A stretch of DNA of 61,351 nucleotides from Elusimicrobiota bacterium (lineage in GTDB: Bacteria > Elusimicrobiota > Elusimicrobia > Elusimicrobiales > UBA9959), in contig WOVA01000011.1 of the NCBI GenBank assembly GCA_009773155.1, positions 1 through 61,351 on the forward strand. Direction: 5' to 3'. Numbering within the stretch: the first letter of the stretch is position 1; each line of letters begins with the position of its first letter. This document shows positions 1-61,351 of the stretch, one piece after another. The translations under genes were made by a program, and so were the position numbers. The notes under the pieces were generated by a model. The model was not told where the DNA came from, did no database searches, and saw only the letters and a list, made by a program, of their open reading frames with translations.

Positions 1-90
1 GCTATTCAAGAAACCGCTGGAACAGCGGCCACCGAGGCAGCAACAAAGCGGACATTTCTAATTGCCGCTACCCCGGACATTTCTATTTGC
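1..90 (+). mobile_element. possible insertion-sequence end with the 3' tip of a transposase frame
   Basis: An open frame enters from the left edge and stops with TAA at 59-61; its last residues are rich in Arg, Pro and Gln and end SGHF. The stop sits inside the first of two near-identical 17-bp direct repeats, CGGACATTTCTAATTGC at 49-65 and CGGACATTTCTATTTGC at 74-90, spaced 25 bp apart. A transposase frame ending inside repeated terminal motifs is typical of some insertion sequences, for example IS21-type elements with multiple terminal repeats. Only the tip is visible, so the family is a guess and the frame may be non-coding. Confidence 0.3.
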
Positions 91-120
91 TTGCAACAGT
101 ATCCTCCGGAGGCCGCACCG

Positions 121-1278
121 ATGAAACTTCTCGAATACGAAGGCAAGGAAATTTTCGCCCGCTACGGGCTGCCGCTCCTGGAACGCTACGGCGTTCTGAG
201 GCTGGGGGAGGACCCCTCCTCGCTGAAACTGACGGGCGGCGGGCCCTGGATAGTGAAGGCACAGGTCCTGGCCGGCGGCCGCGGCAAGGCCGGCGGAGTG
301 AAGGTCGGCAAGACGGAAGAAGAGGTCCGTAAGCTGGCCGCCGCCATGCTGGGCATGAAGATGGTAACCCACCAGACCCAGGGCAAGGCCCTGACGGTGG
401 AGGAGGTCCTTGTCGAGCAGGCCTGCGAGCTGGACCGCGAGATGTATCTCTCGGTGGTACTCGACCGCAAAGAAGCCTGCCCGATGATAATAGCCTCGGC
501 CGAGGGCGGCATGAGCATCGAGGAGCTGGCCCATACCAGGCCCGAGCTCATACTGAAAGTCCCGGTGGACCCGCACGCCGGCCTGCGCGATTTCCAGGCC
601 AGGGAGCTGGCCTATGGCCTGAAGATACCCAAGGCCAATTTCCGCGAATTCACGGAACTCGCCAAGAACCTGGCCCGGATGTTCATGGATATCGACGCCA
701 GCCTGATAGAGATAAACCCGCTCGCGATAACCAGAGACGGCCGGCTGATCGCGGTGGACTCCAAGATAGTCACCGACGACAACGCCCTGTTCCGCCATAA
801 GGATATGGCGGCCAAGCCCGACCACGAGGCCACCCCGGTGGAACGCGAGGCTAAGGATATAGGTATCAATTACATAGGCCTCGACGGCAATATCGGCTGC
901 ATGGTCAACGGCGCGGGTCTGGCGATGGCCACGCTGGACACGGTCAAGCTGGCCGGCGGCGACGCGGCAAACTTCCTCGACGTCGGCGGCGGCGCCAACG
1001 TGGACCAGATCACCCGCGCCTTCCAGATAATCCTTAAGGACCCCAAGGTGAAGGCCATTATGGTTAATATCTTCGGCGGCATCATGAAATGCGACAATAT
1101 CGCCTCCGGCATAGTGGAGGCCTCCCGGCGGGTCAGCATCAAAGTCCCGCTGGTGGTGCGCCTGGAAGGGACCAATGTAAAGGAAGGCAAGGAGATACTC
1201 GCCAGGTCCGGCCTCAAGCTGGAGCAGGCCGATTCACTCTGGGAGGCCGCGCGCAAAGCCGTCGCGGCCGCCAAATAG
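121..1278 (+). CDS. sucC: succinyl-CoA ligase (ADP/GDP-forming), beta subunit
   Basis: Beta subunit of the TCA-cycle enzyme that interconverts succinyl-CoA and succinate with substrate-level phosphorylation. The 385-residue product matches the usual length (about 388 in E. coli). It has an N-terminal ATP-grasp domain starting MKLLEYEGKEIFARYG, a nucleotide-loop motif GGRGKAGGVK near residues 50-57, and the C-terminal ligase segment with VNIFGGIMKCD near residue 315. I chose ATG 121 rather than the in-frame ATG at 91: a GGAGG lies 9 nt upstream and the family starts with MKLLEYE-type sequence. sucD follows after 9 nt, so the two subunits are co-transcribed. Confidence 0.96.
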   Translation: MKLLEYEGKEIFARYGLPLLERYGVLRLGEDPSSLKLTGGGPWIVKAQVLAGGRGKAGGVKVGKTEEEVRKLAAAMLGMKMVTHQTQGKALTVEEVLVEQACELDREMYLSVVLDRKEACPMIIASAEGGMSIEELAHTRPELILKVPVDPHAGLRDFQARELAYGLKIPKANFREFTELAKNLARMFMDIDASLIEINPLAITRDGRLIAVDSKIVTDDNALFRHKDMAAKPDHEATPVEREAKDIGINYIGLDGNIGCMVNGAGLAMATLDTVKLAGGDAANFLDVGGGANVDQITRAFQIILKDPKVKAIMVNIFGGIMKCDNIASGIVEASRRVSIKVPLVVRLEGTNVKEGKEILARSGLKLEQADSLWEAARKAVAAAK

Positions 1279-1287
1279 GACAATATC

Positions 1288-2184
1288 ATGGCTATACTTC
1301 TGGATAAGAACACCAGGCTCGCGGTGCACGGCCTGACCGGCGCGCAGGGCTCCTTCCACGCCGGGCAGTGCATGGAATACGGGTCCAAAGTCGTCGCCGG
1401 CGTGACCCCCGGCAAAGGCGGGACCGCCCATCTCGGCGTCCCGGTCTTCAACACGGCCCGCGAGGCGGCCCGGGAAGCCGGCGCCGACGCCTCGCTGATC
1501 TTCGTTCCCCCGCCTTTCGCCGCCGACTCCATACTTGAGGCGGCCGCCGCCGGCATGCGCACCGTCATCTGCATCACCGAGGGCATACCGGTCTGCGACA
1601 TGGTGCGCGTCAGGCACACGCTCAAGGCCTGGCGGGCCGCCGGCATGGACGTCACGCTGGTCGGCCCCAACTGCCCCGGCGTGATAACGCCGGGCGAGTG
1701 CAAGGCCGGCATCATGCCCGGCTATATCCACAAGAAAGGCCCGGTCGGGGTGGTCTCGCGTTCGGGCACGCTGACCTACGAGGCGGTCTGGCAGCTCACC
1801 TCCCTCGGGCTGGGCCAGTCCACCGTGGTGGGCATAGGCGGCGACCCGGTGCAGGGGCTCAATTTCGTAGACACGCTGGATCTTTTCGAGCGGGACCCGG
1901 AGACCCGGGCCGTCGTGATGATAGGCGAGATCGGCGGAGCGGCAGAAGAGGACGCTGCCCGGTTCATAAAGGATAAGATGACCAAGCCGGTGTTCTCTTT
2001 CGTCGCCGGCAAGACCGCGCCCCCGGGCCGGCGCATGGGCCACGCCGGGGCGATAGTCGAGGGAGGAGCCGGCACCCACGCCGGAAAAGTGGAGGCCCTG
2101 ACCGCCGCGGGCGTCACCGTGGTGGAGAACCTCTCGGACATGGGCCGCACCGTCGCGGAGAAGCTCGGCTCGGCGATAAAATAA
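1288..2184 (+). CDS. sucD: succinyl-CoA ligase, alpha subunit
   Basis: Alpha subunit that binds CoA and carries the phosphohistidine intermediate. The 298-residue protein has the CoA-binding Rossmann motif [12 protein letters not shown] near residues 11-22 and the active-site motif [14 protein letters not shown], whose His is residue 252. It lies 9 nt behind sucC, and its TAA stop shares one base with the ATG of the next gene (TAATG). The CorA-like gene downstream is therefore probably translationally coupled to it, which is an unusual partner for sucCD. Confidence 0.96.
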
Positions 2185-3110
2185 TGATAACCCGCTATAC
2201 CATCGAGGCGAACCAGCTAAAAGAGGCGCCGCAGGGCCCCCACTGCGTCACCGTCGCGGTCAACCCCGACGAGGCCGGGCGCAAGGAGCTGCTGGCCGAA
2301 TTCGCGGTGGACGAGCACAACCTGCACTCCTCGCTGGACCCCGAGGAGCCGGCCCGCCTGGAGGTGGAGGACGGCCACCTGGAGCTTATCTTCAAGCGGC
2401 CCAAGAATTATTCCTCCAAGGACCATTTCCTCTTCAAGGTCTCGTCTATGGGCCTGTTCCTGTTCAAGGACCGGCTGCTGATCGTGCTCTCGGAGGAAAT
2501 GCCAATCTTCACGGGCAAGTATTTCAAGCACGTCGCGGGCCTTAAGGAGATCTTCCTCAAACTGCTCTACAACGCCATCTTCCATTTCATGGAGCATCTC
2601 AAGGTGATCAACATGATCGCCGACGAGATAGAGACCAAGATAACGCGTTCGATGGAGAACCGCTACCTGCTCAACATGTTCACGCTGGAGAAGAGCCTGG
2701 TCTACTACCTCAACGCCATCAGTTCCAACGCCTTCGTGATAGAGCGCCTCAAGGCCAACTCCGAGAAGCTGGGCTTCACCGAGCGGAGCCGCGAGTTCAT
2801 CGACGACGTGCTCATCGAGAACACGCAGTGCTACAAGCAGGCCGAGATCTACTCCAACATCTTCGCCTCGCTGGTCGGCGCGCGCGCCTCGATAGTGAGC
2901 AACAACCTCAATATCCTGCTCAAGAACCTCAACGCCATAGTCATCGCCATCGCGGTACCCAGCTTCTTCGCCGGCATGGGCGGCATGTCCGAGCTGACCG
3001 GGCTCTTCGGCGCGGAGAACTGGTATCTCACCTACCCCTCCTTCTTCGCCCTCATGATAGTCATGGGCGTGGCCATCTTCCACCTCATAAAGCGCTTCGA
3101 GAAACATTGA
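2184..3110 (+). CDS. CorA-like divalent-cation transporter, non-canonical signature
   Basis: A 308-residue protein with the CorA plan: a long cytoplasmic N-terminal domain rich in charged helices, then two C-terminal membrane helices (about residues 245-268 and 280-300) and a basic tail. It should be a pentameric inner-membrane channel for Mg2+ or a related metal. The hallmark Gly-Met-Asn at the end of the first membrane helix is absent: the sequence there reads FFAGMGGMSELTG. Variants of this kind may form a distinct subgroup, so the transported ion is uncertain. The start overlaps the sucD stop by one base. A GGGGAC palindrome begins five bases after the stop. Confidence 0.8.
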   Translation: MITRYTIEANQLKEAPQGPHCVTVAVNPDEAGRKELLAEFAVDEHNLHSSLDPEEPARLEVEDGHLELIFKRPKNYSSKDHFLFKVSSMGLFLFKDRLLIVLSEEMPIFTGKYFKHVAGLKEIFLKLLYNAIFHFMEHLKVINMIADEIETKITRSMENRYLLNMFTLEKSLVYYLNAISSNAFVIERLKANSEKLGFTERSREFIDDVLIENTQCYKQAEIYSNIFASLVGARASIVSNNLNILLKNLNAIVIAIAVPSFFAGMGGMSELTGLFGAENWYLTYPSFFALMIVMGVAIFHLIKRFEKH

Positions 3111-3114
3111 TAAT

Positions 3115-3207
3115 GGGGACGTTCTTTAGTTCTTTAGTTTTTCACCGTGACGCGCGCCTCTGACAGGTATGGCTTTCAAAAAAACTAAAGAACTAAAGAA
3201 CGTCCCC
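3115..3207. repeat. GGGGAC/GTCCCC inverted repeat spanning the rimO start
   Basis: Left arm GGGGACGTTCTTTAGTTCTT at 3115-3134, continuing TAGTTTTT to 3142. The right arm at 3181-3207 is its exact reverse complement and ends GAACGTCCCC. The roughly 35-nt loop contains the rimO ATG (3169). The right arm is translated as RimO residues 5-13 (KTKELKNVP). The outer ends GGGGAC and GTCCCC match those of the 27-bp palindromes in this window. A transcript crossing it could fold into a stem of about 27 bp that sequesters the rimO initiation region. Confidence 0.85.
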
Positions 3208-4530
3208 AGGATCTTCATCTCCAGCCTGGGGTGTCCCAAGAACCTGGCCGACGCCGAGGTGATGGCCGGCGAGCTGGCCGGCGCCGGCTGGGAGGTAGTC
3301 TCCGACGAGGCCGAAGCCGACGCCGCGCTGGTCAATACCTGCGCCTTCCTGGGCTCGGCGGTGAAAGAATCAGAGGCCGAGATACGCCGGCTCCTCGCGC
3401 TCAAGAAGCTGGGACGGCTGAAGAAGGTCATCATAGCCGGCTGCCTGACCGAGCGGATGAAGGGCGCCCTGCTCGACAAGTTCCCGGAGGCGGACGCGGC
3501 CATCGGCGTCGGCGCGCTGAAAGACGCTGTCCGGGCCCTCGAAGAGGGCGGCCTGCGACTAGGGGACACCATGCGGCATGGTGTCCCCTTTCTGGAGGCC
3601 CCGCCGCTCAAGCTGCGGCTGACCGCGCCGCACAGCGCCTACCTGAAAGTCGCCGACGGCTGCGACAACCGCTGCGCCTACTGCCTCATCCCCTCGCTGC
3701 GCGGCCCCTTCCGCTCAAAGCCGCTGGAAGCCGCCGTCGAGGAGGCCCGGCTGCTGGCGGCCAGCGGCGCGAAGGAAATTTCCCTCATCGCCCAGGATAC
3801 CACCCTATACGGCGCGGACCTGTACGGAAAGCCGGCCCTGGGCAGGCTGCTGCGGAAAATCTCCGCGATAAAAGGCCTGCGCTGGATACGCGTGATGTAC
3901 GCCTACCCCGAGCGCGTCACCCCCGAGCTTCTGCGCGCGATGGCCGGTGCGGAAAATATCTGCCGCTACCTGGACCTGCCGCTGCAGCACGCCTCCGACG
4001 CGGTGCTCAAAGCCATGAACCGCCGCTCGACGGAGAAAAGCCTGCGCCGCACCCTGTCGTCCATACGCCGGCTCCTGCCGGGCGCGGCCATAAGGACCAA
4101 TTTTATAGTCGGCTTCCCGGGCGAGACGGACAAGGACTTCGCGCGCCTGCTGCGCTTCGTGCGCGACGAGCGCCTCGACAATGTCGGGGTGTTCAAATAC
4201 TCGCGGGAACCCGGGACCTCGGCCGCCGGTTTCCCGGGGCAGGTCCCGGACAAGGTCAAGACAGCGCGCATGAACGAGCTGCTGGCCGCGCAGGCCGCCG
4301 GCGTCGATTCCATCAACGCCGGCCTGGTCGGTAAAAAGTTAGAGGTACTGATGGACTCCCCCCGCTTCGGCCGAACCTACCGCGACGCGCCCGGGATAGA
4401 CGGCACGGTGGAAGTCTCCGCACCGGGGGACACCATGCAACAGGGTGTCCCCAAGCCCCGCCCGGGCGATTTCGTCAAAGTCAGGATAACTTCCGCCCGC
4501 GGCTACTCCAGGAAGGGCATACTCCTCTGA
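3169..4530 (+). CDS. rimO: ribosomal protein S12 methylthiotransferase RimO
   Basis: Radical-SAM methylthiotransferase that modifies an aspartate of ribosomal protein S12. The 453-residue protein has the MTTase domain with cysteines in SLGCPKN (Cys22), NTCAF and AGCLTER, the radical-SAM cluster motif CDNRCAYC (Cys165, 169, 172), and a C-terminal TRAM domain. The spelling GCPKNLADAE favours RimO over MiaB. Two 27-bp palindromes sit in-frame: one at residue 132, between the MTTase and radical-SAM domains, and one at residue 420 in the TRAM domain. The first dozen codons come from the arm of another inverted repeat. The core family sequence begins at RIFISSLGC, so the native start may have been replaced. 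Confidence 0.95.
   Translation: MAFKKTKELKNVPRIFISSLGCPKNLADAEVMAGELAGAGWEVVSDEAEADAALVNTCAFLGSAVKESEAEIRRLLALKKLGRLKKVIIAGCLTERMKGALLDKFPEADAAIGVGALKDAVRALEEGGLRLGDTMRHGVPFLEAPPLKLRLTAPHSAYLKVADGCDNRCAYCLIPSLRGPFRSKPLEAAVEEARLLAASGAKEISLIAQDTTLYGADLYGKPALGRLLRKISAIKGLRWIRVMYAYPERVTPELLRAMAGAENICRYLDLPLQHASDAVLKAMNRRSTEKSLRRTLSSIRRLLPGAAIRTNFIVGFPGETDKDFARLLRFVRDERLDNVGVFKYSREPGTSAAGFPGQVPDKVKTARMNELLAAQAAGVDSINAGLVGKKLEVLMDSPRFGRTYRDAPGIDGTVEVSAPGDTMQQGVPKPRPGDFVKVRITSARGYSRKGILL
3562..3588. repeat. 27-bp palindrome, in-frame copy in rimO
   Basis: Perfect copy with arms GGGGACACCAT and ATGGTGTCCCC and loop GCGGC. It is read as GDTMRHGVP at RimO residues 132-140, in the hinge between the MTTase and radical-SAM domains. 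Confidence 0.95.
4426..4452. repeat. 27-bp palindrome, variant copy in rimO TRAM domain
   Basis: The outer 9-bp arms GGGGACACC / GGTGTCCCC are intact, but the centre has drifted to ATGCAACAG. It is read as GDTMQQGVP from RimO residue 420. It is an older or diverged copy. Confidence 0.9.
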
Positions 4531-4544
4531 GCAGCGGCGGCAAT

Positions 4545-4588
4545 AAAAAAGGCCCGGCGCGCCGAGGGGCGGGCCGGGCCTTCCATCT
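4545..4588. terminator. bidirectional intrinsic terminator between rimO and the protease gene
   Basis: A GC-rich stem with arms AAGGCCCGGC and GCCGGGCCTT is flanked by A-rich sequence on the left and T-rich sequence on the right. It lies between two convergent stop codons and can end transcription from both sides. Confidence 0.8.
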
Positions 4589-4593
4589 TTTCC

Positions 4594-5427
4594 CTACTTC
4601 GTAACGCTGTCTATCCAGTCGGTAACGGCGCTGACCTTGGCGTAGACGCCGTACTTGTTGGGGCGGGCGCAGCCGTGGCCCCAGCTGACCACGCCGACCA
4701 GGGTCCTGCCGTAGCCCGTACCCATGACCAGCGGGCCGCCGCTGTCGCCCTGGCAGGAGTCCTTGCCTCCCTCCGGGTAGCCCGCGCAGATCATGCTGCC
4801 GTCTACCTTGCCGGGATAGGCGCCGTCGCAGGTCTTGGCGTCCACGAAAGGCACGTCGACGCGCATCAGCAGGTTGGAACCGGACCAGGCGCCTTCCGAG
4901 GTGGTGCCCCAGCCCGCGGTGGTGAAGCCGGCGGGACCGCTCACCTCGCGGCGGTTGATGGCCACGGGGGGATAGGCGGAATCGCCGGACAGCTTGACGA
5001 GGGCGAAGTCGTACATCATGTTGTTAGTGTCCCATTTCGGGTGCACTATGACCTCGGCGGCGGTGAAGCTCTCGGCGCCCTCGGGCTCGCGCTGGTTATG
5101 CAGGCCGATGATCACAAAGTCGTCGAAGCCTCTGTCCACGCAATGCGCCGCGGTCAGCACCCAGTTCTTCCTGATGAGCGAGCCGCCGCACCAATGACTG
5201 CCGTAGGACTGCAGCGAGACGATGAACGGGAATTCGCCGGGGACCGCCTCCGAGCCGCCCACGATCTTCGCCTCGTTCGAGAAGAAAAGAAGAGGGGAGG
5301 GGGCCGGCAGGACGGCGCTCTCGGTCAGGGAAGCGACATCCACGCCGCGCAGGGCGCTGAGGTCGGGGAGCTGGGCGGCCGCAGCCGTCACAGGTACCAG
5401 TAATATCGCGGCGAATATTTTAAGCAT
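4594..5427 (-). CDS. secreted trypsin-like serine endopeptidase (S1A)
   Basis: A 277-residue exported protease. A Sec signal peptide (MLKIFAAILLVPVTAAAA) is followed by a short propeptide and the activation site IVGG (residues 55-58). The catalytic triad is His95 (TAAHC), Asp140 and Ser229 (GDSGGP). Asp223, six residues before the Ser, is the S1-pocket Asp that predicts cleavage after Arg or Lys. Start choice: ATG 5427 has AAGGAG upstream; a frame extension to 5463 would put basic residues before the signal peptide. It stands alone, convergent with rimO and divergent from the PUFA operon. The target is unknown; a digestive or predatory role is possible but is inference. Confidence 0.95.
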   Translation of the reverse strand: MLKIFAAILLVPVTAAAAQLPDLSALRGVDVASLTESAVLPAPSPLLFFSNEAKIVGGSEAVPGEFPFIVSLQSYGSHWCGGSLIRKNWVLTAAHCVDRGFDDFVIIGLHNQREPEGAESFTAAEVIVHPKWDTNNMMYDFALVKLSGDSAYPPVAINRREVSGPAGFTTAGWGTTSEGAWSGSNLLMRVDVPFVDAKTCDGAYPGKVDGSMICAGYPEGGKDSCQGDSGGPLVMGTGYGRTLVGVVSWGHGCARPNKYGVYAKVSAVTDWIDSVTK

Positions 5428-5593
5428 CTTTCGTCTCCTTAGTCCCCCGGGCGTTGACCGCACCGCGTTGCCCGGATGACATTTAAAGTGTAGTCCACAG
5501 AACCCGCCTCAACAAGGCCAAAAGACCCCCATTTACATAGGCCATAAGACCTATTTTGCGGCTGGACCGGGCCGCCTATTAATAACTATAATA
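5428..5593 (+). promoter_or_regulatory. divergent promoter region upstream of pfaD with a 15-bp direct repeat
   Basis: This gap separates the protease start from pfaD. Two direct repeats, AAGGCCAAAAGACCC at 5514-5528 and TAGGCCATAAGACCT at 5538-5552, match at 12 of 15 positions and lie 24 bp apart, as tandem regulator sites often do. An AT-rich stretch follows, with TATTAA at 5577-5582 and TATAAT at 5587-5592. No convincing -35 box pairs with TATAAT at standard spacing. If TATAAT is a true -10, transcription would begin at or after the annotated pfaD ATG. Confidence 0.4.
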
Positions 5594-7285
5594 ATGAATC
5601 ACCTCACCATAAGCGCCTATGGAGGCCTTTTTGTCATTACCGGAACCCGGAGCTGGAATTTGACCATATCAGCGCAGACCAGGACTCAGCCTCTCACGCT
5701 TCCCTTCTCGGAGGAGGCCGCCTCCCGCCTTAGAGCGCTGGACAGGGCTTATACCGTCGTCCCCAGGGATGGCGCGGCGGTGCTCTCCGAAGGCCGGGGA
5801 GCGGAAGGAGCCTTCATCCCCCCCTGTCTGCCGGGCCATCTGGGCGACCCGGCTTTCCTATCGGCCCACGGCCTGCGTTTCGCCTATGTGGGCGGTTCCA
5901 TGGCCAACGGCATCAGTTCGACCGAACTGGCGGAGGCGCTGGGCCGGGCCGGCATGCTGGGCTTCTACGGCGCGGCGGGCCAGCCCGTGGAGGAAGTGGA
6001 GAAGGCGATAGACCGTCTCCAGGCCGTCGGCATAGCCTCCGGCACCTGTGGCGCCAGTGGCGCTGTTCCGGCCGCCGGCGATATCCCGTACGGGTTCAAC
6101 CTCATACACAGCCCGTCCGACCCGGCGCTGGAAACGGCGCTGGTGGACCTCTACCTCCAGCGCGGCGTGCGGCTCATCGAGGCCTCGGCCTTCATCGGCC
6201 TGACGCTGCCGCTGATACGCTTCCGCACCGCCGGCATACGCCGGGCCGCCGACGGCTCCATAGAGACGCCCAACCGGGTGATCGGCAAGATCTCCCGCGT
6301 CGAGGTAGCAGAACGGTTCTTCTCCCCCCCGCCGGAGAAGTTCCTCAAAGAGCTGGTCTCGCGCGGCGAGCTGACGCCCGAGCAGGCCGGCCTGGCGGCG
6401 CTGGTGCCCGTGGCCGAAGACGTCACGGCCGAAGGCGATTCGGGCGGGCATACCGACAACCGCCCCCTGGTCAATCTTCTCCCTACTATAATAGCCCTGC
6501 GCGACCGCATACAGGCGGAGCGCGGCTACGCGCGGGCGCCGCGCGTGGGAGCCGGCGGCGGCATAGCCACGCCGGAATCGGCCGCCGCGGCCTTCATGAT
6601 GGGCGCGGCGTATCTCGTCACCGGCTCGGTCAACCAGGCCTGCGTCGAGTCCGGCGTCACGGACCTGGTGCGCCGCCTGCTGGCCGCCGCCGAGCAGGCC
6701 GACACCGCCATGGCCGCCGCCGCCGACATGTTCGAGATGGGCGTGCGGGTGCAGGTGCTCAAGCGCGGCACGATGTTCGCGATGCGCGCCAACAAGCTCT
6801 ACGACTACTATAGGACCTATCCTTCTTTCGACGCCATCCCGGCCGACATCAGGACGACGCTCGAGCGCGACTATTTCCGCGCCTCATTCGGCGAAATATG
6901 GACTTCCACCCGCGAATACTTTCTCCGGCGCGACCCGGCCCAGATCGAGCGCGCCGAGCGCGACCCGAAACATAAAATGGCCCTGGTCTTCCGCTGGTAC
7001 CTGAGCCGCGCCTCACGCTGGCCGCTGGCCGGCGACGAGAGCCGCAAGATGGACTACCAGGTCTGGTGCGGCCCCTCCATGGGCGCTTTCAACGAATGGG
7101 CGAAGGGGTCCTTCCTGGAGGCCCCGGAGGGTCGCGACGCCGTGACCGTCGCTTACAATTTGCTGGCCGGCGCCGCGGCGCTGACCCGCCTGCACGCGCT
7201 GCGCTGCCAGGGCGCGGCCGCCGACCCCAGGCTGGCCAGACAGGAGCCGCGGCGCCGCGAAGAACTCGCCGTTTTTTTCAGCTGA
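5594..7285 (+). CDS. pfaD: PUFA synthase enoyl reductase subunit PfaD (Pfa1)
   Basis: FMN-dependent trans-acting enoyl reductase of the PUFA synthase, related to 2-nitropropane dioxygenase TIM barrels. Diagnostic segments are AYVGGSMANGISSTEL, PYGFNLIHSPSDPALE and LIEASAFIGLTLPLIRFR near residues 95-210. The glycine-rich flavin-phosphate site AGGGIATPESAAAAFMMGAAYLVTGSVNQ and the C-terminal helical region follow. Length is 563 residues, usual for PfaD (about 540). The first 30-40 residues are not conserved, have no clear ribosome-binding site, and lie against a TATAAT, so the true start may be downstream. It is the first gene of the pfa-ole unit, 58 nt before pfaA. The ER-first order is that of myxobacterial pfa1-pfa2-pfa3. 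Confidence 0.9.
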   Translation: MNHLTISAYGGLFVITGTRSWNLTISAQTRTQPLTLPFSEEAASRLRALDRAYTVVPRDGAAVLSEGRGAEGAFIPPCLPGHLGDPAFLSAHGLRFAYVGGSMANGISSTELAEALGRAGMLGFYGAAGQPVEEVEKAIDRLQAVGIASGTCGASGAVPAAGDIPYGFNLIHSPSDPALETALVDLYLQRGVRLIEASAFIGLTLPLIRFRTAGIRRAADGSIETPNRVIGKISRVEVAERFFSPPPEKFLKELVSRGELTPEQAGLAALVPVAEDVTAEGDSGGHTDNRPLVNLLPTIIALRDRIQAERGYARAPRVGAGGGIATPESAAAAFMMGAAYLVTGSVNQACVESGVTDLVRRLLAAAEQADTAMAAAADMFEMGVRVQVLKRGTMFAMRANKLYDYYRTYPSFDAIPADIRTTLERDYFRASFGEIWTSTREYFLRRDPAQIERAERDPKHKMALVFRWYLSRASRWPLAGDESRKMDYQVWCGPSMGAFNEWAKGSFLEAPEGRDAVTVAYNLLAGAAALTRLHALRCQGAAADPRLARQEPRRREELAVFFS

Positions 7286-7343
7286 CCGCCGTTTCGGCGG
7301 AATCGAACCGGGCCGCCGCGGCAGGCGCCCCATTGAGGACGAC

Positions 7344-10300
7344 ATGAACTCCAGGAACGACAACACCCCCGCTCCCATCGCCATTGTCGGCATCGGCTGC
7401 CTTTTCCCGAAAGCCGGGAACGCCCGGCGCTTCTGGGCCAACATCAGGAGCGGTGCGGACGCCATCACCGAAGTCCCGGCCTCTCACTGGCTGCCCGAGG
7501 AACATTACCACACCGACCCGAAGCGGCCCGACATGACCTACGCCCGCCGCGGCGGCTTCATCCTGCCCGTCGATTTCGACCCGTCCGAGTTCGGCCTGGC
7601 CCCCAACGCGCTCGAAGCGACGGACAGCGCCCAGTTGCTGGGACTGTTGACCGCGAAGATGGCGCTCGAGGACGCGGGCTACGGCCCCGGCCGCGATTTC
7701 GACCGGAGCCGGGTCAGCGTCATAATGGGCGTGACCGGCGCGCTGGAGCTGGTCATACCGCTGGGCGCGCGGCTCGGCCACCCCAAGTGGCGCAAGGCGC
7801 TGTCCGAGTTCGGCATAACCGGCGCCGACGCCGACGCGATCGTCGCCCGCATGCAGGAGGACTATGTCCCCTGGCAGGAAGCCTCTTTCCCCGGCCTGCT
7901 GGGCAATGTCGTGGCCGGCCGCATAGCCAACCGCTTCAACCTGGGCGGCACCAACTGCGTGGTGGACGCGGCCTGCGGCAGCTCGCTGAGCGCGGTGCAT
8001 ATGGCCTCGCTGGAGCTGCAGGCGGGACGGTCGCCGATGGTGGTCACCGGCGGAGTGGACTGCTTCAACGACATCTTCATGTATATGTGCTTCAGCAAGA
8101 CCCCGGCGCTGTCCGCCTCCGGCGACGCCAGACCTTTCGACGCCTCCGCCGACGGCACGGCCCTGGGCGAGGGCCTGGGCATGCTGGTCATGAAGCGCCT
8201 CGAAGACGCCGTGCGCGACGGCGACCGCGTCTATTCCGTCCTCAAAGGCGTCGGCTCCTCCTCGGACGGCAAGGGCAAGGCTATATACGCGCCCAGTTCC
8301 GAAGGCCAGGCCCGCGCGCTACGCGAGGCCTACCGCGTGGCGGGGATCTCCCCCTCCACCGTGGAACTGGCGGAGGCTCACGGCACCGGCACCACCGTCG
8401 GCGACGGCGTGGAACTGGACGCGCTGGACGAGGTCTACCGGGAAGCCCGCAGGGACGGGGCCTGGTGCGCCCTCGGCTCGGTCAAGTCGATGATAGGCCA
8501 CACCAAGGCCGCGGCCGGCTCGGCCGGCCTGATAAAGGCCTCGCTGGCCCTCTACAACAAGACGCTTCCCCCGACGATAAAGGTCAAGACCCCGCTGAAA
8601 AAACTGGCCGAAGGGACCACTCCCTTCTACCTCAACGCCGAACCGCGGCCATGGATAAAGAAGGACCACCCGCGCCGCGCGGCCGTCAGCGCGCTGGGCT
8701 TCGGCGGCTCCAATTTCCACGCCGTGCTGGAAGAATATTCCCCCGACAAAAAAAACCCCGACTGGGACGGCGACTGTCAGCTGGCCGTCTTCTCCGGCAG
8801 TGACGCCGGCGAGATAAGCGCTAAGTTGGCGCCCTGGAAGGACCTGGACTGGGACGGCGTACGGCTGGCGGCGATGAAGTCACGCGCCGCCTTCGACCCG
8901 TCGGCGCCCGCGCGCCTGGCTTTCGTCGCGGAGCGCGACCAGGACTGGCGGAAAGTAATAGCGGCCGCCGTCTCGGGCCTGTCCTCCCGGAGCGAAGCCT
9001 CCTGGACGACTCCCGAAGGAGTGTATTTTTCCTCGGCCGCGCCGGCGCCCCTGGCCGTGCTTTTCCCCGGCCAGGGAGCGCAGTATCCAGGTATGCAGCG
9101 CGACATAGCCTGCCGCTTCCCGCAGGCGCTGGAGACGCTCGCCGCCGCGGACAAGGCTTTCGGCGGCGATAAACCCCTCTCGGACTACCTCTACCCCCGT
9201 TCGGCCTTCACCCCCGAAGCGAAGCGCCGCCAGGAAGACGAGCTCCGGGACACCCGCGTTGCCCAGCCCGCTCTCGGCGCGGCCTCGCTGGGGAACTGGC
9301 GCGCGCTGGCCGCCTTCGGACTTAAGCCCGCGGCCTTCGCCGGCCACAGCTACGGCGAACTGCCCGCCCTCTGCGCCGCCGGGGTCTTCGGCGACGCCGA
9401 CCTCTTCGCTCTTTCTAAACTGCGCGGCGACCTTATGGCCGCCGGCGATGGCGCCGGCCCCCTGACCGGCTCCGGCGACCGCGGCGGCATGATCGCCGTC
9501 CAGGCGCCGCTGGCCGAAGTAGAGAAAGCGATGAAGGAAGAGGGGATGGACCTCGTCATCGCCAACAAGAACACCCCCGCCCAGTTCGTGCTCTCGGGCG
9601 CCACGCCGGAGATAGAGCGCGCGGCGGAGCGACTTGCCGCGCGCGGCCTCAAATGCACGCGCCTGCAGGTCTCGGCCGCCTTCCACAGCCCGCTGGTCGC
9701 CGGAGCGCAGAAAGAATTCGCGGCCGGGCTCGGCAAAGTGAAGTTCAATAAGCCGTCCGCCGCCGTCTACGCCAATAAGACCGCCGGTCTCTATCCCGAA
9801 AGCCAGGACAAGGCCCGCGAGACGCTGGCCTCGCAGCTGGCTTCGCCGGTCGAGTTCACGGCGATGATCGAGAAGATGTACGCCGACGGGATCCGGACCT
9901 TCCTCGAGGTCGGCCCCGGCTCGCGGCTGACCAGCATGGCCGGACAGATACTGGCCGGCAAGGAGCATTCCGCTCTCGCGCTGGACGCCTCGGCCGGCAG
10001 GAAGAACGGCGTGGCCGACATGGCCCGCGCGCTGGCGCGGCTGGCCTCGCTGGGCTGCGCCATGTACCTCTCCGCCTGGGAAGGCGGCGAAGAAGGGACC
10101 AGGGACGCCGACAGAAAGATCTCGAAACTGGCCGTAAAGCTGACCGGCGCGGGCTACCGCTCGCCGCGCAAGCCCTCCACATCCCCCAAGCGGCAGATCG
10201 GCTCGCAGCGCGCCGCAGCGCCCTCCGGGTTCACACCCGCGGCATCGGCGGGGGACACCATGCGGCCGGTCGCAGAGCTCCCGGCACCGACTGCGGGCAA

Positions 10301-13300
10301 TGCCGCCCTGTTCCGGCATGGTGTCCCCGTACCGTTGGTCTCCGAAGCCATGCGCATAACGCAGGAGAGCATGGCCGCAATGCAGCGGCTGCAGGAGCAG
10401 ACCGCCGTCCTGCACGCCAGGTTCCTCGAGGGACAGGAGGCGGCCCAGCGCTCCTTCCAGGCCCTCATCGACCAGCAGCGGGCGCTGTTGGGCGGGATCC
10501 CGATGCCGTTCCCGGCCGGGGACGCCATGCGACATAGTGTCCCCGTTCCGCTCCCCGTTCAGCCGACGGCGGCCGCTCCCGCATCGGCTCGATCCGCCGG
10601 TCCCGACGTGTCGAGGGTTCTGCTCGAGATAGTCTCCGGCCAGACCGGCTATCCCGTCGAATCGCTCAATCCCGACATGGACATGGAGTCCGACCTCGGC
10701 ATAGATTCCATCAAGCGCGTGGCCATACTTTCGGAACTGCAGGAGAAGCTCCCGCAGGCCCCGCGCATCACGCCCGAACAGCTGGGCACCATTCGCACGC
10801 TGCGCCAGGTAGGCGACTATCTCTCGGCCGGCATGCCCGCGCAAGCCGCTCCCGCCGCGGCCGCTGCCGCGGCGCCGTCGCAGGCCGCCGGCGCCGACGC
10901 GTCGAAGGTGCTGCTCGAGATAGTCTCCGGCCAGACCGGCTATCCCGTCGAATCGCTCAACCCCGACATGGACATGGAATCCGACCTCGGCATAGATTCC
11001 ATCAAGCGCGTCGCCATACTCTCCGAACTCCAGGAGAAACTCCCGCAGGCCCCGCGCATCACGCCCGAACAGCTCGGCACCATACGCACCCTGCGCCAGG
11101 TGGCGGCCCATCTAGCGTCAGCGGGGGACACCATGCCGCATGGTGTCCCCGTACAATCTGCCGCGGCGGCGCCCGCCATGGAAACGGAGATAGTGCGCGA
11201 AGTCCTGAAACTCGCGGACCTCGACCAGTCCGCCCGCGGAGAGGCGCTGAAGCTGGACAAGTCGCTGCCCGTCTGGATAACCGACGACGGCACCCCGCTG
11301 GCCGACGCCATCGTGAAAGACCTGTCCGTCCGCGGCTTCAAGGCCGAAAAGATCTCCATCGACGGCCGCACAGTTCCGGCCGCCCTGGCGGCGCTGGTAA
11401 TACTGGCCCCGGCCGCCAGGCTGGAAAGAAATAAATTCTGGAACGCCGAGTCGGAGGCTTTCCTCAAGAAAGCGTTCCGTCTGGTCCGCTCCGCCGGGCC
11501 CGCCCTGCGCGCCGCCGGCCATGGTGCCGGCGCCTCTGACGGCAAGGCCGGCGGAGCCTGCCTGGTCACCGTGGCGCGCATGGACGGAAGCTTCGGTCTC
11601 GCCGGCCTGAAGGCCGAACAGGACCCCGTCTTCGGCGGCCTGGCCGGCCTGGCCAAGACCGCGGCCCGCGAATGGCCCGAAGTGGCCTGCCGCGCCCTCG
11701 ACGCCGCCTCCGGCTGGGGCCACACCGTCTCCGTGGCGCGCGCGGTGGCCGACGAACTGTTCTTTAGCGGGCCCGTAGAACTGGGCCTCTCGGAAACAGG
11801 CGGCAAAGTGGTGCTTCTCAGCTCCTCCGAAAGGTCCGCTCCCGGCAAGTTCCCTCTCTCCAAGGGCGACGTGGTCCTGATAACCGGCGGGGCGCGCGGC
11901 GTCACCGCCGAAGCCGCGGCCGCGCTGGCCGGGGCCTGCGGCGCCGCGCTGGCCGTGCTGGGCCGCAGCCCGCTGCCCGCGGCCGAAGAGCCCTGGCTGG
12001 CCGCCTGCTCTACCGACGCGGACATAAAGAAAACCCTCATCTCCCGGAATCCCGGCATGACGCCGAAAGAAGCCGGCGAGCGCTGCGCCCGGATACTGGC
12101 CGCCCGCGAGATACGCTCGCAGCTCAACCGCTTCGAGGCGGCCGGCTCGAAGGCCGCCTATTACTCCGCCGATATCCGCGACGCCGCGGCGGTCGCCGAT
12201 ACCGTCGCCAGGATAAAGAAGGACCTCGGCCCGGTGCGCGGCCTGGTGCACGGCGCCGGCGTGCTGGCCGACAAGCTCATACTCGACAAGACCGACGCGC
12301 AGTTCGACTCCGTCTTCGACACCAAGGTCGGCGGCCTGCGCAACCTCCTCTCCGCGCTGGACCTCGCCGCGCTCAAGGCGGTCGCGCTCTATTCCTCGTC
12401 AACCGCCCGCTTCGGCCGCGCGGGGCAATGCGACTACGCCATGGCCAACGAGGTCCTCAATAAGACCGCCAGCCTCCTGGCGCGGCGCCTGCCCGGTTGC
12501 CGCGTCGCCTCCTTCAACTGGGGCCCGTGGGACGGCGGCATGGTCAATGACGGCCTGAAAGCCCTCTTCGCCAGGGAAGGCGTCGGCGTCATCGGCCTGG
12601 CGGAAGGCGGTAAATTCCTGGCCGACGAGCTGGCCTCGCCCGATGGCCCGGCCGAGGTCGTGGCGGTCTCCAGGCCCGTACCTTTCTCACAGCCGGCCGC
12701 CCAGGCCCCCGCGGGCAATACGGGTCTCTCCCGCGCCTTCGAGCTGAATGTCTCCGTGGCCGACTGCCCTTTCCTGCGCTCCCACGTCATCAACGGCCGG
12801 GCCGTGGTGCCCACCGCCGTGATGGTGGAATGGCTGGCCCACGCGGCGCTGCACGGCAATCCCGGCCTGCTCTTCCACGGCTTCGACGGCCTGAAGATCT
12901 ACAAGGGCATACTCCTGCCCGACGGGGCCTACAAGGTCTCCGCGCTGGCCGGCAGGTCCGTTAAAAAGGACGGCCTGTTCCGCGTGACCGCGGAACTGCG
13001 CGGCCCCGGCGGCGAACTGCACGCCGGCGCCGAAATAGTATTGGCGGCCTCGCTGCCCGCGGCGCCCGCCCCGGCGCCCGAATTCCCGCTCAAGCCCTAT
13101 CCCATGACGGCCGACAAAGCTTACGCCGAAGTGCTCTTCCACGGCGAGGACATGCGCTTCATCCGCTCCGTCGCCGGCTTCTCCGAAAAGGGCATAGTCC
13201 TCGACGCCGCCGCGGCGCTGCCGCCGGCCTCGTGGATGCGCGGCGCCCCGCGCGACCGCTGGCTGGCCGAGCCCGCCGCGCTCGACGCCGCTTTCCAGGG

Positions 13301-13568
13301 CCTGATACTCTGGACCTTCGGCGACTCCGGCGCCTGCTCGCTGCCCAATGCGGCGGCTTCCTACAGGCAGTACGCCGCTTTCCCGGACAAGGGGACCCGG
13401 GTCAAGGCCCGCGTGACCCGCTCGGCGGAGCACGCCTGCTCGGCCGACATAGATTTCACCGACGAGAAGGGACGGCTGGCGGCCCGGCTGGAAGGCTACG
13501 AGGCCACGGTCGACCCCGCCCTTAACGCCGCTTTCCGCAGGAAGGAGCTCAGCACAAAAACAGGATGA
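7344..13568 (+). CDS. pfaA: PUFA synthase PfaA (Pfa2): KS-MAT-ACP-ACP-KR-DH
   Basis: Iterative type I PUFA synthase, 2074 residues. Domains in order: ketosynthase about 10-460 with active Cys211 (DAACGSS); malonyl transferase about 565-880 with Ser669 in GHSYG; two acyl-carrier domains with phosphopantetheine Ser1122 and Ser1219 (both DLGIDSIKR); ketoreductase about 1290-1790, including a structural half and the NADPH loop TGGARGVTAE; and a C-terminal PKS-type dehydratase hot-dog with the HxxxGxxxxP motif as HVINGRAVVP near residue 1815. The ACPs need a phosphopantetheinyl transferase (PfaE-like) that is not in this window. Only two ACPs is low for PUFA synthases. Three palindromes and one 51-bp repeat lie in-frame in the linkers around the ACPs. 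The stop overlaps the pfaC start (ATGA). Confidence 0.95.
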   Translation: MNSRNDNTPAPIAIVGIGCLFPKAGNARRFWANIRSGADAITEVPASHWLPEEHYHTDPKRPDMTYARRGGFILPVDFDPSEFGLAPNALEATDSAQLLGLLTAKMALEDAGYGPGRDFDRSRVSVIMGVTGALELVIPLGARLGHPKWRKALSEFGITGADADAIVARMQEDYVPWQEASFPGLLGNVVAGRIANRFNLGGTNCVVDAACGSSLSAVHMASLELQAGRSPMVVTGGVDCFNDIFMYMCFSKTPALSASGDARPFDASADGTALGEGLGMLVMKRLEDAVRDGDRVYSVLKGVGSSSDGKGKAIYAPSSEGQARALREAYRVAGISPSTVELAEAHGTGTTVGDGVELDALDEVYREARRDGAWCALGSVKSMIGHTKAAAGSAGLIKASLALYNKTLPPTIKVKTPLKKLAEGTTPFYLNAEPRPWIKKDHPRRAAVSALGFGGSNFHAVLEEYSPDKKNPDWDGDCQLAVFSGSDAGEISAKLAPWKDLDWDGVRLAAMKSRAAFDPSAPARLAFVAERDQDWRKVIAAAVSGLSSRSEASWTTPEGVYFSSAAPAPLAVLFPGQGAQYPGMQRDIACRFPQALETLAAADKAFGGDKPLSDYLYPRSAFTPEAKRRQEDELRDTRVAQPALGAASLGNWRALAAFGLKPAAFAGHSYGELPALCAAGVFGDADLFALSKLRGDLMAAGDGAGPLTGSGDRGGMIAVQAPLAEVEKAMKEEGMDLVIANKNTPAQFVLSGATPEIERAAERLAARGLKCTRLQVSAAFHSPLVAGAQKEFAAGLGKVKFNKPSAAVYANKTAGLYPESQDKARETLASQLASPVEFTAMIEKMYADGIRTFLEVGPGSRLTSMAGQILAGKEHSALALDASAGRKNGVADMARALARLASLGCAMYLSAWEGGEEGTRDADRKISKLAVKLTGAGYRSPRKPSTSPKRQIGSQRAAAPSGFTPAASAGDTMRPVAELPAPTAGNAALFRHGVPVPLVSEAMRITQESMAAMQRLQEQTAVLHARFLEGQEAAQRSFQALIDQQRALLGGIPMPFPAGDAMRHSVPVPLPVQPTAAAPASARSAGPDVSRVLLEIVSGQTGYPVESLNPDMDMESDLGIDSIKRVAILSELQEKLPQAPRITPEQLGTIRTLRQVGDYLSAGMPAQAAPAAAAAAAPSQAAGADASKVLLEIVSGQTGYPVESLNPDMDMESDLGIDSIKRVAILSELQEKLPQAPRITPEQLGTIRTLRQVAAHLASAGDTMPHGVPVQSAAAAPAMETEIVREVLKLADLDQSARGEALKLDKSLPVWITDDGTPLADAIVKDLSVRGFKAEKISIDGRTVPAALAALVILAPAARLERNKFWNAESEAFLKKAFRLVRSAGPALRAAGHGAGASDGKAGGACLVTVARMDGSFGLAGLKAEQDPVFGGLAGLAKTAAREWPEVACRALDAASGWGHTVSVARAVADELFFSGPVELGLSETGGKVVLLSSSERSAPGKFPLSKGDVVLITGGARGVTAEAAAALAGACGAALAVLGRSPLPAAEEPWLAACSTDADIKKTLISRNPGMTPKEAGERCARILAAREIRSQLNRFEAAGSKAAYYSADIRDAAAVADTVARIKKDLGPVRGLVHGAGVLADKLILDKTDAQFDSVFDTKVGGLRNLLSALDLAALKAVALYSSSTARFGRAGQCDYAMANEVLNKTASLLARRLPGCRVASFNWGPWDGGMVNDGLKALFAREGVGVIGLAEGGKFLADELASPDGPAEVVAVSRPVPFSQPAAQAPAGNTGLSRAFELNVSVADCPFLRSHVINGRAVVPTAVMVEWLAHAALHGNPGLLFHGFDGLKIYKGILLPDGAYKVSALAGRSVKKDGLFRVTAELRGPGGELHAGAEIVLAASLPAAPAPAPEFPLKPYPMTADKAYAEVLFHGEDMRFIRSVAGFSEKGIVLDAAAALPPASWMRGAPRDRWLAEPAALDAAFQGLILWTFGDSGACSLPNAAASYRQYAAFPDKGTRVKARVTRSAEHACSADIDFTDEKGRLAARLEGYEATVDPALNAAFRRKELSTKTG
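10251..10328. repeat. 27-bp palindrome split by a 51-bp insertion, in pfaA
   Basis: The left part (GGGGACACCATGCGG, 10251-10265) and right part (CATGGTGTCCCC, 10317-10328) together restore a perfect 27-bp palindrome. They are separated by exactly 51 bp of another repeat (10266-10316). The total of 78 bp keeps the reading frame. The site lies in the MAT-ACP linker at residues 970-995. Confidence 0.92.
10263..10316 (+). repeat. 54-bp repeat, copy A (51-bp insert), nested in the palindrome
   Basis: This block recurs in inverted orientation at 20261-20314, with 51 of 54 positions identical by my alignment. Shared core segments include GGTCGCAGAGCTCCCGGCAC and CGACTGCGG. Here it is inserted one base from the centre of a 27-bp palindrome and adds 17 residues without a stop. 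Confidence 0.9.
10518..10544. repeat. 27-bp palindrome, diverged copy in pfaA
   Basis: Reads GGGGACGCC at the left end and AGTGTCCCC at the right end, with centre ATGCGACAT. It is translated as GDAMRHSVP from residue 1059, in the linker just before the first ACP. Confidence 0.9.
10618..11098 (+). repeat. tandem ACP-domain duplication in pfaA
   Basis: Two ACP-coding blocks, about 10618-10807 and 10909-11098, are offset by exactly 291 bp and nearly identical at the DNA level. Most differences are silent third positions. This indicates a recent tandem duplication or ongoing gene conversion between the ACPs. The intervening linker is Ala/Pro-rich. Confidence 0.92.
11124..11150. repeat. 27-bp palindrome in pfaA after the second ACP
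   Basis: Perfect arms with loop GCCGC, read as GDTMPHGVP from residue 1261, between ACP2 and the ketoreductase structural region. The left flank GCGTCAGCG resembles that of other extended copies. Confidence 0.95.
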
Positions 13569-16500
13569 AGGAACAGCCCATCGCCATAGTCGGCGCCGGA
13601 GGGATCTTCCCCGGCGCGCCGGACCTGCGGGCTTTCTGGGACAATGTCGCCGGCGGCGTCTGCTCGTCCCGGGAAGTCCCCGCGGGACGCTGGCTGCTGC
13701 CCGGCGGCGAAGTCTTCGATCCGCAGAAAGGGGCGCCGGACAAGATTTACTCGACCCGGGGCTGCTTCGTGGAGAATTTCAGCCTGGACGCGGCCGGCTT
13801 CGACCTGCGCGCGCCCTTCATCGCCCGGCTGGACCCGGTCTTCCACCTGGCCCTGCACGCGGCCAGGCGGGCTCTGCTCGACGCCGGGGAAAAGCGCGTG
13901 GACCGCGCGCGCACCGGCGTCATCATCGGCAATATAGTCCTGCCTACCGATTCCATCTCGGCGCTGGCCGTGGAGACGCTGCTGCCCGCTTTCGGCGAGG
14001 CCGTGCTCGGACGAAAGATAAAAACACCCGTCGCCACCGACCCGCTCAACGCCCGTCCCGCCGGCCTGCCCGGCGCCGTCATAGCCCGCGCACTGGGCCT
14101 CTCCGGCGGCAGCTTCACTCTCGACGCCGCCTGCGCCTCCTCGCTCTACGCCGTCAAGCTGGCCGTCGACACCCTGCGCGAAGGCCGCGCCGACGCCATG
14201 CTGACCGGCGGCGTTTCGCGCCCCTCTTCGCTCTACACGCAGATGGGCTTTTCGCAGCTGCGCGCCCTCTCCCCGTCGGGCCGCCCCGCTCCCTTCGACG
14301 CGGCCGCCGACGGGCTTGTAGTCGGCGAGGGCGCCGGTATGTTCGTGCTCAAACGCCTGCCCGACGCCGTGCGCGCCGGCGATAAAATTTACGGGCTCAT
14401 CACGGGCATAGGCCTCTCCAACGACGTGGGAGGCAGCCTGCTGGCGCCCAATACTCCCGGCCAGCTCTACGCCATGCGCGCGGCTTACCGCCAGTCCGGC
14501 CTCTCCCCCTCCCAGATAGATCACATAGAATGCCACGCCACCGGCACGCCGACGGGAGACCCGGTGGAGGTGGACAGCCTCCGCGCGCTCTGGGGCGAGC
14601 GCGGCTGGAGCGAAGGGCAGTGCGCGCTGGGCTCGGTCAAGTCCAATGTAGGGCACCTGCTGACGGCGGCCGGCGCGGCCGGGCTCATGAAGACTCTGCT
14701 GGCCTTCGAGAACCGGACCCTGCCCCCGACGGCCAATTTCACCAAGGCCGGCCCGAAGGTACGCCTGGACGGCTCCCCCTTCCGGGTCCTCTCCGCGGCG
14801 GCCGACTGGCCGCAGCGCGACGGGCGCACGCCGCGCCGGGCGGCGGTCAGCGCCTTCGGCTTCGGCGGCATAAACGCCCACGTGCTGGTGGAGGAGTACC
14901 AGTCCTCTTTCGTTCCCGCTTTCAGAAAGCCGAAGACGGCGCCGCCCGCCCCGGTGGCGATAGTCGGCATGGCGGCGCGCTTCGGGGAACTCGCCGGCCT
15001 GCGCGAATTCCAGGAAGCCGCGCTGGGCACCGCGACGGCCGAGCCGGCCGGATTGCCGGCGGCACGGAGCCGCGGCCTGTCGGCGGGGCCCCGGGGTTTC
15101 TACCTGCGCGAAGTGGGCGCCAGGCCCGACGCCTACCGCATACCCCCCAAAGAGATGGAGGAGATGCTGCCGCAGCAGCTGCTCATGCTCGACACCGCCG
15201 CGAGCGCCATAGCCGACGCCGGCGGGAAGGGGCTCGATAATGCCGGCGTCTTCATCGGCCTGGAGCTGGACCAGAACACCACCAATTTCCATTTCCGCTG
15301 GTCGCTGGCCTCTCTCGCGCGCGAGATAGCCGCGGAGAAAGGCTGGAAACTGACGGCGGCACAGGAGAAGGACCTCCTTTCCGCGCTGCGGGAAAAAGCC
15401 GGGCCGGCCCTGTCCGCCAACCGCACGATGGGCGCGCTCGGCGGCATAGTGGCCAGCCGCGTGGCCCGCGAATTCCACGTCGGCGGACCCAGCTTCACCA
15501 TCTCCGCCGGGGAAACCTCCGGCCTGCGCGCGCTGGAGGCCGCGGTGCGCGCGCTGCGCGCCGGCGAGCTGGACACCGCTCTGGCCGGGGCCGTCTCGCT
15601 GGACGGCGACCCCCGCGCGACGGCCTCCTCCTTCACCGCGGGCTCGCCCGCCGGCGAGGGAGCCGCGGCCCTGGTCCTCAAGCGCCTCGACGACGCGGTG
15701 CGCGACGGAGACCGCGTCTACGCCGTGATACGCGGACTCGGTTTCGCCTCGGGCGGCGGAGTCGATTCGCCCGCACCTGCGCCCCGCGCCTGCGCGGCGG
15801 CGATGCGCGAGGCCTACGCCGAAGCGCAGGCCGATCCTTCCACCGTGGGCTACCTGGAGACTCACGGCAGCGGCGCGCCCGCCGAGGACGCCGCGGAGGC
15901 CGAGGCCTTAACCGATTTTTACGGCGTCTCCGCCGCGCCGCTGCCCTGCGCGCTGGGTTCGCTCAAGCCCGTGACCGGCCACACCGGCGCCGCCGCCGGC
16001 CTGGCCGGCGTCGTCAAAGCCGCGCTCGCCCTTTACCAGGAGATACTCCCGCCGTCCGCGCCCGTGAAACCGCTGGCCTCCCTGGCGCGGGCGAAGAAAA
16101 GATTCCACATACCGACCGCGCCGCAGTACTGGCTGCGCAACCGGGCCGAGGGTCCGCGCCGTGCCGCGGTGAACGCGCTGGGCCCCGACGGAAACTGCGC
16201 CCACGTGGTGCTGGAGGCGCTGGAGGGACAGGACGGCGAGCGGCAGCAGTTCGAGCGCCGCCAGCCGCTGGGCGCACGCGCCGAGGCGCTGTTCGCCGTG
16301 GAGGAGGACGACGCCGCCGGCGTGCTGGCCGGGCTCGACGAACTGCGGGGCTGGCTGTCGGAGCGGGAGCCGGGCGCTAACATAGAAAAACTGGCGCGCG
16401 ACTGGTTCGCCGCCGCCGGCCCGCGCCCCGCCAAAAAACGGGCCTGCGTACTGCTGGCCTCCTCCGCCGGGCAGTTGGGCGCCCTCTGCGCCGAGGCCGC

Positions 16501-19500
16501 GGCCGCCCTGCGCTCCGCTCCGGAGAAGACGCTTTTCACCGACCGCATGAATTACTCGCCGGACGGACTCTACAGGCCCGGCGGTCTGGCCTTCGTCTTT
16601 CCCGGTTCCGGCAATCACTATATCGGCATGGGCCGCGGCCTCTGGACGCAATGGCCGGAGACGATCCGCCGCCTGGACGCCGAGAACGGCTACCTGCGCG
16701 ACCAGATGGCGCCGGAACTGTTCATGCCCTGGCGCCTGACCTGGGAGGACGGCTGGCGCGAAAAGGCCGAGCTCGCCGTGGTGGACGATTATAAATCCAT
16801 GGTCTTCGCTTCCGTCTCCCACGGCACCGCCGTCAGCGACCTGGTACGCTCGCTGGGAGTCTCTCCCTCGTCGGTCATCGGCTATAGCCTGGGAGAGGTG
16901 GCCGCTCTCTTCGCCACCCGCGCCTGGACCGCCCGCGACGAGATGCTGCGCCGGGTCAACGAGTCCAGCCTCTTCGTCAGCGACCTGGCCGGCCCCTGCG
17001 ACGCCGCGCGCCGCTTCTGGAACCTGCCCAAGGATGAGAAGGCGGACTGGGTGCTGGGCGTCATAGACCGCCCGGCCGAGACCGTGCACATGGCCCTCAA
17101 AGGCGCCGAGAGGGCCGCGCTGCTGATAGTCAACGCCCCGCTCGAATGCGTCGTCGGCGGCTACCGCAAGGCCGTGAAGTCGCTGGTCGACGGACTCGGC
17201 TGCGTCTTCCTGCCGCTGCAGGGCGCGGCGGTACATTTTGAAGCCGCTAAACTGGTGGAGAAGCAGTACCGTGAGCTGCACCTGCTGCCCACCACCCCGC
17301 CGCGGGGCCTGAAGTTCTACAGCGGCGCCTGGAAGAAGGCCTACGAGGTGACGCGCGAGAGCGCCGCCGACTCGGTGGTCTCGCAGGCCGTGCACGCGCT
17401 GGATTTCCCCGCGCTGGTGAGGCGCGCCTACGACGACGGCTCGCGCGTATTCGTGGAGCTGGGGCCGCAGGCCTCCTGCGCCAGGATGATAGACAAGATA
17501 CTGGCGGGGCGGCCCCACGCGGCGCGCTCCGCCTGCGTCAAAGGCCAGGACGCCGCCGGCTCGGTGCTGCGCCTGCTGGCCAGACTGCTGGCCGAAAGGG
17601 CGCCGGTGGACCTGGCCGCCCTCTACGGCAGGCCCACGCCGGCCCGCGGCCATCGCGCGGCGGAAGCCGCGGCGAAACTCATAAAGACGCAGCTCTCCGC
17701 CCCGACCCCTTCGCCGCTCGACTGGAAGCCGGCTCCCCCGCTGCCTCGGCCCGCGCCCGTCGTATCCCCCGCATCGGCGGGGGACACCATGCGGCATGGT
17801 GTCCCAGTACCGTCCGCTTCCGCGGCGCTCCCGCCGGCCCGCGCTATCCCCCCTCAGGCGGCCGGCGACGCGCCCGCCGCCATGCCGGCGGCCATGCCCG
17901 GCGCATCGACGGGGGAAGCGGCGCCGGAATACCTGCGGGCCTTCGCCGCGGCCAGCTCGGCTAAGGCGAAGGCGCATGAGATCTTCCTGCGTCTCTCGGG
18001 CAATTTCAACGAGATGCAGGCCCGCAATATAGCTTTCCAGGGGGAACTGGCCCGCGCATCAGCGGGGGACACCATGCCGCATGGTGTATCAGCGGGGGAC
18101 ACCATGCCGCATGGTGTCCCAGTACCGTTAGCGCCGACGGCTAAAGTTTTCATGGACCGCGCGCAATGCATGGAATTCGCCGTCGGCTCCATCGCCAAAG
18201 TCCTCGGCCCGGCCTTCGCCGACGCCGACGCTTACCCGACGCGGGTACGCCTGCCCGGCGAGCCGCTGATGCTGGTGGACCGCATACTCAGCGTTCGCGG
18301 CGAGCCCGGCTCGCTGAAGTCGGGCAATGTCGTGACGGAACACGATATACTCCCGGGCGCCTGGTATCTCGACTGCGGCCGCATACCGACCTGCATCGCC
18401 GTAGAGGCCGGCCAGGCCGATCTTTTCCTCTGCGGCTACCTGGGCATAGACGCCCGTACCCGGGGCCTGGCCATGTACCGCCTGCTCGACGCCGAGGTGA
18501 CCATACACCGCGGCATGCCGGCGGCGGGGCGGACCATAACCTACGATATCAACATCGAGCGCTTCGCGCGGAACGGCGACATCTGGCTCTTCTTCTTCAA
18601 CTACGAAAGCTGGGTGGACGGCGAACCGCTCATCAGCATGAAGAACGGCTGCGCCGGCTTCTTCACGCCGGAGGAACTGGCAAAAGGCAAAGGAGTGGTG
18701 CTCACCGCCGAGGAACTGGCCCCGGCCGCCGGCAAGGCCCCCGCGGACTGGGCGCCGCCGGCCCCTTTCGGGGCGGAGCCGGAGTCATATGACGAAGCGC
18801 GGCTGGAAGCCCTGCGCGCCGGCCGCTACGCGGACTGCTTCGGCCCGGCCTTCGCCGGCCTGCCGCTGACGAAGCCCGTCGGCCTGCCCGGCGGCAGGAT
18901 GCGGCTGGTGGACAGGATACCGGAACTTTCGCCGCGCGGCGGCCGCTATGGCCTGGGCGTCGTAAAAGGCGAGATGGATATCCATCCCGACGACTGGCAC
19001 CTGGTCTGCCATTTCACCGACGACCATGTCATGCCCGGCACGCTGATGTACGAATGCTGCCTGCACACCTTCCGCGTGCTCCTGATGCGGCTCGGCTGGG
19101 TCGCCGAAGAGGGCGCCTGCTGGTACGAGCCCGTGCCCGGCGTTACCAGCCGGCTCGAATGCCGCGGCCAGGTCCTGCCCTCCACCAAAAAGGCGATGTA
19201 CGAGATAGTCGTCAAGGAGATAGGCTATAAGGACGACGGCACGCCCTACGCCATCGCCGACGCCTTCATGTACGCCGACGGCAGGCGCATCATCCATATC
19301 CACAACATGTCGATACGCATGGGCGGCGCCAGGAAAGAGACCATCGAGGCGCTATGGAAGACCGTCCCCGCACCTTCCGCGCAGTCCGCGGGCCCGCGCT
19401 CCGCGCTATTCGACGACGCCAGCATCACCGCCTTCGCCGTGGGAAAGCCCTCCGAGGCTTTCGGCGACAGGTACAAGGTCTTCGATTCGGAGCGGACTAT

Positions 19501-20536
19501 AGCCCGCCTGCCAGGCCCGCCTTACAAATTCCTCGACCGCGTAGTTAAGATAGGAGACTGCCGGCAATGGGAACTCAAGGCCGGCGGCTATATAGAGGCG
19601 GAATACGACGTACCGCCCGGCGAATGGTATTTCAGATCCGGCGCGCAGAAGTCCATGCCTTTCGCCGTGCTGCTGGAAGTCGCGCTGCAGCCCTGCGGCT
19701 GGCTGGCCGCCTATCTCGGTTCGGCTCTGACCAGCCCGACCGACCTCTCTTTCCGGAACCTGGGCGGCACCGCCGTGCAGTACGCGGAGGTCATGCCCGA
19801 CGCCGGCATACTGGTCACGCGGGTGAAGATGACCAAAGTTTCACAGTCCGGCGGCATGATAATACAGGACTATGACATGGAAGTCCTGTGCAAGGGCCGT
19901 ACGGTATACAAGGGCGTCACGCAGTTCGGCTTCTTCTCTAAAAAAGCCCTGTCCGAGCAGCTGGGCGTGCGCGGCGCGGCACGCTATGTCCCTTCCGCGG
20001 AGCAACTGGCCGCGGCAAAGCCGCTGGACCTTGCCGCGATACCCGGTCTGCCCGACGAGAAACTGATAATGATGGACTCGGTGGACACCTATATACCCGG
20101 AGGCGGCCCGGCCGGTCTCGGCTTCATACGCGGCCTCAAGAAGGTGGACCCCGCCGAATGGTTCTTCAAGGCCCATTTCTACCAGGACCCGGTCTGCCCC
20201 GGCTCGCTCGGCCTGGAGTCGTTCGTAAACCTCATGAAGGCCGCCGCGATGAAGCGCTGGCCGGATCAGGGCGGCTTTGTCCGCAGTCGGTGCCGGGAGC
20301 TCTGCGACCGGCCGGACCTGCCCGCCGACGCCAGGTTCGAGTCCATGGCCCTCGGGCAGAAGCACACCTGGATATACCGCGGCCAGATAGTCCCTAAGAA
20401 TGAGCTGGTGACGGTGGAAGCGCATATCACCGCGGCCGACGACGCGTCCAGGACGCTAAAAGCCGACGGCTTCCTGGTAGTGGACGGCCTGGTCATCTAC
20501 CAGATGAAGGATTTCGCGATAAGGTTGCTCCCATGA
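13565..20536 (+). CDS. pfaC: PUFA synthase PfaC-type protein (Pfa3): KS-CLF-AT-DH-DH
   Basis: A 2323-residue type I synthase. Domains: an active ketosynthase (1-450, Cys190 in DAACASS); a chain-length factor (about 464-890) in which the nucleophile position is Glu650 (SAGETSGL); an acyltransferase (about 1005-1370) with FPGSGNHYIGMG and Ser1108 in GYSLGE; a repeat-filled Ala/Pro linker (1400-1520); then two dehydratases built of four FabA-like hot-dogs. HFTDDHVMPG marks the second hot-dog and HFYQDPVCPGSLG the fourth. The AT that gammaproteobacteria place in PfaB is built in here, as in myxobacterial Pfa3, and no separate pfaB is present. In-frame insertions are a palindrome at residue 1406, a tandem pair at 1499-1518 and a 17-residue repeat in DH2. 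Both ends overlap neighbours by 4 nt. Confidence 0.94.
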   Translation: MKEQPIAIVGAGGIFPGAPDLRAFWDNVAGGVCSSREVPAGRWLLPGGEVFDPQKGAPDKIYSTRGCFVENFSLDAAGFDLRAPFIARLDPVFHLALHAARRALLDAGEKRVDRARTGVIIGNIVLPTDSISALAVETLLPAFGEAVLGRKIKTPVATDPLNARPAGLPGAVIARALGLSGGSFTLDAACASSLYAVKLAVDTLREGRADAMLTGGVSRPSSLYTQMGFSQLRALSPSGRPAPFDAAADGLVVGEGAGMFVLKRLPDAVRAGDKIYGLITGIGLSNDVGGSLLAPNTPGQLYAMRAAYRQSGLSPSQIDHIECHATGTPTGDPVEVDSLRALWGERGWSEGQCALGSVKSNVGHLLTAAGAAGLMKTLLAFENRTLPPTANFTKAGPKVRLDGSPFRVLSAAADWPQRDGRTPRRAAVSAFGFGGINAHVLVEEYQSSFVPAFRKPKTAPPAPVAIVGMAARFGELAGLREFQEAALGTATAEPAGLPAARSRGLSAGPRGFYLREVGARPDAYRIPPKEMEEMLPQQLLMLDTAASAIADAGGKGLDNAGVFIGLELDQNTTNFHFRWSLASLAREIAAEKGWKLTAAQEKDLLSALREKAGPALSANRTMGALGGIVASRVAREFHVGGPSFTISAGETSGLRALEAAVRALRAGELDTALAGAVSLDGDPRATASSFTAGSPAGEGAAALVLKRLDDAVRDGDRVYAVIRGLGFASGGGVDSPAPAPRACAAAMREAYAEAQADPSTVGYLETHGSGAPAEDAAEAEALTDFYGVSAAPLPCALGSLKPVTGHTGAAAGLAGVVKAALALYQEILPPSAPVKPLASLARAKKRFHIPTAPQYWLRNRAEGPRRAAVNALGPDGNCAHVVLEALEGQDGERQQFERRQPLGARAEALFAVEEDDAAGVLAGLDELRGWLSEREPGANIEKLARDWFAAAGPRPAKKRACVLLASSAGQLGALCAEAAAALRSAPEKTLFTDRMNYSPDGLYRPGGLAFVFPGSGNHYIGMGRGLWTQWPETIRRLDAENGYLRDQMAPELFMPWRLTWEDGWREKAELAVVDDYKSMVFASVSHGTAVSDLVRSLGVSPSSVIGYSLGEVAALFATRAWTARDEMLRRVNESSLFVSDLAGPCDAARRFWNLPKDEKADWVLGVIDRPAETVHMALKGAERAALLIVNAPLECVVGGYRKAVKSLVDGLGCVFLPLQGAAVHFEAAKLVEKQYRELHLLPTTPPRGLKFYSGAWKKAYEVTRESAADSVVSQAVHALDFPALVRRAYDDGSRVFVELGPQASCARMIDKILAGRPHAARSACVKGQDAAGSVLRLLARLLAERAPVDLAALYGRPTPARGHRAAEAAAKLIKTQLSAPTPSPLDWKPAPPLPRPAPVVSPASAGDTMRHGVPVPSASAALPPARAIPPQAAGDAPAAMPAAMPGASTGEAAPEYLRAFAAASSAKAKAHEIFLRLSGNFNEMQARNIAFQGELARASAGDTMPHGVSAGDTMPHGVPVPLAPTAKVFMDRAQCMEFAVGSIAKVLGPAFADADAYPTRVRLPGEPLMLVDRILSVRGEPGSLKSGNVVTEHDILPGAWYLDCGRIPTCIAVEAGQADLFLCGYLGIDARTRGLAMYRLLDAEVTIHRGMPAAGRTITYDINIERFARNGDIWLFFFNYESWVDGEPLISMKNGCAGFFTPEELAKGKGVVLTAEELAPAAGKAPADWAPPAPFGAEPESYDEARLEALRAGRYADCFGPAFAGLPLTKPVGLPGGRMRLVDRIPELSPRGGRYGLGVVKGEMDIHPDDWHLVCHFTDDHVMPGTLMYECCLHTFRVLLMRLGWVAEEGACWYEPVPGVTSRLECRGQVLPSTKKAMYEIVVKEIGYKDDGTPYAIADAFMYADGRRIIHIHNMSIRMGGARKETIEALWKTVPAPSAQSAGPRSALFDDASITAFAVGKPSEAFGDRYKVFDSERTIARLPGPPYKFLDRVVKIGDCRQWELKAGGYIEAEYDVPPGEWYFRSGAQKSMPFAVLLEVALQPCGWLAAYLGSALTSPTDLSFRNLGGTAVQYAEVMPDAGILVTRVKMTKVSQSGGMIIQDYDMEVLCKGRTVYKGVTQFGFFSKKALSEQLGVRGAARYVPSAEQLAAAKPLDLAAIPGLPDEKLIMMDSVDTYIPGGGPAGLGFIRGLKKVDPAEWFFKAHFYQDPVCPGSLGLESFVNLMKAAAMKRWPDQGGFVRSRCRELCDRPDLPADARFESMALGQKHTWIYRGQIVPKNELVTVEAHITAADDASRTLKADGFLVVDGLVIYQMKDFAIRLLP
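17780..17806. repeat. 27-bp palindrome in the pfaC AT-DH linker
   Basis: Arms intact except that the last base is A instead of C. Read as GDTMRHGVP from residue 1406. The flanks GCATCGGCG on the left and GTACCGT on the right are shared with several other copies, so the mobile unit may be about 45 bp. Confidence 0.94.
18058..18121. repeat. tandem pair of palindromes in pfaC (30-bp period)
   Basis: A 30-bp unit beginning ATCAGCGGGG and containing the palindrome up to GGTGT is present twice in direct tandem (18058-18087 and 18088-18117), followed by CCCAGTACCG. It encodes SAGDTMPHGV twice. The period is a multiple of three, so the frame is kept. Confidence 0.94.
20261..20314 (-). repeat. 54-bp repeat, copy B (51-bp insert), in pfaC DH2
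   Basis: Reverse complement of the block at 10263-10316, with three mismatches. It is flanked by a direct repeat CCGGA (20261-20265 and 20312-20316), which looks like a target duplication and defines a 51-bp insert. It adds 17 residues (DQGGFVRSRCRELCDRP) between KRWP and DLPADARF in the second dehydratase. Confidence 0.88.
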
Positions 20537-21552
20537 AATACTCAAAAGTCTTCATAACCGCCATAGGCTACGAACTCGGGCCCGTCGTCGTCACCTCGTC
20601 CGAGCTCGAGAAGCGCGTCCTGCCCATGCTGGAAGCGCTCCATATCCCGCCGGGCCAGCTCGAGGCCCTCACCGGCATACGCGAGCGCCGCTGGTGGGAC
20701 GAGGGTTTCCCCCTCTCCGAAGGCGCCGCCCGCGCCGGGCGCAAGGCGCTGGAGCAGGCGGGCCTCCGCCCGTCGGATATCGGCGCGCTGGTCTACGCCG
20801 GCGTCTGCCGCGAAAACAGCGAGCCCGCCACCGCCACGGCCGTGGCCGCCCTGCTGGGCACCGGCCCGGAGACCGCCGTCTACGATCTCTCCAACGCCTG
20901 CCTCGGCGTGCAGAACGGCATGCTCGATATCGCCAACCGCATAGAGCTCGGCCAGATCCGAGCCGGCCTCGTCGTCTCCTGCGAATCCGCGCGCGAGATA
21001 AACGAGAGCATGATAGCCGCGATGCTCAAAGACCGCGGCTTCGAGAATTTCCGCCTCTCCATAGCCACGCTGACCGGCGGCTCCGGCGCCGTCGGCGTGG
21101 TACTCACCGACGGCTCTTTCGCCGGGACCCACCGGCGGCACAGGCTGCTCGGCGGCGTTTACCGCGCCGCCTGCGAGCATCACGACCTCTGCGTCTGGCA
21201 CCGCGACCATATGCGCACCGACGCCACCGCCACCCTCAAGAACGGCGTCGCGCTGGGCAGGCAGACCTGGGACGCCCTGCTAAAAGACCTCGGCATGAAG
21301 GCCGGGGACTTCGACAGGACGGTCTGCCACCAGGTGGGCTCCGCGCATCGCCGCGGCATACTCCAGGCGCTCGGCATCCCCGAAGAGAAAGATTTCCCCG
21401 CCTTCGAATACCTCGGCAACATGGGCACCGCCGCGCTGCCGACTGCCGCCGCCATCGCCGACGAGCGCGAATTCCTGAGGCCGGGCGACAAGGTGGCCTT
21501 TCTCGGCATCGGCAGCGGCCTGAATACCATCATGATGGGCCTGGAGTGGTAA
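20533..21552 (+). CDS. oleA: OleA, acyl-CoA head-to-head thiolase of olefin biosynthesis
   Basis: Thiolase-fold enzyme that condenses two fatty acyl thioesters by non-decarboxylative Claisen chemistry to a 2-alkyl-3-ketoalkanoic acid. The 339-residue protein carries the triad Cys123 (DLSNACLG), His266 (CHQVGSAH) and Asn296 (YLGNMGT). The spacings of 143 and 30 residues closely follow Cys143/His285/Asn315 of Xanthomonas OleA. FabH-like enzymes are the alternative, but the following oleB, oleC and oleD genes settle the assignment. The start overlaps the pfaC stop (ATGA), so its translation is tied to the PUFA synthase. This suggests that its substrates are PUFA-synthase products. Confidence 0.92.
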   Translation: MKYSKVFITAIGYELGPVVVTSSELEKRVLPMLEALHIPPGQLEALTGIRERRWWDEGFPLSEGAARAGRKALEQAGLRPSDIGALVYAGVCRENSEPATATAVAALLGTGPETAVYDLSNACLGVQNGMLDIANRIELGQIRAGLVVSCESAREINESMIAAMLKDRGFENFRLSIATLTGGSGAVGVVLTDGSFAGTHRRHRLLGGVYRAACEHHDLCVWHRDHMRTDATATLKNGVALGRQTWDALLKDLGMKAGDFDRTVCHQVGSAHRRGILQALGIPEEKDFPAFEYLGNMGTAALPTAAAIADEREFLRPGDKVAFLGIGSGLNTIMMGLEW

Positions 21553-21560
21553 GACCTGAT

Positions 21561-22514
21561 ATGACATATCTCCCCGACGGCGTAACCCCAGAACTCTACC
21601 CTTTCGAGGGCAAATACCTTGAAGTGCGCGGCGGCCTGCGCCTCCATTATCTCGACGAAGGCGCCGGCGAGCCGGTGCTGATGCTGCACGGCAATCCCTC
21701 CTGGTCTTTCTATTACCGGGACCTGTCCCTTGCGCTCAAAAATTCGCGCCGCGTCATAGTCCCCGACCATATCGGCTGCGGCCTCTCCGACAAGCCGGGC
21801 GACGACCGCTACGACTACACGCTCCAGAGCCGAGTGGAGGATATCGGGGCCCTTGTCGATTCGCTGGACCTGAAGGAAAAGATCACGCTGGTCGTGCACG
21901 ACTGGGGCGGCATGATAGGCTTCGCCTGGGCGGCGCGCAACCCGGAGCGCGTCGAAAAACTGGTGGTCCTCAATACCGCGGCCTTCTTCCTGCCCTCGGC
22001 CAAAGCCTTCCCCGCCGCGCTGGCCCTGGTCCGCACCCCGCTCGGGGCGCTGCTGGTGCGCGGATTCAACGCTTTCGCGCGCGGAGCGGCCTGGATAGGC
22101 TGCAAGCGGCGGCGCATGACGGCCGGCCTGCGCGCCGCCTACGCCGCGCCCTATAACAGCTGGAAGAACCGCCTGGCTACGCTGCGCTTCGTCGAGGATA
22201 TACCGCTGGGCCCGGGCGACAAGGCCTACGCAGTCGTCTCGGAGACGCAGGATAAGCTCCCCCTGCTCGCCGACAAGCCCATGCTGGTCTGCTGGGGCCT
22301 GAAGGATTTCGTCTTCGACCGCCACTTCCTGGCGGAGTGGCGCCGCCGCTTCCCGTCGGCCCGGGTCCGCGAGTTCCCCGACTGCGGCCACTACATACTG
22401 GAAGACGCCAAAGAGGAAGTTATCCCTCTGATAAAGGACTTCATACTTGGGGACACCATACCGCATGGTGTCAACCGGTACGGGGACACCATGCCGCATG
22501 GTGTCCCCCGCTGA
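21561..22514 (+). CDS. oleB: OleB, beta-lactone decarboxylase (haloalkane-dehalogenase fold)
   Basis: Alpha/beta-hydrolase that converts the OleC beta-lactone to a cis-alkene plus CO2. The 317-residue protein has the oxyanion motif HGNPSW, nucleophile Asp114 in VVHDWGG and His277 in CGHYILED. I recall the same numbers for characterised Xanthomonas OleB. The natural C-terminus should end near DFIL (residue 295). The last 22 residues are encoded by two palindromes and the stop codon follows directly, so the tail is repeat-derived. It lies 8 nt after oleA, and its TGA overlaps the oleC ATG. Confidence 0.92.
   Translation: MTYLPDGVTPELYPFEGKYLEVRGGLRLHYLDEGAGEPVLMLHGNPSWSFYYRDLSLALKNSRRVIVPDHIGCGLSDKPGDDRYDYTLQSRVEDIGALVDSLDLKEKITLVVHDWGGMIGFAWAARNPERVEKLVVLNTAAFFLPSAKAFPAALALVRTPLGALLVRGFNAFARGAAWIGCKRRRMTAGLRAAYAAPYNSWKNRLATLRFVEDIPLGPGDKAYAVVSETQDKLPLLADKPMLVCWGLKDFVFDRHFLAEWRRRFPSARVREFPDCGHYILEDAKEEVIPLIKDFILGDTIPHGVNRYGDTMPHGVPR
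22449..22508. repeat. pair of palindromes forming the OleB tail at the oleB-oleC junction
   Basis: The first copy (22449-22475) has a decayed right end (GTGTCAACC). The second (22482-22508) is perfect. Read on the minus strand, the second copy has the flanks GCATCAGCG and GTACCGG seen at other extended copies, so it is inverted relative to those in pfaC. Together they encode GDTIPHGV and GDTMPHGVP at the OleB C-terminus, only a few bases before the oleC start. Confidence 0.93.
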
Positions 22515-24133
22515 TGCCTCCGCCCAATATCTCTTCGCTCATAGCCGACAGGGCCCGGGAACTTCCGGGCAGTCCCGCCATAATCGGGGGAGGAGGGGCC
22601 GTCACCTTCGCGGAACTGGAGGCCGACGTCGCACTGCTGGCGGCCGGCCTGCGCGCGGCCGGCGTCAAGTCCGGCGCGCGCGCCGCGCTGCTGATAACGC
22701 CCTCCGCCGATTTCGTCGCGCTCACTTTCGCTCTTTACCGGGCCGGCGCGATAACCGTCCTCATCGACCCGGGCATAGGCCTGCCCGCTATGAAGCGCTG
22801 CCTCGAAGAGGCCGCGCCGGAGGCCTTCGCCGGCGTGACCAAAGCCCATGTCGCCAGGCTCCTTTTCGGCTGGGCTCCCTCGTCGAAGCTCAACATAACG
22901 GCGGGAAGGAAACTGCTCTGGGGCGGCCTCACGCTGGACGCGCTCCGCGAGTTGGGCCGCGCAGCCGGGGATGGCATCGGGGACACCAAGCCGCATGGTG
23001 TCCCCGATATCCCGGAGACCGCCTCCATAAACTTCACCTCCGGCAGCACCGGCGCGCCCAAGGGCGCCGTCTACACTCACGCCATGCTGCACGCCCAGGC
23101 CGCGATGCTAAAGGAATATTTCGGGATAACGCCGGGCTTCACTTCCGTTCCGACCTTCCCCCTCTTCGCCCTTTTCGACGTGGCGCTGGGCCTCACCATA
23201 GTCATACCGGAGATGGACTTCGCGCGCCCCGCGGCCGCCGACCCGGCCATGCTCTGCCGGCTGATGAACCAACACGGGGCCGCGCAGCTTTTCGGCTCGC
23301 CGGCGCTAATCGACAATCTCGGCCGCTACGGCGAGCGGACGGGCACAAAGCTCCCGTCTCTGGAGCGCGTCATCTCCTGCGGCGCGCCGGTGCGCCAGGC
23401 CGTCATAGACCGGGTCTCGAAGATGCTGCGCCCGGGCGTTCCGGTGCATACCCCTTACGGCGCCACCGAGGCGCTGCCCGTCGCCTGTATTTCCGGAGAG
23501 GAACTATCCGCCCTCGGCCCCGGCTTCGGCGTCTGCGTGGGAAAACCCTGGCCCGGCGTTGAAGTATCCGTCATACGCATCGACGACGGCCCTATAGAGG
23601 ACTGGTCGCCGGAACTGGCCGTGAAGGACGGGGAGGTCGGCGAAATAACCGTCAAAGGCCCCATCGTTTCCCCCCGATATTTCAACCGGCCCGAAGGCGA
23701 CGCGCTGGCCAAGATAAAATGCCCGGGCGGCGGTATCTATCACCGCATGGGCGACGCCGGCTGGCGCGACGCGGAGGGGCGGCTCTGGTTCTGCGGCCGC
23801 AAGTCACACCGCGTGGTCACCGCGGAAGCGACTCTTTTCACCATCCCCTGCGAATCGGTATTCAACGCTCACCCCGGGGTGCGCCGCACCGCCCTGGTCG
23901 GCGTCGGTCCCGCGGGCGCCAAAAGGCCGGTCATCTGCGTCGAGCCGGAACCCGGGAAAAAGCCGGGCCCCGGCCTCACCGAAGAACTGCTGGCGCTGGG
24001 CGCCGGGGAGCCTCACACTAAGAATATCAGGGATATTCTCTATCACCCCGGCTTTCCCGTCGACGTACGCCACAACGCCAAGATAGGCCGGGAGAAACTG
24101 GCCGCCTGGGCGGCTGGCAGGCTGAAGCCATGA
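22514..24133 (+). CDS. oleC: OleC, beta-lactone synthetase (AMP-binding family)
   Basis: ATP-dependent ligase-family enzyme that cyclises the beta-hydroxy acid from OleD to a beta-lactone. The 539-residue protein has the adenylation loop FTSGSTGAPKGA near residue 175, YGATEALP, the GDAGW motif before the C-terminal subdomain, and a terminal NAKIGREKL lysine motif. Start ATG 22514 overlaps the oleB stop (ATGA). Longer in-frame starts would run through the oleB repeats. One palindrome is in-frame at residue 156, in a surface region before the P-loop. The stop overlaps oleD. Confidence 0.92.
   Translation: MPPPNISSLIADRARELPGSPAIIGGGGAVTFAELEADVALLAAGLRAAGVKSGARAALLITPSADFVALTFALYRAGAITVLIDPGIGLPAMKRCLEEAAPEAFAGVTKAHVARLLFGWAPSSKLNITAGRKLLWGGLTLDALRELGRAAGDGIGDTKPHGVPDIPETASINFTSGSTGAPKGAVYTHAMLHAQAAMLKEYFGITPGFTSVPTFPLFALFDVALGLTIVIPEMDFARPAAADPAMLCRLMNQHGAAQLFGSPALIDNLGRYGERTGTKLPSLERVISCGAPVRQAVIDRVSKMLRPGVPVHTPYGATEALPVACISGEELSALGPGFGVCVGKPWPGVEVSVIRIDDGPIEDWSPELAVKDGEVGEITVKGPIVSPRYFNRPEGDALAKIKCPGGGIYHRMGDAGWRDAEGRLWFCGRKSHRVVTAEATLFTIPCESVFNAHPGVRRTALVGVGPAGAKRPVICVEPEPGKKPGPGLTEELLALGAGEPHTKNIRDILYHPGFPVDVRHNAKIGREKLAAWAAGRLKP
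22979..23005. repeat. 27-bp palindrome in oleC
   Basis: One mismatch (CCAAGCC instead of CCATGCC). It is read as GDTKPHGVP from OleC residue 156, about 20 residues before the adenylation loop. Confidence 0.93.
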
Positions 24134-25131
24134 AGGCGCTGATCACCGGCGGCGGCGGCTTCCTGGGCGGGGCCATCGTCAGGCTGTTGCTGTCCAAGGG
24201 CGCGCGGGTGCGCGTCCTGGCGCGCGGCCATTACCCGGGGCTCGAAGCCCTGGGCGTCGAATGCCTGCGCGGCAGCGTGGCCGACCCGGCCGCCGCGGCG
24301 TCCGCCTGCGCCGGCCGCGACACCGTCTTCCATGCCGCCGCCAAAGTCGGCATGTGGGGCCGCTACGAAGATTTTTACCGGGACAATGTCGCCGGCACGG
24401 AGACGCTGCTCAAAGCGGCGCGCGCCGCGGGCGTGAAAAAGTTCATATTCACCAGCACGCCCAGCGTGGTCTATCCCGCCGGCGGGGCGGAAGTGGAAGG
24501 CTGGGATGAGAGCTCCCCCTATCCCGAAAAGTCCGAATCACATTACGCCGCCACCAAGGCGCTGGCGGAAAAAGCGGTCCTGGCCGCCAATGACGCCTCG
24601 TTCTCCACGGTCGCGCTGCGCCCCCATCTCGTCTGGGGCCCCGGCAGGGACCACATGGTCTCCACGATAATCGCCCGCGGCCGGGCGGGAAAACTGCGCC
24701 GCATCGGCTCTTTCAATAAATTAATAGATACCGCTTATATAGACGACGCGGCCGCCGCCCACCTGCTGGCGGCCGAAAGGCTGGCGCCGGGCGCGGCCTG
24801 CGCCGGCAAGGCTTACTTCATCAGCCAGGGCGACCCGCGCCCCAACTGGGATATAGTCGACATGATACTGGACGCGGCAGGCGCGCCGCCCGTGAAGAAG
24901 TCCGTCCCCTATCCCGCGGCCCTGGCCGCGGCGGCCGTCCTGGAGACGGCCTGGCGTCTCGCCGGCGCCAAGTCAGAACCGCCGATGACGCTGTTCGTCC
25001 TGCGCCAGCTGACCACCGCCCACTGGTTCGACATCTCCGCCGCCCGCCGCGACCTGGGCTATTCCCCCTCCGTCACCATAGAGGAAGGGATGCGCCGCCT
25101 GGCGGACTGGCTCCGCTCCGCCGGCGAATAA
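24130..25131 (+). CDS. oleD: OleD, NAD(P)H-dependent 2-alkyl-3-ketoacid reductase
   Basis: Extended short-chain dehydrogenase that reduces the OleA product to the 2-alkyl-3-hydroxy acid used by OleC. The 333-residue protein has an N-terminal Rossmann motif TGGGGFLGG (residues 6-14) and the catalytic pair Tyr139-Lys143 in YAATK, with a Ser/Thr-rich STPSVVY segment before it. The start overlaps the oleC stop (ATGA). It is the last gene of the seven-gene unit and is followed at once by a strong intrinsic terminator. Similar NAD-dependent sterol or sugar epimerases are alternatives, but the oleABC context is decisive. Confidence 0.92.
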   Translation: MKALITGGGGFLGGAIVRLLLSKGARVRVLARGHYPGLEALGVECLRGSVADPAAAASACAGRDTVFHAAAKVGMWGRYEDFYRDNVAGTETLLKAARAAGVKKFIFTSTPSVVYPAGGAEVEGWDESSPYPEKSESHYAATKALAEKAVLAANDASFSTVALRPHLVWGPGRDHMVSTIIARGRAGKLRRIGSFNKLIDTAYIDDAAAAHLLAAERLAPGAACAGKAYFISQGDPRPNWDIVDMILDAAGAPPVKKSVPYPAALAAAAVLETAWRLAGAKSEPPMTLFVLRQLTTAHWFDISAARRDLGYSPSVTIEEGMRRLADWLRSAGE

Positions 25132-25157
25132 AAAACCCGCCGGCGGGCGGGTTTTTT
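25131..25157 (+). terminator. intrinsic terminator closing the pfa-ole unit
   Basis: Stem AAACCCGCC / GGCGGGTTT with a 4-nt loop and a T6 tract, starting at the oleD stop codon. Confidence 0.9.
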
Positions 25158-25184
25158 GGGGCCACCATCCGGCATGGCGTCACC
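25158..25184. repeat. degenerate 27-bp palindrome, the only intergenic copy
   Basis: Reads GGGGCCACCAT, CCGGC, ATGGCGTCACC. Several arm positions have drifted relative to the perfect copies. It directly follows the oleD terminator. Confidence 0.75.
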
Positions 25185-25199
25185 GGCCGGAGCCATCCC

Positions 25200-25556
25200 T
25201 CAGTACAGCCCCTTTTCCTCCAGTTCGTCGTCGTCCATGCCGAAGTAATGCGCCAGCTCGTGCATGACGGTGTGGCGGATCTCCTCCTCCAGCTCGGCGC
25301 GGGTGGAGCACTCCGCCTCCAGGTTGTTCTTGAAAAGGGTGATCTTGTCGGGCATCGTGCCGCTGTAGCCGGTACCGCGGTCGGGCAGCGGAACGCCCTC
25401 GTAAAGCCCCAGCAGGCCGGGGCCGAACTCGCGGTCCTGCGCGCGGGTGGGCAGCGGCTTGAAGGCCAGCACCATATTGTCGAGCGCGTCTTTGAGCTTC
25501 GGGGGCAGCGACTTAACCGCTTCCGCCGCCACTTTCTCGAACTCTTTCACCGTCAT
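25200..25556 (-). CDS. small zincin-like metallopeptidase family protein
   Basis: A 118-residue single-domain protein with the zinc-binding motif HELAHYFGMDDDELEEKG near the C-terminus (HExxHxxGxxD). It matches the minimal metallopeptidase family often annotated PF06262/DUF1025, usually 110-130 residues long. The conserved FxPLPT and PDKITLFKNNLE segments are present. No signal peptide, so it is probably cytoplasmic. The substrate is unknown in this family. It lies 10 nt downstream of the ZupT gene on the same strand and is the last gene of the minus-strand block. Confidence 0.85.
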   Translation of the reverse strand: MTVKEFEKVAAEAVKSLPPKLKDALDNMVLAFKPLPTRAQDREFGPGLLGLYEGVPLPDRGTGYSGTMPDKITLFKNNLEAECSTRAELEEEIRHTVMHELAHYFGMDDDELEEKGLY

Positions 25557-25566
25557 AGGGCTGGGG

Positions 25567-26463
25567 TCACCGCATCAGCAGCAGGCTGAGCGCCATCACG
25601 GCCATGCCGGCCACGAGGCCGAAAATGCTGTCGTGCCCCTTGCCGTAGGCGCGGCTGGCGGGCAGCAGCTCGTCGACGCTGATATAGACCATGATGCCGG
25701 CCACGCCGGCGAAAAGCGCGCCCATTACCTGCGGCGGCACTACGCCGCCTTCGCCCAGGAAGAACAGCAGGCCGAAGTAGCCGGCCAGCGCGCCCACCGG
25801 TTCGGCGAGGCCGCTGAGGAACGAATAGATGAACGCCTTGCGCCTGTCGCCGGTAGCGTAGAAGATGGGGACCGAGACGCTGATGCCCTCCGGGATATTG
25901 TGCAGCGCCAGGGCCACGGCTATCGCCACGCCGAGGCCCGGGTCGTTGAGCGCGGCCAGGAAGGTAGCCAGCCCCTCGGGAAAATTGTGTATGGTTATCG
26001 CCAGCGCGGTGAAGAGGCCCATGCGCATGAGCTTTCCCTTGCGGATATGCTCGTGCGCGCCGGGCACCCCGGCGGCCGCGGCCTCGCGGCATTCCTTCGC
26101 CGTGGGGATATGCGCCCTGGGATCATGCAGCGGGGCCTCTTCGGCCTCGCTGTGCGTCTCGTGCGGATTTTCCGAAGATGGGATAAGATTGTCGATCAGG
26201 CCTATGAGCAGCATCCCGGCGAAGAAGGACCCCGCGTTGACCCAGTGGCCGGCGGGGTCGCCGTAGGCCTCGACCAGGGCCGAGGAACCCTTATGGAAGA
26301 TCTCAACGAAGGAGACGTAAAGCATGACGCCGGCGCTGAAGCCGGTGGAGACGGAGAGGAAGCGGTAGTTGGTCCTTTTGGCGGCGAAGGCGATGAGGCT
26401 GCCCACTCCGGTGGCCATGCCGGCGAAGAGCGTCAGACCGAAGGCGAACCAGACGTTCTCCAT
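25567..26463 (-). CDS. zupT: ZIP-family metal transporter ZupT
   Basis: Inner-membrane importer of zinc and related divalent metals. The 298-residue protein has about eight membrane helices. The metal-binding helices carry [10 protein letters not shown] and [12 protein letters not shown], the ZIP signature pair. The central cytoplasmic loop is long and rich in His and acidic residues ([15 protein letters not shown]), which makes the protein longer than the E. coli one (257). It lies 13 nt downstream of the TPR gene stop. Confidence 0.92.
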
Positions 26464-26476
26464 GCGGGGCCCGGGC

Positions 26477-27667
26477 TCAGGGCGGGGGCAGCGAGCCGGG
26501 GAGGTCTGTCTGCCCGAAAGGGTTCTTGAAATAGGGTTTTATGTAATCCCCCATGCCCCATTCGTCCTTGTACGACAGGGCCTCCCGGTAGTACTCGCGG
26601 GACTTATCGCGCAGCCCCTGCAGGTCCAGCGCGTGGCCGGCGCGCACCACGGCCCAGACCGCCCAGCGGGTGGGGTGGGCGTCGGGGTCTTTCTTGAGCG
26701 TCTGCCGCGCGCGCAGGAATTTCTCCAGACCTTTCTGGTACTCGTGCCCCGCCAGGTAGATGCTGCCCAGCGCCACCAGAATGCGCGGCAGGTAATTCGG
26801 CCGGTATACGGGGTCGCCGCTTTCCAGGCGCTTGAGATAATCCTCGGCCGAGGCGCGGCTCTCGGCGTACTGCCTGTTCTCGAAAAGCGAGACTATCTCT
26901 ACGAAATGCATCTGCGCGTGGTCGGGGTACTTCGCCCTCAGCTCCCTGGACCACTTCACCGCCGTCTTAGGGTCGGCGTACCTGCTGCCGGTCTCCGTAT
27001 ATATCTCGATGAGGATGAGTTTGGCCGCGGTGGAGTTGAAATAACCTTTCTCGCGGCAGAGATTGAGGTATTTCAGCCCCTCTTCGGCGTCGCCTTTCAT
27101 GAAGAACTTAGCCAGGATCTTTACCGCTCCCGAAAGCGTCCCGGCGTAATACTCGTACATGCCCAGCCCCAGGTAGGCGTCGTAGAGTTCCGGGTCCAGG
27201 TCCAGCGCCTTGCGCGTATGGGACAGGGCCTTGCGGCCTTCGAAATAAGCCTTTATCCAGCGGTGCTGAAGGAGCGCCAGCCTGGCCCTGAGGCCGTGCA
27301 TGCCGCCGACGCACATATGGGCGTTGGCGTCGCCGGGGTGGCGCTTGAGCCATTTATCGCCGACGGCTATGGCTTTTTCGGTCAGCGCCTCGTACTCCTT
27401 GTCCAGGACGGGGTCGGACTCGTCCTCTAGGTATTCGAAATGGGCCCACTTGACCATAGCCAGGCCGAAATGGCCGAACGGGTGTTCCGGATACTTCTTC
27501 ACCGCCTCGTCGAAATGCTTCTGCGCCTCGGGCAGCGTCACCGCGTAGACCGCGTCGAGACCTTTTTTGGAAAGTTCGCGCAGTTCGGCCGGCAGCGGCT
27601 CATAGGCGGGTTTGGCGGCGGCGGCCGGGACGGCCAGCAGCGCGCAGAGAAAAAAAGATTTCATCAT
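26477..27667 (-). CDS. exported tetratricopeptide-repeat protein
   Basis: A 396-residue protein with an N-terminal signal peptide ([18 protein letters not shown]). Helical TPR-like repeats fill the rest, for example the block around [13 protein letters not shown], the block [16 protein letters not shown] and the block around [21 protein letters not shown]. It probably acts as a protein-interaction scaffold in the periplasm. No enzymatic motif is visible. It sits between serS and zupT on the same strand with an 8-nt gap after serS. Confidence 0.75.
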
Positions 27668-27674
27668 GGAGTCC

Positions 27675-28961
27675 TCACTTCCTGATAATATCGAAGCCGG
27701 TGTATTTCCGCAGCGCCTCGGGGACGGCTATGGAGCCGTCCCCGCGCTGGAAATTCTCCAGTATAGCCGCGAAGGTGCGTCCCACGGCGAGGCCAGAGCC
27801 GTTGAGCGTGTGGAAGAATTCGGTCTTTTTGCCGTCGGCGCGCTTGAACCGGGCGTTCATGCGGCGGGCCTGGAAATCCCGGCAGTTGGAGCACGACGAG
27901 ATCTCGCGGAAGCGGTCCTCGGAAGGCATCCAGACCTCTATATCGTAGGTCCTGGCGGCCGAGAAGCCCAGGTCGCCGGCGCAGAGCTCCAGCACCCGGT
28001 AGGGCAGGCCCAGCAATTCCAGCACTTTCGCGGCTTCGACGATCATCTCGTCGAGCGCGGCCATGGAATCCTCGGGGCGGCTCAGCCGGACCAGCTCGAC
28101 CTTGTTGAACTGGTGATTGCGGATGAGCCCGCGCGTATCCTTGCCGTAGGAGCCGGCCTCCTGCCTGAAGCAGGCCGTATAGGCGGTGAACTTTTTCGGC
28201 AGGTCGGTCTCTTTGAGCGTCTCGCCGCGGTACAGGTTGGCCAGCGGCACTTCGGCCGTGGGTATGAGATAGAGCGGCGGCTCGGACGACACCTTATAGA
28301 GGTCCTGTTCGAACTTGGGCAGCTGGCCGGTGCCGGTCAGGACCTCGGGCGTCACCAGGAACGGCGGGAAGATCTCGGTGTAACCGTGGCTGCCGGTATG
28401 CAGGTCCAGCATGAACTGTATCAGCGCGCGCTCCAGGCGGGCGCCGGCGCCGCGCAGCAGCGCGAAGCGCGAGCCGGAGAGCTTGGCGGCCGCGGCGAAA
28501 TCGAGTATGCCCAGCGTCTCGCCCAGGGCGTGATGGTCCAGCGGCTTAAAATCGAACTCGGCGCGGCGGGAAACGTCCTCGCGGACCAGGCGGTTATCCT
28601 CGGCGGAACGGCCCGGAGGCACTCCTTCGCAGGGGAGGTTAGGCATCGAGAGCATCAGGGCGCCCAGCTCTCCCTCGGCGGCGGCCAGGGATTCCTCGCC
28701 CGAGCGGAGCTTCTCTTTGAGGGCCTCCGCTTCGGCGACCGCGGCCGGGTCGGGCTGCGCGCCGGCGGCGCGGGCCTTGCCGATGACGGCGGAAAGTTCC
28801 TTGCGCCTGGCGCGCGCGGTTTCGACTTCCGCCAGCACGGCCCGGTAGGACGAATCCTTCTCCAGCGCTTCGTTCAGAAGGCGCAGGCCGGCCTCGCCGC
28901 GCGCGCCCATGGCGGCGCGGGCCTTGTCGGGATCGCAGCGGAGGGCCCTGATATCCAGCAT
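27675..28961 (-). CDS. serS: seryl-tRNA synthetase
   Basis: Class II aminoacyl-tRNA synthetase charging tRNA-Ser. The 428-residue protein begins MLDIRALRCDPDKARAAM, typical of the family. A charged coiled-coil arm (about residues 30-110) is followed by the catalytic domain with motif 2 (CFRQEAGSYGKDTRGLIRNHQF) and motif 3 (NGSGLAVGRTFAAILEN), and ends with GDGSIAVPEALRKYTG. Length is normal. The gene lies 5 nt after the small exported protein upstream. Confidence 0.97.
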   Translation of the reverse strand: MLDIRALRCDPDKARAAMGARGEAGLRLLNEALEKDSSYRAVLAEVETARARRKELSAVIGKARAAGAQPDPAAVAEAEALKEKLRSGEESLAAAEGELGALMLSMPNLPCEGVPPGRSAEDNRLVREDVSRRAEFDFKPLDHHALGETLGILDFAAAAKLSGSRFALLRGAGARLERALIQFMLDLHTGSHGYTEIFPPFLVTPEVLTGTGQLPKFEQDLYKVSSEPPLYLIPTAEVPLANLYRGETLKETDLPKKFTAYTACFRQEAGSYGKDTRGLIRNHQFNKVELVRLSRPEDSMAALDEMIVEAAKVLELLGLPYRVLELCAGDLGFSAARTYDIEVWMPSEDRFREISSCSNCRDFQARRMNARFKRADGKKTEFFHTLNGSGLAVGRTFAAILENFQRGDGSIAVPEALRKYTGFDIIRK

Positions 28962-28966
28962 TTACG

Positions 28967-29482
28967 CTATTGCGCCTCTTCGAAAGGTATCTCGAATTCC
29001 CTCACCAGCAGGGACAGGTCGTCGCCGGCGCGCGGCTCGCTCATGACCCGGAGCTTCAGCGCCTTCGGGCGGAAACCCGTGCCCCTCAGCCTGGTCAGTT
29101 GGGCGCCCAGGTTCGCCTGGTAGATGCTGATCTTCTGCTCGGAACGGGGGGCCAGGCGGGAGACGCGGGTCTCGCCGACGTGGAAGGGCACGGTCCAGAC
29201 TCCCTTACCTCCGGAGGAGGAAACGCTTATCGAAAAATCGTAGCGCAGCACCAGCCCCTCGACCGGGCTGGCGGCCGGGTTGGAGACGGTAAGCAGGACG
29301 CGGGGCCGGCCCTGCAGCGCGCCTGAGCCGGAAAATTTAAGCGACGATACATCCAGGTAAGGGAGCCTCTTCTGGCCGGCCGCCTTGGAAAGCTGCCAGA
29401 GCGCTCCGGTGACGGAAGGCTGGGCCGGCAGGTGCGGCGCCAGGAAAGTCATAAGAAGGATAAGCAGCGGCAGTCTTTTCAT
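28967..29482 (-). CDS. hypothetical exported protein
   Basis: I do not recognise this family. The 171-residue product starts MKRLPLLILLMTFLAPHLPAQ, a clear signal peptide; I chose ATG 29482 over 29542 because the longer frame only adds an Arg/Gly-rich stretch. AAGGA lies upstream of the chosen start. The mature part looks beta-rich, with alternating segments such as PRVLLTVSNPAASPVEGLVLRYDF and a VGETRVSRLAPRSEQKISIY stretch. This resembles a single immunoglobulin-like or FxLYD-type domain, but that is inference. It lies between the REC-CheC gene and serS. Confidence 0.65.
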   Translation of the reverse strand: MKRLPLLILLMTFLAPHLPAQPSVTGALWQLSKAAGQKRLPYLDVSSLKFSGSGALQGRPRVLLTVSNPAASPVEGLVLRYDFSISVSSSGGKGVWTVPFHVGETRVSRLAPRSEQKISIYQANLGAQLTRLRGTGFRPKALKLRVMSEPRAGDDLSLLVREFEIPFEEAQ

Positions 29483-29490
29483 ATCCGTCC

Positions 29491-30426
29491 TTATACCAGC
29501 CCGGCCCTGAGCTCTTCGCCCATTACCAGCAGCACCGAGCATTCAGCCTCTCCGTCGCGGCAGGAGAGAGTCAGCGTCACCCTCACCGCGGTATCGGCCG
29601 GGGCCGAGGGCAGGGATTCGCCGAAGGTCCCGGTTATGAAATCGAGCCCGCCCTGTATGCAGCGCGGCACGGAGGGCAGAAGCATCTCGCCCGTCCTGGC
29701 CGAGATCACCGAAAGGAAGGAGTTGAACAGGATATTGCCGACCTCGGAGATCAGCAGTTCCTCCGCCTTGTTCATGGCGCTCATCTTGACGAAGGAGTAG
29801 CCCAGAAAGCAGCGGGAGATGACCTCCACGTCGCCCGGGCGGAAAGTTATGAGCGAGCGCAGGGACCCCGGACCCGAGACGGTGAAAATAACGCCGGCGC
29901 CGTCCTGATCTCCGTCCGGCCTCAGGGCCCCGGCGCTGACGGCCACCTCGATGTCTTTCAGCGTCCATTTGCCGGAGGAGATGCGGGCGAGCTTGGCGAT
30001 GGAGCGGGCCACAGCCTCTTCCGCCAGTCCCCTCCAGGCGTCCGTACCGATGTTCGCGTTTTTTTTCATTTCTTTGGTCACCGAATCCATGAAAGCCCTG
30101 AGCTCCGCCATCGAGAAAGGCTTTCGCAGTATCCCTATCCCGCCCAGTTCCCGTATTCTGTCGTCCACTCCCGCCTGCTCCACGGCCGAGGCCACGGCGA
30201 CGAGCACCGACGGGAACTCGCGCCTCAGCGCCCCTATCAGTTCGAGGCCGTCCCGGCCCGGCATCACGAGGTCCACGAAGGCCAGGTCGGGGACGACCCG
30301 CCTGCAGGCGGCCAGCGCCGCGTCATAGTCCTGGGCCGTTTCCATCGCTTCATGGCCCTGGCTCTCCAGCGCGGTCTTAAGTATGCCGGCCGCCAACAGG
30401 TTGTCGTCTACTACCAGTATCTTCAT
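29491..30426 (-). CDS. response regulator receiver fused to a CheC/CheX-like domain
   Basis: A 311-residue two-domain protein. Residues 1-120 form a CheY-like receiver with the acidic pair Asp7-Asp8, phospho-acceptor Asp52 (FVDLVMPG) and Lys in LRKPFS. After a helical linker, residues 130-311 resemble CheC/CheX chemotaxis phosphatases, including an AEELLISEVGNILFNSF helix with the Glu...Asn phosphatase pattern. The protein may dephosphorylate its own or a partner receiver. No histidine kinase or chemotaxis gene is nearby, so the input is unknown. Confidence 0.82.
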   Translation of the reverse strand: MKILVVDDNLLAAGILKTALESQGHEAMETAQDYDAALAACRRVVPDLAFVDLVMPGRDGLELIGALRREFPSVLVAVASAVEQAGVDDRIRELGGIGILRKPFSMAELRAFMDSVTKEMKKNANIGTDAWRGLAEEAVARSIAKLARISSGKWTLKDIEVAVSAGALRPDGDQDGAGVIFTVSGPGSLRSLITFRPGDVEVISRCFLGYSFVKMSAMNKAEELLISEVGNILFNSFLSVISARTGEMLLPSVPRCIQGGLDFITGTFGESLPSAPADTAVRVTLTLSCRDGEAECSVLLVMGEELRAGLV

Positions 30427-30448
30427 CCGCCCCCCGGGTCGCTGAACC

Positions 30449-31654
30449 TCAGGCCTTTACGGCCGTCCGTCGCGCGGCGCCGGCGCCCAGCGCCCTGCGC
30501 TTGAGCTCGGCCGCCTTGTCGGTCCTCTCCCAGGAGAACTTCGCGTCGCTGCGGCCGAAATGGCCGTAGGCCGCGGTCCGCCTGAAGATGGGCGCGCGCA
30601 GACCGAGCGTCTTGATGATGCCGCGCGGCGTGAAGTCGAAGACCTTCAGCGCGGCTTCGGAGAGCTTCGCGTCGTCGATCAGGCCGGTGCCGTGGGTGTC
30701 CACGTAGAGGCCGACGGGCTCGGCCACGCCGATGGCGTAGGCGACCTGCAGCGTGCACTCGCGCGCCAGGCCGGCGGCCACGATGTTCTTGGCCGCGTAG
30801 CGGGCCATATAGGCCGCCGAGCGGTCCACCTTTGTCGGGTCCTTGCCGGAGAACGCGCCGCCGCCGTGCGGGGCCACGCCGCCGTAGGTGTCCACTATTA
30901 TCTTGCGGCCGGTGACGCCGGCGTCGCTCTGCGGGCCGCCGACCACGAACTTGCCGGTCGGGTTGATGAGGAACCGGGTGTTCTTGTCCAACAGTTTCTT
31001 GTCTATGACGGGCAGGATCACGCTCTCTATTATCTCGCGCCGGGACTTCTCGGTTATCTGGTGGCCGGTGGAGTCCAGGATTTCCTCGGTATGCTGGGAG
31101 GAGATAACGACGGTATCCACGCGCACGGGGCGGCCGTCGAAGTATTCCACGGTCACCTGGGACTTGCCGTCGGGGCCCAGGTAGGGCAGGATCTTCTTCT
31201 TGCGCACCTCGGCCAGGCGCATCGCGAGCTTCTGCGCCGTTATTATCGAGAGCGGCATCAGCTCGGGGGTCTCGTCGCAGGCGTAGCCGACCATCATGCC
31301 CTGGTCGCCGGCGCCGCCGGTGTCCACGCCCTGGGCGATGTCCGGGCTTTGGCGGCCTATAACGTTGAGCACCGCACAGGTCTCGTAGTTAAAGCCGTAC
31401 TTATTGTGGGTGTAGCCGATATCCTTTATGACGGAGCGGACCAGCGCGTCCACGTCGACATAGGTTTTGGTCGTTATCTCGCCCCCCACCATGACCATGC
31501 CGCGGGTGATGAAGGTCTCGCAGGCCACGCGGCCGGCCGGGTCCTTCTTCATTATTTCGTCGAGCACCGCGTCGGAGATCTGGTCGCAGACCTTGTCCGG
31601 GTGTCCCTCAGTCACCGACTCCGAAGTAACGTACCTCTTTCCCTTGTAGTTCAT
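30449..31654 (-). CDS. metK: S-adenosylmethionine synthetase
   Basis: Makes S-adenosylmethionine from methionine and ATP; this also supplies radical-SAM enzymes such as RimO. The 401-residue protein has the family motifs [28 protein letters not shown] and [19 protein letters not shown]. The C-terminus is slightly extended and basic ([19 protein letters not shown]). AAGGAG lies upstream of ATG 31654. The gap to the mutase gene is only 16 nt, so there is no room for a SAM riboswitch between them. Confidence 0.97.
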
Positions 31655-31670
31655 CTCTTCTTTTTCTCCT

Positions 31671-33086
31671 TTATTTCCCCTCCACCAATCCCCTGGCGAA
31701 GGCCAAAAGCTTCTTGACGCCGTCGGCGGAAGGGGCCTCGGCGTAGGTGCGCAGCAGCGGCTCGGTGCCCGAGGGGCGCATCAGCAGCCAGCTGTCGTCC
31801 TCCAGGACTATCTTGAGCCCGTCGAGGGTGACAGCGTCCTGTATCTTCTTACCCATAACGGTCTTGGGCAGCTTCTTCCTGAGCTTGATCGCGAAGGAAT
31901 GCTTGTTCGTTATCGGTTTGTCCAGCCTGAAGTCCACGCGTTCGAAATGGGAGGTACCGTACTTCTTCTCTATGTCCCTGTACAGCTCGGAGATAGTCTT
32001 GCCGGTCCGCGCCGTCATGTCGGCGAAGGCCAGCGCGGTCAGCACGCCGTCCCGCTCGGGAAGACTGCCTTTCCAGGCGTAGCCGCCGGACTCCTCCGCG
32101 CCGAAGGAGACGTCCTCGGAGAGCATCTTCTCGGCTATGTACTTGAAGCCGACCGGGACCTCCTCGAACTGCAGGTTATGGGCGCGGGCGATGCGCTTGG
32201 TCAGGTAGCCCATGGACACGGCCTGGATGACCTTGCCGGTGAGCTTGTTGCGCTGCAGCAGGTACTCCAGCAGCATCGGGGCTATCTGGCAGGGGGTCAT
32301 GTAAACGCCCTTATCGCTGACCAGGGCGAAGCGGTCCGCGTCGCCGTCGAGGGCCACGCCCATCTTAGCCTTCTTCTCCTTCACGGTCTTGAGCAGCAGC
32401 TGCAGGTTGGACTCGACGGGCTCCGGCGAATGTATACCCGGAAAAAGGGGATCGTTCTCCTCGTGCAGACGGACGACGTTCTTCGCGCTGAAGACGTCGC
32501 CGGCCAGTTCCGCGCCGCAGCCGTACATGAAATCGACGACAACCGGCCCCTTCACCTTCTCGAAGAGCTTGGCGTAGGGCAGCCGGGAATTGAGGTAGGA
32601 GAGGTAGTCCTTCCTGAAGGACTTCTTCGGTACGCCGGCGGACTTCACCTTATGCGGGGAGGCTTTAAAAATATAGGTCTCCAGCTCGGCCGTGGCGGTG
32701 GGCGGAGCGGAACGGCCCCCCTGCTTCACCTTCACGCCGTTGTAGAAATACTTGTTATGGCTGGCGGTTATCATTATGCCGTAATCGAACTTCCCCGACG
32801 TGAGGAAGCTGACCGCGGGAGTGGGCAGCGGCGAGTCGGACAGCGTGCAGTCCACACCCTGCGAGGCCAGCACGTCGCCGAAGACCTCGGCGAAGCGGTC
32901 GGACATGAAGCGCCGGTCATAACCTATGACGACCTTCGCCCGCTCGTTGGTGCGCAGGTACTTGTAGGCGAGGAAATCGCTGAAGCCCTGCGCTATGCGG
33001 CGCAGCGCGTCGAAAGTGAAGTCCCTGGAAATGACGCCCCTGAAGCCGTCGGTTCCAAAGGATATGTTGTGTGAATTGGCGCTCAT
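31671..33086 (-). CDS. phosphoglucomutase/phosphomannomutase family phosphohexomutase
   Basis: Alpha-D-phosphohexomutase that moves phosphate between C1 and C6 of a hexose or hexosamine. The 471-residue protein has four domains: the N-terminal FGTDGFRGV, phosphoserine loop [11 protein letters not shown], metal loop [10 protein letters not shown], sugar-binding loop [10 protein letters not shown], and phosphate-binding [13 protein letters not shown] chose ATG 33086 over 33116 because GGAG precedes it and the family begins just before FGTDGFRG. Glucose-1-phosphate production would serve the glycogen/trehalose genes at 39-50 kb. Specificity cannot be read from the sequence. Confidence 0.93.
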
Positions 33087-33171
33087 TGTTCGGCTCCGGG
33101 CGGGACTTTCCGGCAAAGGAGTGCCCCGCCATTATTAATAGAGATATATATGATAATAAATGGAGGGGCGG

Positions 33172-34299
33172 TTAGTCCACGACCGGACGGCGGCGGACGG
33201 CGGCCGCGGCCCTCCTCAGCAGCCGGGCGCAGCCCCTGTTGGTGTCCGACCCGGGAAAGAGCAGCCGGAGCGGGTAGACGGCGGCTATGCCCAGCCGGCG
33301 CAGGTCGCGGGCGGGGAGCGTCTCATATTCCCCGCAGAAGACGAAAACGGGCTTGCCGGCCGCCGCGGCCAGCCGGGCGGCCGCGGCCGGGGCCTTGCCG
33401 TAGAGGGTCTGCCGGTCGAAACGTCCCTCGCCGGTAGCCAGGGCGCCGCAGCCGGCCAGCGCGGCGGCGAAGCCGGTATTTTCCAGCACCCAGGCCGCCC
33501 CGTCTTCGAGAACGGCGCCGAAGAGAGCGGCCAGCCCGGCGCCCAGGCCGCCGGCCGCGGCACCGCGGGGAAGCCGGGCGACATCCCGGCCGCTCGCGCG
33601 CCGGGCGACGCGCGCGAAGCGGGCCATGGCCTTCTCCAGCAGTTTCACCTGGACCGGCGTGGCGCCCTTCTGCGGGCCGTAAACCCGGGCCGACCCCCTG
33701 GCCCCGCAGAGAGGATTGGTCACGTCGGCCAGGCCCCTCACCTTTATCTTCCGGAAAAGCGAGGTCTCCGGGCCGGCCTCTATGCGCGCCAGCCGGAGAA
33801 GCCCGGCCGCGCCGTCAGGCACGGGACGGCCCGCGGCGTCCAGCAGCCTCCAGCCGCAGGCGGCCGCGCAGCCGGCCCCCGCGTCGTTGGACGCGCTGCC
33901 TCCGAGCCCGACGAAGATCTCCAGGGCGCCGGCCCGCGCGGCCGCGAGCATCAGCTCCCCCACTCCGCGGGTGGAGGCCGCCATCGGGTCCTTGCGTCGG
34001 CCGCCCAGGCGGCGCAGCCCGGCGGCCTCCGACATCTCTATCACCGCGCGGCGGCCGGGCAGCATCAGGAACCGCGCGCTCACGGACCGCCCGAGAGGGC
34101 CGCTCACCCGGCGGGAATGAATGCGCCCTCCGGCGGAAGCCCGGAGAACCTCGACGAGGCCGTCGCCGCCGTCGGCTATCCCCGGGAAAGCCTCGGCCGA
34201 GCCGGGAGAGGTTTCGTCGAACCCGTTCTTGAGGGCCAGCGAGGCGGCCGCCCCGGAGAGCGTGCCCTTGAAGGCGTTGCAGGCGCAGAGTATTTTCAT
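33172..34299 (-). CDS. glycerate 2-kinase (GarK/GlxK family)
   Basis: Phosphorylates D-glycerate, normally to 2-phosphoglycerate in this family. The 375-residue protein begins MKILCACNAFKGTLS and has PGIADGGDGLVEVL, the glycine-rich VGLGGSASNDAGAGCAAACG, and GEGRFDRQTLYGKAP, all diagnostic. Length is typical (about 380). It is the first gene of the minus-strand block and diverges from the radical-SAM gene with only 32 nt between starts. Codons are very GC-rich at third positions. Confidence 0.93.
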   Translation of the reverse strand: MKILCACNAFKGTLSGAAASLALKNGFDETSPGSAEAFPGIADGGDGLVEVLRASAGGRIHSRRVSGPLGRSVSARFLMLPGRRAVIEMSEAAGLRRLGGRRKDPMAASTRGVGELMLAAARAGALEIFVGLGGSASNDAGAGCAAACGWRLLDAAGRPVPDGAAGLLRLARIEAGPETSLFRKIKVRGLADVTNPLCGARGSARVYGPQKGATPVQVKLLEKAMARFARVARRASGRDVARLPRGAAAGGLGAGLAALFGAVLEDGAAWVLENTGFAAALAGCGALATGEGRFDRQTLYGKAPAAAARLAAAAGKPVFVFCGEYETLPARDLRRLGIAAVYPLRLLFPGSDTNRGCARLLRRAAAAVRRRPVVD

Positions 34300-34331
34300 G
34301 AGAAAGTTGGATTAATGATAGAATAAATTCA

Positions 34332-34979
34332 ATGGAGCCCGCGATAGTCTACCGCTACGGCCAGGGCGCTTATATCAACCTGACCAACCGCTGCCCGACC
34401 GCCTGCGCTTTCTGCATAAAACGGCGCTGGGAGATGGATTACCGGGGCAGCAACCTGGACCTGGGCGGGGCGGAACCGTCGCCGGCGGAGATAGCCGCAA
34501 AGCTGTCGAGCGAATACGCGGCGGCTCCTTTCCGGGAAATGGTCTTCTGCGGCTACGGCGAACCGGCCATGCGCTTTACGGAGCTCAAAGAGGTCTGCCG
34601 GCTGCTGCGCGCAGGCTCCGTCGCCGGCGTTCCGCGGGACCTCCGGGTGCGCCTCAACACCAACGGTCTGGCCGATCTGCTTACCGGCAGAGACGCCGCG
34701 GCCGAGCTTGCCGGGCTGGTGGATTCGGTGCACGTCAGCCTTAACACGCCGGACCCCGCGGCCTGGCTGGAGATGATGCGGCCCGCGCCGCAGTACGCGG
34801 AAAAAGGATTCGAAAGCGTTCTGACTTTCATCCGCTCCGCCACCGCCGTCATGAAAGAAACGGTGGCCACGGCGGTGGAGAAACCGGGGCTGGACAGGGA
34901 ACGCTTCGCGGCCCTGGCCAGGGAACTGGGCGCGGAGCCCAGGTTCAGGCCCATGCTGGAGGAAGAGAATGGCGGTTGA
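34332..34979 (+). CDS. radical SAM protein, TatD-associated type
   Basis: A small 215-residue radical-SAM protein. The opening VYRYGQGAYINLTNRCPTAC and the cluster motif CPTACAFC match the family often found beside TatD nucleases (TIGR04038-like). FCGYGEPAMRF and LNTNGL are further radical-SAM core segments. The reaction is unknown in the family. No tatD gene is visible in this window, so the usual neighbour is missing. The stop overlaps the next gene by 11 nt. Confidence 0.82.
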   Translation: MEPAIVYRYGQGAYINLTNRCPTACAFCIKRRWEMDYRGSNLDLGGAEPSPAEIAAKLSSEYAAAPFREMVFCGYGEPAMRFTELKEVCRLLRAGSVAGVPRDLRVRLNTNGLADLLTGRDAAAELAGLVDSVHVSLNTPDPAAWLEMMRPAPQYAEKGFESVLTFIRSATAVMKETVATAVEKPGLDRERFAALARELGAEPRFRPMLEEENGG

Positions 34980-35430
34980 ACGTCGGATAGTGCTCATCTG
35001 GGTCGCCCTCGCGGCGCTGATAATAGTCAGCGTCCCCAGCGTGTTTTTTCAGAAGGCGGTCAGCAAATACTTCGGATTTCTCGGGGGCTGGGAGACGGGG
35101 CTGATCAGGCCTTCCAGGCCCTCGGCCATGCCCCCCATGCGGCATAGCGCCTCCAGGCCCCTCAACCCCCAGCCGGAGCTGCGCTTCGCTAAATTTTCCG
35201 TGACGGCCAAGGGCGCCTCCGAGGTGAGACTGGTAGGCGATTTCAATAAGTGGGACCCCGCCGCGCTCAGGCTGGTGAAAAGGAACGGCGCGTGGGAGAC
35301 GATGGTGACGCTGCCGCCCGGAGAGTACCGCTACGCCTATATAATCGACGGTGACCAGTCCGTCGACCCGGCCAATCCCGAGACCGCTGACCGCGACGGA
35401 ACGCGCGTCTCCGTCAGGAGGGTCAAGTGA
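34969..35430 (+). CDS. membrane-anchored CBM48 (glycogen-binding) domain protein
   Basis: A 153-residue protein with an N-terminal membrane helix (about residues 6-27: IVLIWVALAALIIVSVPSVF), a Pro/Arg-rich linker, and a C-terminal early-set domain of the AMPK/isoamylase N-type. The motif VRLVGDFNKWDP and the strand pattern GEYRYAYIIDGD are typical of glycogen-binding CBM48. There is no catalytic domain. It may tether an alpha-glucan or sense glycogen at the membrane. It overlaps both neighbours, so it is made together with the secreted protein downstream. Confidence 0.8.
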   Translation: MAVERRIVLIWVALAALIIVSVPSVFFQKAVSKYFGFLGGWETGLIRPSRPSAMPPMRHSASRPLNPQPELRFAKFSVTAKGASEVRLVGDFNKWDPAALRLVKRNGAWETMVTLPPGEYRYAYIIDGDQSVDPANPETADRDGTRVSVRRVK

Positions 35431-37136
35431 CCAGGATGGCTTCCAGGGCCGCGCTCCTTCTTTTACTGCTGCTCCCCGCGCGCGCCGCCGCGGGCACCAC
35501 CCTTCTCTGGCTGCCGCCCGCCGACCATAGCATCGGCCAGGCGCTGGAGGCGCTGGAGAAGGATCCCCGGCTGAAGCTGACGCTGGCGCTGGAATCACAG
35601 CCGGCCGAACCGGAACTGTCCCGTCTTAAAGCGCTGCTGGCGGAAGGCCGGGTCGAGCTGGCTCTGCGCGTTCCCGAAGCCCCTCCGCTATTTTTGCTCT
35701 ATTATCCGAACGACCCCGCCTCGGCCTGGGCGGGCAAGCGGGGAGAGTTCCGGAATAATCCCTACTTCTTCGCCCTGCGCCTGCTCGACGCCAGGGAGAG
35801 GCTGCCCCTCTACGGCGAACATCCGCCCCGGGGCCTCGCCTCGTCGCCCGGCGGCATGGCCGAAGGAGCGCAGCCGGCGCTGCGTTCCGTGGGGCTGTCC
35901 TGGGCGGCGTCGGGCGCTCCCGCGTCGACCGATACTCCCCGTATCGTCTCCAGGGACGGCGTGGCCGCGGTGTCCTTCGACCTTCTTTATTCCACGGTAG
36001 CCGGGGCACCCGGCTACCGGGCGACGGCCGCCTGCGCCGTCTCTCCCTGCTTCTTCGTTCTCGACGGCGTTCTGGACGCCGACGCCGGCAGGGACCACGC
36101 CGCGGCGCTGGACTACTGGCTCGCCGTGGCGGCCCCCGGCATGACCGTATCCGAACTGCTGGCCTCCACCGTACCGGCATCGGCGGGGGACACCATGCGG
36201 CATGGTGTCCCGGTTCCGCTCTCCCTGCCCCCGTGGAGCGAAGATTACACGCTCTGGGCCGGCTCCCCGCGCCAGTCCGGCGCCGTCTCGGCCCTCGCCG
36301 GGCTGCGCGACACGATGTCCCTTCATATGAACGAGAGGCCCGGCGACAGGGCCCTCAGGTCCGTCATGCAGGCTTATTTCGCGACAGGCGCGGGGCGGGA
36401 ACTCTCCGGCCTGGATTCTCCCGACGAAGAGGCGCGCCGCGAGGCGGAAATTTCCTTCCAGACCCGCGCCGCCGACGTCTACCGCCTCATGAACACGAGC
36501 CTGCCCCGCTGGATCTTCGCGCCGCTGGAAAAACTTTCGACGGAGCAGGAGATCCCCAAGGCCTTCACTTCGCGCCTCGACGGCAGGCGGCTGGAACTGG
36601 AGAACGGCCACGCGCGGCCGTCCCTGCCGGAGCCGGCCCCCTCGCTGCCGGGCGGGCTGGACCCCCTGAAAGCGCTCAAGCTGCGCTCCCTTCACATCTC
36701 CTGGAACGACGAGGAAGTGACCTTCGCTTTCGCGGCGGGCGCCGGCCCGGAGCTGGGCCTGGCCGGGGGAGTGCGCCTGGAACTCTATATCGACGTCAAC
36801 AAGCGGCAGCGCGCGGGCAGGACTTCCCTGCTCGGCGCCGTGTCGCCGCGGCTCTACCCCGAGGACGCCTGGGAATACGCGCTCTCCGTGCGCGGCGGCG
36901 AAGCGGAACTGTTCACGCTGGGCAGCCTGCGGCCGGCGGCCAGCCTCAAGGCCGCGCCAGGCGCCGCCGGGGCGTTGTCCGTAAAAGTCCCCCGCCGCCT
37001 GCTGGCCGGCGCCCCGGAGCGCTGGGGCTACGCGGCTTTCCTTTTCTTCGGCGACGACGCCGCGGCCGCGCCGGTCGACGCTCTCTGCGCCGAGAACAGC
37101 GGCGGCTATGTCCACGCCGCCAGGCACGGCAAATAA
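35427..37136 (+). CDS. exported protein with glucodextranase-C-like terminal domain
   Basis: A 569-residue protein with a signal peptide (ALLLLLLLPARAAAG). I do not recognise residues 25-400 with confidence. The C-terminal third has strands such as LRSLHISWNDEEVTFAF and LELYIDVNKRQRAGRTSLL ending in a DAWEYALSV-type motif, resembling the C-terminal domain of glucodextranases and amylopullulanases. The start is GTG 35427, which overlaps the previous stop (GTGA) and has GGAGG upstream; ATG 35436 is the alternative. One palindrome is in-frame at residue 254. The neighbouring CBM48 protein suggests a role with alpha-glucans; this is inference. Confidence 0.65.
   Translation: MTRMASRAALLLLLLLPARAAAGTTLLWLPPADHSIGQALEALEKDPRLKLTLALESQPAEPELSRLKALLAEGRVELALRVPEAPPLFLLYYPNDPASAWAGKRGEFRNNPYFFALRLLDARERLPLYGEHPPRGLASSPGGMAEGAQPALRSVGLSWAASGAPASTDTPRIVSRDGVAAVSFDLLYSTVAGAPGYRATAACAVSPCFFVLDGVLDADAGRDHAAALDYWLAVAAPGMTVSELLASTVPASAGDTMRHGVPVPLSLPPWSEDYTLWAGSPRQSGAVSALAGLRDTMSLHMNERPGDRALRSVMQAYFATGAGRELSGLDSPDEEARREAEISFQTRAADVYRLMNTSLPRWIFAPLEKLSTEQEIPKAFTSRLDGRRLELENGHARPSLPEPAPSLPGGLDPLKALKLRSLHISWNDEEVTFAFAAGAGPELGLAGGVRLELYIDVNKRQRAGRTSLLGAVSPRLYPEDAWEYALSVRGGEAELFTLGSLRPAASLKAAPGAAGALSVKVPRRLLAGAPERWGYAAFLFFGDDAAAAPVDALCAENSGGYVHAARHGK
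36186..36212. repeat. 27-bp palindrome in the exported protein gene
   Basis: Arms intact except that the last C is G. Read as GDTMRHGVP from residue 254, with the extended flanks GCATCGGCG and GTTCCGCT. It is translated as PASAGDTMRHGVPVPLSLP, the same extended peptide as in pfaC. Confidence 0.94.
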
Positions 37137-37146
37137 GGGGGCGGGT

Positions 37147-37905
37147 ATGGCCGGACTCGGCAGGATAATAGATTTCGCTAACGACAAACTCCGGTCGGGC
37201 TCCTTCAGGGACGCCTCCCTAAACGGCCTTCAGACAGAGGGCAGGCCCGAGGTGCGCAGGATCGCGCTGGGGGTCTCGGCCTCGCTGGAATTTCTCAGGC
37301 GCGCCGCCGCGGCCCGGGCCGACCTGGCGATAGTACATCACGGCCTTTTCTGGAAAGGCCACCTGGAAGCGGTCAAGGGCCCGTTCAAAAAAAAGCTGGC
37401 CCTGCTGCTGGACAGCGGCATGAGCCTGGCCGCCTGGCATCTGCCGCTGGACGCCCATCCCGTTATCGGCAACAACGCAGCCCTGCTACGGATCCTCGGC
37501 GCGAAAGGGACCCGCCCCTTCGGTGAATACGACGGCCAGACCATCGGCCTGTCCGGCGCGCTGCCCCGGCCCCTGTCGCCGGAGAAGGCCGCGTCGCTCC
37601 TGGCCGCAGCGCTCGGCGCCAAGCCTCTCCTCTTCCCTTACGGCCCCAGGAAGATACGCCGCGTCGGCGCCGTTTCCGGAGGGGCCGCCCGCCTGTTCGG
37701 CCAGGCCGCCGCGGCCGGGCTGGACCTCTTCGTCACCGGCGAGGCCGGCGAGCCCAGCCAGGAGGGCGCGCGCGAGCTCGGCGTCAATTTCATATCCGCC
37801 GGGCATTACAATACCGAAAAAGAGGGAGTGAAGGCTCTCGGCCGCCTGCTGGAACGCAGGTTCCGCGTCGGGACCTTCTTCGTCGACGTCCCCAATCCCG
37901 TCTAA
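37147..37905 (+). CDS. Nif3-like dinuclear metal-centre hexameric protein
   Basis: A 252-residue YbgI/NIF3-family protein, often annotated as a GTP cyclohydrolase I type 2 homologue, but with no established function. Metal-ligand segments are visible: AIVHHGLFWKG (His pair near residue 62), DAHP, and the C-terminal HYNTEKEGVKALG. I used ATG 37147, which follows a G-rich ribosome-binding stretch; the frame opens at 37108 inside the previous gene. It lies 10 nt after the exported protein and 9 nt before the lipoprotein gene. Confidence 0.9.
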   Translation: MAGLGRIIDFANDKLRSGSFRDASLNGLQTEGRPEVRRIALGVSASLEFLRRAAAARADLAIVHHGLFWKGHLEAVKGPFKKKLALLLDSGMSLAAWHLPLDAHPVIGNNAALLRILGAKGTRPFGEYDGQTIGLSGALPRPLSPEKAASLLAAALGAKPLLFPYGPRKIRRVGAVSGGAARLFGQAAAAGLDLFVTGEAGEPSQEGARELGVNFISAGHYNTEKEGVKALGRLLERRFRVGTFFVDVPNPV

Positions 37906-37914
37906 GGAGACAGC

Positions 37915-39081
37915 ATGATGAGACCCCCGAACGCACTTCGCGCCGCCGCGGCCGCGGCGGCGGTCTTCGTCTGCGCCTGCTCGGCCCGCCCCCGGACCGC
38001 CGCGCCGGCGCCGGCTGATCCTCTGGCGGCGGTGGTCTCGGCCATACTCTCCAAAGCCGGCGACATCCCGGACGGCACGCTGGCCGTCCATGACATAACC
38101 GGCGTCTCCGGCGAGACGACGCCCGAAGGCAGGCTTGTCGCCGAACGCCTGACCTCGAGGCTGGCCTCCTCGGGAAAGGTGAGGGTGATAGAGCGGCGGC
38201 GGCTGGAAGCGGCGCTGAAAGAGCTGAGCCTGTCGGCCTCCGGCGCAGTGGACGAGGCGGGACTGGCCAAGGCGGGGTTCCTGTCGGGCGCGGGCGCCGT
38301 GGTCACCGGGACGCTGGCCCGGCTCGACGGCGGCTACGAACTCAACGCCAGGGCGATAAACGTGGCCACCGGCGACGTCATCGCGGCCGCGACGGCGCTG
38401 CTGCATATTGACCTGGCGTCCGGCGGCGGCACCGTGCGCCGCCTGCCGGCCCCGAGACCCTCCCCTCCCGCCGTCCCGGCGGGACCGACGGAGCCCCCTC
38501 CCGGCTGGAAGGTCTGGCCCGGACCGGGGCGCTTCGATTTCGACGGACGCGAGTTGCGTTACTGCCTGGCCGCGCGCCAGCACGATGGCTTTTCAGAATC
38601 CAGGGACGGCTATATCCCCGGCCTGACGCTGGAAAGGGAAATCACCGGCGACAACTGGACCGTCGACGTCTCGGCGCGTTACGAGATGTCCGGCGCCTCG
38701 GGTCAGTGGCTCTCGGCGACCCTCTGGTTCGGGGAAAAGGACGTGCGCCCGGCCCTTTACTCGGCGGACCTGGCCCTTAACGTAAGGATGAACCAGAACG
38801 GCGACAGCATGGACTTCACCTACTGGTATTACCCGGGCGGCGAACTGGTGGTCACCCCCCCGTCCAAAAGCAGGAAATTCCGCTTCGAAAGGAAAGGGTC
38901 CTTCTTCTCCGTCTACGGGCAAGACGCCGGCGGGGAGTATTCCAAGACTATTTCCCTGTTCTCCCCGGCTGCGGCCAAAGCCCCCGCGCAGAAGCTGGTC
39001 ATAGCCGGGCAGGCCTTCGGCTCCATCACCTCCTGCGCGGATTACGAATACATAAAGCTCGACGGCAAGCCGCTGTTCTGA
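37915..39081 (+). CDS. lipoprotein with FlgO/CsgG-like N-terminal domain
   Basis: A 388-residue lipoprotein: the signal peptide ends in the lipobox VCACS, so the first Cys residues are likely lipidated. Residues 40-170 resemble the FlgO/CsgG-type fold (TLAVHDITGVSGETTPEGRLVAERLTSRL, RVIERRRLEAAL, GAVVTGTLARLDGGYELNARAINVATGDVIAAA). The last 200 residues, beginning WKVWPGPGRFDFDGRELRY, look like a beta-sandwich of the DUF1080/concanavalin kind and may bind carbohydrate. AAGGAG precedes ATG 37915. The combination is unusual and the role unknown. Confidence 0.72.
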   Translation: MMRPPNALRAAAAAAAVFVCACSARPRTAAPAPADPLAAVVSAILSKAGDIPDGTLAVHDITGVSGETTPEGRLVAERLTSRLASSGKVRVIERRRLEAALKELSLSASGAVDEAGLAKAGFLSGAGAVVTGTLARLDGGYELNARAINVATGDVIAAATALLHIDLASGGGTVRRLPAPRPSPPAVPAGPTEPPPGWKVWPGPGRFDFDGRELRYCLAARQHDGFSESRDGYIPGLTLEREITGDNWTVDVSARYEMSGASGQWLSATLWFGEKDVRPALYSADLALNVRMNQNGDSMDFTYWYYPGGELVVTPPSKSRKFRFERKGSFFSVYGQDAGGEYSKTISLFSPAAAKAPAQKLVIAGQAFGSITSCADYEYIKLDGKPLF

Positions 39082-39092
39082 CCGGGCTACGC

Positions 39093-39127
39093 AAAAAAGC
39101 CGCCGGCCTTCAATGCCGGCGGCTTCT
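39093..39127. terminator. bidirectional terminator between the lipoprotein gene and treY
   Basis: Stem AAGCCGCCGGC / GCCGGCGGCTT with a 7-nt loop, A-run on the left and T-rich sequence on the right, between convergent stops. Confidence 0.88.
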
Positions 39128-39144
39128 CTGTTTTCAGACGGGTA

Positions 39145-41937
39145 TCAGCCTCGCGTCAGCAGGGCGCAGGGGAAGGAAGAGAACAGATCTTTGAGCGCGA
39201 CGGCCTCCCCGGCCTCGAAAGTCCGGCCGGAGAAGGAGTCGGTGAAAGTCCCGCGCAGTTCCGGCGGCAATATGAGCCGCGTATCCTGCCACAGCTCGCC
39301 CAGCGGCGGCTGGCCGGCGGGGACGAAGCCGGATAGCAGGCGCGGCACGGCGGCTATGACGGCGCTCCCGCCGCGCACGCGGGCGAAGGCGAAGACGCTC
39401 TCCGCGCGCGGACCTTCGGCCGCCAGTGGCAGGTAAGAACCGCCCTCAAAAACACCCTTCATCGCAGCCCGCGCCGCCAGCGCCCGCCAGGTCAGGAACA
39501 GCTTTATCCTGCCCGACGGTAGGTCAGCGAGCAGGCCGGCCATGAGGCTTGCCGGGTCGGCGGCAAAATCCCTTTTCAGTTCCGCCAGAAGGCGGGAGCG
39601 CAGCGCGAAATCCACGGGGCGGCGGTTGTCCGGGTCCACCAGGCTGAAGTCCCAGAGCTCGCACCCCTGGTAGATGTCCGGCAGCCCCGGCGCGGCCAGT
39701 TTCAGCAGCGCCTGGGAAAGGGAATTAAAAGCGCCGTAGAAGGCGACCAGGCGCTGCGAAGGGAGGAAGTCCCCCAGGAACTTGTTCTCCGGCCCGGGCT
39801 GCAGGGCGCGGTCTATGAAGCCGCGCAGCGCGGCCTCGTATTCCTCGTCGGGCTTTATCCAGTTGGTGTCCACCTGCGCTTCGCGGGCGGCTTTAACCGA
39901 ATATTCCCTGATCCTCTCCGCGAAGTCCGGCATCGGCTCCCCCTCCGACGGCCAGGCCCCCAGCAGCGTCTGGTAAAGCAGGTACTCGTCATTGAGCGAA
40001 GGCATCTCCCGCCCGGCGGCATCCTTGCGGCGCCCGGCCTGCAGCAGCTTCGCCCAGCGCCGCAGGACGGCGTACCATTCAGCCGGCGTCTCCGAGAGCA
40101 CGTTGATCCTGGCGCGGACGTCCTCGCTGCGCTTGGTGTCGTGAGTGGAGGTGCAGTTCATGGTCAGCGGCGCGCGCGCGGCGCGGCCCGCGAAGAAAGC
40201 GTGGACCTCTTCGGGAGAAAAACCGAAGCGGTCCGGCGAACCGCCCACTTCGTTGAGCGAGGCGAGGCGGTTGTAGATGTAGAGGATGGTATCCTCGAAG
40301 CCTTTGGCCATCAGCGGCGCCGTGTACTGCTGGAAGGCCATCACGCACGGCAGGATATTGCCCGCGCTCTCGCCCTCGAGCGACTTATGGCCGCCCATCA
40401 GCAGAAAGGCTTCTATGAAGTTGAGCTCGTAGCCGAAATCCCGCAGCCGGCGCCGGGCGCCTTCGACGGCGGTCTTTATAACCGCCCGCTCGGCCTCCGT
40501 CGGGCCCCCGGGACCGTTCACATAGGTGCGGTAGACCGGGAAATTGGCCATCACCTCCACCAGCGCGCGGCGCAGGCCGTAGAGCGTGATGTCGCGGCCG
40601 TAGCGGTCGTCGGCGGCCGACTTCTTCATCATGTGGGCCAGGTTATCGATATTGCCGGCCAGGTGCCGGCTGATCATCATCCGCTTCTTGGCCACCACCA
40701 TCTCGTCGTAGCGCGACTCCAGGCCGGTGAACCGGTAATACAGCCGGCTGAACTCCTTGTCGCTCTCCCGCCGGCAGAACAGCCCGTTGGCGTAATTGGT
40801 GAAATCGTAGCCGGTAGTGCCCTCTATCGGCCAGGCCGGCGCCAGCTCCTCGCCGGGGGCCAGTATCTTCTCCACCACGATGTACGTCTCCGCTCCCGCG
40901 GCTTCGCGCAGCCGGACCAGGTAGCCCTGCGGGTCCAGCAGGCCGTCCACGTGGTCCACGCGCAGGGCCGTGACCGCGCCGCTCCCGGTCAGGCCCAGGG
41001 TCGCGGCGTGCACCCGGGTGAAAACTTCCGGGTCTTCCACGCGCACCGAGATCAGCTCGTTTATGGTGAAGAAGCGGCGGTAGTTTATCTCTTCCGCCGC
41101 CACCTTCCAGTAGGACGGCCGGAAGAACTGGGACGAGACCAGGGCGTCCAGCGCGTCGAAGGAAGCGGAATCGCCCTTGCGGCCGTTGAAGCGCTCGACC
41201 GCCGCGTCCGCGTGGGCGCGCACTGCCTCCGAAGAGGAGTAGAGCTCGCGCAGCATCCGCCGCGCGTGCGCGCACTGCCCGCCCGCGGCGGGGTCCTCCG
41301 ACTTCAGTCCGCGGAAAAGGCCGGCGGTGCCGATATAGCGGGCCAGTTCGGGGCTGTCGGGCCCCAGAGCCGCCTCGAGCGGAGCGATATCGCCGCCGAA
41401 GACTTCGGCGTAGCTCTCCACGCGCAGCGGCAGCCGCAGGGCGTAGTAGGACAGCGCCAGCCCCCGCTCGTCATAGACCAGCCGCAGCTCCCCGTTCTCC
41501 AGCGCCTCGCCGTAGAACGAGCCGAGGAAGGGGGTCAGGATACGGCCGCGCAGGTTCTCGTAGATATGCTCCCAGTCTATGTCGAAGAAGCTCTTGTACC
41601 GCGAATAGGGCCCCTTCTCCATCACGTCCATCAGCATCTCGTTCTGGCTGTCGTAGGACATGTGGTTGGGGACTATGTCCTGCATTATCGAGAGTCCCGA
41701 ACGCTTGAGTTCTTCCGAGAGAGAAGCGAGCCCCTCCCCGCCCCCGAGCTCCGGGTTTATGACGGCCGGATCCGTAACGTCGTAGCCGTGCAGGCTGCCG
41801 GCGCGGGCCTTGAAGACGGGCGAGGCGTAAAGATGGCTGACGCCGAGCTCCTTCAGATAAGGGACCAGTTCCGCCGCGCGGGCGAAAGGGAAGCCCTTGT
41901 GCAGCTGCAGGCGGTAAGCGGCGAGAGGGGCGTTCAT
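39145..41937 (-). CDS. treY: maltooligosyl trehalose synthase
   Basis: Converts the reducing-end glucose of malto-oligosaccharides to a trehalose unit (GH13). The 930-residue protein begins MNAPLAAYRLQLHKGFPF and has LYASPVFKARAGSLHGYDV, the catalytic-region motifs LRVDHVDGLLDPQGY and YIVVEKILAPGE, and STHDTKRSEDVRARI, all diagnostic of TreY. It is the last gene of the operon and starts one nucleotide after the GH57 stop. It works with TreZ to release trehalose from glycogen-derived oligomers. Confidence 0.96.
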   Translation of the reverse strand: MNAPLAAYRLQLHKGFPFARAAELVPYLKELGVSHLYASPVFKARAGSLHGYDVTDPAVINPELGGGEGLASLSEELKRSGLSIMQDIVPNHMSYDSQNEMLMDVMEKGPYSRYKSFFDIDWEHIYENLRGRILTPFLGSFYGEALENGELRLVYDERGLALSYYALRLPLRVESYAEVFGGDIAPLEAALGPDSPELARYIGTAGLFRGLKSEDPAAGGQCAHARRMLRELYSSSEAVRAHADAAVERFNGRKGDSASFDALDALVSSQFFRPSYWKVAAEEINYRRFFTINELISVRVEDPEVFTRVHAATLGLTGSGAVTALRVDHVDGLLDPQGYLVRLREAAGAETYIVVEKILAPGEELAPAWPIEGTTGYDFTNYANGLFCRRESDKEFSRLYYRFTGLESRYDEMVVAKKRMMISRHLAGNIDNLAHMMKKSAADDRYGRDITLYGLRRALVEVMANFPVYRTYVNGPGGPTEAERAVIKTAVEGARRRLRDFGYELNFIEAFLLMGGHKSLEGESAGNILPCVMAFQQYTAPLMAKGFEDTILYIYNRLASLNEVGGSPDRFGFSPEEVHAFFAGRAARAPLTMNCTSTHDTKRSEDVRARINVLSETPAEWYAVLRRWAKLLQAGRRKDAAGREMPSLNDEYLLYQTLLGAWPSEGEPMPDFAERIREYSVKAAREAQVDTNWIKPDEEYEAALRGFIDRALQPGPENKFLGDFLPSQRLVAFYGAFNSLSQALLKLAAPGLPDIYQGCELWDFSLVDPDNRRPVDFALRSRLLAELKRDFAADPASLMAGLLADLPSGRIKLFLTWRALAARAAMKGVFEGGSYLPLAAEGPRAESVFAFARVRGGSAVIAAVPRLLSGFVPAGQPPLGELWQDTRLILPPELRGTFTDSFSGRTFEAGEAVALKDLFSSFPCALLTRG

Positions 41938-41938
41938 A

Positions 41939-44362
41939 TCAATAACTGAACTTCACCTTGAGGGACCCGCTGTTCTTCTCGAACAGGTCCAGCCAGCGCC
42001 GCGCTTCCGCGTCGCCGCCGTCGGCGGACCCGCGTTTCGCCGAAGCCGCGGGCAGGCCGGACTTGAACATTATGTTCTGCACGCGCCAGAGGTTCATCTC
42101 CAGCCCCAGCGGGGCGACGGCCTCCAGCAGGGCGGCCATCTTCTCCAGCGCGGCGCCGGAAGAGGGCTCCGCGGCGAAGACGTCGGCTAAAGCGTTCAGA
42201 GTTCCCCCGACCGAAAGGGCGAGGGCGCTCCTGTCCACGCTGAGCGAGAAGCGGTTTATCACCTCGGCCGCCTTGCTTATCGCGCCGGCGTCGGGCGGGT
42301 CGGCTGACAGGGCGGCGCGGATATCCTCGTTGAGGACGGCTTCGGCCGCCGCGGCGAAGCCGCGCGGCAGCGGCACCCGCAGGCGGCTGGTCACGTCCAG
42401 TATTACCGCGTGATGCGCGTAGATCTGGCGGAAAGCGGCCGAGATCTCGGCCCGCGCGCCCGAGAAGATCTGGTCTATGACCTTGCGCTGCTCGTCGCGG
42501 AAGAGATGCCAGAGCGAATAGCTGCCCTTGGGAAAGTTCTGGTCTATGAGGCGCGTCATGTCGGCCAGGCTGCCGGCGGCGAAAGCCGCCTTCATCGAGT
42601 CGCGCATGGACGCGAAGGCGTCGGCGCCCATGAACTCGCGCGCCGCGCCCAGCAGGTTGTAGCCTCCCAGGTAGAGCATGACGAAGCTGACCTCGTCGGA
42701 TTCCGTGGTTATCCTGGATTTTATCCCGACCTGTCCCACCGCCAGCCGCTGCTGGCCGGACTCGATCACCTCCAGCTCCCGGGGCTTCACTCCGTAGCAA
42801 TAGACATCGGCGTCTCCCGGGTCGCGCGCGAATATGGACGAGGCTCCGTAATGCACGCCCACCCGCAGCAGGTCCAGCTCGGCCGGCTTGACGAACATCT
42901 CGTATATCTTTCTGCCGTCGGCGAACTCCGGAATATTGCTGGGCGCCCTGGCCAACAGGTCCAGGAAGCCCGGTTCCAGGTCCACGCCGGCGGCCTGCCG
43001 CCCCAACTGGGCGGCGCGGGCCGCGTAGCCCATGATCTGCACGGTCTCCGGTCCCGAGACCTCGCCGAAGAACCAGCCGCAACTGGTGTACATCAGCATC
43101 GCGTTGCGCTGCATCTCAAGAAGGCGTATGACCTTGAGCCGCTCTTCGGGGACCAGGTCTTTGGCCGAGTGCGCGGCGAAGAAGGACGCGAAGGAGGCCT
43201 CCGATCTGTCGAGCAGCACGTTTATATAGGCGTCCCGGGCGGCCCAGGGTTCCCTGAGCAGCCCCGCGGCCTGTTCCTCGTAGATGCTGGAGAGATTGTC
43301 GCGCAGCCAGTCCAGCGCGGAGCGCAGCGGCGCCCGCCATTTCTGATGCCAGCCCGCCTTCCCGGAATTGCAGCCGCAGTCCGAGCGCCAGCGCTCCACG
43401 CCGTGCACGCAGCTCCAGGAGGACTTGTCCCAGATCTCGGCCTCCCACTGCGGCGGATGCTTCCCGAGGAACTCGCCGTAGACCGTCAGCTTCAGGCCGG
43501 CCGCGTCCTCGATGTTGGAGAGGCAGTAGGCCAGCGCCATGTCGCCGTGGCGGTGATGGTGGCCGTAGGTCTCTCCGTCGGTGGCGATATGCGAAAGCTG
43601 CGGCTCGGCGGGCCCGTCGTCCAGCGCGCCGCCGAGCCGGGCCATGAAGACATTGCCGTCGTTGAGCATGCCGTTGAAGGCGATCTCGCGGGAAAGAGGG
43701 CCGTCGTAGAAGAAAATCGCGATGGAGCCGCCGCCGGGCAGCCGGCAGAGATACGGCCTGCGCGGGTCTACCCTGCCGCCGTCCACGTCGTGCCAGTCCT
43801 TTTCGCCCGCCCTGCGGACGCGCTTCGCCTGGCCCGGCGCGAGTATGGTGAACCTCACGCCTTCCGCCGCCAGCGCTTCCAGCGTGGCCAGGTCCGCTGC
43901 CGTCTCGGGCAGCCAGATCCCCTCGGATTTACGGCCGAAGCGGCTCTCGAAATCGCGCAGGCCCCAGAGCACCTGCGTGCGTTTGTCGCGCGCCGAAGCC
44001 AGCGGCATGATCATGTGGTTGTAGCACTGCGCTACGGCCGGGCCGTGACCCGAGAAGCGTTCCATCCCCAGCCGGTCGGCTTCGAGTATCGCCTTGTACG
44101 CGCCGGGGCGGCGGCGCGCCAGCCAGCTCAGCAGCGTCGGTCCGAAATTGAAGCTCATGCGGGAATAGTTGCTTACGATGTCGGTCACGCGCCCTTCGCC
44201 GTCGAGCAGTCGCGAGGCGGTGTTGGGCGCGTAACACTCCTCGGTGATGCGCTCGTTCCAGTCGTGATGCGGGTGGGCCGAATCCTGCAGTTCCACTTCC
44301 TCCAGCCAGGGGTTCTCCCTGGGAGGCTGGTAAAAATGACCGTGCACGCAGGCGTATTTCAT
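41939..44362 (-). CDS. glycoside hydrolase family 57 protein with DUF3536
   Basis: An 807-residue protein. The first 300 residues form a GH57 barrel starting YACVHGHFYQPPRENPWLE; GIWLPETAADL holds the likely nucleophile Glu, and ATDGETYGHHHRHGDMAL and other His/Asp motifs follow. The remainder is the DUF3536 helical region. GH57 enzymes act on alpha-1,4/1,6 glucans; the exact activity of the DUF3536 type is not established to my knowledge. It lies 3 nt after treZ and 1 nt before treY, so it is firmly part of the trehalose operon and may prepare the glucan chains. Confidence 0.92.
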   Translation of the reverse strand: MKYACVHGHFYQPPRENPWLEEVELQDSAHPHHDWNERITEECYAPNTASRLLDGEGRVTDIVSNYSRMSFNFGPTLLSWLARRRPGAYKAILEADRLGMERFSGHGPAVAQCYNHMIMPLASARDKRTQVLWGLRDFESRFGRKSEGIWLPETAADLATLEALAAEGVRFTILAPGQAKRVRRAGEKDWHDVDGGRVDPRRPYLCRLPGGGSIAIFFYDGPLSREIAFNGMLNDGNVFMARLGGALDDGPAEPQLSHIATDGETYGHHHRHGDMALAYCLSNIEDAAGLKLTVYGEFLGKHPPQWEAEIWDKSSWSCVHGVERWRSDCGCNSGKAGWHQKWRAPLRSALDWLRDNLSSIYEEQAAGLLREPWAARDAYINVLLDRSEASFASFFAAHSAKDLVPEERLKVIRLLEMQRNAMLMYTSCGWFFGEVSGPETVQIMGYAARAAQLGRQAAGVDLEPGFLDLLARAPSNIPEFADGRKIYEMFVKPAELDLLRVGVHYGASSIFARDPGDADVYCYGVKPRELEVIESGQQRLAVGQVGIKSRITTESDEVSFVMLYLGGYNLLGAAREFMGADAFASMRDSMKAAFAAGSLADMTRLIDQNFPKGSYSLWHLFRDEQRKVIDQIFSGARAEISAAFRQIYAHHAVILDVTSRLRVPLPRGFAAAAEAVLNEDIRAALSADPPDAGAISKAAEVINRFSLSVDRSALALSVGGTLNALADVFAAEPSSGAALEKMAALLEAVAPLGLEMNLWRVQNIMFKSGLPAASAKRGSADGGDAEARRWLDLFEKNSGSLKVKFSY

Positions 44363-44365
44363 GCC

Positions 44366-46150
44366 TTATTTCCCCCGTATATAGGCCCTGAAACTTTCAG
44401 GCGCCAGCGGCTCCGCCGCGCGCCGTCCCGACGAATCGAAGACCGCCCTCCACCTGCCCGGCGGCAGGGCGGGGCGGACGGCGGAACGGCCGAAATTGAA
44501 GACGACGGCGCTGGCGGAGTTGCCGCGGCGGCGGAAGAGAGCGATGGTCTTTCCCGAAACTTTCACGGAGACGTCCCGCCGCGGGACGCAGCCGAACGAC
44601 GGCTCGCTCCGTCGCAGGGAGATGAGCCGCCGGTAGAAATCCAGCATGGCCGCGTGCGCGCCGCGGGAGACACTGTCCCAGTCCAGCCGGCTGGCGGCGA
44701 AGGCCGCCTCTCCCTGCGGGTCCGGCGGCTCCTTCTTCCAGCCGAAGGCGGCGAACTCGCGCTTGCGCCCTTCGCGCACGGCCCTGACCAGGTCCGGGTC
44801 GCCGTGGCTGACGAAATACTGAAAAGGGTTCTTCTCGGCGTACTCCTCTCCCATGAAGAGCATCGGCACATAGGGAGAAAGGAGCACGGCGCCGGCGGCC
44901 AGCCGCAGCCCGCGCTCGCCCGCGAGGACGGACAATCTCTCGCCCAGCAGCCTGTTCCCCACCTGGTCGTGGTTCTGCGAGCAGACGACGAATTTACCGG
45001 GATGAACTAGCCGCGAGCTGGAGCCGTGGCGGCGGCCGCGGTGCGGCGACCAGGCCCAGTCGTATACGAAGCCGTCGGAGAAGGCCTTGGCCAGCTGGCC
45101 GAACTCGCCGAAATCCTCATAGTAGCCGCCGCGCTCGCCGGTGAGCAGCGTGTGCAGCGCGTGGTGAAAATCGTCGGACCACTGGGCGGCCATCCCCCAG
45201 CCCGCGGGCGCCGGGGCCAGCGCGCGGACATCGTTGAGGTCGCTCTCGGCTATCAGCGAGAGCCGGCGGCCGAGCAGGCGGGAGAGGTCCCGCGTCCGCT
45301 CAGAGAGTTCGGCCAGGAAGTGCTTGGCGCCGAAATCGAAGATGCCGTGCACGGCGTCCAGGCGCAGGGCGTCGATGTGGTAGTCGCGGAACCACCCCAG
45401 GGCGCTGCCGATGAAATATTCGCGGACGGCAGAGCTGTCCTTGCCGTCGTAATTGATCGCGTCGCCCCACGGCGTGCGGTAGCGGTCCGTGAAATAGGGG
45501 CCGTAAGTCCCGAGGTAATTACCCTCTGGGCCGAGATGATTGTAAACTACGTCGAGTATGACGGCCAGGCCGGCGCGGTGGCAGGCGTCGACGAGCTTTT
45601 TAAGTCCCTCCGGCCCGCCGTAGGAATTCTGCGGGGCGTAAGGATAGGTCCCGTCATAGCCCCAGTTGCGGGAGCCGGGGAACTGCGACACGGGCATCAG
45701 CTCCACCGCGTTCACGCCGAGGCTCTTGAGGTAAGGTATGCGCGACTCCACGCCCGCGAAATCGCCCGTCGGGGTGAAAGTCCCCGGATGCAGCTCGTAA
45801 ACTATCATCTTCTCCGGCGCCAGGCCGCGCCAGGCCGCGTCGGCCCAGGGGAAAGCGGCGTGGTCCACGGCCTCGGACGGACCGTGCACTCCCTCCGGCT
45901 GGAAGGCGGAGGCCGGATCGGGACGCTCGTCGCGGCCGTTCACGGCGTATTTGTACCTGGTCCCCGCGCCCAGGCCCCGGGCGGAAGCTTTCCAGTAGCC
46001 GCCGCCGGCCTTCTTCATGCGCAGCGCCGGCCGGCGCGGGGAAAAGATCCTGACCTCCATGCGCTCCGCCGCCGGAGCCCAGACGGTGAACGCGAGACCT
46101 CCCTTCACGGGCAGCGCTCCCTGCGCGGAGGTGATCACGGCGCCGGTCAC
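44366..46150 (-). CDS. treZ: malto-oligosyltrehalose trehalohydrolase
   Basis: Releases trehalose from the TreY product (GH13). The 594-residue protein has an N-terminal CBM48-like domain (GGLAFTVWAPAAERMEVRIF), the GH13 motifs LRLDAVHGIFDFG, SLIAESDLND and QNHDQVGNRLLGERL, and a C-terminal beta domain. I set the start at GTG 46150, which overlaps the treS stop (GTGA); the longer frame to 46411 only gives low-complexity shadow sequence of treS. The product length then matches the family. Confidence 0.95.
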   Translation of the reverse strand: MTGAVITSAQGALPVKGGLAFTVWAPAAERMEVRIFSPRRPALRMKKAGGGYWKASARGLGAGTRYKYAVNGRDERPDPASAFQPEGVHGPSEAVDHAAFPWADAAWRGLAPEKMIVYELHPGTFTPTGDFAGVESRIPYLKSLGVNAVELMPVSQFPGSRNWGYDGTYPYAPQNSYGGPEGLKKLVDACHRAGLAVILDVVYNHLGPEGNYLGTYGPYFTDRYRTPWGDAINYDGKDSSAVREYFIGSALGWFRDYHIDALRLDAVHGIFDFGAKHFLAELSERTRDLSRLLGRRLSLIAESDLNDVRALAPAPAGWGMAAQWSDDFHHALHTLLTGERGGYYEDFGEFGQLAKAFSDGFVYDWAWSPHRGRRHGSSSRLVHPGKFVVCSQNHDQVGNRLLGERLSVLAGERGLRLAAGAVLLSPYVPMLFMGEEYAEKNPFQYFVSHGDPDLVRAVREGRKREFAAFGWKKEPPDPQGEAAFAASRLDWDSVSRGAHAAMLDFYRRLISLRRSEPSFGCVPRRDVSVKVSGKTIALFRRRGNSASAVVFNFGRSAVRPALPPGRWRAVFDSSGRRAAEPLAPESFRAYIRGK

Positions 46151-49100
46151 GCGCCGGCCGCCTGGGGCGGGGCGCATTCCTGCTGCTCGGGGCGCAGCAG
46201 CAGCCGCAGCAGCCTGGCGGGCACGCGCGCCCAGTCGGGCCTGGCGGCGGCGTCGCTCTCCAGCTCGGTCACGGCCCTCTTCATCATGAACAGCTTCAGC
46301 AGCAGCTGAAAGTCGTCGGGGTTCTGCGGGAGGATCTGCGCGGGGCCCGCCGCCGCCAGGTACCCCCGCAGGAAGGCGGCGGACATATGTGAATACCACA
46401 GGTCCAGCCACGGCGCCAGCGCCGGCAGGTCCTTGAGCGGGACTCCGCCGGTCTGCAGGAAAGGCGCGTGCGCCGCGTAGTAGAGGGAGAGCAGGGCGCC
46501 AGCCGCGTCGCGCAGCGGAGAGCGTTTTATCCGGCGCTCGCCCGGCGTCTTGTCCGGGTGACCCTCGAAGTCCTTGATGACGAAGTCTTTGCCGGTGTAG
46601 AGCAGCTGCGAGAGCAGGTAATTGCCGTGTATGCGGATCTTGCGGCAGACGAACTTCTTCTCGTTGAGCCGCTGCATCACCTTAAGCATCTTCTGCTGGC
46701 TGTCCAGTACGAAAGAGATATCCTCCCTTACTTCGGCCGGCAGCTCCTTCAGCCGGCGGGACAGGTTAAGGAAGGCCTTCTTGGACTGCCCCGACATGGA
46801 CTGGAAGATAGAACGCTGGTAGAGCCTGGAGAAAGGCTCCGGCGCGAAGTCCGGGTCCTGGGCGGCGGCCAGGGCGGCGTGCATCTCTCCCGTGCGCCGG
46901 CCGATAAGTTCCGCCATCTCCAGGCAGAAGCCGCCGGAAAGGTTGACGAAATCAGCCGGCGCCTCCGCGGCTCCGGCGCAGAAGGCCCCGGCCGGGGACA
47001 CCATGCGGCATGGTGTCCCCTCGCTCCCGGTCCCCCCGGGGCGGGACTGGACCGCCTCGTAATAGCGCGAAGCCTCCCCGGCCAGCAGCGCGAAGGCGTC
47101 GCCCTGGTTTGGCACGAAAGAGCGCAGGAAGCCCAGCGTGCCGTAGAACTTACCCCCGCGCTCCAGGCTCAGCGAGCCGTAATAAGCGGGGCAATTGACG
47201 AAACTGCCGCCTGCGAAGAGCCTGCCCGTTTCCACGTCGGGACTTACGCCCTCCTCCGCGCGGCGGCATAGCCGCAGGACGCAGGCGGAGCCGTAGGCGA
47301 CGGTGACGCCGTTGGGGCCGGAGCGCAGGACCCTGGACTCGGGGGCCTGACCTTCCGGCAGCGGCAGCGGAACGGGGACACCATGCCGCATGGTGTCCCC
47401 CGCCGATGCCGTCGAGGCCGTCGCGCGCAGCACGGCGCCGCCCGAGCGCAGCCGGCGGCCCGAGGAGAACAGCGCGAGCAGGTCGGCGTGGAAAGCCGGG
47501 TCATGGCCCGCGTCGTAAAGGTATCCCTTCCCGCCCGCCAGCTCCAGCGAGGCGACCATCGCCTGCGGATTTTTTTTGGCGGCCCCCTCCGCCTTCTCGC
47601 CGGCGGCGAAGGCCAGCGGGACCACGTACGTCTCCGTCCAGCCCTGCGCGTGCACGGCCTCCGCCAGGACCAGCCTGGCGCCGGAAGGCAGCGGGAAGGT
47701 CTCCATGACCCTCAGCCTGCGGGGGGCCGAGCCCCGGGTGGCGAAACAGCGGCAGCGCTTGATATAGGCCGTCAACGCGGGCTCCAGCCCGCGCGGGCCC
47801 ATTGCTTCGAAGAAATCCTCCCATTCCAGGTCCGGCAGTTCCAGCGCCGGCAGCGGCTTGTCGGCCGCGGGCTCGGCCGGCTGATCGGGCCTGCGCAGCA
47901 GGAACCAGGAGCAGCTATGCACCCCGGGGGTGAAAAGGTAGTGTTTATCCGTTATCGCCGGGAAGTCGCTGCCGCTGAACACTTCCGTCGGGACATAGCC
48001 CGCGTAGCGGGAGAGGTCCAGCGAGGCGGCCTGCGAGAAGCGCGACAGGTTGGCCGTGAAAAGTATTATCTCGTCGCCGTAGCGCCGCACAAAGGCCAGC
48101 ACCTTGGCGTTATCCGACTGCACCGGCTCCAGCGTGCCGCGGCCCAGCGCCTTGTAGTTCTCGCGCATGGCGATGACGCGGCGCATCCACCAGAGCAGCG
48201 AGGAGAGGTTCCCCTCCTGGCTCTCCACGTTGACGGCTTCATAATGATATTCGGGGTCGGTCACCACCGGCAGGAACAGCTTCTGCGGGTTGGCCCGGGA
48301 GAAGCCGGCGTTGCGGTCGGGGCTCCACTGCATCGGCGTGCGCACGCCGTTGCGGTCGCCGAGGTAAAAATTATCGCCCATTCCTATCTCGTCGCCGTAA
48401 TAGAGCACCGGCGTGCCGGGCAGGGAGAGCAGCAGCATGTTCATCAGCTCTATCTTGCGGCGGTTGTTGCCCAGCAGCGGGGCCAGGCGGCGGCGTATGC
48501 CCAGGTTTATCCTGGCCTTGGCGTCGCGGGCGTAGACCTTGTACATATAGTCCCGCTCTTCGTCGGTGACCATCTCCAGCGTCAGTTCGTCGTGGTTGCG
48601 CAGGAAGACGGCCCACTGGCAGTTCTCGGGGATGGCCGGCGTCTGCTCGAGTATATCGGTCAGCGGGAAGCTGTCCTCCATCCAGAGCGACATGAAGAGG
48701 CGCGGCATGACGGGAAAATGGAAGGACATATTGCACTCGTCGCCGGCGCCGAAATAGGCGGCCGCGTCCTCGGGCCACTGGTTGGCCTCGCAGAGCAGCA
48801 TCCGGTCCCTGTGCTTCGAGTCCGCGTGCGCGCGCAGCTTCTTGAGGAACGCGTGGGTGGCCGGCAGATTCTCGCAGTTGGTACCGTCGGCCTCGTAGAG
48901 ATAGGGCACGGCGTCCAGCCTGAGCCCGTCCACCCCCATGCCCAGCCAGAAGTCCACCACCTTGAGCAGCTCGCGCTGAACGGCCGGGTTCTCGAAGTTG
49001 AGGTCGGGCTGGTGGTGGTAGAAGCGGTGCCAGAAATAGGCGCCGGCCTCGTCGTCCCAGGTCCAGTTGGAGGTCTCGAAATCCTTGAATATTATCCTGG

Positions 49101-49539
49101 CGTCGCGGTATTTCTCCTCGGTATCGCTCCAGACATAATAGTCGCGGGCGGCGGAGCCGGGTTTTGACTTGCGCGCCCGCTGGAACCAGGGGTGATGGTC
49201 GGAGGTGTGGTTGACGACGAGCTCGGTTATCACGCGCAGGCCGAGGGCGTGGGCCTCGCGCAGGAAATCCCTGAAATCGCCCATGTCGCCGTAGTCGGGG
49301 TTTATGCCGTAGTAATCGGAGATATCATAACCGTCGTCCCTGAGCGGCGAGGGATAGAAAGGCAGCAGCCAGAGGGCCGTGGCTCCCAGGCTCTTGAGGT
49401 ACGGCAGCCTGCTTATCAGCCCCTTGAAATCCCCGATGCCGTCGCCGTTGCTGTCGCAGAAGGATTTCACGTGGAGCTCGTAAATGACCGCGTCCTTGTA
49501 CCAGAGCGGATCGCCGGGCTGATTCTTCCTGGGGGTCAT
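46147..49539 (-). CDS. treS: trehalose synthase fused to a maltokinase-like domain (TreS-Pep2)
   Basis: A 1130-residue fusion. Residues 1-550 are GH13 trehalose synthase (maltose-trehalose interconversion): WYKDAVIYELHVKSF, GLRLDAVPYLYE, LLCEANQWPED, LRNHDELTLEM. The C-terminal 550 residues are maltokinase-like, ending in RIHGNYLLSQLLYTGKDF and DFEG. The kinase loop is altered: the usual HGD(Y/L)HxGQ is HGNYLLSQ, so the catalytic Asp is Asn973, and His and Gly are also changed. The kinase part may be inactive. Two palindromes are inserted at residues 714-722 (GDTMRHGVP) and about 841-848 (TPCRMVSP). The ATG overlaps the MFS stop (ATGA); the longer frame to 49986 is shadow sequence. Confidence 0.93.
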   Translation of the reverse strand: MTPRKNQPGDPLWYKDAVIYELHVKSFCDSNGDGIGDFKGLISRLPYLKSLGATALWLLPFYPSPLRDDGYDISDYYGINPDYGDMGDFRDFLREAHALGLRVITELVVNHTSDHHPWFQRARKSKPGSAARDYYVWSDTEEKYRDARIIFKDFETSNWTWDDEAGAYFWHRFYHHQPDLNFENPAVQRELLKVVDFWLGMGVDGLRLDAVPYLYEADGTNCENLPATHAFLKKLRAHADSKHRDRMLLCEANQWPEDAAAYFGAGDECNMSFHFPVMPRLFMSLWMEDSFPLTDILEQTPAIPENCQWAVFLRNHDELTLEMVTDEERDYMYKVYARDAKARINLGIRRRLAPLLGNNRRKIELMNMLLLSLPGTPVLYYGDEIGMGDNFYLGDRNGVRTPMQWSPDRNAGFSRANPQKLFLPVVTDPEYHYEAVNVESQEGNLSSLLWWMRRVIAMRENYKALGRGTLEPVQSDNAKVLAFVRRYGDEIILFTANLSRFSQAASLDLSRYAGYVPTEVFSGSDFPAITDKHYLFTPGVHSCSWFLLRRPDQPAEPAADKPLPALELPDLEWEDFFEAMGPRGLEPALTAYIKRCRCFATRGSAPRRLRVMETFPLPSGARLVLAEAVHAQGWTETYVVPLAFAAGEKAEGAAKKNPQAMVASLELAGGKGYLYDAGHDPAFHADLLALFSSGRRLRSGGAVLRATASTASAGDTMRHGVPVPLPLPEGQAPESRVLRSGPNGVTVAYGSACVLRLCRRAEEGVSPDVETGRLFAGGSFVNCPAYYGSLSLERGGKFYGTLGFLRSFVPNQGDAFALLAGEASRYYEAVQSRPGGTGSEGTPCRMVSPAGAFCAGAAEAPADFVNLSGGFCLEMAELIGRRTGEMHAALAAAQDPDFAPEPFSRLYQRSIFQSMSGQSKKAFLNLSRRLKELPAEVREDISFVLDSQQKMLKVMQRLNEKKFVCRKIRIHGNYLLSQLLYTGKDFVIKDFEGHPDKTPGERRIKRSPLRDAAGALLSLYYAAHAPFLQTGGVPLKDLPALAPWLDLWYSHMSAAFLRGYLAAAGPAQILPQNPDDFQLLLKLFMMKRAVTELESDAAARPDWARVPARLLRLLLRPEQQECAPPQAAGA
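46994..47020. repeat. 27-bp palindrome in treS kinase part, alternative frame
   Basis: Perfect arms. It is the only coding copy here read in another frame, giving GTPCRMVSP. It lies in the N-terminal lobe of the maltokinase-like region. Confidence 0.94.
47374..47400. repeat. 27-bp palindrome in treS linker
   Basis: Perfect arms. On the coding strand the flanks are GCATCGGCG and GTTCCGCT, and the peptide is ASAGDTMRHGVPVPLPLP, starting the repeat at residue 714. Confidence 0.95.
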
Positions 49540-50765
49540 TCCGTTTCTCCGTATTCCAGGCGCGGGATGAAGAGGACCAGCGACGACAGGGCCAGCAGCG
49601 CGCAGGAGTTCATTAGCAGGCTGAAACCGACCGAGCGGCTCTCGGCCAGCAGGCCGTTGAGCATGAAGGTCAGCGGCAGAACGGCGTAGCTGACGGTGGT
49701 CAGCACCGAGAAGAAGCGGCCCTTCATCTCCTCCGGCACCGTGCGCTGGAACAGGGTCAGCACGACGGCGTTGCCCGCGCCGAGCGCCGTGCCCATGACG
49801 AAGAGCAGCCCGCAGATCAGCCAACGGTCCGTGGTGAAATAGAGGCCGAGGAAAGGCAGGCCCATGGCCAGCAGCGAGGCGAAGAACCAGTGGTAGACGC
49901 GGCGGCAGCCGCCGCCGCGGAAGCTCAGCACTATGGCCGCCAGCGCCGAGCCGGCGGCGAAGAAGGTCTCGAATATCGCCAGCCATTTAACCGAACCGTT
50001 TATGACGAACTTGACTATCATCGGTATGAGTATGAGTATGGGGCCGACGAAGAAATTCAGGGCGGCGAAGGACAGCAGCAGGACCAGCAGCGGCCTGTTG
50101 CCGGCTATGTAGCGCAGGCCGGCCTTCAGCTCGTCGAAGTAGGGGGCCTGCTCCCCCCTGCGCGGCCGCAGGTCGGAGACTATCAGCCAGACGACGATAA
50201 AGGAAAGAGCGTAGGTCAGGGAATTAAAGAAGAAAGCCCCGGCGGCACCCAGGACGGCGAGGAAGATGCTGCCCAGGGCGCTGCCAAAGACGTTGGAGAG
50301 CTGCATGACCGAGGAGTCGGCGGCCGTGGCCGCGCCCAGGTGCTCCTCGGAGGTGAGGCGCAGCAGCGAGCTGGCCACCGAGGCCTCGAACATGGGCCCG
50401 AAGCCGGCTATCATGAAGCAGAGCCCGTAAAGCATCCATAGCTCCAGGCGGTCGGACCAGGTCAGCAGCGCCAGCGTAAAAACAAGCGTCAGGCGGGCCG
50501 CGTCGGCCCAGAGCATGGACAGCCGCTTGTCGCTGCGGTCCACCAGCGCGCCGAAGAAAGGGCCGAACAGCACTACCGGCAGGAAAGTCATGGCCATTAT
50601 CATGCCCAGGTGGAACTTGCCGTGCTCGCCGGCGCCGCTGAGCACCCACCAGGCGATGGTTATGGCGAAGAACTTGTCGCCGACGGCGGAGATGATCCGG
50701 CCGGCGAAAAGCCGGCGGAAATCAGGATAGACCCCCAAAGGATGATTAACCAGGGCTTTCTTCAT
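49536..50765 (-). CDS. MFS transporter (MFS_3/macrolide-efflux type)
   Basis: A 409-residue major-facilitator protein with about 12 membrane helices. The N-terminus (FRRLFAGRIISAVGDKFFAITIAWWVL) and the loop between helices 2 and 3 (GPFFGALVDRSDKR) are typical of the MFS_3 group, which contains drug and enterobactin exporters. It is the first gene of the trehalose operon, and its stop overlaps the treS start. The context suggests it might export or import a saccharide, but its family affinity is with exporters; the substrate is open. A 63-bp palindrome lies just upstream. Confidence 0.85.
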   Translation of the reverse strand: MKKALVNHPLGVYPDFRRLFAGRIISAVGDKFFAITIAWWVLSGAGEHGKFHLGMIMAMTFLPVVLFGPFFGALVDRSDKRLSMLWADAARLTLVFTLALLTWSDRLELWMLYGLCFMIAGFGPMFEASVASSLLRLTSEEHLGAATAADSSVMQLSNVFGSALGSIFLAVLGAAGAFFFNSLTYALSFIVVWLIVSDLRPRRGEQAPYFDELKAGLRYIAGNRPLLVLLLSFAALNFFVGPILILIPMIVKFVINGSVKWLAIFETFFAAGSALAAIVLSFRGGGCRRVYHWFFASLLAMGLPFLGLYFTTDRWLICGLLFVMGTALGAGNAVVLTLFQRTVPEEMKGRFFSVLTTVSYAVLPLTFMLNGLLAESRSVGFSLLMNSCALLALSSLVLFIPRLEYGETE

Positions 50766-50783
50766 TGATTCAATGATTCTATA

Positions 50784-50846
50784 AAAAAGGGGACGCTGAT
50801 TACTAAATGACTAAATTAGTCATTTAGTAATCAGCGTCCCCTTTTT
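50784..50846. repeat. 63-bp perfect palindrome with GGGGAC/GTCCCC core ends
   Basis: Two 31-nt arms around a single central base (50815). The GGGGAC at 50789 and GTCCCC ending at 50841 bound a 53-bp core, extended by A5/T5 outside. The arm interior reads GCTGATTACTAAATGACTAA. It lies between the divergent MFS and DUF2157 genes, 18-19 nt from each start codon. It has A/T flanks like an intrinsic terminator in both directions, so it could attenuate either gene or mask a start. Confidence 0.93.
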
Positions 50847-50862
50847 ATATAATAATCCGGGG

Positions 50863-52185
50863 ATGGCTTCTTATTACAAAAAATTCAAAGCGGACCTGGA
50901 CGCGAGCGCCGGGGCCGGCATTATCACGCCCGAACAGGCCGCGGCGGTCTACGAGCGCGCCCTCGCCGGCAGCCCCTTCGCCTCTTTCAGGGCGGCGCAC
51001 TGGATAGGCGCGGCCGCGGGCCTTTTCGTGGCGCTGGGCATAATCCTTATAGTCGCCAGCAACTGGGACAAGATAGACTCCTACACCAAGCTGTTCGCCT
51101 TCCTCCTCCTTTTCGCCGGCATGGGCGAGGCCGCCATACGCCTGGACGAAAAACCGGCCGCCGCGGTGCCGCTCGAGATGATCTGGTTCTTCATGCCGAT
51201 ATTAGGGATCGGGCTCTACGCCCAGATCTTCAACCTGAGCGGCGACCCGGTAAAGCCCTACCTGGTCTGGGCGGCGCTGGCCTCGCCCGCCGCCCTGCTC
51301 TCCAGGCGTCCCTTCGCCGCCTACCTCTGCTCCGCGCTGCTTTTCTTCACGCTCTACTACGGCACCCTCTCCTCGAACGGCATGCTGGCCCTGACGGCCG
51401 CCCGGGCGGCCGACCCGCAGCCGCTGTGGCACTGGGGCCTGGCGCTGGCGGTACTGGCCGGCGGCGCGGCGGTCTTCCCGGGCAGGAAACTCTCGCTCCC
51501 CCTCGGCGCCTCGGTGATATGGCTCTTCATAATGATGCTGGCCGACACCGCCATAAAGCTCCGTTCCTCCGGGCTGATCCTGCTCTCCGGGATGTCGCTG
51601 GCCGTGCTGTGGCTCACCTACGGCTCGGAGCGCGACGATGAGCGGGCCTCCCTGCCGCTGAAGGTCTGGCTGGGGGCGGTGTATTTCACTACCTTCTTCT
51701 GGCATTACGGGGGCGACGAACTGGTCAACCATTCCGGCCCGGACACCTCCGCCGGCGGCGCGCTGGCCTGGCTGCTTTTCGCCGGGGGACTGCTCTCGGT
51801 AGTATTCAGGCCCCAGAGACTGCTGCCGGCGGGGTCCAGGGACGAGACTGCGGGCAAGGTCATGCTGGCGGCCTCCATGCTCTGCTCCTTCTTTCTTTTC
51901 GACGCCAATGAGGCCACCGCCAAGGCCGTGGCCATCACCGCCAACCTGCTGCTGGCCGCCTTCGGCACGGTCTCGATAATCAGCGGGGCCAGGGATTCCA
52001 GCGAGAAACAGATAAACCTGGGCGTCGCCGTGCTTACGCTGACCGCCGTCACCCGGTTCATAGACATCTTCGGCACGATGCTCAAGAGCGGCATGGCCTT
52101 CATAGTGACCGGGGTCGCCTTCGGGGCGCTGGCCTATTTTGTGAACAAGGGCCGCAAAGCGCTGATAGAGTCGGTGAAAAAATGA
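50863..52185 (+). CDS. DUF2157 membrane protein
   Basis: A 440-residue polytopic membrane protein with about 11-12 helices. The soluble N-terminus with GIITPEQAAAVYERA, followed by GLFVALGIILIVASNWDKID, is the DUF2157 signature. The function of the family is unknown. It overlaps the following GDYXXLXY gene by 4 nt, a pairing seen widely in bacteria. There is a short GGGGA before ATG 50863, and the 63-bp palindrome lies 17 nt upstream. Confidence 0.87.
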   Translation: MASYYKKFKADLDASAGAGIITPEQAAAVYERALAGSPFASFRAAHWIGAAAGLFVALGIILIVASNWDKIDSYTKLFAFLLLFAGMGEAAIRLDEKPAAAVPLEMIWFFMPILGIGLYAQIFNLSGDPVKPYLVWAALASPAALLSRRPFAAYLCSALLFFTLYYGTLSSNGMLALTAARAADPQPLWHWGLALAVLAGGAAVFPGRKLSLPLGASVIWLFIMMLADTAIKLRSSGLILLSGMSLAVLWLTYGSERDDERASLPLKVWLGAVYFTTFFWHYGGDELVNHSGPDTSAGGALAWLLFAGGLLSVVFRPQRLLPAGSRDETAGKVMLAASMLCSFFLFDANEATAKAVAITANLLLAAFGTVSIISGARDSSEKQINLGVAVLTLTAVTRFIDIFGTMLKSGMAFIVTGVAFGALAYFVNKGRKALIESVKK

Positions 52186-52709
52186 ACTGGAAGGGAAACG
52201 CCGGATATCTGCGCCTTGTCCTGGGAGCACAGCTGCTCTTCTTCGCCGCCTGGGGCGGCTGGCTGGTCGTCTCCAGGAACACGGATTCCCCGGAGTTCCA
52301 CCTGGCGACCGAACCGGTGGACCCGCGCGACCTTTTCAGCGGCACCTACGTGGCCCTGAACTACGAGATATCCTCCCCCAGGGGCGGCCGCTGCCCGCGC
52401 CGCACGCGCGACCTGGGGCGGCTGTTCGTAAAGCTGGAGGACAAGGGCAAAAAGGCCGTCACGAAGGACGGCGAGGTCTCCGTGTACGAGGCCACCGACT
52501 GCCATACCAATCCGCCGCAGGAGCCCGGCTGGGCCAAAGCGGACATGACATACCGGTTCGGCGGCCCGGTGGCCATGTACGGGATAGAGCGCTTCTACCT
52601 CAACGAGAACGACCCGCGCAAGGACGCGAAAAGCGGCTCCGTCCTGGCGAAGGTCAAGATAGACCGCAACCACAACCTGGTCCTGCTGGACCTCGTAGAG
52701 AAGTTCTGA
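52182..52709 (+). CDS. GDYXXLXY-domain protein
   Basis: A 175-residue protein with one N-terminal membrane helix (LVLGAQLLFFAAWGGWLVV) and an extracytoplasmic domain. DPRDLFSGTYVALNYEIS corresponds to the family motif DPRDLxxGDYxxLxY; the Asp of GDY is Thr here. It ends with KVKIDRNHNLVLLDL, typical of the family. It is the usual partner of DUF2157 proteins and overlaps that gene by 4 nt. The function is unknown. Confidence 0.85.
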   Translation: MNWKGNAGYLRLVLGAQLLFFAAWGGWLVVSRNTDSPEFHLATEPVDPRDLFSGTYVALNYEISSPRGGRCPRRTRDLGRLFVKLEDKGKKAVTKDGEVSVYEATDCHTNPPQEPGWAKADMTYRFGGPVAMYGIERFYLNENDPRKDAKSGSVLAKVKIDRNHNLVLLDLVEKF

Positions 52710-52732
52710 CTCTTTCGAAAAAAGGAGACCCC

Positions 52733-53800
52733 ATGGACAGGACGCAGTTAATGACCAGCATCAGCACCGACTGGGAGTCGTTCAGCAGGCTCGATATCGC
52801 CGAAAAGCTCCCGTATTTCACCCGCGCCGGGAAGATCTACGACTGTCTCTTCGCGCAGCAGCTGGGCCGCGGGCGGCTGGAGCATCTCTTCAGGACCGCC
52901 GACGCCCTGCGCAGGATGACCAAGACCAAGGAAGGGATGGATATTGCCAACTCGCTGCTCTCGCACAAGCGCGCCATGCTCTACTTCGTACAGCCCTCCA
53001 CCAGGACCTTCCTCTCCTTCCTCAATGCCTGCCATATCCTGGGGATAAAGACCTCCGAGATACGCGACATGACCACCTCCTCCGAGGTGAAGGGCGAGAC
53101 GCCAGAGGACACCGTACGCACTTTCTCCAGCTACGTGGACCTGATAATCATGCGCCACCCGGCCCCGGGCTTCGTGGAGAAGACGGCCTGGCTGATGAAC
53201 CGCACAGACCGCCCCGTGCCGATAATCAACGGCGGCTCGGGCAAGGACCAGCACCCCACCCAGGCGCTGCTCGACGCCTACACGCTCTACAAGAGTTTCG
53301 ACGGCGACATGGACAACAAGACCATCGTCATGGTCGGCGACCTCAAGCGCGGCCGCACCGTGCGCTCGCTGTCCTACCTGATGAAGAATTACAAGGGGGT
53401 CAAGCTGGCCTTCGTCTCGCCGAAACAGTTCCGCATGGAGGACGACATCCTGGAATTCCTCCGCAGGCACAATATTCCATTCGTGGAGACCGAGGACTTC
53501 AGATCCGTCATGGGCGAAGCAGACGCGATCTACATGACGCGCATCCAGGACGAGCATGACAAGGCCGGGGAGTCCAAGAAAGTGGACTACTCCCCCTTCT
53601 ACTTCAGGAAGGAGCATCTCGGCGCCATAAAGAAGGACTGCGTCATCCTCCACCCGCTGCCGCGGCGCTTCGAGATAGACCCGGCCGTGGACGAGGACAG
53701 GCGGGCCATATACTGGCGGCAGGAGCGCAACGGCATGTGGGTGCGCGCCGCCCTTATGGCCCATATCTTCGGCGTTGATTCGGCCATCGCGCACGAATAA
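52733..53800 (+). CDS. pyrB: aspartate carbamoyltransferase catalytic chain
   Basis: Makes N-carbamoyl-aspartate for pyrimidine synthesis. The 355-residue protein is longer than E. coli PyrB (311), mainly at the N-terminus. Carbamoyl-phosphate and aspartate sites are visible: QPSTRTFLSF near residue 86, IIMRHPAPG, GKDQHPTQALLD, and a C-terminal HPLPRRFEIDPAVDEDRRAIYW. Ornithine carbamoyltransferase is the alternative, but HPLPR and the overall pattern fit ATCase. AAAGGAG precedes the ATG. No pyrI or pyrC lies nearby. A terminator follows. Confidence 0.93.
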   Translation: MDRTQLMTSISTDWESFSRLDIAEKLPYFTRAGKIYDCLFAQQLGRGRLEHLFRTADALRRMTKTKEGMDIANSLLSHKRAMLYFVQPSTRTFLSFLNACHILGIKTSEIRDMTTSSEVKGETPEDTVRTFSSYVDLIIMRHPAPGFVEKTAWLMNRTDRPVPIINGGSGKDQHPTQALLDAYTLYKSFDGDMDNKTIVMVGDLKRGRTVRSLSYLMKNYKGVKLAFVSPKQFRMEDDILEFLRRHNIPFVETEDFRSVMGEADAIYMTRIQDEHDKAGESKKVDYSPFYFRKEHLGAIKKDCVILHPLPRRFEIDPAVDEDRRAIYWRQERNGMWVRAALMAHIFGVDSAIAHE

Positions 53801-53821
53801 GCGCCGGCGGCCAGGGAAAAG

Positions 53822-53850
53822 AAAAACCCCCGGGAGGCCGGGGGCTTTTT
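53822..53850. terminator. bidirectional terminator between pyrB and the SDR gene
   Basis: Stem with AAAAACCCCCGG on the left and CCGGGGGCTTTTT on the right, between convergent stops. Confidence 0.88.
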
Positions 53851-53884
53851 CGTCGGCTCTTTTTCACCGTCCGGGGAGCCGCCC

Positions 53885-55435
53885 CTACCAGTCGGCCGGC
53901 TTATAATCCTTGAGGAATTTCCCCCAGACATGCTCGCCGGTGTTGAAACCGGCTATGATGGGGTCCACTATGCGGGCGGCCCCGTCCACTATGTCCAGCG
54001 GCGGGTGGAAGCGGTGCTCGCGGACCTTGCGCTCGGCGATGTGGGCCGGGTCCTCGTCGGTGACCCAGCCCGTGTCCACCGCGTTCATGTGTATGCCGTC
54101 GCCGTGGTAATCGGCGGCGGCGGTGCGCGTCATCATGTTGAGCGCGGCCTTGGCCATATTGGTGTGCGGGTGCCGCGTGGTCTTGAACTTGCGGTAGAAC
54201 TGGCCCTCCACGGCCGAGACGTTCACGATATGTTTGTCGCGCCCGGGCGAGCGCAGCATAAGGGGTTTCAGGCGGGCGTTGAGGATGAACGGCGCCACGG
54301 CGTTGACCAGGTGCACCTCCAGCAGCTCCACGGCGGGCACTTCCGCCATCAGCATCCTCCACGAATTGCGGCCGCGCAGGTCCACCTGCTGCAGGTCCTG
54401 GTCCAGCCGGCCCTCGGGGAACAGGTCGGCGCGCGCGGCCAGCTCCTCCGGCAGCAGCGCCACCTGCGAGAGCGCGGCGGCGTGGGTCAGTCCCGCTGCC
54501 GCGGTCAGCGCGGGCGCGGCGCCCGCGAGCCCGCGCCCACAGTCGGACGGCCCCTCCGGCAGCATGCTGTAGCCGCGCAGGCCCTCGTAGGCGCCCAGCA
54601 GGCGCCGCGCCGCCTCCGGCATATCGCGCAGCGGGCCGTTCTCGCGCTCCATCATGTGCTTGTAGAACTCCGGCGGCCGGCGCACGGTCTGGCAGGCGTT
54701 GTTGACGATGAAATCCAGCCCCGTGCGCGTCTCCGACAGGTGCCGGCAGAAAGCGTCCACGCTGGGCGTGTGGCGCAGGTCCAGGCCGAAGATCTCGAGC
54801 CTCTCCCTCCAGTCGCCGGAATCGGGCTCGGCCGCGTAGCGCATGGCCGCGTCGCGCGGGAAGCGGGTGGTCACTATGAGTTCGGCCCCGGCGCGCAGCA
54901 GTTTGATGCCGGCCTGGTAGCCTATCTTGACCCGGCCGCCGGTCAGCAGGGCGGCGCGGCCCCGCAGGTCGGCGGTCTCGGCGCGCTTGCGAAAGTTGAG
55001 AGCGGCGCAGGCCGGGCAGAGTTGGTCGTAAAAATGATGAATATCGGTATAGTCGCTCTTGCAGACATAGCAGTTTCGCTCCGCGCGGGACGGGGCGGCC
55101 TTCGATTCCCCGGCGCCGTCCGGGACAAAACCGGCGGGAGCGGCGTAATTGGGGGTGGTGAAGACGGTCTGACGCCTGAGCCTGCGTATCCCGGTGGAGG
55201 AGAGGACCTCCTCGGCCTTCGCCAGCCGCTCCGCCTTGCGGCGCCGCTGCACGGCTTTTATCATCTGCCGCCGGGCCCTGGCGTCGGGCCTGGCGATCTC
55301 CCCCGCGGCCTTGAGCAGGCGGTTGCTCTCCTCCCCGGAGACGCCGGCCAGCAGGCCGCGGTCGGCCGCCAGGGCCTCCAGCAGTTCCACCGCGTCGCTT
55401 ATCCTGCGGGCGAGATCGTCCTTTGTTTCATCCAT
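53885..55435 (-). CDS. atypical short-chain dehydrogenase with N-terminal zinc-finger region
   Basis: A 516-residue protein. Residues 1-115 are charged and helical. Residues about 120-150 hold a four-cysteine site CYVC...CPAC with HHFYDQ between. The SDR fold follows with a modified nucleotide loop [13 protein letters not shown] and NNAC. The active site is unusual: Ser is present (VNVSAVEG), but the Tyr of YxxxK is replaced, reading [13 protein letters not shown], with Thr four before Lys. I recall related sequences with the same HPHTNMAK in other bacteria and eukaryotes, so this is probably a family trait rather than decay. The substrate is unknown. Confidence 0.8.
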
Positions 55436-55450
55436 ACGATACTATGATAT

Positions 55451-55479
55451 AAAAAACCCCCGGAGGGCCGGGGGTTTTT
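55451..55479 (-). terminator. intrinsic terminator downstream of the 761-residue protein gene
   Basis: On the minus strand: stem CCCCCGGCC / CCGGGGG followed by T6. It lies between the stop at 55497 and the start of the SDR gene. Confidence 0.85.
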
Positions 55480-55496
55480 CGTGTCCCGCGCCTGCG

Positions 55497-57782
55497 TCAG
55501 TCGCTGAGCGTGGAGGGGTCGGCGAAGCGGTCGCGCAGCGAACTGGCGCCGTTCTGCTGCTGGCCATACGCCTGGCCGATCTCCGGGTTGAACACCTGGT
55601 AGGTGTTGGAAACGTTCTCTTCATTCTTGATGCGCTTGTCGGTCTGGAAGTAGAGGCCGGCGTAGAGGTTTTTGGGGTTGACCAGCTGTATGGCGATCTG
55701 CATCATGTTCTCGTAGCCCAGGCGGCTCTTGCCGCGCCCGCTCATGATCCTGGAGAGCTTTTCCGACTTCGCCCGCCAGTCGGACTCTTCGCGCACGGCG
55801 AAGATGTCGGCGATGATCCGGGAGGCGTGGTAGCAGGTCTGGCGGACTATATCGAGCGGGTCGAAGGCGTCGTCGCCGTCGCGCTCGTAGGAGCGCAGGA
55901 GCTTGCGGGCCTCCTTCCAGTCGTAGTCCACCTTGCCGTCGTCCTTCACGCGCAGCAGGTGGCGCACCTTGTTCATGATCTCGCGGTCCAGCCCCTCCAT
56001 CACATTGAGCGTCGCTTTGAGAATGAGATCGCCGGAGGCGCCCAGGATGTCTTTAACGGCTGTCTTGGTGAAGACCAGCGAGAACGACATGATCGCGGAC
56101 TTATAGCTCCTGGAATTGAGCACCGGGTCTCCCCACTCGTCCGTTTCGGTCGCGTTGTCCGGGTCCAGCCGGGGGAACAGCGCGTCGGTGTCTATAAGGT
56201 ACTCGCTGTTGGTGCCTTCGCCGCGGGCGCCGGCGTACTTGAGGATCTCGTTCATGCGCTCCAGCATGCCCTTGGCCTTCGACTCGTCGTGTTTGACGTA
56301 GCCTTCGTAGCGCTGGTAGACCACCGCGGCGTCCGAGATGGAGCCGTCGCGGCCCTCGTAGTTTATCGCGTACATGCTCTGGTTGGTGGTGTGCTTGTAG
56401 ACCTTGCCCAGGAAGGGGACGTTGATATTGCTCCCGGAGACGTTGCGGAAGGCGTTGTTGACGTGCAGGACCTCGTCCGACCCGTGCGCCTGGTAGCGGT
56501 CGTAGCGGTGGCCCGCGCTGCCCTCGCGCTGGTAGAGTATCGGCAGCGTGATATTGTGGCCGTTGGAGTCGGAGTTGTAATGGTTGGAACCGGCGAACGT
56601 GGCGTTCAGGCCCAGTTCCTGTCCCACCGTCTGCTCGAACTCGGCCAGCGACTGCGCGCCGGCGGCGGTATCGTCCTGCTCTGAATAATCGCTGAACTGG
56701 GCGCCCAGCTGTATGAGCTTGCGGATGACGGTCAGGTCGCCCTTGAGGAACTCCTCGAGTTTCTCGAGCTGCTCGCGGTTATTGGCGTCGAGGACGAACT
56801 CGAGCAGGATCTTCTTGCCTTTGGAGCGGGTATGGGAGAGGCCGAACCTGAACGCGACGTACCTGTTGAATTCCTTCACCAGGGTCCGGTTGAGCTCCCT
56901 GGTGAAGAAGTTCTCGGCCGCGGGCAGGCCGATCATGCCGGCGTCGAACGAGGTGCCGGCCGACACGCCGCCGTGGGTGACCTCGGCGCGGTCCAGGCGG
57001 ATGCGGAAGCGCAGCTTGTTCTCGTCCATCTTAAAAAGGGTCAGGGAAGGCTTCCTCTCGCGGCTGTGCCCCAGCGAGAACGAGACCGACAGTCCCGGCT
57101 GCACGGGGGCGCTTATCCCGCCGCCGACGGAGACGCGGATGGAGGCGGGGAATTTCCAGATCTCGCCGGGCTGCATGGCGCCTATTCGCTTGGCCGATAC
57201 GGGCAGGACGGTCTTTACGGTGCGGAGGTCTATCAGGGCGAGTATCTCTTTGCAGTACTTTACTTCCTTAAGCCTGCGCACCACTATCGACTTGCCCTCC
57301 AGGCGGGCGCCTATGTTGACGTTGAAGGGATTGCCGTCCACATTGAGGATATCGGTGAAGCTGTGGCCCGCGTCCAGCTTGAGGCCGACCTCGTCTATCA
57401 GGGCTATGCGGTTGTCGGGGAACTGCTTGAGATAGCGCTTGAACTTGCCCTCTATGCCGCCCACATTGTCTATGCCGACGCCCTGGCTGAGGTCGGGCTT
57501 TATCTCTTTGCAGACATCGTCGAAAACGTCTTCCTTGAGATCTTCCCAGAAGTGGAGCAGTTCGTTGCTGCCCTGCTGGGGCTGGGCCGGCCGCGGCTGG
57601 GGGTCCTTGAGCTCGGGGACTTCCACTCCCGCGCGCATGGTGGCGACCAGGTCCGACATGTCGCCCGCGCCGTTGCGGAAAATATCCAGTTCGCCCTGGG
57701 CGGCCAACGCCTGCGGGGCGGGGAGCTGGGCTATGAAGACGGCTATGAGGGCTTTGAAAAGAGATTTCGGGGTTTTGATCAT
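55497..57782 (-). CDS. large exported protein of unknown function
   Basis: I do not recognise this 761-residue protein. It has a signal peptide (LFKALIAVFIAQLPAPQALA). A beta-rich middle section (about 130-330) has repeated strands such as FPASIRVSVGGGISAPVQPGLSVSFSLGHSRERKPSLTLF. A helical region (330-420) follows, then a long mixed C-terminal half rich in Asn, Tyr and charged residues, ending in a Gln/Asn-rich tail. There is no lipobox, no catalytic motif and no membrane anchor beyond the signal. It is a single-gene unit with its own terminator. An envelope or surface role is plausible but unproven. Confidence 0.75.
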   Translation of the reverse strand: MIKTPKSLFKALIAVFIAQLPAPQALAAQGELDIFRNGAGDMSDLVATMRAGVEVPELKDPQPRPAQPQQGSNELLHFWEDLKEDVFDDVCKEIKPDLSQGVGIDNVGGIEGKFKRYLKQFPDNRIALIDEVGLKLDAGHSFTDILNVDGNPFNVNIGARLEGKSIVVRRLKEVKYCKEILALIDLRTVKTVLPVSAKRIGAMQPGEIWKFPASIRVSVGGGISAPVQPGLSVSFSLGHSRERKPSLTLFKMDENKLRFRIRLDRAEVTHGGVSAGTSFDAGMIGLPAAENFFTRELNRTLVKEFNRYVAFRFGLSHTRSKGKKILLEFVLDANNREQLEKLEEFLKGDLTVIRKLIQLGAQFSDYSEQDDTAAGAQSLAEFEQTVGQELGLNATFAGSNHYNSDSNGHNITLPILYQREGSAGHRYDRYQAHGSDEVLHVNNAFRNVSGSNINVPFLGKVYKHTTNQSMYAINYEGRDGSISDAAVVYQRYEGYVKHDESKAKGMLERMNEILKYAGARGEGTNSEYLIDTDALFPRLDPDNATETDEWGDPVLNSRSYKSAIMSFSLVFTKTAVKDILGASGDLILKATLNVMEGLDREIMNKVRHLLRVKDDGKVDYDWKEARKLLRSYERDGDDAFDPLDIVRQTCYHASRIIADIFAVREESDWRAKSEKLSRIMSGRGKSRLGYENMMQIAIQLVNPKNLYAGLYFQTDKRIKNEENVSNTYQVFNPEIGQAYGQQQNGASSLRDRFADPSTLSD

Positions 57783-57945
57783 GCCTATAGTTTAGCCTTT
57801 GCCCGGCTATTCCGATAGAAGCATAGGGCCCAGGCCCCTTAGCTATTCCTGCCTATTAAAAAGTAGGCCCCGTGGCCCAAAGCGGGGCCCATCCGGTCCC
57901 GGCGCCGCCCGGCCGGGAAAGAGAGGGGGCTGATTTTTTGTTAGA

Positions 57946-59157
57946 ATGATTTCCGGGCTCCGCCCCGAAAAACGCATGAGAACACGGCATCTGACCATAC
58001 TTTTGACCGACATAAAGGGGTTCACCTCCAGGACCGCCTCCGGCTCGCGTTCGGACATGGTGGCGCTGCTGCGCAAACACAAGGAACTGGTGCTGCCGGC
58101 CCTGGAGAAGTTCAGGGGCACGCTGGTCAAGACCATAGGCGACGCCTTCCTGGTAACCTTCGACAGCCCGACCGACGCCGTACTGTGCGGCGTGGAGATA
58201 CAGGAAATACTCAAGGAACACAACTCCGAAAAGACCGGCCGGGAGCGCATAGAGATACGCATCGCCATTAATTCCGGCGAGGTGGCCGTGGCCGAGGACG
58301 GCGACATCTTCGGCGACGCCGTGAATATAACCGCGCGCCTTGAAAGCATAGCCGAGCCGGGCGAAGTGTTCTTCACCGAAGCGGTATACCTGGCCATGAA
58401 CAAGAGGGAAGTCCCCTCCAGCGAGATAGGCTACCGCCAGTTCAAGGGCATACCGGAACGGATAAAGGTCTTCCGCGTGCTGCGCGAGACCCCGGTGGGG
58501 TCCCAGGGCGTCGCTCCCGCGCGGGACGATCAGGCGGCGGAGGCGCCCGGCGAGACCCCCGCCGCCGCCCGCGCGCCGGCGCAGCGCGCCGGTTTCTGGC
58601 GCCGCACCGCGGCCCTGCTGCTGGACGCGCTGCTCTTTGCGATGATAATAGGCACGCTGGGCATACGCGCCTGCGGCCCCGCGGCGAGCGTGTCTTCGGA
58701 GGAGAGCAAAGACCTGCCGACGGCGATGGAATTGGAGAATATCCGGATCAATAAAGAGGGGATAGAGATCTCCGGCAGGGACGGCGGGGGCGTCACCATC
58801 AAAAAACACGGCGCCGCCGTGCTCGGCCCCGACGGAAGGGTCTGGCGTTCCAAAAAGCATGTTAACGTAGGGGCGGGGAACGACAGGAGCAGGGTCCCCG
58901 TCGCCATGCTCCTGTGGGCGCTCTACGGCGGCCTGCTCGTCTGGCGTTTCGGCGCCACTCCCGGCAAGAAGATAATGGGAATAAAAGTAGTGGACAATGA
59001 GACCGGCGGCAGGGTAGGGGCGGACAAGGCCTTCCTGCGCGCCTTCTTCTCGCTGGCCTCGCTTTTCCTGATGCTGGGATATATCTGGGCGGCCTGGCAG
59101 AAGGAAGGCCGCACCTGGCACGATATCATAGCGGGCACCAGGGCGATAAAGATATAG
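57946..59157 (+). CDS. class III nucleotide cyclase domain fused to an RDD membrane domain
   Basis: A 403-residue protein. Residues 14-180 form a class III adenylate/guanylate cyclase domain: metal Asp22 (LLTDIKGFT), metal Asp66 (TIGDAFLV), and the Asn/Arg pair in DAVNITARLESIAEPGEV. After an Ala/Pro linker, residues 205-403 form an RDD domain, with RAGFWRRTAALLLDALLFAMIIG in the first helix and RFGATPGKKIMGIKVVD before the last helices. The start may be ATG 57946 or ATG 57976; neither has a clear ribosome-binding site. It probably makes a cyclic nucleotide at the membrane. Whether ATP or GTP is used cannot be told. Confidence 0.83.
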   Translation: MISGLRPEKRMRTRHLTILLTDIKGFTSRTASGSRSDMVALLRKHKELVLPALEKFRGTLVKTIGDAFLVTFDSPTDAVLCGVEIQEILKEHNSEKTGRERIEIRIAINSGEVAVAEDGDIFGDAVNITARLESIAEPGEVFFTEAVYLAMNKREVPSSEIGYRQFKGIPERIKVFRVLRETPVGSQGVAPARDDQAAEAPGETPAAARAPAQRAGFWRRTAALLLDALLFAMIIGTLGIRACGPAASVSSEESKDLPTAMELENIRINKEGIEISGRDGGGVTIKKHGAAVLGPDGRVWRSKKHVNVGAGNDRSRVPVAMLLWALYGGLLVWRFGATPGKKIMGIKVVDNETGGRVGADKAFLRAFFSLASLFLMLGYIWAAWQKEGRTWHDIIAGTRAIKI

Positions 59158-59176
59158 ACGCGCCCCGCCAGAAGTA

Positions 59177-59202
59177 AAAGCCGGCCGCGGGGCCGGCTTT
59201 TT
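59177..59202 (+). terminator. intrinsic terminator after the cyclase-RDD gene
   Basis: Stem AAAGCCGGCC / GGCCGGCTTT with T5, 19 nt past the stop codon and just before the frameshifted gene on the other strand. Confidence 0.88.
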
Positions 59203-59206
59203 AATT

Positions 59207-59525
59207 TTACCTGGAACCCGGCCTGATCCCGGTGGATTTTATCTCTGTAGGCCCAGAGGGGCCGCCCTGACGGCCGAAGCCGCCGCCTATAGAAGTTTTA
59301 AGCTTCGGCATCGGCGTGGAACTTTCCCGGGCGGCGGCGGAGCGCGTCCCGATGAAATCCGCTATCTTCCCGCCCTGCTCGCGGTTGAAGCGGGCGGCAG
59401 CGAATCCGTCGGCCGTGCTCGCGCGACCGGGACAGCGTCGCGAAGGCGTCGCTCAGAGGGAGGCCGCTCTTCACCGCGGCCGAGAGGTCGCGGCAGAAAT
59501 TCATCAGCCTTTCGTCGGATATCAT
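59207..59525 (-). pseudogene. small frameshifted gene of unknown function
   Basis: From ATG 59525 the frame gives MISDERLMNFCRDLSAAVKS and continues to about DAFATLSRS (residue 34). A different frame then gives TADGFAAARFNREQGGKIAD, running on through KLKTSIGGGFGRQGGPSGPT to TAA at 59207-59209. The total of 319 nt is one base over a multiple of three, so one extra base near 59425 would explain it. Both halves look protein-like, and the start lies 3 nt after the stop of the upstream gene. It could be a real frameshift, an assembly error or programmed frameshifting. The family is not recognised. Confidence 0.5.
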
Positions 59526-59528
59526 GCG

Positions 59529-60572
59529 CTATTTGGCCACGGAGCCCAGGTAACCGCCGGTGCGGGCGTCCACGAAATATTCCGTCGAGCCGCAGGTGAC
59601 GGCCCAGACGAAGCCGGACCCGGCGACCGGGCATTCGCCGTGCCGGTAGTTCTTGAGGCGCATAGTGGAACCGCTCAGCCCCTTGCAGGCCTCCCTGGGC
59701 AGTGCCGCCGCGGCGATGTCGCTGTCCTTGAAATCCGCGGGCAAATCCAGCATGCCGGCCAGGGCGTTGCGTCCCTCATAGTCCACGCCCCGGTGCATGG
59801 TCTTGTTGTTGCAGCCGCTGAGCGAGGCGTAGGTCTTCATCTGCGGGGAGTAGAAGATGAACCACCAGCCGTCCATCTCGTCCAGGCACTTGGCGCTGCC
59901 GGTCCTGTCGGTTATGGCTTCCACCATGCGCAGTTGCGCGCCCGGATACTTTTCGCCGACCGCGTCCACGGCCACTTTATAGTATTTGGCGGCGGCGTCG
60001 CGGCCCTTAACGAACTTCTCCCCGGCCTTGGCGCCCCCGGGCGCGGAGGCGGCGGGAGCCTCGCCCCATTTCTTCTCCCCGTCGGCCGACACAAAAACGC
60101 TTTTCCTTCCCTTTGAAACCTTCCAGTAGAAACCGTCCGGCCTGTCGCCTTCGCCCTTGTAATAGGCGAAACGCATCAGGCTGTCGCGCTTTTTAGAGGG
60201 GGCCGCGGCGCCGTAAACCTTCTCCGCGGCGGCGGGGCTGTCCGCGAAAGAACCGGGCAGCTCTATGACGGTCTCCTTCGTCGTGTCATAAGGCCGGTGG
60301 GCGGCGTAATTGAGCACCGTCCGGGCGCAGGCGTTGACCGTCGCCCAGCCCGCGCCGCGCGAGTAGAATTTGTACTTCCAGGTATTGGCGAAAGAGCGCT
60401 TGCCGCACGGGATGTCGCCTGCCTCGTCCGCGAAAGCCTCTATCTCCACCAGCCGGAACGAGGCGTCGCGCAGTTCCGCCGCGCCCATCGCCGCCCCCAT
60501 GCCTTCCCGCGCCGAAGCGGCCCAGGCCGCCGGCGCGGCCAGCATGATAAAAGCGAACAGGAAATGCCTCAT
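59529..60572 (-). CDS. exported protein with two copies of an uncharacterised domain
   Basis: A 347-residue protein with a signal peptide (MRHFLFAFIMLAAPAAWA). The mature part appears to be an internal duplication of about 150 residues. Copy 1 has GDIPCGKRSFANTWKYKFYS, NACARTVLNY, LPGSFADS and YWKVSKGRKSVFVSADG. Copy 2 has GSAKCLDEMDGWWFIFYSPQ, SGCNNKTMHRG, LPADFKDSD and FVWAVTCGSTEYFVDARTGG. Matching cysteines in each copy suggest a disulphide. The last element resembles a PepSY-type strand. The function is unknown. Confidence 0.75.
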   Translation of the reverse strand: MRHFLFAFIMLAAPAAWAASAREGMGAAMGAAELRDASFRLVEIEAFADEAGDIPCGKRSFANTWKYKFYSRGAGWATVNACARTVLNYAAHRPYDTTKETVIELPGSFADSPAAAEKVYGAAAPSKKRDSLMRFAYYKGEGDRPDGFYWKVSKGRKSVFVSADGEKKWGEAPAASAPGGAKAGEKFVKGRDAAAKYYKVAVDAVGEKYPGAQLRMVEAITDRTGSAKCLDEMDGWWFIFYSPQMKTYASLSGCNNKTMHRGVDYEGRNALAGMLDLPADFKDSDIAAAALPREACKGLSGSTMRLKNYRHGECPVAGSGFVWAVTCGSTEYFVDARTGGYLGSVAK

Positions 60573-60586
60573 AACGATCCCGGGGC

Positions 60587-61174
60587 TCAGCCGCGCTTTT
60601 CGAGAGCGGCGCGTATAGCCTTGAGCTCCGCCAGTATCCGGTCCTGCGTATCTCCGGGCGCCGCCCTTTCCGCCTCAACCGGGCGCGGCGCGGAGCCGGC
60701 CCGGGTCTTCACCCGCGTCATTATCGCCTCACGCACGCCCTCCAGGTTGCGCACCCCCATAAAAGCCAGCTCGGCCATGCCGCCCTGCGCGCCGCCGGCC
60801 CCCGCGGTCTGCACGTGCACGCTGCCGACGCCGTACATGCGCTGTACCGGCCCCTGCGTTATATCGACATTGGTGACCTTGGAATAGGGGACGGTCACGC
60901 GCCTCTTCCAGAAAACGCCGGAGTTGCAGCGGATGGCGTCGTCGTCTATCGAATATTCCAGCGACCTGTAAAAGGCGGGGATCCAGATGGCCAGCAGGAA
61001 GGCGATCAGCAGGAACAGCCCCATGAACAGCGGGATTATCACCGTGCCGGGCGGATCGACCTCCGCGAACATGAGCACCGCCGCAAGAACGGCCGCCGGT
61101 ATGAATACCGGCGTCATGTAAATATAGAAAAGGCTCTTCAGCTCTTTCTCGGGCTTTATGTCTATTATTTCCAT
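60587..61174 (-). CDS. bacterial PH-domain (bPH2, YdbS-like) membrane protein
   Basis: A 195-residue protein with two membrane helices near the N-terminus (LFYIYMTPVFIPAAVLAAVLMF, then an IIPLFMGLFLLIAFLLAIWI stretch). A PH-like domain typical of bPH2 proteins follows (YSIDDDAIRCNSGVFWKRRVTVPYSKVTNVDITQGPVQRMYGVGSVHVQTAG). The helical charged C-terminus ends LAELKAIRAALEKRG. I chose ATG 61174, which has GGAGG upstream, over the frame start at 61213. It lies 14 nt before the duplicated-domain protein on the same strand. Confidence 0.85.
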   Translation of the reverse strand: MEIIDIKPEKELKSLFYIYMTPVFIPAAVLAAVLMFAEVDPPGTVIIPLFMGLFLLIAFLLAIWIPAFYRSLEYSIDDDAIRCNSGVFWKRRVTVPYSKVTNVDITQGPVQRMYGVGSVHVQTAGAGGAQGGMAELAFMGVRNLEGVREAIMTRVKTRAGSAPRPVEAERAAPGDTQDRILAELKAIRAALEKRG

Positions 61175-61253
61175 TTTCCCCTCCGCTTTCGCTCCGCTCC
61201 CATATGATAACAAAAACCGGCCCGGGCGACCGCGAGCCTCAGCGAGCCCGCGA

Positions 61254-61351
61254 ATCGGGTAGGAGGCGGGTGATTAGTTCACCCGCCGTCCTCCCACACC
61301 ACCGTACGTGCCGTTCGGCATACGGCGGTTCGGAAGTCTTCAGAGACCGAC
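61254..61351 (-). mobile_element. 3' end of a group II intron (domains V and VI), truncated by the window edge
   Basis: Read on the minus strand, 61331-61297 folds as a domain V hairpin: GAACCGCCGTATGCC, a short loop, then GGCACGTACGGTGG, with the typical bulged stem. Domain VI follows as GGCGGGTGA / TCACCCGCC around a loop with a candidate branch-point A. The intron ends CCTACCCGAT at 61254. Any maturase gene would lie beyond the right edge. The flanking exon at 61199-61253 holds no gene that I can see. Confidence 0.75.

Follow-up and report, generated by a model that had tools for sequence, protein, structure and literature searches.

We consider it probable that a miniature derivative of a TIRYT-type transposon has inserted at the start codon of rimO in the genome of the uncultured Elusimicrobiota bacterium studied here, and that the ATG in the loop of this element is now the start of the gene. 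The donation of the start codon itself by the element is very likely, judging from the reading frame and from the same junction in related genomes. The window, i.e., the whole stretch of DNA that was analysed, measures 61,351 nucleotides and belongs to the genome termed G000; G001, G002 and G003 are its congeners, and G007 represents another genus of the same family.

The hairpin at the rimO start

The junction between corA and rimO shows the following features:

2184..3110, + strand: corA, directly upstream of rimO; match over the cut-off for Pfam CorA (PF01544) and below the cut-off for the NCBIfam corA model (TIGR00383)
3113..3163, + strand: 16-codon frame from the ATG at the left edge of the element, out of the rimO frame; possible former rimO start
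3115..3142, + strand: 5′ arm of the rimO-start element, made up of a GGGGACG tip and 8-nt periodic units after it; does not code for rimO
3143..3179, + strand: apical loop of 37 nt, holding the rimO ATG (3169-3171)
3180..3207, + strand: 3′ arm, encoding RimO residues 5-13 (KTKELKNVP)
3169..4530, + strand: rimO, 453 aa; match over the cut-off for TIGR01125, with UPF0004, Radical_SAM and TRAM_2
3169..3204, + strand: putative element-derived N-terminal extension, RimO residues 1-12 (MAFKKTKELKNV), ahead of the conserved PRIFISS

A sequence-only reading of this region had described an inverted repeat with a stem of about 27 bp, whose right arm encodes RimO residues 5-13 and whose loop contains the ATG, and the analysis bears this out: the arms are perfect over 28 bp around the 37-nt loop, the ATG at 3169-3171 lies within 3143-3179, and residues 5 and 13 correspond exactly to 3181-3183 and 3205-3207, with 3180 as the one extra base of the arm. 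The span then given to the element, 3115-3210, was placed correctly but exceeds the perfect element (3115-3207) by 3 bases. When mismatches are allowed, the pairing extends to 3109-3142/3180-3213 with 94% complementarity. Indeed, the RNA of 3090-3260 folds at -71.8 kcal/mol compared to a shuffle mean of -44.9 (z -6.4; none of 200 shuffles was as stable). The hairpin is not due to chance, since its 23-nt arm core is repeated in the genome, with 46 matches (23 + 23, at most 3 mismatches) in the 2.76 Mb of G000 and none in a backward-read control. On the strand of the 3′ arm, the coding frame is the only one free of stops in the family consensus.

In the rimO frame, a stop at 3148-3150 is followed by the ATG at 3169, which is the only ATG, GTG or TTG before the invariant C22, and the next in-frame starts (GTG and ATG, residues 31-32) lie past this cysteine. 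The same holds in G003, where the loop ATG is again the sole in-frame ATG, GTG or TTG before the cysteine and the upstream stop differs. The RimO N-terminal peptide expected from the loop start would thus be MAFKKTKELKNVPR (MAFK...), with or without the initiator Met. The gene is intact and under purifying selection: between G000 and G003, dN is 0.070 and dS 0.511 (ratio 0.138), and dN/dS remains between 0.09 and 0.16 across six pairs within the genus. The nearest named RimO relative in the genome collection, from an Elusimicrobiales MAG, is 85% identical in the best segment. Note that the Shine-Dalgarno score at ATG 3169 is only -0.7 kcal/mol compared to a mean of -4.9 over 38 called genes, 4 of which are worse, and that it is -3.0 at the empty rimO site of G001. 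There is almost no Shine-Dalgarno match at ATG 3169, and initiation there may therefore be weak and the output low.

Sites with and without the element in relatives

In G001, which has the empty site, the corA stop is followed by GA and then by ATG CCG CGC ATC TTC, so that rimO begins 2 nt past the corA stop and RimO starts with MPRIFISS. In G003, the same element is found at the same place with the same loop ATG, which gives RimO the N terminus MAFKKTKELNNVPRIFISS; the bases directly ahead of the element no longer contain an ATG. In G002, a different, half-decayed GGGGACGTTGTTGACTTATTG element occupies the junction, and RimO begins MKDRKHGKVPRIFISS. Outside the genus, Met stands directly before the conserved motif in the 26 junctions compared, and starts of other genera read MP(K/R). 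These comparisons qualify the earlier proposal that the element had overwritten the native start: an inserted repeat and a displaced native start are both borne out by the empty site of G001 and by the MP(K/R) starts of other genera, but ‘overwritten’ goes too far, since an ATG still stands at the left edge (3113), out of the rimO frame, and ‘displaced by insertion at the start codon’ is the better description. Removal of exactly 93 nt leaves no ATG at rimO, and the insertion boundaries are therefore not fixable: some bases must have been common to element and target, or else were lost or altered.

Some junctions outside the genus bear other hairpins upstream of the Met. Among 30 genomes, the junction stem score was at least 20 in five (G000, G003, G006, G033 and G017), 12-14 in four and below 12 in 21; the stems of G006 and G033 start with GGGGACG, and that of G017 has another sequence. 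Hairpins at the junctions of several genera suggest that the corA-rimO junction was hit repeatedly, and among the genomes compared the start codon is displaced only in members of this genus. Trees of rimO codons differ in the order of the genus members: FastTree groups G000 with G003 (0.81), and IQ-TREE sets G003 outside the other three (support 46). We favour the former grouping because both genomes carry the start element as well as the first of two palindromes found inside rimO (see below); following the IQ-TREE order, G001 would have lost both.

Copies and distribution of the repeat family

The 46 arm matches of G000 fall into 27 loci, namely 20 inverted pairs, with loops that vary in length and sequence, and 7 single arms. 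With at most 2 mismatches, the arm core was found in 5 of 294 genomes drawn from the phylum, four of them members of the genus and the fifth being G007; forward/reverse counts were 23/23 in G000, 11/9 in G003, 5/3 in G002, 1/1 in G001 and 1/2 in G007. With up to 3 mismatches, 8 of 41 relatives had a match. The arm family is thus nearly confined to the genus.

Genes around the copies were called with a simple codon model, for which 31 stop-to-stop frames of the window, each of 150 codons or more, served as training set. By this model, the copies at the 27 loci are mostly intergenic and near gene ends, and only rimO clearly starts from an element. In three of the 27 loci, an arm gives the preceding gene its stop codon (L013, L015 and, by its element at 1501, L024; ending GDVV*). 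As further examples, the gene at L021 crosses the loop and ends at a stop codon of the second arm, L027 has a single arm in frame within a gene (TKELNNVP), and the gene context of the single arm at L028 is ambiguous. No target duplication was recognised by eye across the G000 loci, and no plasmid relatives of the corA-rimO junction were found. Among the open-access matches listed, no published description of the arm GGGGACGTT was recognised by title, and no paper on this family or on an element-donated rimO start was recognised by title or start of abstract.

Link to Y1 transposases

As to its nature, the element most plausibly derives from a TIRYT-type transposon (TIR-flanked Y1 tyrosine transposon) as a miniature, non-autonomous form, because fragments of Y1 transposases adjoin near-consensus arms in another genus. 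Indeed, three loci of G007 (L170, L176 and L221) contain tnpA fragments whose aligned ends are separated by 15-18 nt from arms that depart from the family consensus at 1, 1 and 2 of 23 positions, respectively; the rimO copy has one further mismatch. These fragments are 74% and 70% identical to the L042 protein of G000 over 74 aa and 58% over 285 aa, the L176 fragment aligning to L042 residues 32-316. It should be noticed that all three loci sit at contig ends, so that the transposon was not seen in one piece, and that no complete transposon with the exact arm was found beside any of the Y1_Tnp genes, of which G000 has 3 and the four genomes of the genus have 7.

The L042 protein matches Y1_Tnp over the cut-off and, in its C-terminal part, Bac_DnaA_C with an E-value of 7e-4, which is below the Pfam cut-off; the L184 protein of G002 is 49% identical to it and shows the same two matches (Bac_DnaA_C, E 3e-6, likewise below the Pfam cut-off). 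The terminal repeats are GGGGACGTTGATGAA[A/T]AGATGACTA for L042 and GGGGACGCTGATTACTAAATG[A/C]CTAATT for L184, both carrying GGGGACG. The window itself holds a palindrome of this kind:

50789..50841, + strand: related palindrome with 26-bp arms (GGGGACGCTGATTACTAAATGACTAA)

Its arm matches the better L184 terminal repeat over 26 nt. The arms of these families have a GGGGAC-like tip followed by 8-nt periodic units, the arm identity being 0.69 at lag 8 and 0.21-0.40 at the remaining lags between 3 and 13, for 8 arms (two of them near-identical) that were picked after the pattern had been noticed. Two side observations concern these transposons: at L184 (879-889), the TGA stop of the upstream gene comes from a transposon terminal repeat, and a third palindrome family (GGGGACACAATACCTATTTCG) flanks a Y1_Tnp gene on both sides in three genomes of the genus (L043, L185 and L186).

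Palindromes inside rimO and the predicted protein

Two further palindromes of a second family lie in frame within rimO:

3562..3588, + strand: 27-nt palindrome GGGGACACCATGCGGCATGGTGTCCCC, encoding GDTMRHGVP (residues 132-140); also in G003
4426..4452, + strand: variant of the 27-nt palindrome, encoding GDTMQQGVP (residues 420-428) in the TRAM domain; absent from G001-G003

The first is absent from G001 and G002. Compared to these two genomes, the net gain is 5-6 codons for each 9 inserted, suggesting that a few native codons were replaced too. With at most 3 mismatches, the 27-nt family has 138 copies in G000, 15, 11 and 15 in G001-G003, and 0-1 in 37 other genomes. The sequence has no stops in any of the six frames. 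Among the 34 perfect copies, 12 passed a strict test for a coding frame that continues on either side of the palindrome, which the other 22 failed, and 9 of these 12 share one phase (GDTM[RP]HGVP; binomial P 0.004 compared to equal phases, a test chosen post hoc).

The predicted RimO structure has a mean pLDDT of 91.9 (25-row alignment). Its lowest 10-residue blocks are residues 1-10 (43), 421-430 (61) and 131-140 (64), i.e., the three segments attributed to elements, and pLDDT is below 50 for residues 1-8. The prediction is consistent with flexible surface loops for all three, although the thin alignment of inserts can itself lower pLDDT. In addition, G011 (L061) and G022 (L060) have long in-frame inserts of other sequence in the same TRAM loop as the 4426 palindrome, which suggests a tolerated insertion spot.

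Copies or relatives of the 27-nt palindrome (GGGGACACCATGCNGCATGGTGTCCCC) occur in the window at 3562, 4426, 10251, 11124, 17780, 18065, 18095, 22449, 22482, 22979, 36186, 46994 and 47374, several of them with longer like flanks (GCG before and GTAC after). GGGGACA sites number 23 in the window compared to 7.9 expected. At 22449-22514, two adjacent 27-nt palindromes end the called gene 21561-22514, whose stop overlaps the next ATG (TGATG). Just before the first gene, at 50-90, GGACATTTCTA occurs in two similar stretches, with ATTGC after it in the one from 50 and TTTGC in the one from 75; a different mobile element may have left these stretches as its ends or remnants.

Conservation of the loop and coupling of the arms

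Between the arm cores, the inner 47 nt are identical at 43 positions in G000 and G003; these 4 differences compare to 0.37 expected per synonymous site (P 9e-6), and the 31 nt before ATG 3169 also show 4 differences (P 0.003), both P values assuming that sites are independent and that synonymous sites are neutral. G000 has five other doublets in common with G003 or G002; out of 46 arm-core positions, these show 0-1 differences, compared to 3 at rimO. One of the five loops is inverted, two others outscore all 200 shuffles, and the remaining two, one of which contains unread bases, lack a clear likeness. The idea that loops were replaced at all other shared sites was thus rejected, as two of the five are still alike. 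The retention of the loop at rimO fits with constraint and is no proof of it, since other shared loops and arms are also alike and the low change may be a property of the elements and not of the rimO start. The donation of the start codon is argued here from the reading frame and the related sites and not from loop conservation.

The two arms appear to change together. At element position 10, the paired G-C of G003 corresponds to C-G in G000 on both arms, with N to K at residue 10; the 3′ arm of G003 has one unpaired change besides, and its stem has one mismatch. The 3562 palindrome also displays a paired change (C-G in G000, A-T in G003; G to C in the protein), the directions of both changes being taken from the family consensus. 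Among the 20 doublets of G000, 7 non-consensus positions are common to both arms and 2 are found in one arm only, and most of the shared positions can be accounted for if variant elements were copied. The short loop of one shared site is inverted between G003 (L211) and G000 (L005), with a score of 11 inverted and 3 direct, as expected from template switching or recombination between arms. More tentatively, we suggest template switching as the source of the coupling, a reading that leans on the two paired substitutions and the one inverted loop. Arm homogenisation and spacer inversion are both described as its products in PMC8604942, and hairpins kept by template switching are reportedly the subject of a second paper (PMC8794818).

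Covariation of the arms was also considered as a proof of RNA function and rejected: arms are as conserved at the other shared sites, where by the codon model the elements start no gene, and the pairing at rimO can therefore not be credited to RNA function.

Alternative explanations

The sequence-only reading had raised a structure-dependent translation of rimO, which we find no more than possible. In this view, the hairpin could be a working translational control, in which the stem-loop displays or sequesters the start and the output is set by folding, by RNase III or by ribosomes finishing corA. Such a role would agree with the very stable fold, with a start that sits in the loop in both G000 and G003, with a loop that diverged less than synonymous sites, with the paired arm change that preserves the stem, and with the almost absent Shine-Dalgarno match. 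However, the arms are equally or better conserved at the five other shared sites, which start no gene by the codon model, and the G003 stem tolerates one mismatch. Opening the region from -18 to +15 around the start costs 13.1 kcal/mol in G000 and 14.0 in G003, about 4 more than at the empty site of G001 (9.6), and five other genomes range from 9.5 to 30.8. Moreover, no Rfam family matches the hairpin, and neither an intrinsic terminator-like nor a promoter-like site was found at it. We regard such control as unlikely. A small chance is also given to a broader proposal, in which the palindromes would act as mutational coupling devices, the non-coding arm dictating the residues of the other arm because template switching keeps both identical; for rimO, the element would provide the start codon, the N terminus and a structure-gated translation switch together. 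If this were true, the several independent palindromes at the corA-rimO junction would represent repeated recruitment and not tolerated hits.

It may also be supposed that the ATG at 3113, possibly the old start, drives the 16-codon leader (3113-3163) and hands ribosomes to ATG 3169 by termination-reinitiation. The frame is present in the sequence with its stop 5 nt before ATG 3169, and the Shine-Dalgarno score at ATG 3113 (-3.0) is better than that at 3169 (-0.7). G003, however, shares the element and the loop start but lacks both the upstream ATG and the stop, which means that this layout was not conserved; because G003 lacks the leader, we set this coupling aside as the main mechanism and consider it quite unlikely.

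Very unlikely is a start beyond the element, or at a codon other than AUG just before RIFISS, by which the extension would become an annotation effect, an explanation put forward in PMC3733652 for many REPs that lie at predicted N termini. The almost missing Shine-Dalgarno match at 3169 would suit it, but from 3169 to the invariant C22 no other ATG, GTG or TTG exists, including the place just before RIFISS that the sequence-only reading had named as an example of a competing start. Finally, an assembly or binning artefact is extremely improbable: the genome is in 93 contigs and repeats can mislead assemblers, but the element recurs at this position in G003, a separate genome of another species, where 43 of the 47 inner nt are identical.

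Discussion

Altogether, our results point to an insertion of a miniature non-autonomous Y1 derivative at the rimO start codon in an ancestor common to G000 and G003, after which translation would proceed from ATG 3169 in the apical loop. RimO would have gained about 11 net residues, MAFKKTKELKNV replacing the native M, as a disordered tail on an intact enzyme. With less support, template switching during replication would keep the arms complementary, so that changes in the 5′ arm and in the coding 3′ arm arrive together; such coupling would explain the N10K difference between G003 and G000. The simplest reading would be that the insertion was tolerated, rimO having been rescued by chance through the open frame and the ATG of the element; the hairpin need not regulate anything.

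As a kind, the element joins known things, namely transposon-derived palindromes and coding palindromes. Among the former, the passages of PMC3733652 and PMC6006769 on TIRYT/TIRtron elements describe Y1 transposases of subclass 2.1, and our elements resemble them by (i) GGGG-tipped terminal inverted repeats that also occur apart from the transposase, as single copies, dimers or clusters, and perhaps by (ii) a Y1 transposase with a putative C-terminal DnaA-like helix-turn-helix, for which the match is here below the Pfam cut-off. The tip of the rimO family (GGGGACGT) differs in missing the GGGGWSAS motif at the seventh base; according to PMC3733652, where it treats these tips, the motif is found in some but not all published TIRs and is not required. 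GGGGWSAS is fitted by the 27-nt family (GGGGACAC) and by the L041 repeat (GGGGACAG). A further difference from the TIRYT elements as described there is that one copy here sits on the start codon of a gene and supplies it. The REPIN and GTAG REP doublets associated with RAYTs are similar in being inverted doublets, thought in the account of PMC6006769 to be mobilised by a related Y1 enzyme. In contrast, the arms of the rimO family are long, A+T-rich and 8-nt periodic and lack a GTAG/GTGG foot, none being seen by eye in the bases before GGGG of the 20 doublets of G000.

Among the coding palindromes, the Rickettsia palindromic elements (RPE) comprise several palindrome families in frame in housekeeping genes, as reported in the relevant parts of PMC10969869 and PMC3733652. 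The rimO palindromes at 3562 and 4426 are alike in that they lie in frame in a conserved protein gene, compared to the uninserted G001 and G002. By the published descriptions, RPEs are of about 150 bp, compared to 27 nt here and to a start element of 93 nt with transposon-like ends. Since RPE-1 elements are reported at the N terminus of proteins expressed in vivo in Rickettsia (PMC3733652, in its passage on RPEs), an element-encoded N terminus is not without precedent. The Coxiella QMITEs are also miniature elements that overlap genes and give residues or stop codons, and their stable mRNA stem has been proposed as an RNase III substrate (PMC5896051, in its parts on these points). The difference is that their enhC example is a C-terminal extension, and the term ‘start codon’ does not occur in the main text of PMC5896051.

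The case provides a before and after, with an empty site and a site filled in two species, in which a miniature element would replace the start codon in the gene of a conserved enzyme that modifies the ribosome. It also extends to Elusimicrobiota the coding palindromes inserted in frame, for which Rickettsia is the best-known example, and one protein would contain three element-derived segments, all at predicted flexible spots. The paired substitutions within coding DNA would be explicable by hairpin template switching, without selection on RNA structure, and this calls for caution in taking covariation as proof of a functional RNA.
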